NCBI GenBank assembly: GCA_958295715.1
Contig: OY282371.1
Span: 2,239,697 to 2,303,696 of the forward strand
Direction of reading: 5' to 3'
Source of the DNA: an uncultured Dehalococcoidia bacterium
GTDB lineage: Bacteria; Chloroflexota; Dehalococcoidia; Lucifugimonadales; GCA-2712585
DNA length: 64,000 nt
Position 1 is the first letter of the stretch, and each line of letters begins with the position of its first letter. The notes under the pieces are model-generated. The model made no database searches, had not been told where the DNA came from, and saw only the letters and a program-made list of their open reading frames with translations. Shown here piece after piece: positions 1 to 64,000 of this stretch. The position numbers and the translations under genes were made by a program.

Positions 1-48
1 CAGGTCTATGTCCCGCTGGACCCTTCGCTTAATATCCTCTTTGGACAC
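1..48 (-). CDS. N-terminal fragment of an unidentified gene, cut by the window edge
   Basis: On the minus strand a GTG at 48-46 opens a frame reading VSKEDIKRRVQRDIDL to the window edge without a stop. A purine-rich GAGGAGG stretch lies a few bases upstream and would serve as ribosome binding site. It is divergent from the glycerate kinase gene. Sixteen residues are too few to assign a family; the charged helical character is all that can be seen. Confidence 0.45.
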   Translation of the reverse strand, partial: MSKEDIKRRVQRDIDL

Positions 49-143
49 CGGCCACCCCCCTCCTCGCGGGCTGACTCAACCCGATGTCTCAAAATTGTAT
101 CAGAGGCGTAGACATTAGGGTAGCGAGGGTATAGTTTAGGCCC

Positions 144-1283
144 GTGAAAGTGGTAATCGCGCCCCAGTCCTTCAAAGGCGGCCTCTCAGGCGGCCGGGCG
201 GCCAAGGCCATAGAAGCGGGCCTGCGCCGGGCCATCCCCAAAGCAGAGGCGGCCCTGGTTCCCGTGGCCGACGGCGGCGACGGGACCCTGGAGGCCCTGG
301 TGGGGAACACGTCGGGCCACATATTCACGAGCCGGGTGTCGGGACCCTTGCGCGCCCCGGTGAACGCCCGGTGGGGGGTGATGGGGGACGGCGCCACGGC
401 GGTGATAGAGATGGCCCAGGCCTCCGGGCTAACCCTTATGCCCCTGGACGGCCGCAGCCCCACCCGCGCCACCACCTACGGAACGGGGCAGCTGATACGG
501 GAGGCCCTTGACCGCGGCTACCGGCGCCTGCTCGTGGGCATGGGCGGCAGCGCCACCAACGACGGCGGCGCAGGGATGGCCGCCGCCCTGGGCGCGCGGT
601 TCCTCGACGAGGGCGGCTCGCCCCTGCCGCCGGGCGGGGCCGCGCTGTCAAGGCTGGCCTCCATCGACACAAGCGGTCTGCACCCCGCCCTGAGGGACGC
701 GGAACTCATAGCCGCCTCCGACGTTGACAACCCCCTCTGCGGGCCGGAGGGCGCCTCAGCCATCTACGGGCCTCAGAAGGGCGCCGGCCCTCAGGTCGTG
801 GAGGAGTTGGACAGGGCCTTGGCCCACTACGCCCGGGTTATCAAAGAGGGCCTCGGCGTGGACGTGAGGGACGTGCCCGGGGCCGGGGCCGCGGGAGGGC
901 TGGGCGCGGGGTTGATGGCCTTCGCCGGTGGGCGGGTGGAGTCGGGCATCGACATCGTGTGCGACGCCCTCCGTTTCGACAGCCGCCTAGCGGGGGCGAG
1001 TCTGGTGGTCACCGGCGAGGGCAGGATCGACGCGTCCACCATCTACAACAAGGCCCCCGTTGGCGTGGCGCGCCGGGCCAAGGCTCAGGGCCTTCCCGTG
1101 ATAGCCTTGGCGGGTAGCCTGGGCAGGGGATACCGGGCCGTGTACGACCACGGGATAGACGCCGTGGTCTGCATCGTGGACAGGCCCATGCCTACGCGGG
1201 TCAGCATTGAGCGGACTTACGAGCTCCTGTCGTCAGCCTCGGAGAGGTCCTTTCGCCTGCTGGCCCTTTCCATAGAGTCGTAG
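144..1283 (+). CDS. Glycerate kinase, GarK/GlxK family
   Basis: Predicted cytosolic glycerate 2-kinase that phosphorylates D-glycerate with ATP, feeding glycerate into lower glycolysis. At 379 aa it matches the usual length (about 380). The N-terminus has the family signature APQSFKGGLSGGRAA; PVADGGDGTLEAL follows near residue 41, GMGGSATNDGGAGMA near 131 and VTGEGRID near 288. The start is GTG at 144. A -10-like TATAGT at 130-135 lies so close to the GTG that the transcript may be leaderless or nearly so, which fits the lack of a clear ribosome binding site. It is a single gene diverging from the edge fragment on its left, with no neighbouring glyoxylate pathway gene to narrow the physiological role. 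Confidence 0.93.
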   Translation: MKVVIAPQSFKGGLSGGRAAKAIEAGLRRAIPKAEAALVPVADGGDGTLEALVGNTSGHIFTSRVSGPLRAPVNARWGVMGDGATAVIEMAQASGLTLMPLDGRSPTRATTYGTGQLIREALDRGYRRLLVGMGGSATNDGGAGMAAALGARFLDEGGSPLPPGGAALSRLASIDTSGLHPALRDAELIAASDVDNPLCGPEGASAIYGPQKGAGPQVVEELDRALAHYARVIKEGLGVDVRDVPGAGAAGGLGAGLMAFAGGRVESGIDIVCDALRFDSRLAGASLVVTGEGRIDASTIYNKAPVGVARRAKAQGLPVIALAGSLGRGYRAVYDHGIDAVVCIVDRPMPTRVSIERTYELLSSASERSFRLLALSIES

Positions 1284-1375
1284 CCTCCCGGCAGGCAAGC
1301 CATAGTCTCTCGACGGGCAAGCCATCGTCTCCCGGCAGGCCCGGAGGGACGCCGCGGCCTTGGGCTGACCGTCCT

Positions 1376-2143
1376 CTAGGAGCCGGGGAAGCTCAGGTCC
1401 AGACTGATGAAGCTGTCCAGAACGGACCGGGCTTTGAACGTATCCGTCTCCTCGGCCTGACTCTCCACACCGTTTATGACGATGTGGAAGGTGATTTCCA
1501 GCCCGTAGTAGTTGATGCTGGGCGGGCCTAGAACCAGATCGGCGTACCGTCCGTTGGAGACGTGGACGTGGGGGGTCTCATATCTTTCCATGCGGGCAAA
1601 CACTTCTGCCCCCTCCGGAGCGGCCTCGCCACCAATCTGGACCACGCCGCTAAAGATGGTGGGGAAGGGCGGGACAGAGCTTCTGCTAATGGACGTCACC
1701 CTGGTGGGGGCCGGCGTTGGAGTAGGGGTCGGCGTCGGGGTAGGGGTCGGTGTGGCCGTTGGCGGCGGAGGCGTGGGCGTGGGTGTAGGCGTTGGGGTAG
1801 GGGTGGGTGTAGGCGTGGGAGTAGGCCGCGGCGTCGGGGTTGGCGTGGGCCGCGGGGTGGGGGTCGGAGTCGGGCGCGGCGTCGCAGTGGGCGTGGGCCG
1901 TGGCGTCGGGGTCGCCGTGGGCCGCGGGGTGGGGGTCGGAGTCGGGCGCGGCGTCGCCGTGGGCGTGGGTCGTGGCGTCGGGGTGGCCGTGGGTCGCGGG
2001 GTGGGGGTCGGAGTCGGGCGCGGCGTCACCGTAGGCCTCACCGTAGGCGCAGGCGTGGATGTTGGGGTGGGCGTAGAGTCGCCTCCACACGCGACTAGGG
2101 TAAGCACAAGGGCCAATGAGGCCAAAAGTATTGCTAGCTTCAC
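1376..2143 (-). CDS. Lipoprotein with long Thr-Pro-Arg repeat linker and C-terminal domain
   Basis: A 255-aa predicted lipoprotein. GTG start at 2143, preceded by GGAGGA about ten bases upstream. Residues 1-19 form a signal peptide ending in the lipobox LVAC, so Cys19 would be lipidated and the protein anchored outside the membrane. Residues about 24-147 are almost entirely Thr and Pro with periodic Arg ([15 protein letters not shown] units), an extended, probably rigid stalk. The C-terminal ~110 residues form a normal-composition globular domain of unknown function. Proline/threonine stalks of this type commonly hold a domain away from the cell surface (general knowledge). No partner gene is adjacent. 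The repeat DNA is prone to slippage, so stalk length may vary between strains. Confidence 0.8.
1715..2070. repeat. Low-complexity tandem repeat encoding the Thr-Pro stalk
   Basis: Degenerate GGGGTCGG/GGCGTGGG-type units follow one another with a higher-order period of a few tens of bases. The tract lies inside the lipoprotein gene and creates long spurious open frames on both strands. It is a coding tandem repeat, not an independent element. Confidence 0.85.
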
Positions 2144-2272
2144 TGCTTTTCAGTTCCTCCAGATTCAGCAGTCCGGCGCGTACGCCCTACCGCTTGATAT
2201 ACGCCTTATAAGTATAACCATTCCCACGGCGGTTTTGCTACAGTTTTTCAAGCCCATTTCCGGGCCGCGCCT

Positions 2273-3094
2273 CTAGTTCCCCACCAGCAGCCCGGGCTGA
2301 CATCTACGGCAGTAGCTGGTCACGCGCTGGTTGGCCCCTATCTGGGTTATCGCGGCGCCGCAGTTGGGACAGGGTTGGCCGCCCCTGTTGTGCACCTTCA
2401 AAAAGTCCCTCACCTTGACGTGAATGTCGTCGCCCACCCGCCCTCTGAGGATATCCACCGCCTCCTGAGTCACCGCCTTAGACATGTCGAACAGGCGCCG
2501 GGTCTCGTCTATGGTCAGGGCCTTCTTCTTGCGGAAAGGATAAACGCCGGCGGCGAATAGAATCTCGTCGGCGTAGGCGTTTCCGATTCCCGCCAGAACC
2601 CGGCCCCCCGTGAGGATGCCCTTAATCTCGCCGCGGAAGGGACGCAGCCGCTCCTGAAACTCCTCAAAGGAGCCGGGGGACAGGGCGTCGGGACCCTGCT
2701 CATCGAGGCGAGGGACTTGGGCGAGGCCGTCGTCGTTCACGTAGTAGACCCTTCCCATCTGCCTCTGGTCCAGGTAGCGGAGGTCCCGGCCATCCGCAAG
2801 GGACAGGGTGAAGCAGGCGCGTTTGTACAGGGGCTTGGAGGAGTCGCAGAGCTGGAAGGCCCCCGTAAGCATTGGGTTCACGACCAGGAGCTTGCTGCCG
2901 GAGAGGCCGGCCATGAGGAACTTGCCGCGCCGCCGGAACCCCTCCACCGCGCGGCCGGGAAGGTCGGTTTGGAAGTCCCCGGCCAGGGAGCGGATGACCG
3001 TGGGCTTCAGCGTCTTGGCCGAGCGTATGGTCAGGCCCGCCACCCGCCGGTTGAGGTGGTCTTTGACGACCTCCAAGTCGGGGGCTTCAGGCAT
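2273..3094 (-). CDS. mutM: Formamidopyrimidine-DNA glycosylase (Fpg/MutM)
   Basis: Base-excision repair glycosylase/AP lyase of 273 aa, the family length. The mature N-terminus PEAPDLEVV provides the catalytic N-terminal proline and Glu2, though it departs from the common PELPEVE. RRGKFLM near residue 55 carries the conserved lysine of the N-terminal sandwich. The C-terminus has a C4 zinc finger, CPNCGAA...YCRRCQ, whose conserved region contains NQRVTSYC. Start is ATG at 3094. The gene is in a leftward run with the hypothetical gene upstream, separated by about 20 bases, so they are probably cotranscribed. Fpg versus the related Nei was decided from the N-terminus and zinc finger. Confidence 0.93.
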   Translation of the reverse strand: MPEAPDLEVVKDHLNRRVAGLTIRSAKTLKPTVIRSLAGDFQTDLPGRAVEGFRRRGKFLMAGLSGSKLLVVNPMLTGAFQLCDSSKPLYKRACFTLSLADGRDLRYLDQRQMGRVYYVNDDGLAQVPRLDEQGPDALSPGSFEEFQERLRPFRGEIKGILTGGRVLAGIGNAYADEILFAAGVYPFRKKKALTIDETRRLFDMSKAVTQEAVDILRGRVGDDIHVKVRDFLKVHNRGGQPCPNCGAAITQIGANQRVTSYCRRCQPGLLVGN

Positions 3095-3117
3095 AGCTCA
3101 TGGCCGCGCGGCCCGCT

Positions 3118-3492
3118 CTATGGGCCGTCCGGCCGGCGGGGGGCTTCCAGTGGGGCCTTGAGCCAGGAGATTATGCGGCTGAGGCCGTGGAAGGCCCGGA
3201 GCCGCGCCTCGTCAGAGCCGGCGGCCTCCGCCTCATCCACCAGGGCCTGCATCTGGCGGACAACCCTGGGGCCGATCTCCATCAGGCCCTCGCTGCCGGA
3301 GGCCGCCCACTTGACAAGAACGTACCGCGCCAGGGCGCCAACGGGAATGCCGAGGCCGCGGCTCATCCCCTCCAAGGTCGTCACCGGGTCGAGGCGGCTG
3401 TAGCGGGCTACCTCCTCCCTGAAGTTGGCGTCCCGGTCGTCCCGGTCCCACGGGCCGGTGTAGGTCTCCAGGAGTATCCATCTTGAACCCAC
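3118..3492 (-). CDS. Conserved hypothetical protein, possibly DUF6027
   Basis: A 124-aa soluble protein with a GTG start at 3492. The sequence WILLETYTGPWDRDD at the N-terminus, YSRLDPVTTLEGMSR, and GIPVGALARYVLVKWA followed by a C-terminal helical segment ending in ISWLKAPLE resemble, from memory, small proteins annotated DUF6027; this was not verified. The central GIPVGALARYVL looks helical and could be a helix-turn-helix-like packing unit, but no DNA-binding claim is justified. It sits between the flavin monooxygenase-like gene and mutM, all leftward. Confidence 0.7.
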   Translation of the reverse strand: MGSRWILLETYTGPWDRDDRDANFREEVARYSRLDPVTTLEGMSRGLGIPVGALARYVLVKWAASGSEGLMEIGPRVVRQMQALVDEAEAAGSDEARLRAFHGLSRIISWLKAPLEAPRRPDGP

Positions 3493-3515
3493 GGCAGCGC
3501 CTCTCAGAGTGGGAT

Positions 3516-4505
3516 TTAGGAGGAAAAGGCCTCTATTGCGGAGCGGTAGGAGTCCAACGCGTCACCGGCGGCGAAGGGCGCGACGACGGGCGTCCTGATT
3601 CCCAGGCCCCGACGCTTATCTATCTCCTGGCAGCAGAACTCGGGGTCGCCAAAGACCGCCAGCTGGCGCCGCATCTCCTCGCTGACCGACGCGGCGGCCT
3701 TGGCCTCGTCGCCCTCGGCAAGATACCGCGAGACGGCCCGCATCTCTTCCTCAAAGCCGGTGCTCGCAAAGAAGTTCCTGTAGTACTCCATGCCGGCGTA
3801 CCGGAGAATCTGCCGGTCCAGGGGGGCCTTCACCCGCTCCGGGTCATCCGTCACGGCCACCCTCACGTAGCAGGCCACGTCTATCTCCCCCGGGTCGCGG
3901 CCCGCCCGCCGCGCGCCCCGCCGCAGGCTCTCCAAGGCCGTCTCCACATAGGCGGGCGCGGCCCAGTTCAGCAGTACTCCATCGGCCACCTCGCCGGCCA
4001 GTTCCACCATGCGAGGCCCCAGGGCCGCCAGATAGATGGGGACGCTGAACTCCCGGTCATAGCCCAGCGAGCCGCTGTTGACGCTGAAGACCTTGCCCTG
4101 ATGGGACACCGGCTCCCCGCGCAGGAACCGGCGAACTATCTCCACCGTCTCTCTGACGCGAGTGACGGGATTGCGGAAGGGGACGCCGTGGCCGCCCTCC
4201 ACGGAACCCCGGTGCCCCACGCCCAGCCCCAGGGTGAACCGGCGGCCGGAGACCAGGTCCATGCCGGCGGCTGACATGGCGACGAGGGCGGGGGTGCGGG
4301 CGAAGACGGGCAGTATGCCGGTGGCCAGGCGTACGTTTTGGGTGGAGACGGCGAAGGCCGCCAGCCGGGTGAGGGAGTCGACGCCCCAGCCCTCCGGAAC
4401 CCATACGGAGCCGTAGCCGCGCTCCTCAGCCAGCCGGGCCAAGCCGATAGAGTCGCTGATGGATATCTGAGGGACGGGGTCCAGTCGAACGCCTAGGGCT
4501 GACAC
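3516..4505 (-). CDS. LLM-class flavin-dependent oxidoreductase (luciferase-like / F420-type)
   Basis: A 329-aa bacterial-luciferase-like TIM-barrel oxidoreductase. The N-terminus has LARLAEERGYGSVWVPEGW, the barrel strand typical of the family; LATGILPVFARTPALVAM and RFTLGLGVGHRG follow, then YLAALGPRMVELAGEVADG near residue 175. This arrangement resembles the F420-dependent methylene-tetrahydromethanopterin-reductase-like branch, but FMN use cannot be excluded and the substrate is unknown. GTG start at 4505, with AGGAGG six bases upstream. A short spacer separates it from the next leftward gene, so an operon with the two genes downstream is plausible. Confidence 0.88.
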   Translation of the reverse strand: MSALGVRLDPVPQISISDSIGLARLAEERGYGSVWVPEGWGVDSLTRLAAFAVSTQNVRLATGILPVFARTPALVAMSAAGMDLVSGRRFTLGLGVGHRGSVEGGHGVPFRNPVTRVRETVEIVRRFLRGEPVSHQGKVFSVNSGSLGYDREFSVPIYLAALGPRMVELAGEVADGVLLNWAAPAYVETALESLRRGARRAGRDPGEIDVACYVRVAVTDDPERVKAPLDRQILRYAGMEYYRNFFASTGFEEEMRAVSRYLAEGDEAKAAASVSEEMRRQLAVFGDPEFCCQEIDKRRGLGIRTPVVAPFAAGDALDSYRSAIEAFSS

Positions 4506-4606
4506 GAGAAGCCTCCTAATAAGTGATGCCGCATGAGCGAGCCGCTCCAGAGGGGCGGGGCCTCAGTTTACCAGACTTCGCGGCCTTGGCGCGTCAAGGA
4601 GGCGGG

Positions 4607-6130
4607 CTACTCCAGCCAGCGGGGGCGGTACTGGAGGGCCTCGGCCAGGTGGTTGACGGCTATGTCTTCATCGCCGGCCAAGTCTGCGATGGTCCTGGAG
4701 AGTTTGAGGACCCGGTGAAAGGCCCTGGCGCTGAGGTTCATCCGGCTCATGGCCGCTTGCAGCACGCCTTGGGCGTCCTTCCCCACCTGGCAGAACTCCC
4801 AAACCTCCGCCGGCCCCATCTCGGAGTTGGCCACCTGGGGGCCGCCTTGGAAGCGGGCGCGCTGGACGTCTCTGGCCGCCTCCACCCGCTTCTGCACGGT
4901 GGCGGAGTCCTCGCCGTGGGTCGAGTCCATAAGCTCCTCGTACTCCACCGCCGGGACCTCCACGAACATGTCCATGCGGTCCATGAGGGGGCCGCTGATG
5001 CGGCGCTGGTACTTGGAGACCATGGACGGGGGGCACCGGCACTCCTTCTTGGGGTCGCCGTGGAAGCCGCAGGGACAGGGGTTCATGGCGCAGACCAGCA
5101 TGAAGTTGCAGGGAAAGGTGACGTTCCACTGGGCGCGGCTGATGGTCACCACGTGGTCTTCCAGGGGCTGGCGCAGGGCCTCTAGCGCGTTGTGCCCGAA
5201 CTCCGGCAGTTCGTCTAGAAAGAGGACGCCCCGGTGGGCCAGGGTTATCTCGCCGGGCCTGGGGACTCGCCCGCCGCCCACCAGTCCCACGTGGGAGGTG
5301 GTGTAGTGAGGGGAGCGAAAGGGCCTCTGCCGTATGAGGGGCTTGTCGGAGGGAAGGAGGCCGGAGACGCTGTAGATCTTGGTGGTCTCCAACGCCTCTT
5401 GGACGGACATGGCGGGCAGAATGGAGGGGAGGGTCCGGGCCAGCAGGGTCTTGCCGCTGCCCGGAGGCCCGGTCATCAGCAGGTTATGGCCGCCAGCGGC
5501 GGCTATCTCCATGGCCCGCTTGACGTGCTCCTGCCCCTTGACGTGGGATATGTCGGGGCCATTGTGGGGGAACTCCTGGGGCGAGAGGGAAAGGAGGTCC
5601 GACGGGTGGGGCTCAATGACTGACTCGCCGTGGAGGTGGGACACCAGACCGGCCAGGGAGGGCACGGGTCTAACGGTGACCCCTTCCACCAGGGCGCCCT
5701 CCTGGGCGTTCTCCCGTGGAACAAAGACCTGGGAGAACCCCTCGTCCTTGGCCATGGCCACCATGGACAGTATCCCCCTGGTGTGGCGCACCGCCCCATC
5801 CAAGGACAGTTCGCCCAGGAAAACCGACGACTCCGGCGGCTCCGGTATCTGGCCGGCGCTGCTGAGGACCGCGACGGCTATGGGCAGGTCGTAGCCCGGC
5901 CCCGCCTTCCGCAGGTCGGCGGGGGCGAGGCTGACGGTGACGCGGCGCATGGGGAACTCTTGGCCGGAGTTCCTGATGGCGGCCCGCACCCGCTCGCGGG
6001 ACTCCTGGACCGCCGTGTCCGGCAGCCCCACGATGGTGAAGGAGGGGAGGCCGGGGGCAATGTCCACCTCCACCTCAACGACGCGCCCCTCAAGGCCGAT
6101 GACGGCGCACGTCTTGGACTTGGCGAGCAT
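4607..6130 (-). CDS. comM: YifB/ComM-family Mg-chelatase-like AAA+ ATPase
   Basis: A 507-aa protein with the ComM/YifB architecture. The N-terminal Lon-substrate-like domain (LPSFTIVGLPDTAVQESRER, residues about 28-47) contains SLAPADLRKAGPGYDLPIA. The AAA+ Mg-chelatase core has Walker A TGPPGSGKT near 220 and Walker B VLFLDELPEF near 300; CPCGFHGDPKKECRCPP is the family cysteine cluster, and a C-terminal helical domain follows (SARAFHRVLKLSRTIADL). ComM is a branch-migration helicase that helps integrate donor DNA during natural transformation (known from Vibrio); other members are of unknown role. ATG start at 6130, 27 bases after the stop of the first GYD gene, so probably transcribed with it. 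Confidence 0.93.
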   Translation of the reverse strand: MLAKSKTCAVIGLEGRVVEVEVDIAPGLPSFTIVGLPDTAVQESRERVRAAIRNSGQEFPMRRVTVSLAPADLRKAGPGYDLPIAVAVLSSAGQIPEPPESSVFLGELSLDGAVRHTRGILSMVAMAKDEGFSQVFVPRENAQEGALVEGVTVRPVPSLAGLVSHLHGESVIEPHPSDLLSLSPQEFPHNGPDISHVKGQEHVKRAMEIAAAGGHNLLMTGPPGSGKTLLARTLPSILPAMSVQEALETTKIYSVSGLLPSDKPLIRQRPFRSPHYTTSHVGLVGGGRVPRPGEITLAHRGVLFLDELPEFGHNALEALRQPLEDHVVTISRAQWNVTFPCNFMLVCAMNPCPCGFHGDPKKECRCPPSMVSKYQRRISGPLMDRMDMFVEVPAVEYEELMDSTHGEDSATVQKRVEAARDVQRARFQGGPQVANSEMGPAEVWEFCQVGKDAQGVLQAAMSRMNLSARAFHRVLKLSRTIADLAGDEDIAVNHLAEALQYRPRWLE

Positions 6131-6157
6131 GGATTACCGCCCCGGTCTAGGGGGCCT

Positions 6158-6478
6158 TTAGCCTCCCGGGGGGCGGTAGCTGACGTTCTTCTTGACGGCC
6201 TCGTCGACGGTTTCCGGCGTCACCAGAACGATGGTCTGGATGTTGAAGGCCCCCGAAGCCGACACCTGGAGGGAGAACGCCACGGCCGCCGCGTGGCCGG
6301 GCAGGTCGGCGATTACGAACACGTCATCACCACCGAAGGCGAAGTAGACGCCCTCCATCTGACCGCCCGCCTGTTGGACAGCGCTTGCCAGGGCCTCGCG
6401 GCGACCAGAGCCGCCCTCCCTAAGCAGGCCCTCGACACCCGCCTGGGTGTAGCTCCCGTGGAACATGTACTTGGGCAT
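6158..6478 (-). CDS. GYD-domain protein, copy 1
   Basis: A 106-aa single-domain protein beginning MPKYMFHGSYTQAGVEGLL, the pattern of the GYD family (small ferredoxin-like alpha/beta barrel proteins of unknown function). The middle segment VYFAFGGDDVFVIADLP and the end VTPETVDEAVKK are shared with copy 2 at 6773-7093; about two thirds of residues match by eye. Start ATG at 6478 with GGGGAAGG upstream. It lies directly upstream of comM. No catalytic residues can be named. The pair arose by a local tandem duplication that also copied the end of the neighbouring amidohydrolase gene. Confidence 0.88.
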   Translation of the reverse strand: MPKYMFHGSYTQAGVEGLLREGGSGRREALASAVQQAGGQMEGVYFAFGGDDVFVIADLPGHAAAVAFSLQVSASGAFNIQTIVLVTPETVDEAVKKNVSYRPPGG

Positions 6479-6548
6479 CGCCTTCCCCCTGTTGGGATGA
6501 GGGTATGTTAGCGGCCACAGGAATTCCAGTCAACACCGCCGGCGAGGG

Positions 6549-6722
6549 CGCCCTGGCTCTGTCGCAGCGGCGGCGAGGGGTGGACACGTCCACCCTTCAC
6601 GACCATCTTAACGCGGTCTCTAACCGGGGAGGACGGCGCCGTTCGCCGCCACGGGGTCGACGCGCTTGCCCCTCTAGGGCGACGTCCACGTCCACCCCGA
6701 CCTCGCCGGCGCGCGTCTTCCA
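6549..6722 (-). pseudogene. Decayed 3'-end fragment of the amidohydrolase gene
   Basis: On the minus strand this stretch encodes RDRVKMVVKGGRVH, nearly the same as RDRIKMVVKGGRVH at the C-terminus of the amidohydrolase at 7178-8407. DNA similarity continues further: both loci share TTCACGACCATCTTAA followed by CGGTCTCTA. Downstream of both lies GGAATTCCAGTCAACACCGC. There is no start codon or intact frame. It is the leftover end of a tandem duplication covering the amidohydrolase 3' end and a GYD gene. Confidence 0.82.
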
Positions 6723-6772
6723 CCTGGCGGTGTTGAGTACCGCTCTAGTCTATGGGCTAGGGCTGGGGGCCT

Positions 6773-7093
6773 TTAGGCTCCCGGCGGGCGGTAGCTCACT
6801 TCCTTCTTGGAGGCCTCGTCGACGGTTTCCGGCGTCACCAGAACCACGGTCTTGAAGCTGAAGACCCCCGAAGACGATATGCGAAGGGAAACGGCCGTGG
6901 CCGACGCGTCGTCGGGCATGTCGGCGATGATAACCACGTCGCCATCTCCGAAGGCGAAGTAGAGGGTCTCTACCGTGCCGCCCGCCCCTTCGATAGTTTC
7001 CGTCAGGGCCTCACGGCGCCGTGAGCCGCCCTCCTTGAGCAGTCCCGCGACACCCGCCTGGGTGTAGCTTCCCTGAAACATGTACTTGGCCAT
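6773..7093 (-). CDS. GYD-domain protein, copy 2
   Basis: A 106-aa protein, paralogue of the gene at 6158-6478: MAKYMFQGSYTQAGVAGLL at the start, LYFAFGDGDVVIIADMP in the middle, VTPETVDEASKKEVSYRPPG at the end. Length and termini are identical, so both copies appear functional. Differences concentrate in the central helix (TETIEGAGGTVETLY versus the copy 1 version). Start ATG at 7093 with AGGAGG about seven bases upstream, a stronger site than copy 1. It follows the amidohydrolase gene by about 85 bases. Function is not known for this family. Confidence 0.88.
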   Translation of the reverse strand: MAKYMFQGSYTQAGVAGLLKEGGSRRREALTETIEGAGGTVETLYFAFGDGDVVIIADMPDDASATAVSLRISSSGVFSFKTVVLVTPETVDEASKKEVSYRPPGA

Positions 7094-7177
7094 TGATAGT
7101 CCTCCTACCTACTATAAAACGAGATGAGGTTATGTTAGCGGCCACGGGAATTCCAGTCAACACCGCCGGCGATGCCC

Positions 7178-8407
7178 TCAGGGACGGCGGGAATGGACGC
7201 GTCCGCCCTTCACGACCATCTTAATACGGTCTCTATCGAGGAGGACGTTGATATCCGTCAAGGGGTCGCCCTCCACCGCCACTAGGTCGGCGAGCTTGCC
7301 CTTCTCGACGACGCCCAGGTCGGCCTCGTGGCCCAGGCACTGAGCCGCCGCCCTCGTGCCAGCGACGAGGGCCTGGGCGGGGGTCATGCCGGCCTCCTCC
7401 ACCATGCAGCGCAGCTCCCCGGCGTTGGGCGGGTGGCCCCAGCCGCCGGCGTCGGTGCCCGCCACCACCGTCACCCCGGCGTCCAAGGCCTTCCTCACGC
7501 TTTCGAGGTGGTGGAAGTGGAGGGCTCTGGCCCTGGCCTTGACGTGGGGCAGGATGTTCTCTCTGTGGTAGACGTAGACCAGGAGGGTGGGCACGTAGAA
7601 TACGCCCTTGTCGGCCATCATGGGTATGAGGTCGGGGTCCTGGGTCAGGTGGGTGCCGTGCTCTATGCTGTCCACGCCCACCTCCAGGGCCAGGCGGAGG
7701 CCGGGGCCACCTAGGGCGTGGCACATGACCCGGCGGCCCTGAGCGTGGGACTCCTCAACCAGGGCCTGCATCTCCTGCCTGGTGAACTCCCTATCAAAGG
7801 GGCCGTGGCCGGGCCTGGAACTGGCCCCGCCGGTGGTGGCGCACTTGATGACGCCGGCCCCCATGCGGACCACCTCCCTCACCTTGGCGCGGACGGCGTC
7901 GGGGCCGTCGACCATGCCGGAGGGAAGGCTGATGTTGGGCGGCCCCGGGCAGCAGTGGCCGGAGGGGCTTTTGAGGTCGGCGAGGCCGCCGGTGGGGGAT
8001 ATGAGAGACAGGCTGAGGGTGAGCCGGGGGCCGGGTATGAGTCCCTCATCCACGGCCTCCTTGAAGCCGGCGTCAAGGCCCGCGGCGTCTCTCACGGAGG
8101 TGTAGCCCATGTCGAGGACGTCACTCAGGGTCTGGGCGACGCGGAGATGGCGCAGGCTCGGCGGGGCGTCCAACTCCCACCGGTCCATGAGGCCGTAGCC
8201 GGTGTGGCCCAGGTGGTCGTGGCAGTCGATGAGGCCGGGGAGGAGGGTTGTTCCGGAGAGGTCGATGACCTCCGCGCCGGGGGGATGGGGAGTCGCGGCG
8301 GCGGGGCCAACCTCCACGATGCGGTCGCCGTCCACGACCACGGCCGCGTCGGGCTGGACCGGGGAGCCTGTGCCGTCGAATAGGGCCGCGCCCTTAAAGA
8401 CCTTCAT
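7178..8407 (-). CDS. Metal-dependent amidohydrolase (imidazolonepropionase/prolidase-like)
   Basis: A 409-aa amidohydrolase-superfamily enzyme. The ATG at 8407 (MKVFKGAALFDGTG) is chosen because GGAGG lies seven bases upstream and it starts the usual beta-sandwich; an in-frame frame extends further but lacks support. Metal site: DCHDHLGHTG (HxH) near residue 62, the candidate carbamylated lysine in GVIKCATTGG near 175, His in VMCHALGG, IEHGTHL near 235, and the catalytic Asp in GTDAGGWGHPP near 310. This pattern is typical of Xaa-Pro dipeptidase-like or organophosphate-acid-anhydrolase-like members; the substrate is unknown. It heads a leftward run GYD-2, GYD-1, comM, and a fragment of its own 3' end was duplicated at 6549-6722. 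Confidence 0.9.
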   Translation of the reverse strand: MKVFKGAALFDGTGSPVQPDAAVVVDGDRIVEVGPAAATPHPPGAEVIDLSGTTLLPGLIDCHDHLGHTGYGLMDRWELDAPPSLRHLRVAQTLSDVLDMGYTSVRDAAGLDAGFKEAVDEGLIPGPRLTLSLSLISPTGGLADLKSPSGHCCPGPPNISLPSGMVDGPDAVRAKVREVVRMGAGVIKCATTGGASSRPGHGPFDREFTRQEMQALVEESHAQGRRVMCHALGGPGLRLALEVGVDSIEHGTHLTQDPDLIPMMADKGVFYVPTLLVYVYHRENILPHVKARARALHFHHLESVRKALDAGVTVVAGTDAGGWGHPPNAGELRCMVEEAGMTPAQALVAGTRAAAQCLGHEADLGVVEKGKLADLVAVEGDPLTDINVLLDRDRIKMVVKGGRVHSRRP

Positions 8408-9103
8408 TGGCCGCCTCCAGTTTGGGCTAAGGCCAAGGTATGCGCCAAGTTGGGCGGTGTCAAGGCGGGGGAGGGCGCGTGCGCCCACTTAGTTTTGAAG
8501 AGCGTTGGGGGCTTTGCGTTCCTGCCCACATTCCGTCATTCCCGCCCCTTATTCGTCATTCCCGCGCAGGCGGGAATCCATCCTTCTTACCTCCGTTGGG
8601 AAAGGGGAACCGCACACCGGCGCGCACGCCCTCGCTCCATAAGGGCCGGTCCCATCCGTCATTCCCGTGAAAACGGGAATCCAGGAAGGCCCCTAACGCA
8701 GAACCAGCACTCCCAAAAACCAAAGTGGGCACTCGTGCCCTTCCCGCCTGCGCGGGAATGACGGGAACTGGGCGCGGAGATGGCGGGATGGGCGCTCGTC
8801 GGTGCGCGGTGGAGACAAGAGGGGAATGGCGGGAAGGGTGGCGGCGGGCGTGACGGAATGGGGGCGGGAATGACGAGAGGGGGAGCCGGGATCCATCTCC
8901 CCAACACAGAACCAACGCTCCGCAAAACTAAGTGGGCGCTCGTGCCCTTCCCGCCTGCGCGGGAATGACGGAAACTGGGCGCGGAGATGGCGGGATGGCC
9001 CCTCTGCCGGGTGGCGCTGGGTTTGAGGCGTTGGCCTTGGGCTGAAGAGGGGATGGATTCCCGTTTTCACGGGAATGACGGAAAGGGTGGAGGCGGGGTT
9101 GGA
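8408..9103. repeat. Gene-free stretch filled with palindromic intergenic repeats
   Basis: No gene is supported here. Hairpin A (ATTCCCGC-N4-GCGGGAAT) occurs at about 8558-8577, as the covarying ATTCCCGT/ACGGGAAT form at 8661-8680, in inverted orientation near 8746 and 8953, and with TTTTC loop near 9058. Hairpin B (GGGCRC..GYGCCC) plus the TTAGTTTTGAAGAGCG tail occurs at about 8474 (plus) and near 8735 and 8940 (minus). Frames through it are repeat artefacts. Confidence 0.85.
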
Positions 9104-9133
9104 TTGAGGGATGGCGGGGTGATGGGGTATAAT
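9104..9133 (+). promoter_or_regulatory. Promoter of rplI
   Basis: TTGAGG at 9104-9109, an 18-base spacer and a perfect TATAAT at 9128-9133, about 32 bases before the rplI start. Confidence 0.65.
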
Positions 9134-9165
9134 GGCCGTACTCTGACACCGGGAGGGGAGTTGCC

Positions 9166-9687
9166 GTGCGGGTGCTGTTTCTTGAAGACGTGACTAACGT
9201 GGCTGACGCCGGGGAGATTAAGGAGGTCGCCAACGGGTTCGCGCGGAACTATCTGCTGCCCAAGAACCTGGCCACCGTGGCGACGCCGGAGCAGATGAAG
9301 CGCATCTCCAAGCTCCAACGGGTGGCCGAGGACCGCCGCATAAGGGAGACCGGCGATTGGAAGGCCTTGGCCAACCGGCTGGAAGGCGCCACCCTCCGGA
9401 TACCGGGCAAGGTGGGGCCTACGGGACAGTTCTACGGGGCCATATCTATAACGCGAATCATTCAGGAACTGGCCGCGGCCACCGGCCAGACGGTGGAGCG
9501 CAGGACGGTGGAACTGGCCGAGGCCATCCGGCGGCCCGGCGTCTACGACATCACCATTCGCCTGCACCAGACCGTCTCCGCCAATATAACCGTGGTGGCC
9601 TTGGCCGAGGGGCAAGAGGACGTCGAAGTCCCCGGGGCTGAGGACGAGGAGTCCCAGGAGCAGGCGGACCCGACTACGGAGGAGTAG
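9166..9687 (+). CDS. rplI: 50S ribosomal protein L9
   Basis: Large-subunit protein L9, 173 aa, slightly longer than the usual ~150 because of an acidic C-terminal tail (EDVEVPGAEDEESQEQ). The N-terminal domain MRVLFLEDVTNVADAGEIKEV and GFARNYLLPKNLA are the diagnostic L9 signature. The long connecting helix and C-terminal domain follow. Start GTG at 9166, with GGGAGGGGAG upstream and its own promoter. It is followed by dnaB, the common rplI-dnaB neighbourhood of bacteria, here with a 229-base repeat-containing gap. Confidence 0.97.
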   Translation: MRVLFLEDVTNVADAGEIKEVANGFARNYLLPKNLATVATPEQMKRISKLQRVAEDRRIRETGDWKALANRLEGATLRIPGKVGPTGQFYGAISITRIIQELAAATGQTVERRTVELAEAIRRPGVYDITIRLHQTVSANITVVALAEGQEDVEVPGAEDEESQEQADPTTEE

Positions 9688-9759
9688 CGCGGTCGGGTAG
9701 ACGGGCCGGGGTTCCCGCCGACGGCTCCGTCCCTTTCCCACCCCGGCAGAGTGAAGAGC

Positions 9760-9895
9760 GCGGGTTCCCGCCTTCGCGGGAATGACGGTAGAGGGGGTGG
9801 CGGGAATGACGATATAGGGGAGTGGCGGGAACACGAGAGGGAGAAGCGGAAACAACGGTGGAGGAGGGGCGCGGGAAGCGAGCAAGAACCAATCC
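9760..9895. repeat. Palindromic repeat, hairpin A, with degenerate copies
   Basis: GTTCCCGCCTTCGCGGGAATGACG near 9765-9788 is an inverted hairpin A copy. GGCGGGAATGACG half-units follow. It occupies the gap between rplI and dnaB. Confidence 0.75.
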
Positions 9896-9916
9896 ATTAG
9901 CTAGGGGTGAAGGGCT

Positions 9917-11290
9917 GTGTACGAGGAGCGGTTACAACCCCACGACATCGAGGCCGAAGAAGCGGTTATCGGCTCTCTGCTCATAGACGGGGAGTCTATT
10001 ACAAAGGTCATTTCGCGGATCCAGCCCAGGGACTTTTACCGGGATAGAAACGCCTACTGCTACGAGGCTTGCCTGGCCCTCTTTGAACGGCGGGAGGCCA
10101 TCAACCAGGTGACGGTGACCAGCCAGCTGAACCTCCAGGAACGCCTGGACCTGGTGGGTGGGGCGGCCTACCTCAGCCACCTGGTGTCCAGCGTGCCCAC
10201 CTCAGTCCACGTGGAGCACTACGCCAACATAGTGAGCCGCTGCGCCACCATGCGGCGGCTCATCGGGGCGGCGTCGGAGATAGCCGCCGTCGGTTATGAA
10301 GGCACGGCGGACGAAGAGGCGGCCCTCAGCCGCGCGGAGAACCTGCTCTTCGGCGTCCGCGCCGGCCGTGCCACCAGGGAGTTCGTGCCCCTGCGGATAA
10401 TCCTAGACCAGTATCTGGAGGAGCGGGCGTCCACCTCGGAACTGCTGCAAGACGTAAGCGCGCAGATAAACAGCGGCTTCGACTCCCTGGACGACATCTT
10501 GGGCGGCCTCCAGCGCGCGGACCTGCTGATAATCGCCGCCCGGCCCAGCGTGGGGAAGAGCGCCTTGGCGGTGAACATGGCCATCAACGCCGCCAAGGAG
10601 GGTGGCTCGGTGGGCGTCTTCAGCCTGGAGATGAGCCGGGAGCAGCTGGCCATGCGCATCCTGGCCGGCGAGTCGCGGGTGGACTCCCACCGGCTGCGCC
10701 TGGGGCTGTACACGGAGGCCGAGGAGCAGCGAATTATCGAGTCTGTGGGGTCGCTGTCGGAGCTCACGGTATACATCGACGACACGCCCCTCCAGGGCAT
10801 GAACGAGATGCGGAGCAAGGCGCGCCGGCTGCACCTGGAGCGCAGCCTGGACATGCTGGTGGTGGACTACATGCAGCTTATCGAGGGGACCAGGTGGCGG
10901 GGCAACCGGGTGCAGGAGATAAGCGAGATATCCCAGGGGCTGAAGGGGATGGCCCGGGACCTGAACATCCCCGTGCTGGCGGTGTCCCAGCTGAGCCGCG
11001 CCGTGGAGATGCGGCCCTCCCATCGTCCCCAACTGTCGGACCTGCGGGAGAGCGGCAGCATTGAGCAGGACGCCGACGTGGTGATGTTCATTTACCGCGA
11101 GGACCTGTACACCACGGAGGAGGAGTGGCTGCAACGGCACCCCGACGGCCGGCCCTATCCCAAGAACGTCGCGGAGATTATCATCGCCAAGCACCGCCAC
11201 GGGCCCATCGGCTCGCTGAAGCTGCTGTTCCAAGACCGGCTGGTGAGCTTCGAATCGGCGCCCCTCGACGTGGAGTACGCGCAGACGTGA
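9917..11290 (+). CDS. dnaB: Replicative DNA helicase DnaB
   Basis: Hexameric 5'-3' replicative helicase, 457 aa, full length. The N-terminal domain carries PHDIEAEEAVIGSLLID (residues about 7-23), the usual DnaB start. The RecA-like C-terminal domain has Walker A ARPSVGKSALAVNMA near 212, Walker B DMLVVDYMQL near 315, and the arginine-finger region DLRESGSIEQDADVVMFIYR near 373. GTG start at 9917 with GGGGTGAAGGG upstream. Its stop overlaps the GTG start of the DnaD-domain gene by two bases (GTGA), so the two are translationally coupled. Confidence 0.97.
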   Translation: MYEERLQPHDIEAEEAVIGSLLIDGESITKVISRIQPRDFYRDRNAYCYEACLALFERREAINQVTVTSQLNLQERLDLVGGAAYLSHLVSSVPTSVHVEHYANIVSRCATMRRLIGAASEIAAVGYEGTADEEAALSRAENLLFGVRAGRATREFVPLRIILDQYLEERASTSELLQDVSAQINSGFDSLDDILGGLQRADLLIIAARPSVGKSALAVNMAINAAKEGGSVGVFSLEMSREQLAMRILAGESRVDSHRLRLGLYTEAEEQRIIESVGSLSELTVYIDDTPLQGMNEMRSKARRLHLERSLDMLVVDYMQLIEGTRWRGNRVQEISEISQGLKGMARDLNIPVLAVSQLSRAVEMRPSHRPQLSDLRESGSIEQDADVVMFIYREDLYTTEEEWLQRHPDGRPYPKNVAEIIIAKHRHGPIGSLKLLFQDRLVSFESAPLDVEYAQT

Positions 11291-11991
11291 ACCCCGTTAC
11301 GCTGCCCCGAGACACCACCTTTACGCCGACGCCCGACCCGCTCTTGGGCGATATCCTGATGGAGATGGAGGATATCCGGGAGCTCAAGTGCGTTCTGCGG
11401 GCCTTGTGGCACATCAACCGGAGGAAGGGCGCCCTCAAGTGCGTGACGCTGGAGGAGTTGGCCACGGACCCCGTCCTTCACGGGGCCATGGACGAGGCGT
11501 TCATTGAGGAAGCGATGGCTAGGGCAGCCCGGCGCAGGGTCTTCGCCAGGGGAGCCGTGGGCGCGGGACAACGAAGGACCACGGTCTTCACGCTGAACAC
11601 GGAGTCCCAACGCCGGGCCTTGCAGAAGGCCGCAGACTCCGGCTTGGACCTGTCTAGCGACGCGGTGGAGCCGCCGCCCGCCCCCGCCGCCGGAACGGAG
11701 CGTCCCAACGTATTTGCCCTGTACGAGCAGGAGATCGGGATGATTACGCCCCTCATAGCCGAGGCGTTGAAGGCCGCGGAGGAGGAGTACCCCCTGCGGT
11801 GGATTGAGCAGGCCATTTGGGAGGCGGCCCGCAGCGGCAAGCGGAGTTGGCGGTACGCCGAGGCGATATTGAAGCGGTGGAAGAGCCAAGGAAGGGGAGA
11901 TGGAGAGCCTGGGAGACATATTAAAGAGAATGACCCCGACCGGTACATCCAGGACTACGTCAAACGGCGCGGACCCATACCGGGAACCTGA
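11287..11991 (+). CDS. DnaD-domain replication initiation/restart protein
   Basis: A 234-aa protein starting GTG at 11287, overlapping the dnaB stop. The N-terminal part (EMEDIRELKCVLRALWHINR, then LEELATDP) looks like a winged-helix region. The C-terminal part has the DnaD/DnaB-like fold signature: LYEQEIGMITPLIAEAL, then EYPLRWIEQAIWEAARSGKR and YAEAILKRW. DnaD-type proteins remodel DNA and help load the helicase (known in Firmicutes). Its place between dnaB and a DnaC-like ATPase supports a role in helicase loading. The last 92 bases overlap the next gene in another frame. Confidence 0.88.
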   Translation: MNPVTLPRDTTFTPTPDPLLGDILMEMEDIRELKCVLRALWHINRRKGALKCVTLEELATDPVLHGAMDEAFIEEAMARAARRRVFARGAVGAGQRRTTVFTLNTESQRRALQKAADSGLDLSSDAVEPPPAPAAGTERPNVFALYEQEIGMITPLIAEALKAAEEEYPLRWIEQAIWEAARSGKRSWRYAEAILKRWKSQGRGDGEPGRHIKENDPDRYIQDYVKRRGPIPGT

Positions 11992-12724
11992 AGAGCCTGA
12001 GGGGCGTTGTCCCGTCTGCCGGGGGGCCGGGTGGCTGAGCCGGCGCGCGCCGGTGGGGCATCCTGACTTTGGCGACGTGTTCCCCTGCCGGTGCCAGGAG
12101 GACGAGACCAATCTGAACCGGCTCCAGCTGCTAGAGCGGTACAGTGGGCTGCCCAAGAAGCGCCTCGACCGGATGACCTTCGATAGCTTCAACCGGACGG
12201 TCACGGGGGCCACCGGCCCTCAACGGGCGACGCTGAGGGCGGCCTACACCGCGGCGGCGTCCTTTGGGGCCTCGCCGGAGGGGTGGCTCCTCCTGACCGG
12301 GAACCACGGCGTCGGCAAGACCCACTTGGCGGTGGCGGTGGTGGCGGAGAGGATAAAGCGGAGAGGCGCGGCCTTCTTCGCCTTTGTGCCCGACCTGCTG
12401 GACCACCTGCGCGCCGCCTTCAGCCCCAACAGCCCCGTCGGGTACAGCCAGCTATTCGACCAAGTGAAGGAGGCCCCGCTGCTCATCCTCGACGACTTGG
12501 GAGCGGAGAGCGCCACCCCATGGGCCCAGGAAAAGCTGTATCAGATTGTCGTCCACCGCCACAACTCCGAGCTTCCCACCCTCATAACCACCAACTTGGC
12601 GATGGATGACATCGAGAAGCTGCAACCGCGCATGGCCTCCAGGCTCAAGGATTCCACGGTGGTCAACTGGGTGGCCATGGCGGCCCCCGACTACCGGGAC
12701 GCCGGGAAGAGGCGGGGGGCCTAG
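11900..12724 (+). CDS. DnaC/DnaI-like helicase-loader ATPase
   Basis: A 274-aa AAA+ protein of the DnaC/DnaI/IstB type. ATG at 11900 preceded by GAAGGGGAG. An N-terminal cysteine cluster (CPVCRGAGW ... FPCRCQ) resembles the zinc-binding N-terminus of DnaI. Walker A is TGNHGVGKTHLAVAV near residue 132, Walker B LLILDDLGAE near 193, and sensor 1 LPTLITTNLA near 225. It probably loads DnaB onto DNA with the DnaD protein. The gene begins 92 bases inside the DnaD gene in a different frame, an unusually long overlap. Its end overlaps the convergent metallo-hydrolase by four bases. Confidence 0.9.
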   Translation: MESLGDILKRMTPTGTSRTTSNGADPYREPEEPEGRCPVCRGAGWLSRRAPVGHPDFGDVFPCRCQEDETNLNRLQLLERYSGLPKKRLDRMTFDSFNRTVTGATGPQRATLRAAYTAAASFGASPEGWLLLTGNHGVGKTHLAVAVVAERIKRRGAAFFAFVPDLLDHLRAAFSPNSPVGYSQLFDQVKEAPLLILDDLGAESATPWAQEKLYQIVVHRHNSELPTLITTNLAMDDIEKLQPRMASRLKDSTVVNWVAMAAPDYRDAGKRRGA

Positions 12725-13572
12725 GGCCGCTCCACCTGCCAGTACCGGCGTCCCTCGGCCCTGAGAATCCGTCCGAAGTGGGCGCCGGTGGGGAAGTGTC
12801 CCGCCGCCATCACCATCCCCTCCCCTTCGATACGCTTCATCATGGCGAGGCGTGAGGCCATGGCCACGTGGGGGTCCACGTCGGCCCTGGAGTACCACTC
12901 CGGCTCCATCACCTGAACGAGGCTCTGTATCAGGTCGCCCACCACCACGCCCTTCCGCCCCTGGGAGTTGATGAGGATGTTTTGATGGCCGGGGGTGTGG
13001 CCCGGCGTAGGAACGGCCATGACCTCGCCGGTGATGGCGCTCTCCCCGTCCACCAGGTCCAGGACGCCCAGGCCCTCCAGGGGACGCACGCACCTGTCCA
13101 CTTGGGGCGCCTCGCCGCGGATTTCGGGGCGGTTGAAGTGCTCCCAGTCTTCCCGCGGCGCCAGGTACCGGGCCTTGGGGAAGGTGGGTTCCCCCTGGGC
13201 GGTGACGTTCCAACCCACGTGGTCGGGGTGAAGGTGGGTATGGACAACAAAGTCCACGTCCTCCGGGGCAAGGCCCTCGCGCTTCATCCTTCCGGTCAGA
13301 TGCCCGCAGACGTTGCCACGGTCGGGATGGGGGCCCGGCCCCATGCCCGTGTCCACCAGGATGAGCTTCCCCTGAGAGCGGATGGCGAAGCAGCCGTAGT
13401 AGAGTTGCAGCTTCCCGTCCTGGTCCAAGACCTCGCGGCGGTAGGGACGCCACGCGTCCGGGGGCACGGATGGGAAGAAGTCGCCGGTGGTGTAGGGCGG
13501 GGGTATCATGTCCAGCAGCGCCCATACGTCCACGGCGCCCACGGTTATCTTTTCCGTCGGGGGATGGTTCAC
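12721..13572 (-). CDS. MBL-fold metallo-hydrolase
   Basis: A 283-aa metallo-beta-lactamase-fold hydrolase. The zinc motif HTHLHPDHVGWN (HxHxDH) lies near residue 112, the further His in AVPTPGHTPGHQNIL near 190, and VVGDLIQ near 212 provides the bridging Asp. DTGMGPGP near 75 is also typical. The sequence resembles quorum-quenching-lactonase-like members, but specificity cannot be set. Start ATG at 13572. The 3' end overlaps the DnaC-like gene tail-to-tail. It is followed upstream by the SprT-like gene, 28 bases away, in the same direction. Confidence 0.9.
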   Translation of the reverse strand: MNHPPTEKITVGAVDVWALLDMIPPPYTTGDFFPSVPPDAWRPYRREVLDQDGKLQLYYGCFAIRSQGKLILVDTGMGPGPHPDRGNVCGHLTGRMKREGLAPEDVDFVVHTHLHPDHVGWNVTAQGEPTFPKARYLAPREDWEHFNRPEIRGEAPQVDRCVRPLEGLGVLDLVDGESAITGEVMAVPTPGHTPGHQNILINSQGRKGVVVGDLIQSLVQVMEPEWYSRADVDPHVAMASRLAMMKRIEGEGMVMAAGHFPTGAHFGRILRAEGRRYWQVERP

Positions 13573-13600
13573 GTCACGCCTCCACTTACTGGCATAGGCT

Positions 13601-14098
13601 TCACGCCATTCTTCTGGTCTTCTTCCACTCGCTCGCCGGCCTGTGGCACTGGCGACATCTCCACCGGGCCAGGCGGCTGCGGCTCATGGCCTTCGCTCGT
13701 TGTAGGCTCCCGGCGCCGCAGGGACAGGAGTATATGACGGTCATCCGGCTGGGCCGGTGGGTCAGGGGGGCCGCGGCGAGTCTGGTGGGATCGGCCCCGA
13801 CGACAACGCAGGCGCTCTTCCACACCTCATCATGGCCGTGTCCGGGGCCGACCAAGAGATGGGCGAATTCGTGGCGCAGGGTGTCTTCCCACTGGTCCTC
13901 GCCCAGGTAGGCCGACAGGGTGATTAGGCCCACGTCCTTTTTGTGGGAGGCCGCGCCCAAGTTGCGGGTCATTCGCCGGGACACGCGAAGGCGCACGGGG
14001 AAATCCACGCCGTGACGCTCGCACAACTCATCCAGGAGCCGGCGCGCGGCCGCCGGGTCGAAGCCGGGCTGACGCTCAGGGTCCGTGGCTAACCTCAC
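13601..14098 (-). CDS. SprT-like zinc metalloprotease domain protein
   Basis: A 165-aa protein with the HExxH motif HEFAHLLVG (residues about 79-87), a third ligand candidate in GHGHDEVW, and a C-terminal zinc ribbon (CPCG ... CRQCH near 125-150). This is the SprT/SPRTN-like layout; eukaryotic relatives cleave DNA-protein crosslinks, the bacterial role is not settled. GTG start at 14098 is the best available, but no strong ribosome binding site is seen. Leftward with the metallo-hydrolase. Confidence 0.83.
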   Translation of the reverse strand: MRLATDPERQPGFDPAAARRLLDELCERHGVDFPVRLRVSRRMTRNLGAASHKKDVGLITLSAYLGEDQWEDTLRHEFAHLLVGPGHGHDEVWKSACVVVGADPTRLAAAPLTHRPSRMTVIYSCPCGAGSLQRAKAMSRSRLARWRCRQCHRPASEWKKTRRMA

Positions 14099-14135
14099 CG
14101 GTCGGAGAGGCGCCGGCGTGTCTGCGTCCCATGGG

Positions 14136-14648
14136 CTAGTATTCCAAGATGGTAAGGATGTCGTAGCCCTTGAGCAGGTCCCTGCCGGAGAGTTCCGTTA
14201 GCTCAATGACCACGGCCAGGGCCTCCACCTCCGCGCCGGCTTCCTCCACCAGGCGGCAGGCCGCGGCAAGGGTCCCGCCGGTGGCCAGGACGTCGTCCAC
14301 GACGACGACGCGGGAGCCGGGGGCCACTCCGTCCTTGTGCATCTCCATGACGTCGTCGCCGTACTCCAAGGAGTAGGTCACCCGGTGGGTCGCGGCGGGG
14401 AGCCTGTCCTCCTTGCGCAGGGGAACCAAGGGTATGCCCAGGCGGTAGGCCAGGGCGGCGCCGAAGATGAAGCCCCGCGCCTCCACGAGCATGAGGGCGT
14501 CCACCTGGCGACCGTCCAAGAGGTCGGCCAACAGGTCCACGGCCTCCCTGAAGGCGGCGGGTTCCTGAAGCATCGGGGTGATGTCCTTAAAGAGAATCCC
14601 CGGCTTGGGGAAGTCGGGCACGTCCCTAATGTAGGCCGTCAAGTCCAT
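14136..14648 (-). CDS. apt: Adenine phosphoribosyltransferase
   Basis: Purine salvage enzyme converting adenine and PRPP to AMP. Start ATG at 14648 (MDLTAYIRDVPDFPKPG) is chosen because GGAGG lies five bases upstream and it gives the family length of 170 aa; the frame extends further upstream without support. Signature FPKPGILFKDITPML near residue 12, LVEARGFIFGAALAYRLG near 55, LRKEDRLP near 80, and the PRPP loop VVVVDDVLATGGTLAAA near 118. Stands as a single leftward gene divergent from the panE-like gene. Confidence 0.95.
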   Translation of the reverse strand: MDLTAYIRDVPDFPKPGILFKDITPMLQEPAAFREAVDLLADLLDGRQVDALMLVEARGFIFGAALAYRLGIPLVPLRKEDRLPAATHRVTYSLEYGDDVMEMHKDGVAPGSRVVVVDDVLATGGTLAAACRLVEEAGAEVEALAVVIELTELSGRDLLKGYDILTILEY

Positions 14649-14782
14649 AAGCGCCTCCAATTGGGACATTATACCCCATACGGCGCGGGGATGGGGAACG
14701 GGACCCGTCGCTGGTTGCATATAGTCCCACATGCCTATACGATTCCACCTGAACAAGCAGCTTTGGGAAGGAGGCGCGGCCG

Positions 14783-15832
14783 GTGGATAGGATAGCCATT
14801 TTCGGGGCCGGGGCGGTGGGCAGCTACCTGGGGGCCTTTATGACCCGCGACGGGGTCGACGTGACCCTCATCGACCAGTGGCCGGCCCACGTGGAGGCCG
14901 TAAAGACCGGCGGGCTGAGGGTGAGCGGCAGTCAGGGGGATTTCGTAACGCCGGCCAAGGCCATCCACCTCCACGAGGCCCAGGGGCTGAGGGAACCTTT
15001 CGACATCGTGTTCATAGCCGTCAAGTCCTACGACACGCCCTGGGCCGCCGCCTTTATGAAGCCGTATCTGAAGCCGGACGGGTTCATGGTCTCCTCTCAG
15101 AACGGCATAAACGACAGGACTATCGAGGCCGTGGCGGGGCCGGGCCGGGTTGTTGGATGCGTGATGTCCGGCATATCGGTGGCCCTGTGGGAGCCGGGCC
15201 ACGTGACCCGCGGCGGCGCGCCGGGGCGGGACCGCGGCCACGACGTATTCCGGGTGGGGGAACCGGACGGCGCGCTTACCGCCAGGTTGGAGCGTGTCGT
15301 GGGGCTGGTGAGCAGCGTCGACGGGGCGCGGGCCACCTCCAACCTGTGGGGGGAGCGGTGGTCAAAGCTGGCCACCAACTGCATGGGGAACCCGGTGGGC
15401 GCCATGTCGGGCCTGGGCTCCCACGGGCAGGCCGACCTCGCGGAGGCCCGGCGTCTGAAGATGCGCGTCGGTAGAGAGGTCGCGGCGGTGGGGATGGCCC
15501 TCGGTCATCACGTCGAGGCCATCAACGGCGTTGAGGCGCGGGACTGGCTTCGCATCGACGAGGGGGACGTGTTAGAGGAGTTGGACAGTCGTCTCCGGGC
15601 CAAGGGGCGCGTGGACTGGCATTCGTCCATGGGGCAGGACGTTATCAAGGGCCGCCGCACGGAGATCGAGCATCTGAACGGGTTGGTGGCGCGCCGGGGC
15701 GCCGAGGCGGGGGTTCCCACCCCGTACAACGACGCCGCGGTCGCCATGTTGCGGGAGATAGACGCGGGGAGGGCCGGCCCGGCGCCCTCCAGGATTCGCG
15801 AGGCCCTGGCCAGGGCTGAGGGCGGGGGGTAG
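14783..15832 (+). CDS. Ketopantoate reductase family protein (PanE/ApbA)
   Basis: A 349-aa NADP-dependent 2-dehydropantoate 2-reductase family protein. The N-terminal Rossmann motif IAIFGAGAVGSYLGAF is at residues 4-19; AVKSYDT near 77 carries the conserved lysine of the family; NPVGAMSGL near 205 belongs to the helical C-terminal domain. It is longer than classical PanE (about 300 aa), so it may act on another 2-oxo acid. GTG start at 14783 with AAGGAGG upstream. Divergent from apt, no pantothenate genes nearby. Confidence 0.85.
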   Translation: MDRIAIFGAGAVGSYLGAFMTRDGVDVTLIDQWPAHVEAVKTGGLRVSGSQGDFVTPAKAIHLHEAQGLREPFDIVFIAVKSYDTPWAAAFMKPYLKPDGFMVSSQNGINDRTIEAVAGPGRVVGCVMSGISVALWEPGHVTRGGAPGRDRGHDVFRVGEPDGALTARLERVVGLVSSVDGARATSNLWGERWSKLATNCMGNPVGAMSGLGSHGQADLAEARRLKMRVGREVAAVGMALGHHVEAINGVEARDWLRIDEGDVLEELDSRLRAKGRVDWHSSMGQDVIKGRRTEIEHLNGLVARRGAEAGVPTPYNDAAVAMLREIDAGRAGPAPSRIREALARAEGGG

Positions 15833-15839
15833 GCGGCCC

Positions 15840-16260
15840 TCTTTCCCGTCATTCCCGCGAAGGCGGGAATCCATCCCTTGGGGAGGAGGGGCTGGAAGCC
15901 ACACCCGTTGCTCTGGCGCAACCGGGCCACCCCCACCTCGCCCCTCAACGAGGGATGGCGACCTCAAGCCGGTCTGTTCGTAACAAGACTGGCCCTTACT
16001 GGCGTTTCGCGCCGTTGTGCGATTGCCTTGGTGTAAAAGAGGGAAAAGATGGATTCCCGCCTGCGCGGGAATGACGAATGGGGGGAGCGGGAAGGGCGAA
16101 TGGGGACGCGGGTGTAACGGGGTGGGGAGTGGACGCCGCGCTGTTCCGCGTTCCGACAGGGGCGGGGGCTAGGACGCCGCGTTTCCCCACCGTTCCGACA
16201 GGCGGGGGGCAGGGCGCGCGCGCCCTGCCTCCAAACAGGTGCTAACCAGCCGTGAAAATG
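15840..16260. repeat. Gene-free stretch with palindromic repeats upstream of gyrB
   Basis: Hairpin A copies at about 15848-15870 (plus orientation) and 16053-16075 (inverted). A repeated CCGTTCCGACAGG/CGCGTTCCGACAGGGGCGGGGG motif follows at 16145-16205. No gene is supported. Confidence 0.7.
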
Positions 16261-16281
16261 CGGGCGGCTGTGCCTAAAGAG

Positions 16282-16290
16282 TGGTATACT
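16282..16290 (+). promoter_or_regulatory. Extended -10 promoter of gyrB
   Basis: TGG followed by TATACT (16285-16290), an extended -10 element about 85 bases before gyrB. No convincing -35 box is seen. Confidence 0.5.
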
Positions 16291-16360
16291 AGCATTACAT
16301 AAATAGGGGGCTTCACGCCCCTCGTGACGGCTACCAATTAAGGATAGGCATCCGGAATAG

Positions 16361-18310
<1,950 letters not shown>

Positions 18311-18332
18311 TCGCGGCGCAAGGGGGTTCGCG

Positions 18333-19004
18333 GTGAGCCAGCACACTATGCCCGAAACCACCCCGGGCCTTGAGGTGTTCCCCCAGTTCTCCGGTCTCTA
18401 CGACCTGGTGGCGCCGGAGGTGGCGGGGCTTACGGATGAGCAGCTTGACTGGGACTCGGAGCGTTGGGAGTGGGCCAAGTGGAACATCCGGCGGCAGGTG
18501 AGCCACATGGCCTCATTCATTCCCAACTGGCTGCTGCGGCAGTGGGGCGAGGAGCTTTTCCCCAACGGGTTCAGCGAGCTTGGCCCCTTGGCGGACCTGG
18601 TTCCTCCACCCACCACGGAAATCGTCCGGTGGCTGGACGAGGGCCGCTACCGCGACATGCCAACGATTCTCGAGCGGCTGAAGATGGCCTTGGAACTGTG
18701 CGAGTTCATCCTGGCGCGGGAGACCCTCGGTTCCATGCGCGCGAAGGAGATACCGCGGCCCAACACCCCACCCCACTGGCCCCAGTTCGTAAAGGCCCAC
18801 CCCACGGGGGTCCGGTGGCACCCCACGGAGCATCTGTTCACCTACTTGACGCTGGAAGGGACCTATCGCCACCTCTACTTTGAGGTCATAACCCACCTGT
18901 ACAACGTGCAGAGGCTCAAGAGGGCGCAGGGGCTTACGGCGACGGTTGAGATACCCTTCGAGGGGTACTGGGCCCTTCCCGACTGGGACCGCAGCGAGGC
19001 CTAG
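18333..19004 (+). CDS. DinB-like protein of unknown function
   Basis: A 223-aa soluble protein starting GTG at 18333, with AAGGGGG upstream, 22 bases after gyrB and so probably in the same transcript. GLYDLVAPEVAGLTDEQLDW near residue 20 and WNIRRQVSHMASFIPNWLLRQ near 48 resemble the four-helix DinB/YfiT-like metal-binding bundle, with His57 in the position of the first metal ligand; EHLFTYLTLEGTYRHLYFEV near 167 offers further histidines. The assignment is tentative; activity unknown. Its 3' end overlaps the convergent pyrE gene by four bases. Confidence 0.72.
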   Translation: MSQHTMPETTPGLEVFPQFSGLYDLVAPEVAGLTDEQLDWDSERWEWAKWNIRRQVSHMASFIPNWLLRQWGEELFPNGFSELGPLADLVPPPTTEIVRWLDEGRYRDMPTILERLKMALELCEFILARETLGSMRAKEIPRPNTPPHWPQFVKAHPTGVRWHPTEHLFTYLTLEGTYRHLYFEVITHLYNVQRLKRAQGLTATVEIPFEGYWALPDWDRSEA

Positions 19005-19579
19005 GGGCCCAAGGCTCCTGCGACGGTCACCTCTCCCGCGCGGTTCGCCTCAAGCAGCGCGATGAACCGGTAGCCGCGCCTGCGGGCCTCGTCGCTGCCA
19101 CCCTGATTCCTATCCAGAACGGCCAAGACCAGGGCCACCTCACAGCCCGCGGCCTCGGCGGCGTCAACGGCGTGGAACAGGGATGCCCCGGTGCTGCACG
19201 AGTCGTCGACAATGGCCACGCGGCTCCCCGGCTCCAACGCCCCCTCTATAAGCCGGGCTGTCCCGTGAGCCTTGGACTCCTTCCTAACGATGAAGGCGCC
19301 TATGGGGTCGCCGGCCAGATGGCTGGTCAAGGCCACGGCGGTGACTATGGGGTCGGCGCCCAGGGTGGGGCCGCCGATGGCCTGCGCCCCTGAGCCCTCC
19401 AGCATACGGAGAACGGCCCTGCCCACTAGGTGGGAACCTCTGGGGTTCAGGGTTAGGCGGCGTCCGTCGAAGTAGTAGCCGCTCTTTTGGCCCGACGAGA
19501 GGGTGTAGTCGCCATAGGTGATGGCCCCCAGGTCGCGGGCCAAGTCTAGAATCTCCGCGGCAATGGCCCTGAGGCTCAA
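19001..19579 (-). CDS. pyrE: Orotate phosphoribosyltransferase
   Basis: Pyrimidine biosynthesis enzyme joining orotate and PRPP to OMP; 192 aa. GAITYGDYTLSSGQKSGYYF near residue 18 is the family N-terminal signature; GGPTLGADPIVTAVA near 68; FIVRKESKAHGT near 94; the PRPP loop reads VAIVDDSCSTGAS near 122, where many OPRTases have DVVTTG. Start TTG at 19579 overlaps the nadD stop as TTGA, indicating translational coupling. Third gene of the obg-nadD-pyrE leftward operon. Confidence 0.93.
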   Translation of the reverse strand: MSLRAIAAEILDLARDLGAITYGDYTLSSGQKSGYYFDGRRLTLNPRGSHLVGRAVLRMLEGSGAQAIGGPTLGADPIVTAVALTSHLAGDPIGAFIVRKESKAHGTARLIEGALEPGSRVAIVDDSCSTGASLFHAVDAAEAAGCEVALVLAVLDRNQGGSDEARRRGYRFIALLEANRAGEVTVAGALGP

Positions 19580-20163
19580 GGTGTGTACAGCCCGTTGTCG
19601 AGGATGTGCCTGTAAACCCGGTCGGGAACCAGATAGCGGACGGACTCGCCCGCGGCTACGCGGCGCCGTATCTCCGTGGCGCTTATGGCCAGGTCGTCGG
19701 TCTCCACCATAACCACCCCTCCGGGCGCGGCGCTTAATGGGGAGATTTCAGGGTTGAAGCCGGGGCGGCTGACCACGGCCAGCTTCGCCAGTTCAAGGAT
19801 GCGCCGGGGGGACTTCCACCGTTGGAAATCGGCCAAGGCGTCGGCCCCCATGATGAAGAAGAGTTCCACGCCGGGGCCGTACTCGCCGGCCAGGGCCTCA
19901 AGAGTGTCCACGGTATAGGAGGGGCCGGACCTGTCCACCTCCACCGACGAAGCCCGGAAGAAGGGGTTGCCGGCGACGGCCAAGCGGGTCATGTCCAGCC
20001 GGTGGCGGGCGGGGGAAAGGGGCGCGCCGGCCTTCATCCACGGCTCCCCGGCGGGCACGAAGACCACCTCCTCCAGTTCCAGCCGCGCGCGGACCTGCTC
20101 GCCGGTGGCCAGATGGGCTATGTGGATGGGGTCGAAGGTGCCGCCCAGAACGCCAATCCTCAA
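19576..20163 (-). CDS. nadD: Nicotinate-nucleotide adenylyltransferase
   Basis: NAD biosynthesis enzyme (deamido-NAD formation), 195 aa. The TTG at 20163 is chosen because it starts the diagnostic LRIGVLGGTFDPIHIAHL and lies one base after the obg stop codon (TAG-C-TTG). The second motif, ISATEIRRRVAAGES near residue 165, is the family ISxTxIR. FIMGADALADFQRWKSP near 100 is also typical. Operon obg-nadD-pyrE; the obg-nadD link is common in bacteria. Two successive TTG starts coupled to upstream stops suggest deliberately modest expression. Confidence 0.94.
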   Translation of the reverse strand: MRIGVLGGTFDPIHIAHLATGEQVRARLELEEVVFVPAGEPWMKAGAPLSPARHRLDMTRLAVAGNPFFRASSVEVDRSGPSYTVDTLEALAGEYGPGVELFFIMGADALADFQRWKSPRRILELAKLAVVSRPGFNPEISPLSAAPGGVVMVETDDLAISATEIRRRVAAGESVRYLVPDRVYRHILDNGLYTP

Positions 20164-20164
20164 G

Positions 20165-21427
20165 CTATTCCCACTCCATCTCCACCTTGCCGAGGCGCAC
20201 GGTGTCGCCGGACTTGACGCCGGCCTTCTCAAGGGCGGCCGCGACGCCCATGCGCTCGAACTCCTTCCAGAGTTGGAGCCGCACCCTGGCATCCCGCATG
20301 TTGGCCAACGCCAAGAGCCGGCTCGCCCTGCGGCAGCGCACCACGAAGGAGCCGTTTTCCCGGCGCACCTGTACCTCCTCGCGGCGGCGGCCAAGCCTGA
20401 TGACGGGAACATCCTCGCTGTCAATCAGCGGCTTGGGCTTGGGCAGGGCCTCAACGGATTTCAGGGTGGCCTTGAGGAGGGCGTCTAGGCCCTGGCCGGT
20501 CACCGCCGATACGAAGAAGACCCGCTCCTTCACTCCTTGAAGACGCTCCTCCAAGGCGCGGAGCCTGTCCGCATCAATGGCGTCTATCTTGTTGACCACC
20601 AGGGTTTGAGGCTTGGCCGCAAGCTCCGGGCTGAAGCGTTCAAGCTCAAGGTCTATGGCCCGCAGCCGCTCCGTCAAGTCGTCGCAGGAGGCGTCAACCA
20701 CGTGCCACAGGAGCCTGGTCCTGGAGGCGTGTCTGAGGAACTCATGGCCTAGGCCCACTCCCATGTGCGCCCCCTCTATCAACCCCGGTATCTCGACGAG
20801 GAGGAGGCTCTTGTGCCCGCGCTGGACCGTGCCAAGGACGGGATCCAGCGTGGTGAAGGGGTAGTCGGCCACGCGGGGCTTGGCTGCGGAGCAGGCGGAC
20901 AGGAGGGTGGACTTGCCGGCGTTGGGCATCCCGACAATGCCCACCTCGGCCAGTATCCTCAACTCCAAGTGGATGTCAGCCGTCTCCCCCTGCTCCCCGG
21001 CCTCAGCCAGCAGGGGAACCTGGTTGACGGATGAGGTGAACTTGATGTTCCCACGGCCCCCGCTGCCACCCTTGGCCAAAAGGACCGGGGTCTCGTCCAG
21101 GATGTCGGCCACCGGCAGGCTCTCTCCATCCCGGGTCATCCGGTGAATGAGGGTCCCCAACGGCGCCTGCACAAAGAGGTCGGTTCCCCTGGCCCCGGTC
21201 TTCCCCTTGCCGCCACCGTGCCGCCCGCGCCCGGCCTTGAACAGGGCGTTGTAGGTGAGGTGCAGCAGGGTATTGAGGGAAGGGTCGCCGACAGCGTAGA
21301 CGCTGCCGCCGCCGCCGCCGTCTCCACCGTCGGGGCCGCCCTTAGGCTGCGCCCTCGTGCGATGGAAGCTGAGGCACCCGTTGCCCCCGGAGCCGCCGAT
21401 TGCCTTTATTCTGGCTTTATCTATCAT
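20165..21427 (-). CDS. obg: GTPase Obg/CgtA
   Basis: Ribosome-assembly GTPase, 420 aa. Glycine-rich Obg domain (SGGNGCLSFHRTRAQPKGGP, then GGDGGGGG and GRHGGGKGKTG), G domain with G1 GMPNAGKSTLLSA near 168, G3 EIPGLIEGAHMGVGLGHEFL near 213 (where most Obg proteins have DIPGLIEGA), G4 NKID near 283, and a C-terminal OCT-like domain including VRCRRASRLLALANM. Start ATG at 21427. First gene of the leftward operon; its upstream region is the AT-richer gap with DnaA-box-like sites. Confidence 0.95.
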   Translation of the reverse strand: MIDKARIKAIGGSGGNGCLSFHRTRAQPKGGPDGGDGGGGGSVYAVGDPSLNTLLHLTYNALFKAGRGRHGGGKGKTGARGTDLFVQAPLGTLIHRMTRDGESLPVADILDETPVLLAKGGSGGRGNIKFTSSVNQVPLLAEAGEQGETADIHLELRILAEVGIVGMPNAGKSTLLSACSAAKPRVADYPFTTLDPVLGTVQRGHKSLLLVEIPGLIEGAHMGVGLGHEFLRHASRTRLLWHVVDASCDDLTERLRAIDLELERFSPELAAKPQTLVVNKIDAIDADRLRALEERLQGVKERVFFVSAVTGQGLDALLKATLKSVEALPKPKPLIDSEDVPVIRLGRRREEVQVRRENGSFVVRCRRASRLLALANMRDARVRLQLWKEFERMGVAAALEKAGVKSGDTVRLGKVEMEWE

Positions 21428-21710
21428 CTGACTAGATCCAGTGAAGAGTAGTTATAAGAGTAATGGTGTTGATATCCGTGCGTGGAGTCGCTGAGCCAAG
21501 GCTGGATGCTGTTGGTTATGGGTTCATTGTAGCACGTTGTATGCCAAAAGGATGAGGGAATCATGTTGGCTTCTCTCCGGCGGTTGTTGATAAGAAAGTT
21601 ATCCACAGGATATTCGTGGCGCCGTGAACGGACTTGCCGGAGTTTTCATCATAGCCGCGGCGGTTTTCCACAGGATGTTGATATCCGGGAGGGGGCATAG
21701 TCGCGCCCTC
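21428..21710. promoter_or_regulatory. AT-richer gap with a cluster of DnaA-box-like sites (possible origin or DnaA-binding region)
   Basis: A perfect DnaA box TTATCCACA lies at 21599-21607. TTTTCCACA at 21664-21672 and TGTTGATAA at 21585-21593 (reverse) each have one mismatch; TGTTGATAT at 21467-21475 and 21676-21684 have two. The gap separates leftward obg from the rightward peroxiredoxin gene and is richer in A/T than its surroundings. dnaA and dnaN are not in view, so this could equally be a DnaA-regulated promoter or titration site. Confidence 0.45.
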
Positions 21711-21737
21711 AAGGTGGCGTGGGAACCCTCCGACCTG

Positions 21738-21743
21738 TATAAT
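21738..21743 (+). promoter_or_regulatory. -10 element upstream of the peroxiredoxin gene
   Basis: A perfect TATAAT about 83 bases before the start at 21826; no clear -35 box. Confidence 0.4.
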
Positions 21744-21825
21744 CGGGCGCAGCCACGGCGTCTAATCCGGCTAGTCCGGCGTTAGGCGCGGCGGCTTCAG
21801 GATCCCCCCTCAAAGGAGGCGCAAA

Positions 21826-22293
21826 ATGGCGGCAAACGTTGGTCAGATGGCCCCCGACTTCAGCCTGCCGGACCAGGCCGGGGAGCAGGTGTCCCTCAGC
21901 CAGTTCAGCGGCGAAAAGACGGCGGTCCTCTCCTTTCACGTATTCGACTTCACCGGCGGTTGAAGGAACCAGGTCTCCTCGTTCAGCCTGGCCAACGCCG
22001 GGTTCGAGGAGCGGGACGCCCAGGTCTTGGGCGTCAGCTGCGACAGTCAACACTCCCACCGCGCATGGGCCGAATCCATGGGCGGCGTCAGCTATCCCCT
22101 GCTGGCCGACTTCCACCCCCACGGCGAGGTGAGCCGGGCCTACGGCCTCCTGAACGAGGCCAACGGCGCGCCTCGCCGGGCCATCGTCATAGTGGATAAG
22201 GGTGGAACGGTGCGGTTCAGGCGCGAGTACCCGCCGGGATCGCTTCCAACCCCTGAGGAGATACTGGCGGAGTTGGACGGGATAGCCGGGTAG
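21826..22293 (+). CDS. Peroxiredoxin-like protein with in-frame TGA at the peroxidatic cysteine (candidate selenoprotein)
   Basis: Reading through the TGA at 21961-21963 gives 155 aa, the size of a BCP-type peroxiredoxin. ATG at 21826 is preceded by AAAGGAGG. The N-terminus GQMAPDFSLPDQAGEQVSLS is classical AhpC/TSA. The TGA is codon 46 and falls in FHVFDFTGG-U-RNQVSSF, exactly where peroxiredoxins carry the peroxidatic Cys of PxxxTxxC. The frame continues intact with QVLGVSCDSQHSHRAW and YPLLADFHPHGEVSRAYG to a normal TAG. A strong hairpin follows the TGA. Known bacterial peroxiredoxin-like selenoproteins have Sec at this position. A nonsense mutation or sequencing error of a TGC/TGT codon remains possible. 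Conventional annotation would show two short fragments or a pseudogene. Confidence 0.8.
21975..22011 (+). promoter_or_regulatory. Candidate SECIS-like hairpin downstream of the in-frame TGA
   Basis: CTCCTCG (21975-21981) pairs perfectly with CGAGGAG (22005-22011). Inside, CCTGGC (21987-21992) pairs with GCCGGG (21997-22002) around a CAAC loop that sits 30 bases after the TGA, within the usual bacterial SECIS distance. The loop lacks the G found early in the E. coli apical loop. An AGGTCT motif, as in the E. coli fdhF loop, lies at 21971-21976 but closer to the TGA than usual. Confidence 0.5.
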
Positions 22294-22311
22294 CCGCCCG
22301 TCGTCCTTCCC

Positions 22312-23199
22312 TTGGAGGAACCCTTCGAAGAGAGCCGCGCAGACCCTAAGGGCGCGCCGTCTATAGAGCAAGAGGCGCCGAGGGCCTGTTTCCAAGGGGG
22401 TGACTTGGCCCTGTTGATAGACCGCAAGGGCCGCCGCTACCTGCTCACCCTCAAGGAGGGCGGCGCCTTTCACACCCACATGGGCTATCTGGAGCACGCC
22501 GGAATCATCGGGCGGCAGGAGGGCGAGTGGTTTTACACCAACAGCGGCCACCGGTTCTTGGGCCTGAAGCCCACGCTGTCGGACTACGTGCTGGAGATGG
22601 ACCGGGTGACGCAGGTCATCTATCCCAAGGACATTGGGGCCATCCTGATGATGGGCGACGTCTTTCCCGGCGCGCGGGTGGTGGAGGGGGGCTTCGGCTC
22701 CGGGGCGTTGACCCTGGCCATGCTGCGGGTCATAGGCGCGGAGGGCAGCCTGACGTCATATGAGATTCGGAAGGGCCAGGCGGATAAGGCCCTGCGCAAC
22801 ATCCGGCCCCTGATGCCGCCGGGGGCAGCGCTGACCATAAAGGAGGCGGACATCTACGAGGGCATCCAGGAGAGGGCTGTGGACCGGGTGACGCTGGACG
22901 TCCCGGAGCCGTGGCGCGTGGTGGCCTCGGCGTCTGAAGCCCTGGCGCCGGGGGGCGTCTTCCTGAGCTTCCTCCCGACGGCCTTGCAGGTGCACCGCCT
23001 GACTGAGGAGTTGAACGCCCAGGGATGCTTCCAACTAATCGAGACCGCGGAGTTGATGCTTAGGCCCTGGCACGTGACGGAGCAGAGCCTGCGGCCCGTC
23101 CACCGGATGGTGGCCCACACGGGGTTCATCACCACGGCGCGGCGGTGCCTGCCTCGTCCCGTGGGGCGGCCCAAGGCAAACCCTGAGGAGGTGAGTTGA
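22312..23199 (+). CDS. trmI: tRNA (adenine-58-N1)-methyltransferase TrmI-like
   Basis: A 295-aa SAM-dependent methyltransferase that would methylate A58 in the tRNA T-loop. The N-terminal small domain contains FQGGDLALLIDRKGRRYLLT and FHTHMGYLEHAGIIG; LKPTLSDYVLEM and QVIYPKDIGAILMMGDVFPG are diagnostic for TrmI. SAM motif I reads VVEGGFGSGALTLAML (usually EAGTGSG), and motif IV is TLDVPEPWRV. TTG at 22312 is taken as start though no clear ribosome binding site precedes it; a TTG at 22406 behind AAGGGGG is the alternative but would remove conserved residues. Its stop overlaps the next start (TGATG). Confidence 0.88.
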   Translation: MEEPFEESRADPKGAPSIEQEAPRACFQGGDLALLIDRKGRRYLLTLKEGGAFHTHMGYLEHAGIIGRQEGEWFYTNSGHRFLGLKPTLSDYVLEMDRVTQVIYPKDIGAILMMGDVFPGARVVEGGFGSGALTLAMLRVIGAEGSLTSYEIRKGQADKALRNIRPLMPPGAALTIKEADIYEGIQERAVDRVTLDVPEPWRVVASASEALAPGGVFLSFLPTALQVHRLTEELNAQGCFQLIETAELMLRPWHVTEQSLRPVHRMVAHTGFITTARRCLPRPVGRPKANPEEVS

Positions 23200-23768
23200 T
23201 GGATAGAGAGGGCACGATTCAGTTTCTGGAGAAGCACGTGAAGACGGAGGTCCTGATGCGGCATCTCCTGGGCGTGGAGGCCGCCATGCGCGGGTACGCC
23301 CGCAAGTTCGGCGAGGATGAGGAGGAGTGGGGGATTGCCGGGCTGGTCCACGACTTCGACTGGGAGATTGTCCCCACCCCGGAGGAGCACCCGATGTACG
23401 GGGCCGGACTGCTGAGGGAGGCGGGCTTCCCCGAGCGCGTGGTGAGGGCGGCCCTGAGCCACGGCGACCACACAGGGATAGCTCGCGAGTCGCTGATGGA
23501 GAAGACCCTGTTCGCCGTGGACGAGCTTTCGGGGTTCATCCGCGCGGTGGCCCTGGTGCGTCCCGACAAGAGCCTGGACAACCTGGCGCCTAAGAGCGTC
23601 CGCAAGAAGTTTAAGGACAAGGGGTTCGCCCGGGACGTGATACGCGATGACATTATCAACGGCGCTCAGCAGATGGACTTGGACCTGAACGAGCACATCG
23701 CCTTCGTCATTGAGAGCCTGAAGCCCGTCGCAGCGAGGCTGGGACTCAGCGCCACGGCCTCCGATTAG
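23199..23768 (+). CDS. HD-domain phosphohydrolase-like protein
   Basis: A 189-aa HDIG-type protein. ATG at 23199 overlaps the trmI stop (TGATG) and follows GGAGGTGAG at a good distance, so the two are coupled. LMRHLLGVEAAMRGYARKF near residue 18 supplies the first His, AGLVHDFDWEI near 48 the HD pair, and AALSHGDHTG near 87 additional histidines. The conserved FAVDELSGFIRAVALVRPDK follows, as in small HD hydrolases annotated only as HDIG-domain proteins. Substrate unknown; nucleotides are typical for the superfamily. Confidence 0.85.
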   Translation: MDREGTIQFLEKHVKTEVLMRHLLGVEAAMRGYARKFGEDEEEWGIAGLVHDFDWEIVPTPEEHPMYGAGLLREAGFPERVVRAALSHGDHTGIARESLMEKTLFAVDELSGFIRAVALVRPDKSLDNLAPKSVRKKFKDKGFARDVIRDDIINGAQQMDLDLNEHIAFVIESLKPVAARLGLSATASD

Positions 23769-23798
23769 GCCGCCGGCCCTTTCCGGGGCCAGACCGGC

Positions 23799-25034
23799 TT
23801 AAGAGGGCGTAAAGCCGCGGAACCCGGCCGCGGCAAGGGGGTAACGTCCCTGCATCAACGGCGCGTGCAAGGGAGTCAGCAGGGGCACGGGCAGGCGCCG
23901 TTGCAGCTCCTCAAGCTCCGGGGCGGCCTTCACGCCCCACAGGGGGGCCTCCGGCGCGTTCTTGCCCTGGACCAGGACCCTAAACTCACCCATGCCTCCG
24001 GGCCGGGCCAGTTCCAGCATCCCCATCCTGTTGGCGTCGCGCTGACGCTGGTCCAGCCCAAGGGCGGTTAGCCCCCCAATCCACCGGCGCAGGCCCAGAT
24101 TTGTCAGGAAGCGTCCTTGGTGGAGATAGGCCAAGGGTTCCAGCCCCAGGCCCTTTCCGAGGGACGCCAAGGTGGAGAAGTCCACCTGCGAGGTGATGTC
24201 CTGGCGTCCCAGGTGGACGTAGGGGTTGTCCGTCTGGACGTGGCGGTGGAAGGTGGTCAGGGAGCCGCGGGGCCTGGCCGCCGAGTACAACTCCCCGGCC
24301 TCCCGCCCGTAGTCAATGGTGAGGAGGTAGCCGCGCTGGATGGCTTGGGCCGCCTCCCGGAGCCAGGGGGCCGCGGCAAGGTTTATCTCGGCGCGGCGGC
24401 CCTCCGGAAGGGTGACGCCAAGGTCATCCAGCCGCCGGGCCAGGGCGGGAGTGGAGGGCGCCGCCAACTCCTCCGTCAACTCGCCATTCTCCAGGGTGAC
24501 GTAGACCTCCATTAGGGTTCCGTTTCGCGTCTCCACCCGGTGAACGGGGAAGGCGTCCAGCAGTTCGTTGGAGAGGACGCACCCCACGATAGACGCCAGG
24601 GGGAGGCCGAGGGCCGCCAGGCGTTGGGGCGGCGGCGCGCCGGGGGGCGTCAACTTCCCCTCAAGGCCGGGGGAGGCCCGCAGATCCAGGCACAGATACC
24701 GCAGGGCCTGGCGGAAGTCGCCGGGCAGGTGAGCGGCGAACCCGACCAGGTCGTGGCAGAGGAGGCCGCGGCCCGCTCCCGCCTCCACCACCCAGAAGGG
24801 CCTGGGCCTGTCCAGCAGGCGCCACGTCTGATACATCTGTAGGCAGAGGAGGGCGCCAAAGGCGGGATGGGCGCCGGGGGCGGTGTAGAAGTCGCCCTGG
24901 GCGCCGGTGGGTTCGTGGCCCCGGTAGTAGCCGCCGTTTGGCCAGTAGAGGGCCAACTCCATGAACTCGGCGAAGGTCATTCGCCCGCGTTCGGCTATGC
25001 GCCGGTGAATCTCCCTCTCAAGCGGCGGGGTCAC
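23799..25034 (-). CDS. SAM-dependent methyltransferase, MidA/NDUFAF7 family
   Basis: A 411-aa member of COG1565. GTG at 25034 (VTPPLEREIHRRIAERG) is chosen because family similarity begins there; the frame extends upstream into the citrate synthase gene without support. MTFAEFMELALYWPNGGYY near residue 20, GDFYTAPGAHPAFGALL near 48, and SAM motif VVEAGAGRGLLCHDL near 80 are characteristic; SNELLDAFPVHRV near 165 is the family NELLDALPV signature. The mitochondrial homologue methylates an arginine of complex I subunit NDUFS2; whether this one does so is unknown, and no nuo genes are nearby. It lies 38 bases downstream of citrate synthase and is probably cotranscribed. Confidence 0.87.
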   Translation of the reverse strand: MTPPLEREIHRRIAERGRMTFAEFMELALYWPNGGYYRGHEPTGAQGDFYTAPGAHPAFGALLCLQMYQTWRLLDRPRPFWVVEAGAGRGLLCHDLVGFAAHLPGDFRQALRYLCLDLRASPGLEGKLTPPGAPPPQRLAALGLPLASIVGCVLSNELLDAFPVHRVETRNGTLMEVYVTLENGELTEELAAPSTPALARRLDDLGVTLPEGRRAEINLAAAPWLREAAQAIQRGYLLTIDYGREAGELYSAARPRGSLTTFHRHVQTDNPYVHLGRQDITSQVDFSTLASLGKGLGLEPLAYLHQGRFLTNLGLRRWIGGLTALGLDQRQRDANRMGMLELARPGGMGEFRVLVQGKNAPEAPLWGVKAAPELEELQRRLPVPLLTPLHAPLMQGRYPLAAAGFRGFTPS

Positions 25035-25072
25035 GGCGGCGCCCGGAGAGAGGCCGGCGGGTGGAAGGGGGC

Positions 25073-26215
25073 CTAAGCCCGTTCCTCCAGAGCCACGTAC
25101 TCCAAGTCCATGGGGCCGGTGTACTCGGTGAGGGGCCTGATGAGGATGTTGTCGGCGTACTGCTCCATGCACTGTAGGGTCCAGCCCGGTATGCGCCCCA
25201 TGGCGAAGATGGGAACGAACAGGTCGTCGGGGATGCCCATGAGGTAGTAGATGGAGCCTGCGTAAAAGTCGACGTTGACGTAGATGCCCTTGTCCCGGTA
25301 GGGCCGCATGACCTTCTGCTCCAAGTGGGCCAGAATCTGGAACCATTGAGGCTGGCCCTTCTTGAGGCTTAGGGCCTCGGAGCGGTCCCTGAGGTGCCGC
25401 GCCCTGGGGTCTTCGGCCTTGTAGACGCGGTGGCCGAAGCCCATTATGCGCTTGCCGTTTTCGATGAGGTTGCGCGCGTAGCTCTCGGCGTTTTCGGGAC
25501 GGCCGATGTCTTGGGCCATCTTCATTACCGCCTCTGCCGCGCCGCCGTGCCAGGGGCCTTTGAGCACGCCGATGCCGCCCACGACGGCCGAGTGAAGGTC
25601 TGATACGGTGGAGGCCGCGACCCGCGCCGCGAATGATGAGGCGTTGGAGCCGTGCTCGGCGTGGATGATGAAGTCCACGTCCATGAGCTTCATCTCCTCC
25701 TCCTGGGGCCTCTGGCCGAAGAGCATGTAGAGGAAGTTTCCGGCGTGGTTCAGTTCCGGGTCGGGGGCCACGGGGTCCAGCCCGTTCCGTATGCGGTGGT
25801 GGGCCGTGACAAGGGTGGGAACCTGGGCGGTGATGCGGATGCCCTTGCGCCGGGTGGCCTCCACCGAGTTGTCGTTGGCGTCGGGGTCGAGGGATCCCAG
25901 GGCCGACACGCCGGTGCGCAGAACATCCATGGGGTGGCAGTCCTTGATTAGCGTGAGGATGCTGAGGACTTCCGGAGGCAGTTCCCGGCTCTCCCTCAGG
26001 GCGGCGTCCACCTCATCCAACTGGCTGCGGTTGGGGAGGTGGCCGTAGAGGAGAAGGTAGACAATCTCCTCAAAGGTGGACTTCTCCGCCAAGTCGTGGA
26101 TGTTGTAGCCGCGATAGAGGAGCTTGCCCACCTGCCCGTCGATGAAGCTGGCGGTGGTCGTATCGGCGTAAACGCCTCTAAGTCCGCGGTGAATCTGCTG
26201 GGTCTTGGCCTCCAT
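25073..26215 (-). CDS. gltA: Citrate synthase
   Basis: TCA-cycle enzyme condensing oxaloacetate and acetyl-CoA; 380 aa, the short type found in Gram-positives and archaea. Catalytic residues are visible: His in IHAEHGSNASSFAARV near 183, His in MGFGHRVYKAEDPRA near 233 and Asp in VNVDFYAGSIYYLMGIP near 285. The ATG at 26215 is nine bases from GGAG and preferred over the TTG two codons upstream. A 2-methylcitrate synthase cannot be ruled out from sequence alone. Promoter at 26309-26337. Confidence 0.94.
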   Translation of the reverse strand: MEAKTQQIHRGLRGVYADTTTASFIDGQVGKLLYRGYNIHDLAEKSTFEEIVYLLLYGHLPNRSQLDEVDAALRESRELPPEVLSILTLIKDCHPMDVLRTGVSALGSLDPDANDNSVEATRRKGIRITAQVPTLVTAHHRIRNGLDPVAPDPELNHAGNFLYMLFGQRPQEEEMKLMDVDFIIHAEHGSNASSFAARVAASTVSDLHSAVVGGIGVLKGPWHGGAAEAVMKMAQDIGRPENAESYARNLIENGKRIMGFGHRVYKAEDPRARHLRDRSEALSLKKGQPQWFQILAHLEQKVMRPYRDKGIYVNVDFYAGSIYYLMGIPDDLFVPIFAMGRIPGWTLQCMEQYADNILIRPLTEYTGPMDLEYVALEERA

Positions 26216-26308
26216 GGGCAAGGCTCCTTTAAGAGCGGGGTTGCGGGCCGTCGGTCCATCAAGGATGCGGCCCAGCCTTGGGCGAGGTCACCCTCAACGG
26301 GAGAACCG

Positions 26309-26337
26309 ATTCTATCATTGGCCCTTTGGGGTGTCAA
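26309..26337 (-). promoter_or_regulatory. Promoter of citrate synthase
   Basis: On the minus strand TTGACA (26337-26332), a 17-base spacer and TAGAAT (26314-26309). Confidence 0.72.
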
Positions 26338-26343
26338 CATAGG

Positions 26344-26520
26344 GGCCGGGGTTGCATCGGATGCCTGCCGAACAGGGAACGATGTTCGGAGCGTGAAAAG
26401 TAAAAGAGCCAGTGGCAGCTTCCGCAGGAAGCTACGCCCGGCTCTCACAGTTCCACCTTACTACAATGTAGCGCCAGCGTCAACGGCCTGGATAGACTAT
26501 AATGGCGGCATGGGGAGGGA
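26344..26520 (+). repeat. Left copy of a 177-bp direct repeat flanking the DUF3800 gene
   Basis: Matches 27248-27424 with about a dozen differences. It begins with a remnant of a DUF3800 C-terminus (PGLHRMPAEQGTMFGA then TGA), continues with a nested hairpin (GAGCC/GGCTC around AGCTTCC-GCA-GGAAGCT), a CTACAATGTAG mini-palindrome and a TATAAT at 26498-26503, and ends in the bases that form the 5' end of tRNA-Ser in the right copy. The -10 here would drive the DUF3800 gene. Confidence 0.85.
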
Positions 26521-26550
26521 GTGGGAAATTGAAGGCATAGGAGATTGACG

Positions 26551-27300
26551 ATGTTAGTTTATTTGGATGAGAGCGGACATCCCCACCCGAACGATTCCTC
26601 CAATCGTCCAGTCATCGTAGCGGTGTGCATTGAAGAGCGTGAAACTCGAAGGGTAGCCGGACGACTCCACGGACTAAAAAGGGACGTGCTTGGGCAAGAA
26701 CGGATGGAGATGAAGGGTGTAAGGTTGTTAAACCGCTCGACTTTTCGCCGCCGCCCCGACGTAGTGGCCTTTGTTGAGGAGTTCTTCAGCGCGCTATTGA
26801 ACCTTCCAATTACAGTGTTCGCCGTGATAATGGATCACCCGGTCACGGCGCCGGATCCCAACGATACACTATTGCCAGATCGGTTCCGCTTTTTAGTGCA
26901 ACGGATTCAATTGCTTGCCGAATCCAAAGAGGAAATGGCCACGCTGCTATTCGACGGCCCAGCGGGCCAACTAGGTGGCCTATCCTACAAATTTGGGGGA
27001 TTTCTATATCGTTCTGAAGAGGGGCGCTCATATGTGAATATCACGGATACCCCATTCTTTGGGGACTCAAAGGCGTCAACTGGAGTGCAGATTGCAGATA
27101 TGATTGCCTCGGTAATCCGGCAGTATGAAGAAGCGGAGCTATACAGGCATGTCCTCCCCAGAGACACTTTTCTATTGGCCATAAGGCGGTATCACCGTAT
27201 CATTGAGCAAAAGACCATCGATCAGATGAGCCATGATGGTTACCACAGGCCGGGGTTGTACCGGATGCCTGCCGAACAGGGAACGATGTTCGGAGCGTAG
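26551..27300 (+). CDS. DUF3800-domain protein
   Basis: A 249-aa protein with the DUF3800 hallmarks: MLVYLDESGHPHPND at the N-terminus (the YxDESG motif), VIVAVCIEERE, a MEMKG element near residue 50, MDHPVTAPDPNDT, LLFDGPAGQL and the C-terminal GVQIADMIASVIRQYEE. DUF3800 is thought to have an RNase-H-like fold and occurs around mobile elements; its function is not established. ATG at 26551 is preferred because GGAG sits seven bases upstream. The gene is clearly poorer in G+C than its neighbours, suggesting acquisition. Its last 17 codons lie inside the right copy of a 177-bp repeat, and the left copy carries the same C-terminal codons, so an earlier copy appears to have been lost by recombination. 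Confidence 0.87.
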   Translation: MLVYLDESGHPHPNDSSNRPVIVAVCIEERETRRVAGRLHGLKRDVLGQERMEMKGVRLLNRSTFRRRPDVVAFVEEFFSALLNLPITVFAVIMDHPVTAPDPNDTLLPDRFRFLVQRIQLLAESKEEMATLLFDGPAGQLGGLSYKFGGFLYRSEEGRSYVNITDTPFFGDSKASTGVQIADMIASVIRQYEEAELYRHVLPRDTFLLAIRRYHRIIEQKTIDQMSHDGYHRPGLYRMPAEQGTMFGA

Positions 27301-27424
27301 AAAAGTAGAGAGCCAGCAATAGCTTCCGCAGGAAGCTACGCCCGGCTCTCACAGTTCCACCTTACTACAATGTAGCGCCGACGTCAACGGCCGGGATAGA
27401 CTATAATGGCGGCATGGGGAGGGA
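27248..27424 (+). repeat. Right copy of the 177-bp direct repeat, ending inside tRNA-Ser
   Basis: Includes the DUF3800 3' end, the hairpin GAGAGCC ... GGCTCTC with inner AGCTTCC-GCA-GGAAGCT, TATAAT at 27402-27407 and the first seven bases of tRNA-Ser (GGAGGGA). Identity with the left copy stops there. The TATAAT is placed to drive the tRNA. Confidence 0.85.
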
Positions 27425-27504
27425 TGGCCGAGTGGACTATGGCGGCGGTCTTGAAAACCGCTTCTCGACTTGTCGGGACGTGGGTTCGAATCCCACTCCC
27501 TCCG
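27418..27504 (+). tRNA. tRNA-Ser (anticodon TGA)
   Basis: Acceptor GGAGGGA pairs with TCCCTCC at 27497-27503; discriminator G at 27504; CCA is encoded at 27505-27507. The anticodon stem-loop is GCGGT-CTTGAAA-ACCGC. A long variable arm is present, as expected for tRNA-Ser; 87 bases. Confidence 0.96.
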
Positions 27505-27661
27505 CCAGCGCATATCCTCGCCCGCTCCCCAAGGCGAACTAATCGATAACTCAAGCGGCCCAGAGTCCGGGTTCGTGGGAGACTAAAGCCCTTCAGCCCT
27601 TCGCTGCGTTGTGGGATAATGGGCGCCGGAACGTCGCTTGACGGGGAAGGGTTTCGACACG

Positions 27662-29353
27662 GTGACAACTCAACGGGAAGCGTCCAGGGAGCCGGCGGCC
27701 ACCGACTTCATCAGAAGCCTGGTGCAGGCCGACTCGGAGTCCGGCAAGTTCGGGGGGCGAGTGGCCACGCGGTTCCCGCCGGAGCCTAACGGCTACCTGC
27801 ATATCGGTCACGCCAAGTCGGCCCTGCTCAACTTCAGCATCGCCGCGGAGAACGGCGGCCCCTGCCACCTGCGCTTCGACGACACCAACCCCACCAGGGA
27901 GGAGGAGGAGTACGTCCGCGCCATTCAGGAGGACCTCCGGTGGCTGGGGCTGGACTGGGGCGACCACCTCTACTACGCCTCCGACTACTTCGACCAGCTT
28001 TACGACTACGCGGAGCGGCTCATCAGGAAGGGCAGGGCCTACGTCTGCGGCCTGAGCCAGGAGGAGGCGCGGCGATACAGGGGCGACTACACGGAGCCGG
28101 GCAGGCCCAGCCCTTTCAGGGATAGGCCTGTGGAGGAGAACCTGGACCTGTTCCGGCGCATGAGGGCGGGGGAATTTGAGAACGGCTCCATGTCGCTGAG
28201 GGCCAAGATTGACATGACCTCCGGCAACCTGAATCTCAGGGACCCGGTGCTCTACCGGATACTTAACGTCCCCCACCAGCGCACCGGCGACCGGTGGCCC
28301 ATCTATCCCACCTACGACTTCGCCCACGGGCAATCGGACTCCATAGAGGGGATAACCCATTCCATCTGCACCCTGGAGTTCGAAGACCATCGCCCACTCT
28401 ACGATTGGCTCATTGACGAGTTGGAGATACCCCATCCCCAGCAGATAGAGTTCGCCCGCCTCAACCTGACCCACACGGTGATGAGCAAGCGGAAGCTGTT
28501 GGAGTTGGTGGAAAGCGGCGCCGTGACGGGGTGGGACGACCCCCGGATGCCGACCCTGTCGGCCATGCGGCGGCGGGGCTTCACTCCCGCGGCCCTGCGG
28601 GTCTTCTGCGAGCGCATAGGCGTGGCCAGGCGGGGCAACACCGTTGAAATGGCCATGCTTGAGCACTGCGTGCGGGAGGACCTCAACCGAACGGCCCGCC
28701 GGGTTATGGGGGTCCTCAACCCCCTCCGCGTGGTCATTGAGAACTACCCGGAGGGCCTGGTGGAAGAAATGGAGGCCATAAACAACCCGGAGGACCCGTC
28801 CATGGGTTCCCGCAAGGTTCCCTTCTCAAAAGAGCTTTACATAGAGCGGGAGGACTTTCAGGAGGAGCCGCCGCCAAAGTTCTACCGCCTGGCCCCGGGC
28901 CGGGAGGTGCGCCTTCGCTACGCCTATCTGATACGGTGCGTCGGCGTGGAGAAGGACCCGGAGACGGGGGAGGTGACGGCCTTGCGATGCGTCTACGACC
29001 CGGAGAGCCGGGGCGGCCAGGCCCCCGATGGCCGCAGGGTGCGGGGAACCATCCACTGGGTGTCGGCCCCCCATTCCATTGGCGCCGAGGCCCGCCTCTA
29101 CGACCACCTGTTCACCGCCGAAAAGCCGGAGGACACCGCCGGCGTCAACCCCAACTCCCTGGTCGTCGTGACGTCGTGCCGCCTGGAGCCCAGCCTGGCC
29201 GACGCCGAGCCGGGAACGCCGTACCAGTTCGAGCGCATAGGCTACTTCTGCGTAGACGCCGCCGATTCCTTCCCGGGCGCCCCGGTGTTCAACCGCACGG
29301 TGGCCCTGCGCGACTCGTGGGGCAGGCGGCGACGTCAGGTTCCAAAAGGTTGA
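27662..29353 (+). CDS. glnS: Glutaminyl-tRNA synthetase
   Basis: Class I synthetase charging tRNA-Gln, about 563 aa. The HIGH motif is in [19 protein letters not shown] near residue 36, and the KMSKS-equivalent is [10 protein letters not shown] near 270. [15 protein letters not shown] and [20 protein letters not shown] distinguish GlnRS from GluRS; the C-terminal beta-barrel anticodon-binding region ([15 protein letters not shown] onward) is the GlnRS type. GTG at 27662 is preferred over the TTG at 27638 because GAAGGG precedes it. GATAAT at 27615-27620 is a likely -10. Confidence 0.94.
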
Positions 29354-29408
29354 CAACACGGCCCTTTGGAACGAATCTATACCAACCACCGCAGAAAGGA
29401 CTTCTATA

Positions 29409-30164
29409 ATGTACACAACCGACATGTACGAGGGCATGATTGCCGAGACCATCACCCTTGAGGGTCACAAGGGCGACAACATTAACGCCTACTTCGCCCG
29501 GCCCCTTGGCCCCGGCCCATTCCCCGGCGTAGTTCTGGTGCACCACATACCGGGCTGGGACGAGTGGTACAAGGAGGCCACCCGCAAGTTTGCCCACCAC
29601 GGCTACGCGGCCCTCTGCCCCAACCTCTACTTCAGAGACGGCCACGGCTCGGCGGAGGACGTGGCGGCCCTGGTTCGCAGCAAGGGCGGCGTTTCCGACG
29701 CGCAGGTTATTGACGACGCCGTGGCGGCCAGGGACCACCTCCGCGGCCTGCCCAACGCCAACGGCAAGGTGGGCCTCATTGGGACCTGCTCGGGGGGACG
29801 CCACACCTTCCTCATAGCGTGCAGCGTCACCGGCTTCGACGCCGCGGTGGACTGCTGGGGCGGGAACGTGGTGATGTCTAAGGACGCCCTCACTCCTAAG
29901 CAGCCCGTGGCCCCCATAGACCTGACCGCGGACCTCTCCTGCCCCCTCTTGGGTCTGTTCGGTGAGGATGACCAGTCGCCGCCCCCCGCTCAGGTGGCCC
30001 AGCACGAGGAGGAGTTGAAGAAGCACGGCAAGGAGTATGAGTTCCACATGTACCCCAACGCGGGCCACGGCTTCTTCTACTACGACAAGCCCATGTACCG
30101 CCAGGAGCAGGCCGTGGACGGTTGGCAGAAGGTCCTGTCCTTCTTTGGCAGGCATTTGAAGTAG
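29409..30164 (+). CDS. Dienelactone hydrolase family protein
   Basis: A 251-aa alpha/beta hydrolase of the dienelactone hydrolase family. The nucleophile Cys is in LIGTCSGGRHTFL near residue 123, the acid in LFGEDDQSPPP near 180, and the base His in YPNAGHGFFYYDK near 217; PGVVLVHHIPGWDEWYKE near 39 forms the oxyanion region. The substrate is unknown: no other ring-cleavage genes are nearby, and many family members are generalist carboxylesterases. ATG at 29409 follows AGAAAGGACTTCTATA. A small conserved gene follows about 100 bases downstream in the same direction. Confidence 0.91.
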   Translation: MYTTDMYEGMIAETITLEGHKGDNINAYFARPLGPGPFPGVVLVHHIPGWDEWYKEATRKFAHHGYAALCPNLYFRDGHGSAEDVAALVRSKGGVSDAQVIDDAVAARDHLRGLPNANGKVGLIGTCSGGRHTFLIACSVTGFDAAVDCWGGNVVMSKDALTPKQPVAPIDLTADLSCPLLGLFGEDDQSPPPAQVAQHEEELKKHGKEYEFHMYPNAGHGFFYYDKPMYRQEQAVDGWQKVLSFFGRHLK

Positions 30165-30265
30165 AGGGATAGGGACGGAACCCCGGCTGTAATAAGAAAC
30201 GGGTTGCCCGCGGCCAAGGGATTTCCCTGGGGCTTGCCCAACGTTTGGATAGGGAGAAAAGAGCG

Positions 30266-30523
30266 ATGTGCACCATGATAGTTGAAACGGCCCCCATATC
30301 GGGCTGCGGCAAGGGGGCCGGGGGATGGTTCAAGCTGAACCAGGTTAACGTGTCCTACGACCACCCCTTCCACGCGCCCCTTGACCACGCCCTGAACATC
30401 GACTTTGTGGACAAGGCGGCTGGCCCCGGGGCGCGGGTGGCCGTTGAGCTAGACGCCGAGTCGGCCCGCCGGCTGGTGCGGTCCATCGAGGCCGCCCTGG
30501 AGCAGGGGAAGGGTTATCACTAG
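30266..30523 (+). CDS. Small conserved protein, possibly DUF6295
   Basis: An 85-aa protein beginning MCTMIVETAPISGCGKGAGG, with VNVSYDHPFHAPLDHALNIDF in the middle and RVAVELDAESARRLVRSIE at the end. From memory this resembles proteins annotated DUF6295; not verified. ATG at 30266 is chosen because GGGAG lies nine bases upstream; a TTG at 30245 would add seven residues. Histidines in the central segment could bind metal, but that is speculation. Downstream of the dienelactone hydrolase, probably same transcript. Confidence 0.75.
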   Translation: MCTMIVETAPISGCGKGAGGWFKLNQVNVSYDHPFHAPLDHALNIDFVDKAAGPGARVAVELDAESARRLVRSIEAALEQGKGYH

Positions 30524-30531
30524 GCGGCCGG

Positions 30532-30546
30532 CCCCCCCCCCCCCCC
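30532..30546. repeat. Homopolymer of 15 C residues
   Basis: A run of 15 C (GCC then C tract) lies right after the stop of the preceding gene and marks the left border of the lower-GC island. Such a tract is slippage-prone, and its length in the assembly may be unreliable. Confidence 0.9.
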
Positions 30547-30583
30547 GCGCCGCGCCGCCGGCGACCTTCAGGCAACAATATAC

Positions 30584-30612
30584 TTGACACACGTAGCCAT
30601 ATAGGGTACAAG
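30584..30612 (+). promoter_or_regulatory. Promoter of the transposase-fragment/methyltransferase island
   Basis: TTGACA at 30584-30589, 17-base spacer, TACAAG at 30607-30612, 30 bases before the GTG at 30642. Confidence 0.55.
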
Positions 30613-30641
30613 CACGTTATCAAAGTTTAAGAGTTGCTATC

Positions 30642-31067
30642 GTGAAGTTGGCCAACCCACTGGAAATCGCACAGACCTTTGACAGTGAGGATAAGTGCAT
30701 TGAGCATCTGGCTGCTATTCGGTGGCCCAAAGGTCCGGTTTGCCCGAAGTGTGCAGGCTTTAAGCGCATCAACTATATTGCAGGCTGGCGGGTATGGTGG
30801 TGCGGTGACTGCAAACGACAGTTCAGCGTCAAAGTAGGCACCATCTTTGAGGAAAGCAAATTGCCCCTGCGGAAGTGGTTTATGGCTATCTGGTTGCTCA
30901 CCAGCCATAAGAAAGGCATCAGTTCACACCAATTGGCCCGTGAAATCGGCGTTACCCAAAAGACGGCGTGGCTTATCTTGGGTCGCTTGCGGGAAGCAAT
31001 GCCGATGCTGAGCGATTGTGGGGAGGATTATGATGACGGATTCCCATCGCGTTCTGCTGGAGTTTGA
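30642..31067 (+). CDS. Truncated IS1595-family transposase (zinc ribbon and HTH only)
   Basis: A 141-aa product matching only the N-terminal part of IS1595-type transposases: the zinc ribbon CPKCAGFKRINYI ... WWCGDCKRQFSV (residues about 33-66), the linker GTIFEESKLPLRKWFMAIWL and the helix-turn-helix region KKGISSHQLAREIGVTQKTAW. Typical relatives are about 300 aa and continue into an ISXO2-like DDE domain, which is absent: the reading frame diverges after LREAMPML. GTG start at 30642. Its last codons overlap the start of the methyltransferase gene. It may be a relic, or a retained DNA-binding protein. Confidence 0.8.
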   Translation: MKLANPLEIAQTFDSEDKCIEHLAAIRWPKGPVCPKCAGFKRINYIAGWRVWWCGDCKRQFSVKVGTIFEESKLPLRKWFMAIWLLTSHKKGISSHQLAREIGVTQKTAWLILGRLREAMPMLSDCGEDYDDGFPSRSAGV

Positions 31068-31980
31068 CCAAGCGCTAACCGCCGCCGTGCGGCCAGAGAC
31101 GCCGCAGGTATTTATTAATCTGGTGACCGGCGACTGCATTGAAAAACTGCCGGAAATAGACGCCGAGAGCGTTCATTTGATAGTCACAGACCCGCCATAT
31201 TACCTGGATGGACTTGATACCGACTGGCGCAAAGGCACGGGCGAAACTCCCCGCGCCACCGGGGCGGTTGGTGGCTTGCCAGTCGGTATGAAGTTTGACC
31301 CGAAACAGGGACGTGACCTGCAAGCTTTTATGGAGCAGACCGGCGCCCTGATGCTGGATGCTTTAGTGCCGGGTGGTTTTGCGGTGGTGTTTAGCCAGCC
31401 CCGATTAGCGCATCGCATGGCGGCGGGGTTGGAAGACGCCGGGTTTGAGATTCGGGATTTGTTCGCTTGGCATTTTACCCAGCGGGCGCAGCCTAAAGCA
31501 TTTCGGATGGAACACTTCATTGATCGTATGGACAAGTCGCCTATGGAGAAGAAACAACTAAAACGGCAGCTGCGAGGGCGCAGGACCCCACAGTTACGGC
31601 CTCAGTTTGAGGCAATGGTGTTGGCTCAGAAACCCCGGCAAGGCACATTCTTTGATAATTATCTACTGTATAGGACTGGCTTGATTGACACCGGTGTAAC
31701 ACTGGATGGGAAGGCTCCATCAACCGTTATGACGGTGGAGAAACCGCAGAAGGGCAAAAATAACGGTCACATGACAGTCAAACCCGTGCGACTGATAGAG
31801 CATCTAATACGACTGTTTTCGGAACCGGGGCAAGTAGTGCTGGATCCGTTCCTGGGCAGTGGCACAACGGCAATAGCAGCCCATCGGACGGGCCGGGCTT
31901 GCATCGGTATCGAAATTAACTCAGACTACATCAATATCGCCGAAGAGCGATTGGAAGAGCTATTGCAGGAGGCGCAATAA
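31033..31980 (+). CDS. Adenine-specific DNA methyltransferase, beta class
   Basis: A 315-aa predicted N6-adenine or N4-cytosine DNA methyltransferase. Catalytic motif IV is VTDPPYYLDG near residue 52, and the SAM-binding motif I is VLDPFLGSGTTAIAA near 275, followed by CIGIEINSDYINIAEERL. The catalytic-first order makes it a beta-class enzyme; DPPY fits adenine methylation. The target recognition region lies between (around HFTQRAQPKAFRMEHFIDRM). ATG at 31033 has GGAGG six bases upstream; GTG 31018 and ATG 31030 are alternatives. The stop overlaps the next start (TAATG). G+C is lower than the surroundings, a sign of transfer. No restriction endonuclease is recognisable beside it. Confidence 0.9.
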   Translation: MTDSHRVLLEFDQALTAAVRPETPQVFINLVTGDCIEKLPEIDAESVHLIVTDPPYYLDGLDTDWRKGTGETPRATGAVGGLPVGMKFDPKQGRDLQAFMEQTGALMLDALVPGGFAVVFSQPRLAHRMAAGLEDAGFEIRDLFAWHFTQRAQPKAFRMEHFIDRMDKSPMEKKQLKRQLRGRRTPQLRPQFEAMVLAQKPRQGTFFDNYLLYRTGLIDTGVTLDGKAPSTVMTVEKPQKGKNNGHMTVKPVRLIEHLIRLFSEPGQVVLDPFLGSGTTAIAAHRTGRACIGIEINSDYINIAEERLEELLQEAQ

Positions 31981-32291
31981 TGTCTGGCATACGTCCGAAA
32001 CAACTCGCCCGGATGGGGCAATTCCATTTGGAGGAGGCCGTGCTAGACGTCCTATTGGAAGCGAAGCACGAGGGCGATTGCATCGGAGCAGCCGAAATTA
32101 GTCGGCGGGCTGGCATATTTCGGGAACGGGGCGTCGTGGACATTATGAACGACGCCATCGCTACCGGGGTGCTGGTAAAGTTGACTGACGAAGGCAAAGT
32201 ACGTCGGTGTCAGCAGCATGACACCCAACGCGGCGGCTGGGAACTCACGGAGTCGGAGTTTGAGCTACGGCGAGATGTCGTGCGTCAGTAG
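31980..32291 (+). CDS. Small winged-helix-like protein coupled to the methyltransferase
   Basis: A 103-aa protein translated from an ATG at 31980 that overlaps the methyltransferase stop. MGQFHLEEAVLDVLLEAKHEG, then IGAAEISRRAGIFRERGVVD and DAIATGVLVKLTDEGKVRR follow the helix-helix-wing rhythm of a winged-helix DNA-binding domain. I do not recognise the family. Possible roles are a controller of the methyltransferase, an antirestriction or targeting subunit, or a remnant of a restriction enzyme; none is shown by sequence. Lower G+C like its neighbours. Confidence 0.72.
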   Translation: MSGIRPKQLARMGQFHLEEAVLDVLLEAKHEGDCIGAAEISRRAGIFRERGVVDIMNDAIATGVLVKLTDEGKVRRCQQHDTQRGGWELTESEFELRRDVVRQ

Positions 32292-32336
32292 GCCGTTACC
32301 AACCCAGTATCCAAGTTGGCGATAGCTGGCGCCGCT

Positions 32337-32490
32337 CCCCCTCCCGTCATTCCCGCGAAGGCGGGAAGGGCACGCGTGCCCATTTAGTTTTGAAGAGCGC
32401 TGGTTCTCCGTTGCAGGCTTTATGGATTCCCGCCCCCTTCCCCATCCGTCATTCCCGCGCAGGCGGGAATCCATCTTTCCTACCCCCCGC
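32337..32490. repeat. Composite palindromic repeat (hairpin A + hairpin B + tail) and a second hairpin A
   Basis: Hairpin A GTCATTCCCGCGAAGGCGGG at about 32345-32366 runs straight into hairpin B GGGCACGCGTGCCC and the tail TTTAGTTTTGAAGAGCGCTG. A further hairpin A lies at about 32448-32472. Marks the right border of the lower-GC island. Confidence 0.85.
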
Positions 32491-32539
32491 CATGCGCCCC
32501 GCGGCTTAAAAGTGGTAGACTGTGGTGGAAGGGGGACCC

Positions 32540-32824
32540 TTGAAGGTAACCGTGCGATTCTTTGCCCTCTACCGCGAACGGGCCGGGACGGCCCGGGGCT
32601 GTTTCACCCTGTCGCCGGGGGCCACCCTGGGGCAGCTGGTGGAGACGGTGCGAGGCCGGTATCCGGACCTGGCGCCGCCCCACGTGGAGGTGGTCGCCGC
32701 GGTGAACACGGAGTACGCCGAGGCCGGCGTCGTTCTTCAGGATGGCGACGAGGTCGCCCTCATACCCCCGGTTAGCGGCGGCGGACGACCGGGGCCGCCG
32801 GCGTTCGCGGGCAGGGACCATTGA
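32540..32824 (+). CDS. moaD: MoaD-like molybdopterin synthase small subunit with C-terminal extension
   Basis: Ubiquitin-like sulfur carrier of molybdenum cofactor synthesis, 94 aa from the TTG at 32540 (LKVTVRFFALYRERAG), chosen because AAGGGGG sits seven bases upstream. The fold is clear: ATLGQLVETVRGRYP and GVVLQDGDEVALIPPVSGGG. MoaD normally ends in Gly-Gly, which is adenylated and thiocarboxylated; here GGG is followed by RPGPPAFAGRDH, so the diglycine is not terminal. Either the protein is processed by a protease, as reported for some related carriers, or the 3' end has been altered. moaE follows 94 bases downstream. Confidence 0.85.
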   Translation: MKVTVRFFALYRERAGTARGCFTLSPGATLGQLVETVRGRYPDLAPPHVEVVAAVNTEYAEAGVVLQDGDEVALIPPVSGGGRPGPPAFAGRDH

Positions 32825-32918
32825 ATAGTAGGCTTTCCAGCGCAAGGGGCAATCCAGCGCCGAGAGTTTTTGGGTTGTGGAGGCTGCGCCCTAAAACGCT
32901 CTCGGGTAGAGGCGGGAG

Positions 32919-33401
32919 ATGATAGAGATAACACGCCAAGCCATCGACCCTCAGCCGGTCACCGCCTCGGTGCGCAGGGACAGCAACGGCGCGGTGGTGA
33001 CCTTTTTGGGCGTCACCCGTCGCCACTCCATGGGCAAGGCGGTCCTGTATCTGGAGTATGAAGCCTACGAGCCCATGGCCCTCAAGGAGTTGGCGAAGAT
33101 AGGCCGGGAGGTTGGCTCCCGGTGGGGCCTTCAGGACGTGGCCATAGTCCACCGCGTGGGCCGGCTGGAGATAGAGGACGTGAGCCTGGTTGTGGCGGTG
33201 GCCTCCCCTCACCGCCGGGAGGCCTTCGAGGCCTGCCAGTACGTTGTGGACCGCATCAAGGAGACGGTCCCCATATGGAAGAAAGAGGTGTTCGAGGATG
33301 GGGCGGTATGGGTGGGATGCCAGTCCCACGAGCCCTCCGGGGCCGGGGCGCGTTCCGCCGAGGACCGGCCCGTTCCCGCCTCCCAAGCCTCCGGGGACTA
33401 G
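32919..33401 (+). CDS. moaE: Molybdopterin synthase catalytic subunit MoaE
   Basis: Large subunit of molybdopterin synthase, 160 aa. GAVVTFLGVTRRHSMGKAVLYLEYEAYEPMA near residue 25 is the signature in two parts; VAIVHRVGRLEIEDVSLVVAVASPHR near 75 and the catalytic-lysine region VDRIKETVPIWKKEVFEDG near 110 complete it. The C-terminal 25 residues are low-complexity. ATG at 32919 with GGCGGGAG upstream. It works with MoaD immediately upstream to insert the dithiolene sulfurs into precursor Z. Confidence 0.95.
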   Translation: MIEITRQAIDPQPVTASVRRDSNGAVVTFLGVTRRHSMGKAVLYLEYEAYEPMALKELAKIGREVGSRWGLQDVAIVHRVGRLEIEDVSLVVAVASPHRREAFEACQYVVDRIKETVPIWKKEVFEDGAVWVGCQSHEPSGAGARSAEDRPVPASQASGD

Positions 33402-33519
33402 GACGCGCGAGACGTCGACGACTTCCAAAGGCTTCTTGGGCGTTCTCGGCCCCTGGACTGGAAGGGGGCGAGTGGTATGGCCGCCGTGACTCGCGTAGTT
33501 CCACTGGCGTAATTTGAGA

Positions 33520-33665
33520 CGGGAAGATGGATTCCCGCCTTCGCGGGAAGGGCACGCGTGCCCGCTTAGTTTTGAAGAGCGTCGGTTCCATGCTGATGGC
33601 TTCCTGCGATTCCCGCCTTCGCGGGAAGGGCACGCGTGCCCGCCTAGTTTTGAAGAGCGTCGGTT
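33520..33665. repeat. Two direct copies of the composite palindromic repeat
   Basis: Each copy is GATTCCCGCCTTCGCGGGAA joined to GGGCACGCGTGCCC and YTTAGTTTTGAAGAGCGTCG; starts are near 33530 and 33609. They sit between moaE and the 5S rRNA promoter. Confidence 0.88.
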
Positions 33666-33683
33666 CCTTCCCGTAATAGCCCC

Positions 33684-33712
33684 TTGATTCATCGCTAAAC
33701 TTCATGCATAAT
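33684..33712 (+). promoter_or_regulatory. Promoter of the 5S rRNA gene
   Basis: TTGATT at 33684-33689, 17-base spacer, CATAAT at 33707-33712, ending about 14 bases before the mature 5S 5' end. Confidence 0.65.
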
Positions 33713-33726
33713 AGACGCTTACGCTT

Positions 33727-33846
33727 TCCCTGGTGGTTAGAGCGAGGTGGACCCACCCGTTCCCATCCCGAACACGGAAGTGACACGCCTCAGCGCAGAC
33801 GATACTGCTCTGGTGACAGGGTGGGAAAATAGGCCACTGCCAGGGA
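33727..33846 (+). rRNA. rrf: 5S ribosomal RNA, unlinked from 16S and 23S
   Basis: The ends pair as helix I (TCCCTGG at 33727 with CCAGGGA at 33840-33846). Internal motifs are typical: ACCCGTTCCCATCCCGAACACGG region and the loop E/helix IV segment ending in AGGGTGGGAAAATAGGC. Length 120. No 16S or 23S gene flanks it; moaE is upstream and clpC downstream. A T7 run follows at 33851-33857 and may end transcription. Confidence 0.95.
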
Positions 33847-33929
33847 AGTGTTTTTTTGAGGGACAAGCCGGAATTTCGCTGCCCGGCCTCCCTTCCCACG
33901 AAAAGGGCCGCAATAACAGGGCCATCGCC

Positions 33930-33958
33930 TTTACACACTCAGCCGCTGAACCTATAAT
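33930..33958 (+). promoter_or_regulatory. Promoter of clpC
   Basis: TTTACA at 33930-33935, 17-base spacer, TATAAT at 33953-33958, about 105 bases before the clpC start. No CtsR-type operator was recognised. Confidence 0.68.
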
Positions 33959-34062
33959 TAGAGGAGCAGTGGCCCACAAGCGTCCATGCGGCGCGCCAAA
34001 CCGGCCTGAAGGCCGTAAACGCCGAGGGGTTTTAGCCCCATTTAGCTCTGAGGGATAAGCCA

Positions 34063-36537
34063 ATGTCCAGTAGATTCGAAAAGTTCTCGGAACGAGCGCG
34101 CAGGGTTCTCACCCTGGCCCAAGAAGAGGCGCAGCGCTTCAACCACAACTACATCGGCACCGAGCACATCCTCCTGGGCTTGGTCAGGGAAACGGAGGGC
34201 GTGGTTGCCCGTGTGCTTGTGAACCTGGGCATCGACCTCAACAAGGTGCGCGCCGCCGTGGAGTTCATCATCGGCCGGGGCGAGAAGCAGGTCCAGGGCG
34301 AGATAGGCCTCACCCCCAGGGCCAAGAAGGTCATTGAGTTGGCGGTGGACGAAGCCCGCCGCATGAACCACTCCTACATCGGCACCGAGCACCTGCTGGC
34401 GGGACTCCTGCGGGAAGGTGAAGGCGTGGCCTCCGGCGTGCTGGAGAGCCTGGGCGTGACCCTTGAAAAGGTGCGGGCCGAGACCCACCGGGTCCTCAGC
34501 CAGAACGCGCCATCGGGCGGCCAGGGGTCCCGCGGCCCCGTGCGGACGCCCACCCTTGACGGGCTGGCCATCGATCTGACGGCCAAGGCGAGGGAGGGCA
34601 AGCTGGACCCCGTTATAGGGCGGTCCAAGGAGCTTGACCGGGTGATTCAGATAATGAGCCGCCGCACCAAGAACAACCCCGTCCTCATCGGCGAGCCGGG
34701 GGTGGGCAAGACGGCCATCGTCGAGGCCCTGGCCCGCCGCATCGTGTCGGGCGACATCCCCGACACCCTGCGGGAGAAGCGGCTGCTGAACCTGGACATG
34801 GGCCTCCTGGTCGCGGGCACCAAGTACCGCGGCGAGTTCGAGGAGCGGCTGAAGAAGATAATCGAAGAGATACGCAACTCCAAGAACTGCATCCTGCTAA
34901 TCGACGAGATGCACACCCTGGTTGGCGCCGGGGCCGCTGAGGGGGCCGTAGACGCCGCCAGCATACTGAAGTCGTCCCTTTCCAAGGGAGACATCCAGGT
35001 CATCGGGGCCACCACCGCCGACGACTACCGTAAGTATTTGGAGAAGGACCAGGGTCTTGAGCGCCGCTTCCTGACGGTGATGGTCGAGGAGCCCACGGTG
35101 GAGGAGACTATCAAGATACTTGGCGGCGTCCGCCACCACTACGAAGAGCACCACAACGTGCAGATAAGCGACGAGGCCCTCCAGGCCTCGGCGAGCCTCG
35201 CTGCGCGCTTCATACCCGACCGGGCGTTGCCGGACAAGGCCATCGACGTGATGGACGAGGCCTCGTCCCGCGTGCGCCTCCGCGTCAACTCCACGCCCCT
35301 GTCTCTGTCGGAGACAACGCGGGTGCTGGAGAGCGTCCGCAAGGAGAAGGACGACGCCATTGGAGGGATGCAGTACGATTACGCCGCCGAGCTCCGCGAA
35401 AGGGAGTTGCGGCTGGCTGAGAAGCTGGAAGGCCAGAAGCTGGAGTGGGAGGAGGAGCGTTCCCAAGAGCAGCAGCTTACGGTGACCGACGAGGACGTGG
35501 CCGAGGTCGTGAGCATGTGGACGGGCATCCCGGTGACCAAGTTGGCCGTTGAGGACACGGAGCGGCTCCTGCACATGGAGGAGGAGATCCACAGGAGGAT
35601 AAAGGGCCAGGAGGAGGCGGTTAACAACATCTCCAAGGCCGTTCGCCGGGCCCGGTCGGGCATCAAGGACCCGCGCCGTCCCGCCGGAGTGTTCCTCTTC
35701 CTCGGCCCCACGGGGGTCGGCAAGACGGAACTGGTGCGCGCATTGTCCGAGTTCATGTTTGGAAGCGAAGAGTCCATGATTCGGCTGGACATGTCGGAGT
35801 TCATGGACCGCCACACGGCGGCGCGGCTGATAGGCGCGCCTCCCGGTTACATCGGCTACGACGAGGGGGGACAGCTGACGGAGGCGGTGCACCGGCGTCC
35901 CTACTGCGCCATTCTGCTGGACGAGATCGAGAAGGCCCACCAGGAGGTGTTCAACATCCTCCTCCAGATCTTTGACGACGGCCACCTGACCGACGCCCGG
36001 GGCCGGCGGGTGGACTTCCGCAACGCCATCATCGTGATGACCAGCAACCTGGGTTCCGACCTCATCCGCAGGGACCAGACCCTGGGCTTCTCCCTAAAGA
36101 CCGACGAGGCCAAGACCGGAGAGCAGTCTTACAACCGGATGAAGGACCAGGTCATGCAGAAGGTGAAGCAGTTCTTCCGGCCTGAGTTCCTGAACCGGAT
36201 AGACTCGACGGTGGTGTTCCACGCCCTTCACAGGGGCCAAATCCTGGAGATAGTGAGCCTGCTTCTGGCCGACGTTCAGAACCAGCTGCGGGAGAAGCAG
36301 ATATCCCTGGACGTGACGGAGACGGCCAAGGAGTATCTGGCCGAGAAGGGCTACGACCCCATATTCGGCGCCCGGCCCCTGCGCCGGCTCATTCAGGACG
36401 AGGTGGAGGACCAGCTATCCGACGAGATACTGGGAGGCCGCTTGAAGGCCGGGGACACCGCGTTGGTGGACGTGAGGGATGACAAGGTTGTGGTGGAGGC
36501 CCGGGAGGCCGCCGTGGCCGTAGCCTCCGCGCCCTGA
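34063..36537 (+). CDS. clpC: ATP-dependent Clp protease ATP-binding subunit ClpC
   Basis: Hsp100 unfoldase partner of ClpP, 824 aa. Two N-terminal Clp-N repeats ([20 protein letters not shown] and the matching [20 protein letters not shown]), AAA1 with Walker [15 protein letters not shown] near 209 and Walker [19 protein letters not shown] near 278, a middle coiled-coil domain ([20 protein letters not shown]), AAA2 with [14 protein letters not shown] near 550 and [20 protein letters not shown] near 620, and a D2-small domain. The middle domain is short, marking ClpC rather than ClpB. ATG at 34063. Monocistronic with its own promoter; ends in a repeat-rich gap. Confidence 0.96.
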
Positions 36538-36599
36538 TCCCTTCGCCGACCCTTGCGGAACTCCCCTTGGCGGGCGACGTAGGGAAGGGGCCCGGACCT

Positions 36600-36960
36600 C
36601 CTCTCTCCGTCATTCCCGCGAAGGCGGGAATCCATCCGTCACGATTCGTTTCTAACGCCATCGTACTCCCTTGACACAACTCCGGGTTAGGGCAGCAGGT
36701 TGGGCCGAGAGAGTGATGTCGGCGTGCACGCCGGTTGACGGCAACCTCGGCATGGGGGGATGGATTCCCGCCTGCGCGGGAATGACGAGAAGTGGGGCGC
36801 GGGAAGGGCACGCGTGCCCATTTTTGTTTTGAGGAGCGCTGGTTCTGGGTTGGGGGCTTCCTGGATGGATTCCCGCCTGCGCGGGAAGGGCACGGGCGCC
36901 CATTTTTGTTTTGGGGAGCGTTGGTTTTGGGTTGGGGGGTTCCTGCTGTCCCGTCCCGCG
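36600..36960. repeat. Gene-free stretch with hairpin A and composite repeats
   Basis: Hairpin A at about 36612-36634; inverted hairpin A near 36764-36786; two composite units of GGGAAGGGCACGCGTGCCC (or GGCGCCC) plus TTTTTGTTTTGAGGAGCGCT near 36812 and 36886. No gene is seen between clpC and the transporter gene. Confidence 0.82.
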
Positions 36961-36996
36961 CCGGCTTGAGCGGGAGCCGCCGGGAGGCCCCTTCCC

Positions 36997-38265
36997 GTGA
37001 ATAGGCCCAGGCCCCTCTTCTACGGATGGGTGATAGTCGGCGTCCTGTTCATGGCCAACTTCGGCACCATGGCCACGGGCACGCTGAACTTCGGCCTCTT
37101 TGTGCTGCCCATGGGCGATGAACTGAACATGTCGCGGGGGTTCATCGGCTGGTCTCAAACGGCGCGTATGCTGGGCGGCGGCCTCTCCGGCTTCATCCTC
37201 GGCCGGCTGCTGGACCGCCACGGGGCGCGGGCCTTGATAACCGCGGCCTCCATAACCACCGCGCTGTGCATGGTGGGACTGGCATACGTCAAAAACCCGT
37301 GGCAATTCCTGCTCCTCTTCAGCCTCATGGGTCTAATCGGGCTGTCGGCCCCCGGCAGCCTGCTGACGTCGGTTCCCATAGCCAAGTGGTTCATTCGGCA
37401 GAGGGGAAAGGCCATGGCCGTCGCGACCACGGGCCTGGGTGTGGGAGGCGTGGCCTTCATGCCCATAACCCAAGGGCTTATCGACGAGGTGGGATGGCGC
37501 GGCGCGTGGCTGGCGTTGGCCCTTGTCAGCGTGGCCCTCACCGTGCCCTTGACGGCCCTGCTTCTGCGGCGTCAACCGGAGGACATGGGCCTCTCCCCCG
37601 ACGGCGGCGATACGGCGAGACCGGAGCGGCCCGCCCTCGCGTCACGGCGGCCCCGGCGCGAGGAGGTCCAGTGGACGGTGGGTCAGGCCATACGCACCAA
37701 GACCTTCCGCCGGTTGACCCTCTTCTTCGGCCTCCTGGGGCTGGCGGCGGGGGGCGGCAGCGTCCACCGGCTGCCCTACTGGGTGGAGAAGGGCTTCGAC
37801 CCGCAGCTGGTGTCCTACGCCTTCTCCGCCGACGCGGCCGGGGCGGCCCTCATGGCCCTGGCGGCCGGGTTCCTGGTAGACCGATTCCCCGTGAAGTTCG
37901 TGGCCATGGCGTCGTGCCTGGGGTTCGCGGTCTCCGTGGGGCTAATGCTCGTCGCTTCCAACCCCTTCTATCTCTTCTCGTCGGTCATCCTCTTCGGGCT
38001 GGCCGTCGGCGCCAACATGATAGTCACCTCCTTTATATGGGCCCACTACTACGGGCGGGCCTTTCTGGGGGCCATTAGAGGGCTGGCCCTGCCCGTTACG
38101 CTGGTCACCTCCGGCATCGGGGCGCCTCTGGCCGGATACATCTATGACGCCGGCGGCAGCTACGAGCCGGTTTGGTGGACGCTTATGGGGTTGTACGTCC
38201 TGGCCGGCCTGGTGATACTCAGCGCCGGCGCGCCGCGGCGTCCGGCGGAGCCGGAGCCGGCTTGA
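36997..38265 (+). CDS. Major facilitator superfamily transporter, OFA-like
   Basis: A 422-aa inner-membrane transporter with about 12 predicted helices. The N-terminus YGWVIVGVLFMANFGTMATG and GFIGWSQTARMLGGGLSGFI followed by LGRLLDRHGARALITAA contain the MFS loop 2-3 signature; AKWFIRQRGKAMAVATTGLG near 130 is characteristic of the oxalate/formate antiporter-like and monocarboxylate-like groups. Substrate unknown. GTG at 36997, with only a weak site upstream (GGAGGCCCC). Monocistronic; radA follows after 65 bases with its own promoter. Confidence 0.88.
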   Translation: MNRPRPLFYGWVIVGVLFMANFGTMATGTLNFGLFVLPMGDELNMSRGFIGWSQTARMLGGGLSGFILGRLLDRHGARALITAASITTALCMVGLAYVKNPWQFLLLFSLMGLIGLSAPGSLLTSVPIAKWFIRQRGKAMAVATTGLGVGGVAFMPITQGLIDEVGWRGAWLALALVSVALTVPLTALLLRRQPEDMGLSPDGGDTARPERPALASRRPRREEVQWTVGQAIRTKTFRRLTLFFGLLGLAAGGGSVHRLPYWVEKGFDPQLVSYAFSADAAGAALMALAAGFLVDRFPVKFVAMASCLGFAVSVGLMLVASNPFYLFSSVILFGLAVGANMIVTSFIWAHYYGRAFLGAIRGLALPVTLVTSGIGAPLAGYIYDAGGSYEPVWWTLMGLYVLAGLVILSAGAPRRPAEPEPA

Positions 38266-38292
38266 GGACGCCGCCCGCCAAGGGTCTGCAAA

Positions 38293-38301
38293 TGCTATAC
38301 T
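38293..38301 (+). promoter_or_regulatory. Extended -10 promoter of radA
   Basis: TGC-TATACT, with TATACT at 38296-38301, 30 bases before the radA start. Confidence 0.5.
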
Positions 38302-38330
38302 CCCCTCACCACCCATAGGAGCGAGTCCCC

Positions 38331-39755
38331 TTGGCCCGACAAACGGGCAAACGAACCCTCTTCTTCTGCCAGAACTGCGGACAGGAAAGCCCCCGTTGGA
38401 TGGGGTTCTGCTCCGGATGCGGCGACCGCTCCCCCCTGGTGGAGGCGCCGTCTGCCAGGGCGTCCTCCCCCGCCAAAAGCTGGATGGCCTCGCCGGCGGT
38501 CGCCCCCAAGGAGTTGGCCCTCGTCGCCGCCGAGGAGGGTGACCGGCTCTCCCTGGGATACGGGGAGTTGGACCGGGTCTTGGGCGGCGGGCTGGCCCCA
38601 GGTTCCCTAACCCTCTTTGCCGGGGAGCCGGGGGTGGGGAAGTCCACCCTTCTGCTCCAGGCGGCCGGCATGGTGGCTGAGGGCGGCGCCAAGACCCTCT
38701 ACGTTTCGGGGGAGGAGTCGGAGCAGCAGATAAAGCTGAGGGCCGACCGCCTGGGACTGTCGGGCCGCGGCGTGTTCCTGCTTTCGGAGACGGGCGTTGA
38801 GGAGATAGTCCGCCACCTTGAGGAGGAGCGGCCGCGCCTGGTGATAATCGACTCCATCCAGACCCTCACCACCGGCGAAAGCGCCTCCGGCCCCGGCAGC
38901 GTGGCCCAGGTGCGGGAGTGCGGCCTGCGTATAATGCGGTGGGCCAAGGAGCGCGGCGCCCCGGTGGTTATGACCGGCCACGTGACCAAGGACGGCGCCG
39001 TGGCCGGCCCCCGGGCCTTGGAGCACATGGTGGACGCGTCGCTGTACCTGGAGGGGGAGAGCCTGGGGGCCTATCGAGCCCTGAGGAGCGTTAAGAACCG
39101 TTTCGGCTCCACCAACGAGGTGGCCCTGTTTCAGATGGGCGGCCGGGGGCTGGAGGAGGTCTTGGACCCATCGCAGGCCCTCCTCGGCGAGCGGTTGGAG
39201 GGGGCCGCCGGCTCAGCCGTGGCCCCGGTGTTGGAGGGGAGCAGGCCCATGCTGGTGGAGATCCAGGCCCTCACCTCGCCATCCATGCTGCCGGCGCCAC
39301 GGCGCACGGCCAACGGGGTGGATTTCAACCGTATGATAATGGTCGCGGCGGTACTGAGCCGCCGGGCGCGGCTGCGGCTGGCCGGCGAGGACATTATAGT
39401 CAACGCCGTCGGCGGGCTGAGGATATCCGAGCCGGCGGCTGACCTGGCCCTGGCCTTGGCCCTCGCGTCCAGCTTTCGCAACCAGCCCGTCAAGAGTGGG
39501 CTGGCGGCCATCGGGGAGGTGGGCCTGAGCGGGGAACTGCGGTCGGCCCCGCAAACGGACCGGCGTCTGTCGGAGGCGGCGCGCCTGGGCTTCTCGGCCT
39601 GCGTCCTTCCCGCCGCGTCCCAAGGAAGGACTTCGCCCGTCAAGGGCTTGCGGCTCCTGTACGCCCCGACGGTGGGCCAGGCCCTGCGGCTGTCCCTGGA
39701 GCGGGGCGCCAAGGCGGAGGCCGGGGATGGGGAGGAGCCGCGCCGGCTCAGCTAG
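38331..39755 (+). CDS. radA: DNA repair protein RadA
   Basis: RecA-like branch-migration helicase acting in recombination, 474 aa. N-terminal C4 zinc finger FFCQNCGQESPRWMGFCSGC, Walker A FAGEPGVGKSTLLLQ near 99, Walker B LVIIDSIQTL near 170, the RadA-specific KNRFGSTNEV near 248, and a Lon-like C-terminal domain (GLAAIGEVGLSGELR). TTG at 38331 follows GGAG by nine bases. The 3' end overlaps the convergent zinc-ribbon gene by eight bases. Confidence 0.95.
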   Translation: MARQTGKRTLFFCQNCGQESPRWMGFCSGCGDRSPLVEAPSARASSPAKSWMASPAVAPKELALVAAEEGDRLSLGYGELDRVLGGGLAPGSLTLFAGEPGVGKSTLLLQAAGMVAEGGAKTLYVSGEESEQQIKLRADRLGLSGRGVFLLSETGVEEIVRHLEEERPRLVIIDSIQTLTTGESASGPGSVAQVRECGLRIMRWAKERGAPVVMTGHVTKDGAVAGPRALEHMVDASLYLEGESLGAYRALRSVKNRFGSTNEVALFQMGGRGLEEVLDPSQALLGERLEGAAGSAVAPVLEGSRPMLVEIQALTSPSMLPAPRRTANGVDFNRMIMVAAVLSRRARLRLAGEDIIVNAVGGLRISEPAADLALALALASSFRNQPVKSGLAAIGEVGLSGELRSAPQTDRRLSEAARLGFSACVLPAASQGRTSPVKGLRLLYAPTVGQALRLSLERGAKAEAGDGEEPRRLS

Positions 39756-39957
39756 TGAGGAAGTCGAGGACGTTGGACAGCCCGGAGCTGTCGCCCCGGT
39801 ATATCTCGGTGAAGCCGCACTGGGCGCAGGATATGGCGGTGAACTTCTTGTTCTGAACGTCGAAGAACCGCGAATACTTGCCCGATGTGCGAATCTCGTT
39901 GACCTCGAACTTGTCATGCAGGCACTTGGCGCAGGAGTAGACCCCTGAAACGGCCAT
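39748..39957 (-). CDS. Zn-ribbon protein, DUF2082/COG3478-like
   Basis: A 69-aa protein with two CxxC pairs: YSCAKCLHDKFEVNEIRTSG at the N-terminus and FTAISCAQCGFTEIYRGDSS near residue 42. EIRTSGKYSRFFDVQNKKF links them. The spacing and the EIRTTG-FSKxFDxQNKKF-like pattern match small predicted nucleic-acid-binding Zn-ribbon proteins (DUF2082). ATG at 39957. Convergent with radA. Function unknown. Confidence 0.85.
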   Translation of the reverse strand: MAVSGVYSCAKCLHDKFEVNEIRTSGKYSRFFDVQNKKFTAISCAQCGFTEIYRGDSSGLSNVLDFLTS

Positions 39958-40052
39958 AGTCGCGTCTCCTAAGTCCCCTCCGCGGGGAGGGAGATGGATG
40001 TCCGGAACGCAAGCCTACTGTAGAGATTGGGGGTTTTCAAGGCGGCAAGAGC

Positions 40053-40081
40053 TTGACTAAGGGCGTTGGGTCTCATAAAAT
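40053..40081 (+). promoter_or_regulatory. Promoter of the tRNA-Thr(TGT) gene and cluster
   Basis: TTGACT at 40053-40058, 17-base spacer, TAAAAT at 40076-40081. Confidence 0.6.
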
Positions 40082-40136
40082 TTGAGTAGTCGTGACGGGC
40101 CAACCGTCGCGTTTATGTGTTCGGGAGTGGATGCGG

Positions 40137-40209
40137 GCCCCAGTGGCGCAATGGAAGCGCAGCCGACTTGTAATCGGCAGGTTAGCGGGTTCGAATCCCC
40201 TCTGGGGCT
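40137..40209 (+). tRNA. tRNA-Thr (anticodon TGT)
   Basis: Acceptor GCCCCAG pairs with CTGGGGC at 40202-40208; discriminator T. Anticodon arm GCCGA-CTTGTAA-TCGGC. T arm contains GTTCGAATC. CCA is not encoded. First of three tRNAs upstream of tuf. Confidence 0.96.
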
Positions 40210-40259
40210 GCTCACCGGACGCCATGACCGCAAAAAGGGAGTAAGGCCAACGAAAAGCG

Positions 40260-40288
40260 TTGGTGATAATGGGCGCTTATGCTAGAAT
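40260..40288 (+). promoter_or_regulatory. Promoter of tRNA-Tyr
   Basis: TTGGTG at 40260-40265, 17-base spacer, TAGAAT at 40283-40288, 18 bases before the tRNA. Confidence 0.58.
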
Positions 40289-40306
40289 ATGACCCATTCC
40301 CTAAAC

Positions 40307-40391
40307 GGAGGGGTGGGTGAGTGGTTTAAACCACCAGACTGTAAATCTGGCGCTCGAAAGGGCTTCGCAGGTTCGAATCCTGCCCCCTCCA
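40307..40391 (+). tRNA. tRNA-Tyr (anticodon GTA)
   Basis: Acceptor GGAGGGG pairs with CCCCTCC at 40384-40390; discriminator A and encoded CCA at 40392-40394. Anticodon arm CCAGA-CTGTAAA-TCTGG. Long variable arm as expected for bacterial tRNA-Tyr; 85 bases. Confidence 0.96.
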
Positions 40392-40408
40392 CCACAACAA
40401 AGATAGCG

Positions 40409-40414
40409 TATAAT
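40409..40414 (+). promoter_or_regulatory. -10 element before tRNA-Thr(GGT)
   Basis: A perfect TATAAT 21 bases before the tRNA; no good -35 box upstream. Confidence 0.5.
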
Positions 40415-40435
40415 AGAGGAAACAACCGCCTTATT

Positions 40436-40508
40436 GCCCACATAGCTCAGCCGGTAGAGCACGCCCTTGGTAAGGGCGAGGTCGACGGTTCAAGTCCGTC
40501 TGTGGGCT
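40436..40508 (+). tRNA. tRNA-Thr (anticodon GGT)
   Basis: Acceptor GCCCACA pairs with TGTGGGC at 40501-40507; discriminator T and encoded CCA at 40509-40511. Anticodon arm CGCCC-TTGGTAA-GGGCG. It lies 50 bases upstream of tuf, like thrT upstream of tufB in E. coli. Confidence 0.97.
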
Positions 40509-40526
40509 CCATAAGCCGATTAAGGA

Positions 40527-40532
40527 TATAAT
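40527..40532 (+). promoter_or_regulatory. -10 element of tuf
   Basis: TATAAT 26 bases before the tuf start; tuf may also be read from the tRNA promoters. Confidence 0.5.
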
Positions 40533-40558
40533 GAAACAAAACCGTAGGAGGAGCCTCA

Positions 40559-41764
<1,206 letters not shown>

Positions 41765-41768
41765 AGTC

Positions 41769-41939
41769 ATGGCGCGCAAACGGGGCGAGGCCCGCATCCT
41801 GATAACCATGCAGTGCACCGACTGCCGGGAGCGGAACTACAACACCAGCAAGAACCGCCGCAACGACCCTCAACGGTTGGAGCAGCGGAAGTACTGCTCC
41901 CGTTGCCGGGCGCACCGTTCCCACAGAGAGATACGGTAG
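41769..41939 (+). CDS. rpmG: 50S ribosomal protein L33
   Basis: A 56-aa protein starting ATG at 41769, four bases after the tuf stop. MARKRGEARILITMQCTDCR, YNTSKNRRNDPQRLEQRKYC and SRCRAHRSHREIR identify L33 of the zinc-binding type (two CxxC pairs). Position between tuf and secE is the conserved one. Confidence 0.95.
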   Translation: MARKRGEARILITMQCTDCRERNYNTSKNRRNDPQRLEQRKYCSRCRAHRSHREIR

Positions 41940-41999
41940 ATGACCACGGCAACGACCCCCAACGCCAGGCGGCGGCCCTCCCACAGAGAGGTCATGTAG

Positions 42000-42251
42000 A
42001 TGACAACTAGGCAGTCCCCCGGGACCGCGGCCTTCCGGCGTCCCAGCCAGGACCAGATGCGGAAAATCCGCCCGGTGCAGTTCATCAAGGAGGTCATCTC
42101 CGAGCTGCGGAAGGCCGTATGGCCCAGCCGCCAAGAGACGGCCCGCCTCACGTGGGTTGTGCTGGTCATAGGCGCCCTGGTAGGCTCCCTCCTGGGCCTG
42201 TTCGACTTCGCCCTGTCCCGGACCCTCACCCAATACATCATTCTGGGGTAA
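42000..42251 (+). CDS. secE: Preprotein translocase subunit SecE
   Basis: An 83-aa single-helix SecE. IRPVQFIKEVISELRKAVWP near residue 22 is the amphipathic helix with the conserved ELRKVxWP motif, followed by the transmembrane segment LTWVVLVIGALVGSLLGLFD. ATG at 42000 with AGAGGT upstream. Clamp subunit of SecYEG. Upstream nusG partner is in the conserved order secE-nusG. Confidence 0.93.
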   Translation: MTTRQSPGTAAFRRPSQDQMRKIRPVQFIKEVISELRKAVWPSRQETARLTWVVLVIGALVGSLLGLFDFALSRTLTQYIILG

Positions 42252-42282
42252 CGCGCCCCGGCAAAGGTTGACGCTCTATCAG

Positions 42283-42849
42283 ATGGAAACAGCGCAAGAG
42301 ACACAGCAGGACTCCCAGTGGTACATAGTCCACACCTACTCCGGCCAAGAGGAGCGGGTGAAGAAGAACCTGGACATTCGCGTTCAGAACCTGGACATGC
42401 AGGACCGCATCTTCCAGGTGATTGTGCCCACGGAGGAGGAGATAGCCATACGGGACGGCAAGCGCCGCACCGAGCGCAAGAAGGTGTTTCCCGGGTACAT
42501 CCTCATTGAGATGAAGATGGATGACGAAAGTTGGTACGCCGTGAGGAACACCCCCGGCGTGACGGGCTTCGTCTCCACCGAGGACGAGATGGACACGCGC
42601 CCCAAGCCGGTGGCCCTGGACCCGCGAGAGGTGGCGTCCATCTTGGCCCAGTTGGAGACCGGGCGACCCAAGGTGACGGTGGGGCTCCAGTTGGGGCAGA
42701 TGGTGAGGATAACCGCCGGCCCCTTCACCGACTTCATGGGATCCGTCAGCGAGGTTGACCCGGACAGGTCGCGAATCCGGGTGCTGGTCTCCTTCTTTGG
42801 ACGGGAGACACCGGTGGAGTTGGACTTCCTTCAGGTTGAGAAGGTTTAG
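42283..42849 (+). CDS. nusG: Transcription termination/antitermination protein NusG
   Basis: NusG, 188 aa. WYIVHTYSGQEERVKKNLD is the N-terminal NGN start; FPGYILIEMKMDDESWYAVR lies near residue 70; the KOW domain has GQMVRITAGPFTDFMGSVSE near 130 and RVLVSFFGRETPVELDF. ATG at 42283 is chosen by family length; a TTG at 42268 would add five residues. Couples RNA polymerase to ribosomes or Rho. Confidence 0.95.
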   Translation: METAQETQQDSQWYIVHTYSGQEERVKKNLDIRVQNLDMQDRIFQVIVPTEEEIAIRDGKRRTERKKVFPGYILIEMKMDDESWYAVRNTPGVTGFVSTEDEMDTRPKPVALDPREVASILAQLETGRPKVTVGLQLGQMVRITAGPFTDFMGSVSEVDPDRSRIRVLVSFFGRETPVELDFLQVEKV

Positions 42850-42858
42850 GAGAAGGGC

Positions 42859-43293
42859 ATGGCCAAGAAGGTTAGAGCGGTGATAAAGCTGCAACTAAGC
42901 GCGGGCAAGGCCACCCCCGCGCCGCCGGTAGGCCCCGCTTTGGGACAGCACGGCGTCAACATTATGGCCTTCGTGAAGGAGTACAACTCGCGGACGGCCA
43001 ACCAGGGCGGGACCATAGTCCCGGTGCATCTGACGGTCTTCGAAGACCGCTCCTTCACCTTCGTGACGCGGACGCCCCCCGCCTCGGACCTCCTGCGCCG
43101 GGCGGCGGGCATAGACAAGGGCGCCTCCCAAGCCCTCATGGAGAAGGCGGGTTCCATCAGCCGCTCCGCCGTGGAGGATATCGCTAAACACAAGATGGCC
43201 GACCTAAACGCCAAGAGCCTGGAGGGCGCCATCAAAATCATTGAGGGCACCGCCCGGAGCATGGGCATTCAGGTAACCGAGGAGCAGCAATGA
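42859..43293 (+). CDS. rplK: 50S ribosomal protein L11
   Basis: A 144-aa L11. [20 protein letters not shown] and [16 protein letters not shown] are the N-terminal domain signatures; the RNA-binding C-terminal domain has [19 protein letters not shown] and [16 protein letters not shown] at 42859, ten bases after nusG. Its end overlaps the rplA start (ATGA). Confidence 0.97.
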
Positions 43294-44003
43294 AGAAGCG
43301 CGGCAAGAGGTTCCGCGACGCCATAGACGGCCTGGATATCGACAGGGCCCACACCATTGAAGACGCCGTGGAGGCCCTGAAGCTCGTCTCCACGGCCAAG
43401 TTCGACGAAACGGTGGAGCTTCACCTTCGCACCGGGGCCGACCCGCGACACGCCGACCAGTTGGTGCGCGGTGTGGCCATGCTTCCCCACGGGCTGGGCA
43501 AGCAGATACGGGTTGTTGTCTTCGCCAACGGCGAGGCCGCCGACATCGCCAAGCGGGCCGGCGCCGACTACATCGGGGACGACGACCTGATTCGCCGCAT
43601 CCAAGATGGGTGGGTGGACTTTGACGTGGGCCTCGCCGTGCCGGACATGATGAGCAAGATTGGACGCTTGGGCCGGACCCTGGGCCGCCGCGGCCTGATG
43701 CCCAACCCCAGGACCGGCACCATGGTGCAGGCCCGGGACCTGCCCAGAGCCATCGAAGAGGCCAAGAAGGGCCGCGTGGAGTACCGCATGGACCGCACCG
43801 CCCTAATCCACGTCCCCGTGGGCAAGCTCAGCTTCTCCCAAGAGCGGCTGGTGGAGAACGTGGCGTCAATCGTCGACGCGGTGGTCAAGTCCAAGCCCGC
43901 CAGCGTAAAGGGGGCCTTCATCCGAACGGCCTTCCTCACCAGTTCCATGGGGCCGGGCATAAGGCTTGACGTGAACGCCATGCTCTCTGTTAAAGTAGAG
44001 TAG
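43290..44003 (+). CDS. rplA: 50S ribosomal protein L1
   Basis: L1, 237 aa, stalk protein and frequent autoregulator of the L11 operon. [20 protein letters not shown] near residue 38, [20 protein letters not shown] near 128 (the diagnostic LGPRGLMPNPK region) and [20 protein letters not shown] near the end. ATG at 43290 overlaps the rplK stop. Confidence 0.97.
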
Positions 44004-44152
44004 TTAAAACACAATATAGAAGGAACCTATCGCTTAAGACAGCAGGCCCCCGGCGCGGGGTTAAAGACCGCCTGCCGAGGCGCGAAGGGCGCGCTCCCCC
44101 GTGAGCGGCCATTCCCCGCGCCGCTGCGGGGAATTCTTTTTTAGGGGTTGAC
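44004..44152 (+). promoter_or_regulatory. Ribosomal protein L10 leader (autoregulatory mRNA leader)
   Basis: A 149-base structured region before rplJ. GCAGGC near 44043 can pair with GCCTGC near 44070, and a terminator hairpin follows. Position and layout match L10 leaders, where the L10-L12 complex binds the transcript and limits its own synthesis. Confidence 0.7.
44111..44142 (+). terminator. Rho-independent terminator/attenuator before rplJ
   Basis: ATTCCCCGC (44111-44119), a six-base loop, GCGGGGAAT (44126-44134), then TCTTTTTT. It lies only about 10 bases before rplJ, so it must be conditional, acting as an attenuator. Confidence 0.82.
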
Positions 44153-44731
44153 ATGCCAACGGAACGAAAGATAAGTCAGGTGGCGGATATCAGGGACAGG
44201 CTGTCCCGGTGCAGCATCGCCGTCGCCACCACGCCCACCAATCTGAGCGCCAACCAGATGAACGACCTTCGCCAAAAGCTGCGGGAGCGGTCGGTGGAGT
44301 ACCGGGTTGTGAAGAACACCCTCACCTACATAGCCGCCGACGAGGCGGAGAGGCCCAACCTGAAGCAGGTCGTCCAAGGCCCCACCGGCCTGGCCTTCGG
44401 GTACGAAGACCCCAGAACCGTGGCCCAGGTCCTGGAGGAGTACATCAGGGCCACCCGGTCCGCCCTCAAGATTCAGGGCGCGCTCCTTAACGACAGGGCC
44501 CTCAGCCCCCGGGAGGTGTCCACCCTGGCCTCCCTTCCCCCCAAGGAGGAGGTGCTGGCCGGTCTGCTGGGTCAGATGCAAGCGCCTATAGCGCGGCTGG
44601 TGGGACAGCTTCAGGCCCCCATAGCAGGCTTGGCAAACGTCCTCAATGGGGTTATGGGCGGCCTCAGCAGCGTCCTGCAACAGAGGATGCGGCAGCTTGA
44701 GACCCAGGAGGGGCAGGACCAAAACGGTTGA
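44153..44731 (+). CDS. rplJ: 50S ribosomal protein L10
   Basis: L10, 192 aa, base of the ribosomal stalk that holds L7/L12 dimers. [20 protein letters not shown] near residue 39 is the family signature; [12 protein letters not shown] near 78; the C-terminal helical part ([20 protein letters not shown]) binds L12. ATG at 44153 with AGGGG upstream, directly after the attenuator. Confidence 0.96.
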
Positions 44732-44756
44732 AATTTCAGCGACACTTGGAGGAGAT

Positions 44757-45143
44757 ATGAGCAAGGAAGAGATACTTGAAGCCATAAAGGGCATGTCGGT
44801 CCTGGAGCTTTCGGAGTTGGTGAAGGCGTTGGAAGACCAGTTCGGCGTCTCGGCGGCCGCGCCGATGGCCATGGTCGCAGCGGCCCCGGCGGCCGCCAAC
44901 GGCGGCGCCCCCGCCGCGGTGGAGGAGGAGCAGAGCGAGTTCTCCGTTATCCTTGAAGCCGTTGGCCCCAACAAGATCAACGTCATCAAGGCCGTGCGCG
45001 AGGTGACGTCCCTCGGCCTCCGGGAGGCCAAGGCGGTGGTGGAGAGCGCGCCCACCGCCGTTAAGGAGGGCATCGCCAAGGATGAGGCCGGCGACGTGCA
45101 GAAGAAGCTCCAGGACGCCGGGGCCACCGTCGCCCTTAAGTAG
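44757..45143 (+). CDS. rplL: 50S ribosomal protein L7/L12
   Basis: L7/L12, 128 aa. ATG at 44757 with GGAGG five bases upstream. N-terminal dimerisation helix pair [20 protein letters not shown], Ala-rich hinge, and the C-terminal factor-binding domain [20 protein letters not shown] with [20 protein letters not shown]. Usually rpoB follows; here it does not. Confidence 0.97.
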
Positions 45144-45172
45144 CCCGGCGCCCCTCGGCGGAGGAGTGTGAG

Positions 45173-45472
45173 TTGAGCCGTCGAAAAGACAGAGAGCGGT
45201 TCCTGGCCAAGAAGCGCCTGAACCCCGATTACGTGGGTTTCAGGGGGAGCGGCAGCGCCGCCGCGCCCTCGGAGCCGCCCCTTGAAAAAGTGACCTGCTC
45301 CCGGTGCGGCAGGGCGCGAAACGTGCCCGCCGGCGTGGCCTTGGAGCGCGCTGAGGACTACGTTTGCGCCACCTGCCGCGAGGAGGAGGAGGTTGAGGAC
45401 TCGGCGCTGGACGCCGGCCCCGCCGAAGCCCCCGCGCCGGAGGCCGTGGAGAACCCGAAAGCCACCGAGTAG
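45173..45472 (+). CDS. Hypothetical protein with a CxxC...CxxC zinc ribbon
   Basis: A 99-aa protein from TTG at 45173, with GGAGGAG upstream, 29 bases after rplL and probably cotranscribed. The N-terminus MSRRKDRERFLAKKRLNPDY is basic; the centre has EKVTCSRCGRARNVPAG and EDYVCATCREEEE, one zinc ribbon; the C-terminus is acidic and Ala/Pro-rich. I do not recognise a family. The basic N-terminus and ribosomal context suggest an RNA- or ribosome-associated role (inference). Confidence 0.78.
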   Translation: MSRRKDRERFLAKKRLNPDYVGFRGSGSAAAPSEPPLEKVTCSRCGRARNVPAGVALERAEDYVCATCREEEEVEDSALDAGPAEAPAPEAVENPKATE

Positions 45473-45535
45473 CGCGGGGCCACGCAGCGCGGGCCGCGCA
45501 AGCCCCCGCCTATCCGCCCTTCCCGCTTCTCCCTT

Positions 45536-46163
45536 CCGTCATTCCCGCGCAGGCGGGAATCCAGGAACCCTACATCCCAAGACCAACGCTCCAAATCCCG
45601 GCGTCATATGTGGGGGCGTTCCCCTCGTTGCGGCTGCTGGATAGGCTGGGCCTGTCGGCCCCATTCCACGGTTGAGCCGCGCGGCGTCCTGTCCCCACCC
45701 TTGGCGCATCGTTGGTGGCCGCCTGTCGCAACGCTTCTCCCATCCGTCATTCCCGCGCAGGCGGGAATCCAGGAACCACTCATCCCAAGACCAACGCCCA
45801 AATCCCGGCGGCGTACGTGGGGGCGTTCCCCTCGTTGCGGCTGCTGGATAGGCTGGGCCTGTTGGCCCCATTCCACGGTTGAGGCGCGCAAGGCCCCCGC
45901 CCCATCCTTGGCGCATCGTTGGGCGGCCGCCTGTCGCTCCCGCTTCTCCCATCCGTCATTCCCGTGAAAACGGGAATCCAGGAACCACTCATCCCAAGAC
46001 CAACGCTCCAAATCCCGGCGGCATACGTGGGGGCGTTCCCATCGTTGCGGCTGCTGGACAGGCTGGGCCTGTTGGCCCCATTCCACGGCTGAGCCGCGCC
46101 GCCCGCTCCCCACCCTTGACGCATCGTTGGGTGGCCGCCTGTCGCAACGGGGGTAAGAAAGAT
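45536..46163. repeat. Three tandem ~208-bp intergenic repeat units
   Basis: Units start at 45536, 45744 and 45953, each beginning CCGTCATTCCCG hairpin A, then GGAATCCAGGAACC, CATCCCAAGACCAACGC, GGGGGCGTTCCC.TCGTTGCGG, TGGATAGGCTGGGCCTG and ending CTTGGCGCATCGTTGG.GGCCGCCTGTCGC. The third unit has the covarying CCCGTGAAAACGGG stem. Open frames through the array are artefacts. Confidence 0.88.
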
Positions 46164-46390
46164 GGATTCCCGCCTTCGCGGGAATGACGGAAGGGGGGTG
46201 GAGGCGGGCATAACGCTAGCCGGTAGCGGGGTTGGCCATTGGAAACTGCCGCGCTCCGCTCTGCTGCCCCACTCCACTGCTGAGCCGTGCCTCCAGCCCC
46301 ACCCTTGGCGCGTCGTTGGGCGGCCGCCTGTCGCAGCGGGGGTAAGAGAAGATGGATTCCCGCCTGCGCGGGAATGACGGAAGGGGTGGC
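46164..46390. repeat. Partial fourth repeat unit and inverted hairpin A copies
   Basis: Inverted hairpin A at about 46163-46190 and 46353-46380. Between them, 46245-46345 repeats the second half of the 208-bp unit (CCACTG CTGAGCCG, then TTGGCGCGTCGTTGGGCGGC). Confidence 0.78.
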
Positions 46391-46559
46391 GCGGGAATGA
46401 CGAATGGGGGGAATCCGCCACCGCCGCGATAGGTGGTGGGCAAAGCCCGAGCAGGGTTGGCTTGCCGTCATGCCGGGCGGGGAATCCGCCGCCGCCCTGA
46501 TAGGCGCAAGCCGGCCTGGCTTCGTGGGGCGAGGAACGGGGCGCTAAAGGCGGCGGCCA
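46391..46559. other. Gene-free remainder of the repeat region upstream of radC
   Basis: Contains a short direct duplication: GGGAATCCGCC near 46409 and 46479, each followed by CCGCC..GATAGG and a GGCTTGGC-like end. No gene is supported. Confidence 0.5.
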
Positions 46560-46588
46560 TTGACACCCCGCCGCCACAGCGTGAGAAT
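46560..46588 (+). promoter_or_regulatory. Promoter of radC
   Basis: TTGACA at 46560-46565, 17-base spacer, GAGAAT at 46583-46588, 47 bases before the start. Confidence 0.55.
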
Positions 46589-46634
46589 GGCCAAGCTTCC
46601 ACATACCTTAAAAGACCCCAAAGGAGGCTGAGGA

Positions 46635-47345
46635 ATGGTTGGCCCGTCAAACGCGCCCTACTCCCCCATGATTAGAGACCTGCCGGAGTCGGAACGGCCC
46701 CGGGAGCGGCTCAAGAACCAGGGCCCCACGGCCTTGAGCGACGCCGAGCTTCTGGCCATCCTCCTACGGACCGGGGTTAAGGGAGAGGGGGTCGTGACCA
46801 TGGCCCAGCGCATACTGAAGGACTTCCAGGGGCTGAGCGGCCTGGCCAGGGCCGGCTACGCCGACCTGTGCTCCCATCACGGCGTCAGCGAGGCCAAGGC
46901 GTGCCAACTCCTTTCGGCTCTGGAGTTGGGGCGGAGGTACAGCTCCCTGCGGCCGGAGGACAGGCCGAAGATAAGCTCTCCTCGAGACGTGTACAACCTG
47001 CTGGCGTGGGAGATGAGCTTTCTGGATAAGGAGCACCTGAAAGTCGTGCTCCTGAACACCAAGGGCCTGGTGATGGGCAAGAGCCTTATATACGTGGGAA
47101 ACGTCAACTCCTCCATGATCCGCGCCGCCGAGGTGTTCAGGCCCGCCGTCCGGGAGAACCAGCCGTCCATCATCGTGGCGCACAACCACCCCTCCGGGGA
47201 CCCCACCCCCAGCCCCGAGGACGCCGCCGTCACCCGTCAGTTGGTGGAGGCGGGAAAGCTCCTGAACATCGACTTGCTGGACCACGTGGTCATCGGAAGC
47301 GGCGGCCGGTTCGCCAGCCTCAAAGAGAGGGGGCTGGGGTTTTAG
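46635..47345 (+). CDS. radC: RadC/JAMM-domain protein
   Basis: A 236-aa RadC-family protein. The helix-hairpin-helix part contains RPRERLKNQGPTALSDAELL near residue 20. The JAMM/MPN metal-binding motif is IVAHNHPSGDPTPSPED near 180. ATG at 46635 with GGAGG seven bases upstream. Despite the name, a repair role is not established. Followed by the cupin gene. Confidence 0.94.
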   Translation: MVGPSNAPYSPMIRDLPESERPRERLKNQGPTALSDAELLAILLRTGVKGEGVVTMAQRILKDFQGLSGLARAGYADLCSHHGVSEAKACQLLSALELGRRYSSLRPEDRPKISSPRDVYNLLAWEMSFLDKEHLKVVLLNTKGLVMGKSLIYVGNVNSSMIRAAEVFRPAVRENQPSIIVAHNHPSGDPTPSPEDAAVTRQLVEAGKLLNIDLLDHVVIGSGGRFASLKERGLGF

Positions 47346-47406
47346 CCCTTGTGTCCCGGCTCCAACTGAAAGACAATAGACCCATCACGCGGGGAGGTGA
47401 ATACCC

Positions 47407-47736
47407 TTGTACTTTCACAACGCCAAAGATCGCGCGCCCAAGGAGATAGTGCCCGGCGGTGTCATCCGCACCTTCTGGGGCGACAACACCCTGCTGTCGC
47501 TGGTTGACATAGAGCCGGGCGTGGAGGTTCCTCTCCACACCCACCCCCACGAGCAGTCGGGTATGCTTCTGGAGGGTGAGTTGGAGATGGGCGCGGGAGG
47601 AGAGACGCGGCTGCTGAAGCCCGGCGACATGTACATCATCCCAGGCGGCGTTGAGCACTACGCCAAGACCCTATCCGGCGGCCGCGCCCGGGTGCTCGAC
47701 ATCTTCAGTCCCGTCAGGGAGGACTACAAATACTAG
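47407..47736 (+). CDS. Cupin-domain protein
   Basis: A 109-aa single cupin. Motif 1 is [20 protein letters not shown] (His51, His53 and Glu56 region) and motif 2 is [20 protein letters not shown] with the last His. These would bind one metal ion. TTG at 47407 is preceded by GGGGAGGTGA. Function is not predictable: could be a dioxygenase-like enzyme, isomerase or a sugar/metabolite sensor. It lies 90 bases upstream of the SelA-like gene. Confidence 0.88.
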
Positions 47737-47826
47737 AGGCCGGCGAGGCGCGCGCTAGGCCGGGCCTGGTTCCATCCAAAATCGAAGGGCTAAAACCGAA
47801 GGGCCAAACCAAAGGGGAGGATATTC

Positions 47827-48972
47827 ATGACGGACAGTTCACAAAAGGGGCAGGTGTACCGCCGCATAGGCGTGCGCCCCATCATCAACGCGGCGGGCAC
47901 AGTCACCAAGTTGGGCGGCTCCCGGACGCGCCCGGAGGCCCTTGCGGCCATGGCTGAGGCCGCCACCACCATGGTGGACGTGGATGAGCTTAACGCCAGG
48001 GCCGGCGAGGTTATCGCCCGGGTCACCGGCGCGGAGGCGGGCTTCGTGTGCAACGGCGCGGCCAGCGGCCTCATCCTCCAGGCGGCGGCGGTCATAGCGG
48101 GGAAGGACCCGGCCAAGGCCCAGCGGCTGCCCGACTCCACCGGCATGAAGAACGAGATAGTCATTCAAACCATGCACCGCTTCCCCTACGACCAGGCCTA
48201 CCGGTCCGCCGGGGCGAAGCTGGTCAACGTTGGCGCGGCGCGCCGGTGCGCCCCGTGGGAGTTGGAGGCCGCCATCGGGGAAAAGACCGCGGCGGTGGCC
48301 TACCTCTTTTCCCCCCTAATAGGACGGACGGGCCTGTCGCTGCCCGAGGTGGCGGAGATAGCCCACGCTCGGGGCGTCCCGGTCATTGTTGACGGGGCCT
48401 CCATGACGCCGCCGCGGGCCAACCTGCGCCGGTACATCGAAATGGGGGCCGACATGGTGACCATAAGCGGGGGCAAGGGGATACGCGGCCCCCAAGGGTC
48501 GGGGCTGCTCTTTGGCCGCAGGGACCTGATAGAGGCGGCGGCGGCCAACGCCAGCCCCAACCAGTTCTTGGGCCGGGGCATGAAGGTATCCAAGGAGGAG
48601 GTAATCGGCTTTGTCACCGCCCTCGAGATCTTCGTTGAGGAGGACGAAGAGGCGGAGATGAACGGGTTCAGGGCCGTGTCCCAACGGATTGTGGACGCCC
48701 TCATAGAGATGCCGGGCCTTGAGGCCTCCGTTGAACACGACGAGCACGACTACCTGGTTCCCAGCGTGCTGCTCAAGCTGGGGAGGTCGTGGAACGGGCC
48801 GTCCAAGTCGGAGTTGATGGAGGCCTTGGAGGTGGGAGACCCGCCCGTGTTTCTTCAGGGGACCTTCTTGCCGGACGAGCAGATAGTGGTTGACCCCTTC
48901 AACGTGGCGGCCGATGAGGTGGAGCCGCTAATTCGCCGCATGAGGGAGGAGTTGCTGCGCAAGCCGGGCTAG
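47827..48972 (+). CDS. SelA-like PLP-dependent enzyme (DgaE/SelA-related family)
   Basis: A 381-aa fold-type I PLP enzyme of the family that includes selenocysteine synthase SelA and D-glucosaminate-6-phosphate ammonia-lyase. GVRPIINAAGTVTKLGGSR at residues 15-33 is the family start; FVCNGAASGLILQAAAV near 76; the Schiff-base lysine is in VTISGGKGIRGPQGSG near 218. It is shorter than true SelA (about 460 aa) and lacks SelA's N-terminal domain, so an ammonia-lyase, aldolase or related activity is more likely. GGGGAGG precedes the ATG at 47827. It is tempting to link it to the candidate selenoprotein at 21826, but the sequence does not support that. Confidence 0.87.
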   Translation: MTDSSQKGQVYRRIGVRPIINAAGTVTKLGGSRTRPEALAAMAEAATTMVDVDELNARAGEVIARVTGAEAGFVCNGAASGLILQAAAVIAGKDPAKAQRLPDSTGMKNEIVIQTMHRFPYDQAYRSAGAKLVNVGAARRCAPWELEAAIGEKTAAVAYLFSPLIGRTGLSLPEVAEIAHARGVPVIVDGASMTPPRANLRRYIEMGADMVTISGGKGIRGPQGSGLLFGRRDLIEAAAANASPNQFLGRGMKVSKEEVIGFVTALEIFVEEDEEAEMNGFRAVSQRIVDALIEMPGLEASVEHDEHDYLVPSVLLKLGRSWNGPSKSELMEALEVGDPPVFLQGTFLPDEQIVVDPFNVAADEVEPLIRRMREELLRKPG

Positions 48973-49009
48973 GGCCGGAGGGAGGCCATAGGAGACGCTC
49001 CTACGGATG

Positions 49010-49343
49010 ATGCTGGGACTTGAGGCGTTGGCCTTGGGATGAAGGGTGGGGAAGGGCGCGTGCGCCCACTTAAGTTTTGAAGAGCGCTGGTTCTGCGTTC
49101 GGGGCTTCGGCTTCCCGCCACGCCCCTGTCCGTCATTCCCGCGAAGGCGGGAAGGGCGCGTGCGCCCACTTAAGTTTTGAACAGCGTTGGTTCTGCGTTG
49201 GGGGCTTCTGCCCATCCCTAACCGCATTCCCGCGAAGGCGGGAAGGGCGCGCGCGCCCACTTAAGTTTTGAAGAGCGCTGGTTCTGCGTTGGAGGCTTCT
49301 GCCCCCCCTATCCGCATTCCTGCCCCGCCCCTTATTCGTCATT
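49010..49343. repeat. Three direct composite palindromic repeats
   Basis: Three copies of GGGAAGGGCGCGTGCGCCC (third has GCGCGCGCGCC) plus ACTTAAGTTTTGAAGAGCGC and GGTTCTGCGTT.GGGGCTTC start near 49047, 49149 and 49237; hairpin A precedes the second and third. The tract ends in CTTATTCGTCATT, the left half of a hairpin A copy interrupted by the IS110 element. Confidence 0.88.
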
Positions 49344-49349
49344 TGTATG

Positions 49350-49560
49350 TTGAAAAAGTCTTGTAGGCAGGCCAATCTACAAGACGGGCGCGGGGGGCGC
49401 GTCGGCCGTCATTGGGCGAGTGGTCCCCTGGGGTTCCGCTGCGCCGTGCGGGAGTAAGACACCCCCCGCGCCATCGTCAAGCCGCTCCGAAGGGATACAC
49501 GGGCGTAGAGGCCCGCATTTGCAAGTGCGGAGGGCGACGACAGTATAGCAGAGGAGGCCG
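49350..49560 (+). ncRNA. Candidate IS110 bridge RNA region
   Basis: GTCTTGTAG (49358-49366) and CTACAAGAC (49377-49385) form a perfect 9-bp stem-loop at the 5' side. CCGTCATT at 49406-49413 is identical to the left half of the insertion target; GCGGGA at 49448-49453 is complementary to TCCCGC of the right half; AGTGG and CCGCT can pair between them. AGGGATAC at 49491-49498 equals the last eight bases of the element's right end (50525-50532). This is the layout of target- and donor-binding loops described for IS621-type bridge RNAs. RNA ends are not determinable by eye. Confidence 0.7.
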
Positions 49561-49564
49561 GGAG

Positions 49565-50506
49565 ATGAGAGGGGCGGCGGGAATAGACGTGAGCAAGAGG
49601 GAATTGGCGGTGTCGGTGTGCGAGGGGGCGGTGAAGGGATTCGCCAACACCCCGGATGGGGTGGAGGAACTGCTGGAATGGCTCAGGATCCAGGAATGCT
49701 CCCGGGCGGTCTGCGAGGCCACCGGTGGATACGAACGCGGGGTGGTGAAAGGGCTGAGGAAGGGTGGCGTGGAGGTGGAAGTGGCCCACCCCAACCGGGT
49801 GCGGGCCTTGGCGCGAGCCTTGGGGAAGGAGGCCAAGACCGACGGACTCGACGCCAAGGTGTTGAGCCGGTATGGGATGTCCTTTGAGTTGACCGGCGTC
49901 GGCGGGCTGGATGAGGAGACTGAGGCCTTAAAAGAGTTGATGGTCCGCCGCCGGCAGTTGGTGGAACAGAGGGTGCAGGAACGGAACCGGCTGGAGAAGG
50001 GGCTGAACGAGAGGATGAAGAGGTCGGTGAGGCGGCACGTAGCGTGGCTGGAGGAGGAGATAGCTGAACTGGACCGGGAGCGGGGCAGGATGCTTTCGAG
50101 CCACGTCGGTCTGGGGGAGCGGGCGGCCCTGTATCAGAGCGTGCGTGGGGTGGGAGAACTGACGGCCTGCGTCCTGATAGCCCACCTGCCGGAGTTGGGA
50201 GTGATAAGCGGGCGGGCCCTGACCTCCCTGGTGGGGCTGGCCCCCTGGTCCCGGGACAGTGGGCGGCAGCATGGGCGGCGGAGCATTCGTGGGGGGCGTT
50301 GGTGGGTGCGCCGGGCCCTGTACATGGCCGCGCTGTCGGGGATCCGGTGGGAGGGGGAACTGAAGAGGTTCTACGAGCGTCTGAAGCGAGGGGGGAAGCC
50401 GGGCAAGGTGGCCATGGTGGCGGCCATGCGCAAGCTGCTGCTGCAACTCAACGCGGTGGCCCGGCGGGGCGCCCCCTGGACGGAACAGCGCTCCTCAACC
50501 ACCTAA
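49565..50506 (+). CDS. IS110-family transposase (recombinase)
   Basis: A 313-aa DEDD recombinase. ATG at 49565 (MRGAAGIDVSKRELAVSV) with GGAGGCCGGGAG upstream. The N-terminal RuvC-like domain supplies Asp in GIDVSK, Glu in VCEATGGYERGV near 56 and the Asp pair in KTDGLDAKVLSRYG near 97. A coiled-coil linker (LVEQRVQERNRLEKGLNERM) follows. The C-terminal Tnp20 domain has SVRGVGELTACVLIAHLPEL near 192 and LTSLVGLAPWSRDSGRQHGR near 218 with the candidate catalytic serine, and RRALYMAALSG. The gene is intact, so the element may be active. The G-rich, A+G-biased coding strand differs from neighbours. Confidence 0.94.
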   Translation: MRGAAGIDVSKRELAVSVCEGAVKGFANTPDGVEELLEWLRIQECSRAVCEATGGYERGVVKGLRKGGVEVEVAHPNRVRALARALGKEAKTDGLDAKVLSRYGMSFELTGVGGLDEETEALKELMVRRRQLVEQRVQERNRLEKGLNERMKRSVRRHVAWLEEEIAELDRERGRMLSSHVGLGERAALYQSVRGVGELTACVLIAHLPELGVISGRALTSLVGLAPWSRDSGRQHGRRSIRGGRWWVRRALYMAALSGIRWEGELKRFYERLKRGGKPGKVAMVAAMRKLLLQLNAVARRGAPWTEQRSSTT

Positions 50507-50532
50507 CCCCCCTTGACTTCTAACAGGGATAC

Positions 50533-50900
50533 TCCCGCGAAGGCGGGAATCCATCTTCTCTCCTCCCATCAGATGAACTGACCACTCAATCGTTACGGAT
50601 AATAGCGGTGGGCGAGAGCCGAAAGGCGCCAACTCGGAACGCTCATACGGATGGGTGCGCGTGCCGTGACGCCGCTGTCCCGGCGCAACGGGGAGGGGAT
50701 GGATTCCCGCCTGCGCGGGAATGACGGAAAGGAGGTGCGGCTCAGCCGTGGACGGGAGGCGTCCCTACGGGTGGCGCCGGGCCTTGAGGCGCTGGTCTTG
50801 GGATGAAGGGTTCCTGGATTCCCGTTTTCACGGGAATGACAGATTGGGGGGCGGGAAGTCGGTCGCCTCGGTGGGTAGGAGGCAAGGGCCGCTTCAAGGG
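50533..50900. repeat. Gene-free stretch with hairpin A copies and one arm of an inverted repeat
   Basis: 50533-50553 is the right half of the hairpin A split by IS110. 50647-50735 is about 89 bases that recur inverted at 55519-55607. Hairpin A copies lie at about 50702-50724 and, in TTTTC-loop form, 50818-50840. A CTTGAGGCGCTGGTCTTGGG motif relates it to the 208-bp repeats. No gene is supported. Confidence 0.82.
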
Positions 50901-50940
50901 CGGGCGTGGCGCCGGCTCATGCAGCGTCGCCGCCCGCCGC

Positions 50941-51606
50941 CTAGTAGGTTGAGGCGCCGACCTCCGCCATCTTGCCCGTGACCATGTAGATAACCCGCTC
51001 GGCGATGTTGGTGGCCCTGTCCGCCACCCGCTCCAGGTCGTGGGCCACCCATAGCAGGTAGGTGGCCCGCCGGATGTTCTTCGCGTCCTCTATCATGTAG
51101 GTGAGGAGCTCCCGGTACACCTGGTCGTAGAGCGCGTCCACCTCGTCGTCGTCGCCGCACACCCGGTGGGCGGCCTCCACGTCCCGGTTCACCAGGGCGT
51201 CCAGGCTGCGGCGCAGCATGTCGGCGGTCTTATCGGCCATGCGCGGGATGTCGATGAGGGGCTTGAGGGGCGGCTCGTCGCCCATCATTATGCTTATCTT
51301 GCCGATGCCCTCGGCGTAGTCGGCCATGCGCTCCAGCTCCACGCTTATGTGAAGGACGGTGACGATGTGGCGCAGGTCGATGGCCACCGGGTGCTGGGTG
51401 GCCATGGTGTTGATGCAGTGGTCTTCAATGTCGAACTGCTTCTGGTCTATCAGGTCGTCGTCGCGCACCACCTCGCGGGCGGCCTCCAGGTCCCGGCGCT
51501 TGAGGGCGTCCATGGCCTTGGCTATGGCCTTCTCCACCATGCTTCCCATCAGAAGAAGCTCATCCTGTAGGGCCATGAGGTCTCTGTCGAAGTCGACTCT
51601 GGGCAT
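50941..51606 (-). CDS. phoU: Phosphate transport system regulatory protein PhoU
   Basis: PhoU, 221 aa, two three-helix bundles. Metal-binding ERMADYAEGIG near residue 90 and LERVADRATNIAERVIYM near 190 are the two conserved ExxxD-type motifs. VRDDDLIDQKQFDIEDHCI near 47 is also typical. It signals Pst status to the PhoR kinase and damps the regulon when phosphate is ample. ATG at 51606; last gene of the leftward pstSCAB-phoU operon. Confidence 0.96.
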   Translation of the reverse strand: MPRVDFDRDLMALQDELLLMGSMVEKAIAKAMDALKRRDLEAAREVVRDDDLIDQKQFDIEDHCINTMATQHPVAIDLRHIVTVLHISVELERMADYAEGIGKISIMMGDEPPLKPLIDIPRMADKTADMLRRSLDALVNRDVEAAHRVCGDDDEVDALYDQVYRELLTYMIEDAKNIRRATYLLWVAHDLERVADRATNIAERVIYMVTGKMAEVGASTY

Positions 51607-51631
51607 AAGAACCGTCCTTTTCTGGGCCGGC

Positions 51632-52474
51632 CTAGCTGAACCGGCCCGTTATGTAGGCCTCCGTCTGCTCGTGGCTGGGGTTGGTGAAAATGCGTTCGGT
51701 GGCGTCGAACTCCACCAGGTATCCGGCCCGGTCCTGGTCCACCATGAGGAAGGCCGTCTCGTCGGACACCCGCGCGGCCTGCTGCATGTTGTGGGTGACG
51801 ATAACGATGCTGTACCGCTCTTTGAGCCGTCTGATGAGGTCCTCGATGGCCATGGTCGCGATGGGGTCGAGGGCGGAGCAAGGCTCGTCCATCAGCACGA
51901 CTTCCGGCTCTATGGCGATGGCGCGGGCTATGCAGAGCCGTTGCTGCTGCCCGCCGGACAGGGACAGGGCCGGGGAGTTGAGGCGGTCCTTCACCTCGTC
52001 CCACAGGGCCGCCTGGCGTAGTGAGCGTTCTACGGCCTCGGCCATGTTGCCCTTGTGCCCGTTTATCTTAAGGCCAAAGGCCACGTTGGCGTAGATGGAC
52101 TTGGGGAAGGGGTTGGGCTTTTGGAAGACCATGCCTATCCTGCTGCGCAACTCCACCGGGTCCACCCCGGCGGCGTTGATGTCCGCGCCGCCGAATAGGA
52201 CCTTGCCCTCGATGCGCGCCCCGGGCACCAGTTCGTGCATCCGGTTGAGACACCGCACCAGGGTGCTCTTGCCGCAGCCGGAGGGCCCGATTATGGCGGT
52301 GACGTAGTTGCGCCGCATGGGAAGGGTGACGTCCTTCAGGGCCAGGTTCTCGCCGTAGTAGGCCCGCAGGCTCCGCGCTTCAATGGCGTAGTCCACGGCC
52401 GTCTCTTGGGCTGGCTCGCCGGTCTTGGCGGCAACGCGGGTCATAATGGGTCTCATCCTAACCGTGGTCACCAT
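51632..52474 (-). CDS. pstB: Phosphate ABC transporter ATP-binding protein PstB
   Basis: ABC ATPase of the high-affinity phosphate importer, 280 aa. Walker [22 protein letters not shown]-loop [21 protein letters not shown], signature [16 protein letters not shown], Walker [19 protein letters not shown], and H-loop [14 protein letters not shown]. The ATG at 52474 overlaps the pstA stop; GGAGG is only two bases upstream of it, so the GTG one codon later or the ATG at codon 7 may be the true start. N-terminal ~35 residues are extra relative to short PstB proteins. Confidence 0.95.
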
Positions 52475-53358
52475 CGCCTCCTTCTCGCGTAAACGTGGCG
52501 CAGGGCCACGGCCACGCTGTTCAATAAGAGTAGCACAATGAGTAGAACAACAATACCTGCGGAGGCGTTCTCCTGGAAGCCGCGCAGGGGACGGGATATC
52601 CAGCTGAATATCTGTATGGGAAGCACCGTGAACGAGTCTGTAGGGCTGGTGGGGGTGAAGAAGACGGAGGTGAAGGCGCCAATGGCTATGAGGGGGGCCG
52701 TTTCGCCGATGGCCCGTCCCATGGCCAGGATGACGCCGGTCAGCACGGCGGGCATCCCGGCGGGGAGGACCTGGTGCCATACGGCCTGCCACCGGGTGGC
52801 TCCCAGGGCCATGGCCGCTTCCCGCATGGAGTAGGGCACGGACCGCAGACCCTCCCGGGCCGCCACGATGATTATGGGCAGTATGAGGAGGGTTAGGGTG
52901 GCGGCGGCGGCGATGATGCTGGGGCCTAGATTCATCCCAAAGACGAAGACGGCCAGCCCCAGAAGCCCGTAGACCACCGAGGGCACCCCCGCAAGGGTGC
53001 TGATGTTCATCTCTATCAGGCGGGTGAACCAGCTTTTGGGCGCGAACTCCTCCAGGTATATGGCGGCCCCGACGCCGATGGGTATGGAGAATAGGGCGGT
53101 GAAGGACATTACCCACAGCGTGCCCATGATGGCGGCCTTGGCCCCGGCCAGTTCGGGTTTGCGGGATGGGAAGCTGGTCAGGAAGTCCCAACTCAGCCCC
53201 CCGATTCCGTCCCGCATCACCACGAACAGCAGCAGAATCAGGGCCGCCACCCCGAAGGCGGTGGCCAGGAGGGCGACGCCGGCGAAGGCCCAGGAGGTCC
53301 ACCGGCGGGTGAAGGCCGTCTGCCTTGAAGCGGAGAGGGCGGGAGGCGAAGGCTTCAC
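52468..53358 (-). CDS. pstA: Phosphate ABC transporter permease PstA
   Basis: Membrane subunit, 296 aa, about six transmembrane helices. [19 protein letters not shown] near residue 55, [20 protein letters not shown] near 98, the PstA signature [19 protein letters not shown] near 120, and the EAA-like loop [20 protein letters not shown] near 178. Start GTG at 53358 overlaps the pstC stop (GTGA). Confidence 0.95.
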
Positions 53359-54176
53359 TCGTACACCTCCCGGAACTTGGCGATGAACCCGCGGGCGACG
53401 AGGTTCAGCCCCAGGGTGAACACGAACAGCAGCATCCCGATGGCGAAGATGCTCCTGTACTCAACCGTGCCCCGCGGCGTGTCTCCCATGGCCACCTCCA
53501 TGATGTAGGCGGTCATGGCCTGCATGGCCTCCAGAGGGTTGGCCGAGAGGTTGGGCACGCCTCCGGCGGCTATGGTGACTATCATGGTCTCGCCAACGGC
53601 CCGCGCCAGGGCAAGGAGTCCGGCCGCCACGATGCCGGAGAGGGCCGCGGGAACCACCACCCGCACCGACACTTGGAACCGGTTGGCCCCTAGCGCGTAG
53701 GCCCCCTCCCGCAGGGCGCTGGGCACGGAGCGCATGGCGTCCTCACTGAGGGAGACCACCATGGGAATCAGCATTATCCCCATGGCGAGGGAGGCGGCCA
53801 GGGCGGTGAATATGGTTTCCGAGTCGAAGAGGGGCCTTACGATGTTGGGGCTTATGAAGCTGATGGCAAAGAAGCCGTACACCACCGTGGGAATTCCCGC
53901 CAGAACCTCCAGGGCCGGCTTCACCGTGGACCGCACCACGTCGGGGGCGTACTCGCTTAGGTATATGGCGGTGAGGAGGCCCAGGGGGAAGGCCACGGCC
54001 AAGGCCATGCCGGCGATGAGGGCGGTGGCCGAGAGAAGGGGCAGGGCGCCGAAGCTCTTGTCCGCGAAAAGGGGCGCCCACTTGGTGCCAGTGAGGAAGG
54101 AGATAACCGAAACGTCGCCGAAGAAGGGGATGGCCTCGATGAGCAGAACGGCGACTATCCCCACGGTGGTGACCAC
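53355..54176 (-). CDS. pstC: Phosphate ABC transporter permease PstC (N-terminus probably extends to about 54299)
   Basis: Membrane subunit, 273 aa from the first canonical start (GTG 54176), with [40 protein letters not shown], the signature [19 protein letters not shown] and [20 protein letters not shown]. The reading frame is open upstream to the pstS stop and encodes RRRLREAPILALLFLSAVLS, which is the conserved cytoplasmic lead and first helix of PstC; GTG 54176 would cut that helix in half. No ATG, GTG or TTG exists in the extension. An ATC at 54299-54297 behind AGAGGG would give 314 aa, the normal length. Part of pstS-pstC-pstA-pstB-phoU. Confidence 0.93.
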
Positions 54177-54308
54177 CGAGAGGACGGCGCTTAGGAAGAG
54201 CAGGGCCAGGATGGGCGCCTCCCGCAGCCTGCGCCGCGGAAGGCGCCCCGTTAGCCACTGTCTTGGGGCCGGAGTGGTTGACGCTGTTCTTTGGGCGATG
54301 ACTACCCT

Positions 54309-55385
54309 CTAGTTGGCCCGCTCCAGGGCCTCGGATATGGGGACGCCGGCCTCTATGGTGTTGAACACGGACCCCGTCACCAGGTCGGCCACCTTGTCTT
54401 TGCCCCACTGGTACACGGAGTCGGGCAAGGGCACGTATCCCACGTCGGTCACCAGGCCCGGGGCCTCCTCCAGGTAGAAGTCCACAAAGGCCCGCACCTC
54501 GGGGCGGCTCTCCATGGCGTCCGCCCTTACGTAGATGAATATAGGCCTGGCCAGGGGCAGGTATTCCCCGCTCTCCACCGTCTCGGCGCTGGGGGCCACG
54601 CACTGCCCGCTCGACGGGTTCTCCACCTCCACCGGCGTCACCAGGTCCCGGTACTGGTTCAGGTACGCCATGCCGAAGTACCCGATCCCTCCGGGGGTCC
54701 CGTTCACCCCGCTGGCTATCAACGGGTCCTCCTCCGTGGCCAGGTCCAGGTCTCCCCGGTGCGCTCCCGACTCACCCATTATCGCTTCCGTGAAGTAGTC
54801 GAAGGTCCCGGACGCCGTCGTAGGCCCGTATATCCTCAACCGCCGGTCGGGATACCGGGCGTCCACCTGGTCCCAGTTCGTCACCCTGTCCTGCGCCTCA
54901 GGCCCGAATATGGTCCGTAGCTTCTCCACGCTCAGGCACGGCGCCCAGTCGTTATCGGGGCTCACCACCACCGACAGGGCGTCAAAGGCCACGGGCAACT
55001 CTATCAACTCGATGCCGTTCTCGCGGCACACGTCCATTTCGACTTCCTGCTTGGCGGGCCGCGAGGCGTTCCATATCTCGATGGTCCCCTCCTGGCACAT
55101 GGCCCGGCCGCCGGCCCCCGTGCCCGACGACGCCACGTTCACCCGCACGCCGTTGTGCCGCTTGCTGAACTCCTCCGCCACGGCCTCGCTTATGGGAAAC
55201 ACGGTGCTGGACCCGGCCACCGCTATGGTCCCGCTCAGCGACGCGGCAGGCGAGGACGCCGGGGTGGAGGCCGCCCCATCGCCGCCGCCACAGGCCGCAA
55301 TGGCGACGACCCCTGCCAGCGCAGCCAGTATGGAAGCGGCGTAGAATGCCCTTGCGCGGGACCTAACACGGGATAGAATGCTCAT
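54309..55385 (-). CDS. pstS: Phosphate-binding lipoprotein PstS
   Basis: Extracellular phosphate-binding protein, 358 aa. ATG at 55385 (MSILSRVRSRARAF) with AGGAGCG upstream; the frame extends further without support. Signal peptide with lipobox VAIAACGGG near residue 32, so membrane-anchored. Binding motifs: GTIAVAGSSTVFPISEAV near 52, VASSGTGAGGRAMCQEGTIE near 82 (the SGTG phosphate loop), YGPTTASGTFDYFTEAIM near 188. First gene of the operon, downstream of a four-unit Pho box. Confidence 0.95.
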   Translation of the reverse strand: MSILSRVRSRARAFYAASILAALAGVVAIAACGGGDGAASTPASSPAASLSGTIAVAGSSTVFPISEAVAEEFSKRHNGVRVNVASSGTGAGGRAMCQEGTIEIWNASRPAKQEVEMDVCRENGIELIELPVAFDALSVVVSPDNDWAPCLSVEKLRTIFGPEAQDRVTNWDQVDARYPDRRLRIYGPTTASGTFDYFTEAIMGESGAHRGDLDLATEEDPLIASGVNGTPGGIGYFGMAYLNQYRDLVTPVEVENPSSGQCVAPSAETVESGEYLPLARPIFIYVRADAMESRPEVRAFVDFYLEEAPGLVTDVGYVPLPDSVYQWGKDKVADLVTGSVFNTIEAGVPISEALERAN

Positions 55386-55455
55386 GCCAAAACGCTCCTT
55401 ACTGGTAGTCTCATCTTCAACGCTAACCATGTTGACCGGCGGTGAGGCGTCGGGT

Positions 55456-55493
55456 GTTAACGGCAAGTTAACGGATGGTTAAAGTTGAATTAA
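55456..55493 (-). promoter_or_regulatory. Pho box: four 11-bp direct repeats upstream of pstS
   Basis: GTTAA at 55456, 55467 and 55478, then ATTAA at 55489, each exactly 11 bases apart. Direct repeats with one-turn spacing are the binding pattern of PhoB/PhoP-type OmpR-family regulators; phoB is encoded at 57829-58530. It lies 71-108 bases before the pstS start. Confidence 0.82.
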
Positions 55494-55497
55494 GAAG

Positions 55498-56105
55498 CCG
55501 CGCCCCGGCGATGACCGCCCTCCCTTCCGTCATTCCCGCGCAGGCGGGAATCCATCCCCTCCCCGTTGCGCCGGGACAGCGGCGTCACGGCACGCGCACC
55601 CATCCGTAGGGATGTCCCGCTCCACGGCTGAGCCGCCCCTCCTTTCCGCCCTTCCCGCACCCTTTTCTCCGTCATTCCCGCGCAGGCGGGAATCCATCTT
55701 CCTTACCGCTGCTGCAATAGGGCAAGGACACCTTGGCGCGGAGCTAGTCCCATTGGGGGCAGACTTCCTTGAGGGATGCCCTGAGGGCTGACGCCGGGAT
55801 TTGGAGCCCCGGTTTGTGGCGCAGGGTTCCTGGATTCCCGTTTTCACGGGAATGACGGATAAGAGGGCGGCGGGAATGACGGACGGGGGTGCGCGGGAAG
55901 GGCTGGGCGGACACACGCGTCGTTGCCCGGTTGGCCTGTCGCGGTGGGGGGGCAAGAAAGATGGATTCCCGCCTGTGCGGGAATGACGGATAGCGGCAGG
56001 AAGCCAGAAGCCCGTAACGCAGAGCCAACGCTCTTCAAAACTAAGTGGGCGCACGCGCCCTTCCCGCCTACGCGGGAATGACGGAAGGGAAGAGTCGGGA
56101 ATGGG
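55498..56105. repeat. Gene-free stretch with many palindromic repeats
   Basis: Hairpin A copies at about 55529-55551, 55673-55695 and 55965-55987, the covarying TTTTC-loop form near 55835-55857, and an inverted composite unit (AAAACTAAGTGGGCGCACGC GCCC then TTCCCGCC hairpin) near 56035-56083. 55519-55607 is the second arm of the inverted repeat with 50647-50735. No gene is supported. Confidence 0.84.
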
Positions 56106-56117
56106 AGAAACGAGCGG

Positions 56118-56300
56118 CTATAGGAACTTGATGGCGGCAATCATGGCGCCGACCAGCAGAGGAGCGCCGATCGCCAACATGCGGTTCATGGTCGTGAAGC
56201 TTCCCTGCAACCTGGCGATGTCTTCCTTGGTGACCAGGTGAGGCACTGCCGTTTCTATGACCGCTTCCAGTCTACTGACTCGTTCCTCAAGGGTGGCCAT
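56118..56300 (-). CDS. Small membrane protein with N-terminal coiled coil
   Basis: A 60-aa protein starting MATLEERVSRLEAVIETAVP, a short heptad-like helix, followed by LVTKEDIARLQGSFTTMNRM and a C-terminal membrane segment LAIGAPLLVGAMIAAIKFL. AAGGTG precedes the ATG at 56300. The layout (charged coiled coil plus C-terminal anchor) is like small phage-holin-associated and haemolysin-XhlA-like proteins, but no function is implied. It lies between the repeat region and phoR. Confidence 0.72.
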   Translation of the reverse strand: MATLEERVSRLEAVIETAVPHLVTKEDIARLQGSFTTMNRMLAIGAPLLVGAMIAAIKFL

Positions 56301-56384
56301 GCTAACACCTTGTTGCTAGTCCGTGTAACGTCATGTTACCAGAAAGCCGCGGGGAGCTTCAATGTCGGCGGTTGGCCGAGAAAG

Positions 56385-56412
56385 GGTTCCTGGATTCCCC
56401 CCTGCGCGGGGA
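56385..56412. repeat. Degenerate inverted hairpin A
   Basis: GGATTCCCCCCTGCGCGGGGATGG just before the 3' end of phoR; the stem is kept as CCCC..GGGG. It overlies the end of the operon and might act as a transcript-end structure. Confidence 0.55.
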
Positions 56413-56425
56413 TGGGCGTGTGGGG

Positions 56426-57828
56426 CTATCCCGCCTGGCCGCCGGAGCCGTCCTTGACGGCGGGCACGGTGAAGGTGAAGACGCTGCCCTCCCCCATGCG
56501 GCTCTCCACCCAGATGCGGCCCCCGTGGGACTGGACGATGTGTTTGGCTATGGCCAGCCCCAACCCGACGCCGCTCTGGTTGAAGGGCCGGTCAACCTTG
56601 TAGAACCGCTCGAAGACGTGGGGGACGTCCTCGGGCGACATGCCGATGCCCAGGTCGGCGACGCTAATTTCCAGCCACCCGCGCCGGCTCCTGGCCCCAA
56701 TGGACACGCGCCCCCCCGCCGGGGTGAACTTGACCGCGTTTTCCACCAGGTTGGACAGGGCCTGCCGCAAGCGAGGGCCGTCGGCCAAGGCTAGGGGCAA
56801 GGGGCCGGTGGGGTCGGCTCTTAACTCCACGCCCAGCGAGTTGGCCCGCTCTCCGTGAGTCTCCAGGGCCTCGGCGATGCCCTTGTGGACGTCTACGCCA
56901 GACAGGTTCAGCTTCACCTCGCCGCTCTCAAGGCGGGAGAGGTCAAGGAGTTCCTCCACCAGCAGGGACATCCGGTCGACGTTTAGGGAGATGCGGTCGA
57001 GGAACTGGCGCGAGGCCGCGGGGTCGTCCTTCGCGCCCTCCACCAGCGTCTCCGCGGAGGCCTTGATGGAGGCCAAGGGGGTGCGGAGTTCGTGGGACAC
57101 GTTGGCGAGAAACTCCCTGCGGGTGGTCTCCACCCGGCGGGCCTGGGTCAGGTCGTGAAGGACCAGAAGGACGCACTCCTGACCCTGGAGGCTCAGCGGC
57201 GCGGCGATTACGCTCAGATGCCGCCGTTCCGGGGCAAGCTGCAACTCCAAGCTCCGGGGGCCTCCCGCCTCCCGGCACTGGGACACCAGGGCGCTTAGCT
57301 CGTGGTCGCGCACGATTTCGATGAACCGCTGTCCCTCCTGAACGCCGGCCGGGAAGCCCAGAAACTCGCTGGCGGCGGGGTTGACCAGGATAATTCCCCC
57401 CTGCTCGTCCAGCAGCGCCACCCCGTCGTTCATGGTGGCCAGGATGGCCGAGAGCTTGTCACGCTCGCTGGCGTAGTCCGTCAGAATTCGCTTCAGGCTA
57501 ACGGTCATGGCGTTGAGGGCCTGGGCCAATTCCCGCGTCTCCGGGGCCAAGCCGCCCGGGACGGTGTGGTCCAGGTCGCCCTGGGCCAGGCGGCGGGCCG
57601 CGGCGGTGAGTTGGCGCAGGGGCCGGGCGCCCCTTTGGGCGATGGCGGCGGCCAGCAGGGTGGACAACCCCAGGGCCGCGGCGGTGGCGGTGGCCATTAT
57701 CAGGAGGACGCGGCCCGCGGATGCCCCCCGGTCAAGCAGTACCAGGAGAAGGGTCGCAGCCGCCATGACCGCCAGAATAAGGCCCCCGTAGGCCAGGGCC
57801 ATGCGCCATTGAGGGCTGCGGGGCGGCC

Positions 57829-57832
<4 letters not shown>
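56426..57832 (-). CDS. phoR: Phosphate regulon sensor histidine kinase PhoR
   Basis: A 468-aa membrane histidine kinase. Two N-terminal transmembrane helices (ALAYGGLILAVMAAATLLLV and LLIMATATAAALGLSTLLA), HAMP (RPLRQLTAAARRLAQGDL), PAS domain (ILATMNDGVALLDEQGGIIL), H-box FLANVSHELRTPLASIKASA near 245, N-box NLVENAVKFTP near 365, and ATP-binding DLGIGMSPEDVPHVFERFYK with GVGLGLAIAKHIV. Start ATG overlaps the phoB stop (ATGA). Works with PhoB and, through PhoU, with Pst. Confidence 0.94.
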
Positions 57833-58530
<698 letters not shown>

Positions 58531-58536
58531 GACCCG

Positions 58537-58544
58537 ATTATAGC
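58537..58544 (-). promoter_or_regulatory. Extended -10 promoter of phoB, placed for a leaderless transcript
   Basis: On the minus strand TGC-TATAAT with the hexamer at 58542-58537, six bases before the phoB ATG; transcription would begin at or next to the start codon. Confidence 0.55.
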
Positions 58545-58564
58545 AAGCGAAAGGGGGTTTGGGT

Positions 58565-60043
58565 TCAGCCGGGGCCCGCGGCGGCGTTTTGCCCGGCTAT
58601 CCTGCCGAAGACGGAGCCGGCCATGAGCCCCGCGCCGCCGGGGTAGTTGTGGTAGAAGAGGCCGCCGACCAGCTCCCCCGCGGCGTACAGCCCCGGTATT
58701 GGGGAACCCTCGTCGCCGATGACCTGGGCGTTTTGGTCGATGCGCAGGCCGCCGAAGGTGAAGGTTATCCCGCAGGTGACCGCGTAGCCCAGATAGGGCG
58801 GCTCATCAATGGGCAAGGCCCAGTTGGACTTGGGCGGCTCTATGCCCACGGTGCCCTTGCCGTCTAGGACCGCGGGGTTGAACTCCCCATCCTGAACGGC
58901 GTCGTTGAAGCGGCGGATAGTGTCCGCCAACCCGTCCGGGTCGATGTCCAGGGCCGTTGCCAGGGACCTGACGTCGTTGGCCCGCGCCGTGGTGCACTGG
59001 GGGATCCGGTACTCGTCCCTCAGCAGACCCTCCACCTTGCGGTCGAAGATCTGGAAGGCGACGCGGCGGGGCTGGCCCAGTATCTCCCGGCCGTACTTGG
59101 CGTAGGTGTAGTTTCGCAGGTCCGCCCCCTCGTCAACGAACCGCCTGCCCTTGACGTTGACGATGATGCCCAGGGGGTAGGAGTGCTTCTGGTACAGGTC
59201 GGTCAAATTCCGGTCGCCGGTGGGCGGGGCGTTCAGGTCCCAGGCGACGGCGTGGCAGCCGCTCCAGTGCCCGTGGGACTGGGCCCCGACCTCCAAGGCC
59301 ATGCGGATGCCGTCTCCCGTGTTGTAGGGCACGCCCCGCACCTTGGCCAGTTCCCACCCGGGGCCTAGATACCGGGCGCGCATCTCGGCGTTGGCCTCGA
59401 AGCCGCCGCAGGCCAGGGCCACGGCCTTCGAGTTCACCTCCTCCAAACCCTCGGGGGACTGGGCCACGACGCCGGACACCCGTCCCCGGCGGTCCATGAG
59501 CAGCCTCATCGCCTTGGTCGCGTACCGGATGGAAACGCCCCTGTCGATGGCGGCCTTGAAAAGCTGGTCGGAAAGGCCCTTGCCGCCCCCCACGGCCTCC
59601 ACCGCGAGGCCGCCCCAAAAGCGGTGCTTGCCGCCCACCTTGAAGGACTGGCGGCCGTACAGGGGCGTAAAGCGGACGCCCAAGTCGCGGAGCCATAGGA
59701 GGGTGGAAAGGGATCTGCTCACCAGGGTCTGGGCCATGGCCGGGTCGGACATTCCCTCCGTGACCCGCATCAGGTCGTCGTAGTACCGCGCCTCCGGGTA
59801 GCTGCCCACGTCGATGGCCGCCGCCTCCTCGTCGGACACGCCGGGAACCAGTTCCCGTATGTCCTCCAGGCCGTTGTAGGCGCAGCGGATGGCGCCGCCC
59901 GTGAAGTAGGTGTTGCCGCCGCGGAAGTGCTCCGGGGCCTTCTCCAGGGCCAGAACCGATGCGCCCCGCTCCCGGGCGGCTAGGGCGGCGCACAGGGCCG
60001 CGTTGCCCGCTCCCACCACCACAACGTCGTAAGTGTCTTTCAT
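58565..60043 (-). CDS. FAD-dependent dehydrogenase, fumarate reductase/TcuA-like
   Basis: A 492-aa flavoprotein of the succinate dehydrogenase/fumarate reductase flavoprotein family. Dinucleotide-binding VVVVGAGNAALCAALAARER at residues 7-26; EKAPEHFRGGNTYFTGGAIR near 36, a pattern typical of tricarballylate dehydrogenase TcuA-like members; HCNPGG-type end replaced by LFYHNYPGGAGLMAGSVFGR; VTCGITFTFGGLRIDQNAQV near 425. Substrate could be tricarballylate or another 3-oxo/dicarboxylate compound; KstD-like steroid dehydrogenase is an alternative. ATG at 60043 with AAGGAGG. Own promoter at 60059-60087. Confidence 0.87.
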   Translation of the reverse strand: MKDTYDVVVVGAGNAALCAALAARERGASVLALEKAPEHFRGGNTYFTGGAIRCAYNGLEDIRELVPGVSDEEAAAIDVGSYPEARYYDDLMRVTEGMSDPAMAQTLVSRSLSTLLWLRDLGVRFTPLYGRQSFKVGGKHRFWGGLAVEAVGGGKGLSDQLFKAAIDRGVSIRYATKAMRLLMDRRGRVSGVVAQSPEGLEEVNSKAVALACGGFEANAEMRARYLGPGWELAKVRGVPYNTGDGIRMALEVGAQSHGHWSGCHAVAWDLNAPPTGDRNLTDLYQKHSYPLGIIVNVKGRRFVDEGADLRNYTYAKYGREILGQPRRVAFQIFDRKVEGLLRDEYRIPQCTTARANDVRSLATALDIDPDGLADTIRRFNDAVQDGEFNPAVLDGKGTVGIEPPKSNWALPIDEPPYLGYAVTCGITFTFGGLRIDQNAQVIGDEGSPIPGLYAAGELVGGLFYHNYPGGAGLMAGSVFGRIAGQNAAAGPG

Positions 60044-60058
60044 AACGCCTCCTTGGAG

Positions 60059-60087
60059 ATGCTATGTCCCGGCCGGCCGGGTGTCAA
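60059..60087 (-). promoter_or_regulatory. Promoter of the FAD-dehydrogenase gene with palindrome in the spacer
   Basis: TTGACA (60087-60082), 17-base spacer, TAGCAT (60064-60059). The spacer contains the perfect palindrome CCCGGCCGGCCGGG at 60068-60081, a possible operator. Confidence 0.62.
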
Positions 60088-60133
60088 CGGCCCCGCAAGG
60101 GGCATATGTCGCATCTAGCCGCAGTCGCTTCTG

Positions 60134-60162
60134 TTGCATATAAGGGGGGGCGGGGCTATTAT
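60134..60162 (+). promoter_or_regulatory. Promoter of the enoyl-CoA hydratase gene
   Basis: TTGCAT at 60134-60139, 17-base spacer, TATTAT at 60157-60162. Confidence 0.55.
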
Positions 60163-60221
60163 CTTGAGACCGTTCAAGACCAGACACCGGGACAAGGACT
60201 CCCCGGAGAAGGGCCTCATAG

Positions 60222-60992
60222 ATGACCTACGAAACTATTCTCGCGGACAGGGTTGAAGGCGTGGCCGTCATCACCCTCAACCGCCCGCAGGTCCTCAACG
60301 CCATGAATTTGAGGCTGGCGCGGGAGTTGGGCGAGGCCATCGCTCAAGCCGAGGAGTCCGACGACGTGCGGGCCATCATCATCACCGGCGCCGGGGACAG
60401 GTCCTTCTCCGCCGGGGCCGACATCCACGAGATGCGGACCTTCTCGCCCGCCCAGGCTGAGGAGGCCGCCGAGGCGCGTTCCACCAGTCAAAAGCGCGTC
60501 GCGGCCTGCCGCAAGCCGGTTATCGGGGCGGTGAACGGCCTGGCCCACGGCGGCGGCGCGGTCCTGGCCAGCTCCCTCGACTTCCTGGTCGGCTGCGAAA
60601 GAAGCGAGTTCCGGTTCCTGGCCGTGGCCTACGGTCAGATGAACTCCACGTGGAGCCTGCCCGTAATTATCGGCTGGCCCATGGCCAAGGAGCTTCTGTA
60701 CACCGGCCGCGTCGTTGGCGCCGAGGAGGCTCACCGCATCGGGCTGCTCAACCACCTGGTATCCTCCGAAAGTTTGATGGAGAAGGCCATGGAACTGGCT
60801 GGAACAATCGCCGAGAACCACCCTATTTCCGTCCAAGGGGTCAAGCGCCTTATAATAGAGAACCTCGGAACGTCGTGGGAGGAGATGCGCGAGCGGGAGC
60901 GCGTGGCGAGGAGGACGACCTACCGCGGGCTTGCCGTGGAGGTGGGTTTCAAGGATTTTATTGAACGGAAGGGACGAGGCCGCCGCCCTTGA
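60222..60992 (+). CDS. Enoyl-CoA hydratase/isomerase family protein
   Basis: A 256-aa crotonase-fold protein. VAVITLNRPQVLNAMNLRLA near residue 14, RAIIITGAGDRSFSAGADIH near 47 (oxyanion hole), KPVIGAVNGLAHGGGAVLAS near 99 (second oxyanion glycine). The usual catalytic Glu of crotonase near position 120 appears replaced (ASSLDFLVGCERSEFRFL), so hydratase activity itself is uncertain; dehydratase, isomerase or hydrolase members share this. ATG at 60222. Divergent from the FAD dehydrogenase. Confidence 0.88.
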   Translation: MTYETILADRVEGVAVITLNRPQVLNAMNLRLARELGEAIAQAEESDDVRAIIITGAGDRSFSAGADIHEMRTFSPAQAEEAAEARSTSQKRVAACRKPVIGAVNGLAHGGGAVLASSLDFLVGCERSEFRFLAVAYGQMNSTWSLPVIIGWPMAKELLYTGRVVGAEEAHRIGLLNHLVSSESLMEKAMELAGTIAENHPISVQGVKRLIIENLGTSWEEMRERERVARRTTYRGLAVEVGFKDFIERKGRGRRP

Positions 60993-61073
60993 GCCGACCA
61001 CGGCATAGGGGTTGTTAAAGGCCAATGGTCTGATTAAAATTGACAGATGCGGCAAATAACCCGCTTCAAACTA

Positions 61074-61103
61074 TTGCAAGGGGTTGCGTATGACAAATAT
61101 AAT
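61074..61103 (+). promoter_or_regulatory. Promoter of the secreted-protein gene
   Basis: TTGCAA at 61074-61079, 18-base spacer, TATAAT at 61098-61103, about 88 bases before the start. Confidence 0.58.
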
Positions 61104-61190
61104 ACCCATGCAGTCGCAACTGCCCATGCCCAATTGTCTAAAAGGCAACGAACAACCCATACGAGACGCTGGCCGCGTTAAGGAGGTTAG

Positions 61191-62285
61191 ATGAACTTTT
61201 CCAAGGTATTGAAAGTGGTTCTCCTGCTATCCCTGTTGGCTCTGGTCTTCCCGCTGAGCGCCATACACGGGCAGACGCCGGTGGGCACCGCGGTGGCGCG
61301 CGGCTCCGCGCCGGGACTATCCGACATGCTGGTGGTTGACCTGGACAAACTGCCGGCCCTTTCCGAGAACGAGGCGTACGAGGGATGGCTCATCTCCGAC
61401 GACGGCTCCACTATGCTGAGCGTGGGCGTCCTCGCCTTTAACGAGGGCGGAACCGTGACCCACACCTACACCCACCCCGCGGGAATGAACTTGGTGACGG
61501 CCTTCGACAAGTTCGCCATCACCATTGAGGCTTCCCCGGACACCGACGCCGCCCCATCGGACATCACGGCCTACATGGACATGATACCGGCGGAGGGCCT
61601 GGTCCACATAAGGGCCCTCGTGGACTCCCAGTCGGGGTCCACCGTCAATCTGGTGGCTCAGGCCAACGTCGCGCTGCTCCACGCGGGGCTCGCGATGGAC
61701 TCCACCACCCTGGCGGACGTTCAGGCCCACGCTGGACACATAATCAACATAATTGAGGGCATGGACGGCCCTAACTACACCGCGGCCGGCGGGACTTTCG
61801 GCGATGGCTCCGGCATAGCCGCTCACGCGACTAAGGCCCGCATGGATGCCGCCGCGGCCATGGCGACAATGCCCACCAACTCCACCTTCCACACCTACGA
61901 GGCCCACGTTTCCGCCTCGTCGGCCAACGTGGTCGCATGGGCCAACGAGGCCAGAGACATGGCCCTACTGGCCAAGGGGTCAGAGTCCTTGACCGTGGCC
62001 AGGGCCTTCGTTTCAAACACGACTAGCCTCTTGGAGCGGGCGGTTAGCGGCTGGGACGCCGACCGCGACGGCACGGTTGAGTCCGTAGCCAACGAGGGCG
62101 GGGCCATGCAAGCCCACATGGCCGCCCAGAACATGGCCACCTACCACCCGGCCACGCCCGTCGCCGAGCCGCCGGCCACGGGAGACATAAGCTTCGGCGT
62201 CATGGCCCTCATGGCCTTGGCCGCCGGCGCGGTCCTGGTCCTTGGCGGCAGCGCCTTTGTCCGCCGCGGCAGAGCGCAGGCCTAA
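61191..62285 (+). CDS. Secreted protein with RskA-like domain and C-terminal membrane anchor
   Basis: A 364-aa exported protein. ATG at 61191 behind AAGGAGG. Signal peptide VLLLSLLALVFPLSAIHGQ (residues about 10-28). The first domain, LPALSENEAYEGWLISDDG then FAITIEASPDTDAAPS, resembles the C-terminal domain of anti-sigma-K factor RskA. The central ~170 residues are Ala/His-rich and helical (AHAGHIINIIEGMDGPNY, HATKARMDAAAAMA). The C-terminus has PPATGDISFGVMALMALAAG, a hydrophobic helix and a basic tail (RRGRAQA), like a sortase-type sorting signal without a perfect LPxTG. Probably cell-surface anchored; function unknown. Confidence 0.82.
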   Translation: MNFSKVLKVVLLLSLLALVFPLSAIHGQTPVGTAVARGSAPGLSDMLVVDLDKLPALSENEAYEGWLISDDGSTMLSVGVLAFNEGGTVTHTYTHPAGMNLVTAFDKFAITIEASPDTDAAPSDITAYMDMIPAEGLVHIRALVDSQSGSTVNLVAQANVALLHAGLAMDSTTLADVQAHAGHIINIIEGMDGPNYTAAGGTFGDGSGIAAHATKARMDAAAAMATMPTNSTFHTYEAHVSASSANVVAWANEARDMALLAKGSESLTVARAFVSNTTSLLERAVSGWDADRDGTVESVANEGGAMQAHMAAQNMATYHPATPVAEPPATGDISFGVMALMALAAGAVLVLGGSAFVRRGRAQA

Positions 62286-62365
62286 ACAAATACGGCTACC
62301 GATAAGTTCCGAACCCCCCGGCCAGTTCCGGGGGGTTCGGCGATTTTGTAAGCGGGAGAGGTCTC

Positions 62366-62755
62366 GTGGAGAAGATACGCAACGAACATTCCAAGGTCGC
62401 CCCCGCTCTGGGGAACTACGTCCGCAGCATCCGGGCCGGCGACGCGCTGTACGTTTCCGGGTGCACGGCCGCGGGCCTCCCGGCGGAGGATAGCGACGAC
62501 GTTATAGTCCAGGCCGACGCGACCCTCAACAGGATAAGGCTGATTTTGGAAGCCGAAGGCGCCGCCATGAGCGACGTCGTAAGGCTCGTCACCTACGTGA
62601 CGGACATGGAGGGGTTCCGGTCGCGCATGGCCGAGTTCGACGTCCTGCTGGAACGATACTTCCAGGGCGCCTACCCCACCAGCACCCTGGTCGCGAGCCC
62701 CGGTCTGGCCCGTTCCAGCCTGCTCATAGAGATCGAGCCTACGGTGGTTCTCTAA
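62366..62755 (+). CDS. RidA/YjgF/Rid-family protein
   Basis: A 129-aa Rid-family protein. YVRSIRAGDALYVSGCTA near residue 15, ATLNRIRLILEAEGAAMSDV near 52, VVRLVTYVTDMEGFRSR near 70, PTSTLVASPGLARSSLLIE near 104 where the conserved Arg is present. Rid proteins hydrolyse reactive enamine/imine intermediates from PLP enzymes; subfamily specificity is not resolved. GTG at 62366 with GGGAGAGG upstream. Confidence 0.9.
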   Translation: MEKIRNEHSKVAPALGNYVRSIRAGDALYVSGCTAAGLPAEDSDDVIVQADATLNRIRLILEAEGAAMSDVVRLVTYVTDMEGFRSRMAEFDVLLERYFQGAYPTSTLVASPGLARSSLLIEIEPTVVL

Positions 62756-62857
62756 CCGGGCGTTGTCCGGGCTTGGCGCGGCTCCACCCGTTGACCTGTT
62801 GGCCGGACGACGGCTAGAATAGACGCCTAGACCCCACTAAACAGGAACTGGCCGCCA

Positions 62858-62977
62858 ATGCCAAACCAAACGGGAAAGCGTTACACCTGCCCCCAATGCG
62901 GCTCCGAATTCCTCGTCACCAAGGGCGGCGACGGGTCGCTGAAGTGCTGCGGCCAGCCCGCCAACCTGAAGGCGTAG
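62858..62977 (+). CDS. Desulforedoxin-like mini-protein, copy 1
   Basis: A 39-aa protein: MPNQTGKRYTCPQCGSEFLV then TKGGDGSLKCCGQPANLKA. The Y-x-C-x2-C ... G-x-L-x-CC-G-x-P pattern is that of the desulforedoxin / N-terminal desulfoferrodoxin fold, in which four cysteines bind one iron. ATG at 62858; AGGAAC upstream is weak. First of three tandem genes separated by ten bases. Confidence 0.78.
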   Translation: MPNQTGKRYTCPQCGSEFLVTKGGDGSLKCCGQPANLKA

Positions 62978-62987
62978 GGAACCCGCC

Positions 62988-63107
62988 GTGGCGAACCAAC
63001 TGGGAAAGCGTTACACCTGCCCCCAATGCGGCTCCGAATTCCTCGTCACCAAGGGCGGCGACGGGTCGCTGAAGCGCTGCGGCCAGCCCGCCAATTTAAA
63101 GGCGTAG
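62988..63107 (+). CDS. Desulforedoxin-like mini-protein, copy 2, one cysteine lost
   Basis: A 39-aa near-copy of the preceding gene from GTG at 62988. The DNA is almost identical, but TGCTGC has become CGCTGC, giving LKRCGQPA in place of LKCCGQPA, so only three of four metal ligands remain. Same intergenic AGGGAACCCGCC before the start. Product might bind metal differently or be on the way to loss. Confidence 0.75.
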   Translation: MANQLGKRYTCPQCGSEFLVTKGGDGSLKRCGQPANLKA

Positions 63108-63117
63108 GGAACCCGCC

Positions 63118-63261
63118 GTGGCGAACCAGTTGGGAAAGCGTTACAGCTGCCAGACCTGCGGCACCCTGGTCCTCTGCGTCAGGCGGGGGGATGGCGTCGT
63201 GACCTGCTGCGACGTGGAGATGACCCTCCAGGCGCCGCGGGAACTCCCCTCCTCCGACTAG
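63118..63261 (+). CDS. Desulforedoxin-like mini-protein, copy 3, diverged
   Basis: A 47-aa member from GTG at 63118: ANQLGKRYSCQTCGTLVLCV then RRGDGVVTCCDVEMTLQA and a PRELPSSD tail. All four cysteines of the fold are present plus an extra one. It is more diverged than copies 1 and 2, suggesting an older duplication. Convergent with prmC. Confidence 0.75.
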   Translation: MANQLGKRYSCQTCGTLVLCVRRGDGVVTCCDVEMTLQAPRELPSSD

Positions 63262-63287
63262 CCCGCGCCGGCCTCTTTTCTCAGAAC

Positions 63288-64000
63288 CTATTCGCCTCCG
63301 TGTCGGGAGCCGTCCTCCAGCATGAAGACGCGCTCCAGCCCCGCCAAGTCCTTCTCCACGCTGACCTTGGCGTCGGGGAAAAGGACGCCGGCCAGCCTTG
63401 ACAGCGGCTCGCTCTGCCCCGGGTCGATCTCCAGAAGGACTACGCCATCGCCCGCCAGCTTGAGGGCCGCCTGGCCCACCAGCCTACGAATGACGGCCAG
63501 GCCATTCTCCCCGCCGTCCAGGGCCAGCGACGGCTCCCAGGCCAGTTCCGGCTGGAGGGTGGGGAGCCTTCCCGACGGCACGTAAGGCAGGTTGGCCACG
63601 ATAACGTCACATGTCCGCGCCACCGGTTCCAAGAGGTCTCCCTGCAAAAGGGCCACCCGCTCCCCGACGCCGTGCCGCCGGATGTTGGCCTCAGCCACCG
63701 CGAGGGCGTCCTCGGATAGCTCCGTGGCGTAGATTTCGGCTCTTGGCAGGTGCAGGGCGAGGTTGATGGCTATGCCGCCCGCGCCTGTTCCCACGTCCAC
63801 CACCACGGGCCTGCCGGCGTCCATCCGCTCCATGCACAAAAGCATGGCCCGTTCCACGAGGAGCTCCGTTTCGGGTCTTGGAACCATTACCGCCGGCCCC
63901 ACCGACAGGTCGACGCCGTAGAACTCGCGATGGCCCAGCACGTAGGCCAGAGGTTCCCGCCGGACCCGACGCCGCATGACTGACTCAAGGGCCTCCGCCG
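63288..64000 (-). CDS. prmC: Protein-(glutamine-N5) methyltransferase PrmC, 5' end beyond the window
   Basis: SAM-dependent enzyme methylating the GGQ glutamine of peptide release factors. About 237 codons are in view; the frame runs off the right edge and the N-terminal helical domain is only partly present (EPLAYVLGHREFYGVDLSVG is visible). SAM motif I is VVDVGTGAGGIAINLAL; the catalytic motif reads VANLPYVPSG, with Leu where NPPY is usual. MVPRPETELLVERAM is the family RPETE motif. prfA, its usual neighbour, would lie just outside the window. Confidence 0.92.
   Translation of the reverse strand, partial: AEALESVMRRRVRREPLAYVLGHREFYGVDLSVGPAVMVPRPETELLVERAMLLCMERMDAGRPVVVDVGTGAGGIAINLALHLPRAEIYATELSEDALAVAEANIRRHGVGERVALLQGDLLEPVARTCDVIVANLPYVPSGRLPTLQPELAWEPSLALDGGENGLAVIRRLVGQAALKLAGDGVVLLEIDPGQSEPLSRLAGVLFPDAKVSVEKDLAGLERVFMLEDGSRHGGE

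Follow-up and report, generated by a model that had tools for sequence, protein, structure and literature searches.

Selenocysteine-containing (Sec) peroxiredoxins with a TxxU active site are already known from marine metagenomes: 43 sequences were found in the Sargasso Sea set (PMC1088965) and 253 in GOS (PMC2398784), and the family (Prx, PF00578, TxxU) is listed among selenoproteins (PMC13188914). The gene described here lies in a 64,000-nucleotide stretch of DNA from an uncultured Dehalococcoidia bacterium, hereafter the window. It resembles the metagenomic TxxU proteins in its AhpC-TSA fold, in the placement of Sec at the peroxidatic position, in its downstream stem-loop and in having widespread Cys homologues. 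It differs in being placed here, in the context of whole genomes, in a Chloroflexota clade of the AhpE type, which the metagenomic sets may already include; moreover, most members of this clade lack the Pro of PxxxTxxU, and their hairpin loop is usually without the G of the bacterial SECIS (bSECIS) model. The 1-Cys peroxiredoxin AhpE of Mycobacterium tuberculosis (Rv2238c) offers the nearest solved fold (TM 0.92-0.95, 35-36% identity), is of equal length and aligns its catalytic residue with codon 46 of the window gene, but has Cys instead of Sec and Pro at the position of Val39. PrxU of the Eubacterium acidaminophilum type (NCBIfam NF040737) is also a Sec peroxiredoxin and shares the superfamily; however, the window protein scores 61.3 bits where 270 are required, which rules out a PrxU in the NCBIfam sense, and the PrxU model is about 80 positions longer. 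In the papers retrieved on selenoproteins together with SAR202, Chloroflexota or Dehalococcoidia, the gene family was absent from titles and abstracts.

We conclude, with a probability of roughly 95%, that the window gene encodes an AhpE-type peroxiredoxin with one selenocysteine, its UGA codon 46 being decoded by SelA, SelB, SelD and tRNA-Sec through a downstream hairpin. The gene occupies positions 21826-22293 of the + strand and, with UGA46 taken as Sec, encodes 155 residues. An ATG at 21826 opens a frame of 45 codons, followed by the in-frame TGA (21961-21963, + strand), 109 further codons and a TAG stop at 22291-22293, the same counts as had been given in the preliminary description. The strong ribosome binding site noted there is likewise present, as direct reading of the sequence places the Shine-Dalgarno-like AAAGGAGG at 21812-21819 (+ strand), 5' of the ATG. 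Ordinary neighbouring genes, for example those at 22312-23199 and 27638-29353, end in TGA; genome-wide recoding is therefore rejected, as previously argued. When all six frames of the window were screened by composition, the peroxiredoxin TGA was the sole in-frame TGA unlike an antisense shadow frame; the screen yielded no other credible in-frame TGA, the remaining matches resembling such shadow frames. Purifying selection acts on the gene both before and after the UGA, dN being well below dS: compared with orthologue L034, dN/dS values are 0.21/1.11 upstream and 0.15/1.0 downstream of the UGA.

Translated through the UGA, the protein yields a Pfam AhpC-TSA match (residues 5-131, E 7.6e-36) of 123.2 bits, far above the curated cut-off of 26, which places it in the peroxiredoxin superfamily. 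Among solved structures, M. tuberculosis AhpE is the best sequence match (E 3.7e-28), and codon 46 aligns with its catalytic Cys, as expected from the earlier proposal that the TGA sits at the peroxidatic cysteine. An AlphaFold model with Cys replacing Sec has a pLDDT of 96.4, and the first 12 PDB fold matches are all M. tuberculosis AhpE, so that fold and closest relative both point to the AhpE type. Across 65 aligned sequences Thr43, residue 46, Asp95, Pro98 and Arg118 are invariant. Of the PxxxT/SxxC(U) motif with its distal Arg, the TxxU active site (Thr43-Gly-Gly-Sec46, 21952-21963, + strand) and Arg118 are present, and Pro39 is not: this residue is Val in the window protein, Pro in just 12 of the 65 sequences and Val, Ile, Leu or Thr in the other 53. 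By homology, Sec46 would be the peroxidatic residue, acting with Thr43 and Arg118. A conserved resolving Cys, which AhpE-type enzymes lack, is also missing here, the next best Cys column (72) holding Cys in 31 of the 65; an external thiol is therefore the likely reductant. At the neighbouring codon 47 (21964-21966), the window protein has Arg (AGG), alone among the 65 aligned sequences, 51 of which have Thr.

Conservation of the UGA was assessed in two sets, 98 related genomes and 65 distinct aligned orthologous sequences. A close homologue with an in-frame TGA occurs in 57 of the 98 genomes (counted by hand), and homologues with E <1e-30 are found elsewhere in the phylum as well, some containing a TGA and others an uninterrupted frame. 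Relatives in named records come from Chloroflexota, Dehalococcoidia and one SAR202 cluster bacterium record, which suggests that the window belongs to a SAR202-type lineage. Codon 46 of the 65 orthologues is TGA in 61 and TGT or TGC in the other 4, and nothing else; the UGA is thus aligned with Cys in homologues, as expected of a bacterial selenoprotein, and the check for unrelated residues at this position, suggested in the preliminary description, found none. Given that TGA differs from TGC or TGT by one base, the gene might in principle be a normal Cys peroxiredoxin in which a pseudogene mutation or a sequencing or assembly error appears as TGA. Because 60 further distinct orthologues share this TGA, chance, sequencing error and pseudogene formation are rejected, and the purifying selection on both gene halves and a hairpin selected in TGA versions only (see below) argue in the same direction. 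We consider this explanation extremely improbable.

The window's own genome (2.40 Mb, 2 contigs) contains all of the Sec-decoding genes whose presence had been proposed as a check: a tRNA-Sec with anticodon TCA (UCA) at 73.7 bits, selA at 541 bits, selB at 349 bits and selD at 368 bits. Such a complement of tRNA-Sec, SelA, SelB and SelD is what a selenoprotein gene would need in its genome. SelD itself has an in-frame UGA (NCAG-U-ASK), and further TGA-bearing oxidoreductases include a second peroxiredoxin (TPG-U), two TlpA-like proteins (W-U-GC and W-U-PAC), a thioredoxin-like protein (YC-U-INC) and a SelW-like protein (CVP-U). Counting the window peroxiredoxin and SelD, the genome encodes at least 7 candidate selenoproteins. 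The six other candidate loci (SelD, the YC-U-INC thioredoxin-like, W-U-PAC and W-U-GC TlpA-like and SelW-like CVP-U proteins, and the TPG-U peroxiredoxin) lie on contig G000:C1 at 70120-71043, 93716, 201628, 1483691, 1652579 and 1816693, with TGA at redox positions. Of the 98 relatives, 89 gave a selB match and 83 a selA match under the thresholds applied. A UGA homologue is present in 56 of 91 genomes with selA or selB versus 1 of 7 with neither, a modest co-occurrence (Fisher p 0.02) among genomes that are related and hence not independent. One TGA peroxiredoxin, L043, comes from a genome (G031) that yielded neither selA nor selB and whose assembly is 74% complete.

A suppressor tRNA that places a canonical residue (Cys or Trp) at the UGA would offer another route through the codon. 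Some bacteria do charge unusual UGA-reading tRNAs, and the evidence for Sec, from the read-through frame to the conserved hairpin, is computational. We nevertheless regard suppression as very unlikely, as neighbouring genes use UGA as their ordinary stop, the genome has tRNA-Sec, SelA, SelB and a SelD that itself bears Sec, and the hairpin directly after the UGA is lost together with the switch to Cys. The sel genes, the column restricted to UGA and Cys, and the hairpin jointly support the selenocysteine peroxiredoxin put forward in the preliminary description, and we infer that Sec is inserted and that SelB recognises the hairpin.

Under the selenocysteine reading, SelD would supply selenophosphate and SelA would turn the seryl group on tRNA-Sec(UCA) into selenocysteine. 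SelB would then deliver this tRNA to UGA codon 46, because the hairpin immediately 3' marks the UGA, and translation would run on to the TAG. In the resulting enzyme, presumed to be a peroxidase, the selenolate of Sec46, positioned by Thr43 and Arg118, would attack the peroxide, and the selenenic acid would presumably be reduced by an external thiol system. In bacterial Sec decoding SelB competes with release factor, an established mechanism. It follows that the UGA could double as a regulated stop, giving a 45-residue peptide without selenium and the full enzyme with it. We consider such regulation unlikely here; it would in any case supplement Sec insertion and not replace it.

The preliminary description had noted a 37-base hairpin after the TGA. 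A stable hairpin, the proposed SECIS element, does directly follow the UGA, at 21975-22011 (+ strand, 37 nt), and consists of a 7-bp basal stem (CUCCUCG/CGAGGAG), an 8-bp upper stem and the apical loop CAAC (21993-21996), which begins 29 nt past the UGA; the median spacing in orthologues is 26 nt. Its energy of -23.2 kcal/mol corresponds to a z of -2.67 against dinucleotide shuffles and of about -2.5 against synonymous-codon shuffles. The hairpin was tested on related sequences by folding the 51 nt after the UGA and comparing them with shuffles in which each gene retained its encoded protein and its codon usage. For the 61 TGA orthologues, mean z is -2.1, -2.4 and -2.3 at offsets of 0, 1 and 2 codons from the UGA and near 0 across most of the gene, overlapping windows to about +17 codons sharing the signal. 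The signal is absent from the Cys orthologues (z about +0.5, -1.6, -0.5 and +0.4). Applied gene by gene, the same synonymous null gave no significant folding in four further TGA-bearing genes from this genome; the test therefore has power only over many orthologues.

The basal stem is paired in 79% of cells, compared with 52.7 +/- 2.2% when codons are shuffled synonymously (58.8% at most in 300 shuffles), 43-58% in slid registers and 29% in Cys orthologues. Base pairs are exchanged from G-C to A-U and from C-G to U-A, and AGC/AGT, which account for about 40% of the Ser codons in the rest of these genes, are absent among the listed Ser codons of the basal stem. The 7-bp basal stem is thus kept through compensating synonymous choices. 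The upper stem also persists across orthologues, its register drifting.

Published criteria for bSECIS elements are a loop of 3-9 nt, a spacing of 16-37 nt and an MFE <= -7.5 kcal/mol (Fig. 2 legend, PMC13188914), and the window hairpin falls within these ranges (4 nt, 29 nt and -23.2 kcal/mol). The model also asks for a G in the apical loop (PMC13188914). Neither of the first two positions of the loop CAAC is a G, consistent with the earlier remark that the loop departs in part from the E. coli SECIS consensus, and the G is missing in most orthologues too. Using our own implementation of the model (not bSECISearch), no alternative hairpin loop after the window UGA passed every criterion, and passing hairpins were little enriched in orthologues (16 of 61) relative to background windows (66 of 366). 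A subset of bacterial SECIS elements is known to fail the bSECIS model (PMC13188914). Folds of the four other TGA genes of the genome were read as having G-containing loops (GTT twice); the peroxiredoxin hairpin may therefore be exceptional, or the two uppermost pairs of its stem could open and expose G21991. Tentatively, and with more doubt than confidence, we suggest a distinct class of bacterial SECIS kept across a Chloroflexota order, with a conserved 7-bp basal stem, a drifting upper stem and a loop usually without G, in which SelB would recognise another feature. The approximately 60 aligned hairpins constitute a set for a direct test of the bacterial SECIS G rule.

A protein tree was built with residue 46 masked (a quick tree with SH-aLRT support only). 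The Cys clade, three sequences from one genus, is nested within the Sec clade (starred branch, 96), and therefore represents Sec-to-Cys reversion. In this genus (L087, L088, L089 and L090, from genomes G061, G028, G076 and G087) a catalytic TGT replaces TGA and the hairpin is absent, while selA and selB are still present. We regard the genus as a clear natural case of reversion with hairpin loss.

TxxU peroxiredoxins being established, what is less ordinary here is an AhpE-type clade that spans an order and is anchored in genomes, the loss of Pro39 in most members, the reversion to Cys and a SECIS hairpin outside the published model. This work adds such a genome-anchored Sec peroxiredoxin clade, along with a natural Sec-to-Cys reversion in a genus that keeps selA and selB. 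Because standard gene callers end at the UGA, annotations of dozens of genomes would tend to show the enzyme as a fragment; the group affected is a widespread uncultured order, with one homologue in a SAR202 cluster record.

Two observations concern individual genomes. In chromosomes labelled Candidatus Entotheonella (L024 and L025, match 5001-5438), a copy nested in the Chloroflexota clade is found along with selB, reflecting either horizontal transfer between phyla or mislabelled records. Finally, a Cys peroxiredoxin paralogue (FTGVC or FTSGC) adjoins the Sec gene in some genomes (L022:4529, L023:4586 and L073).
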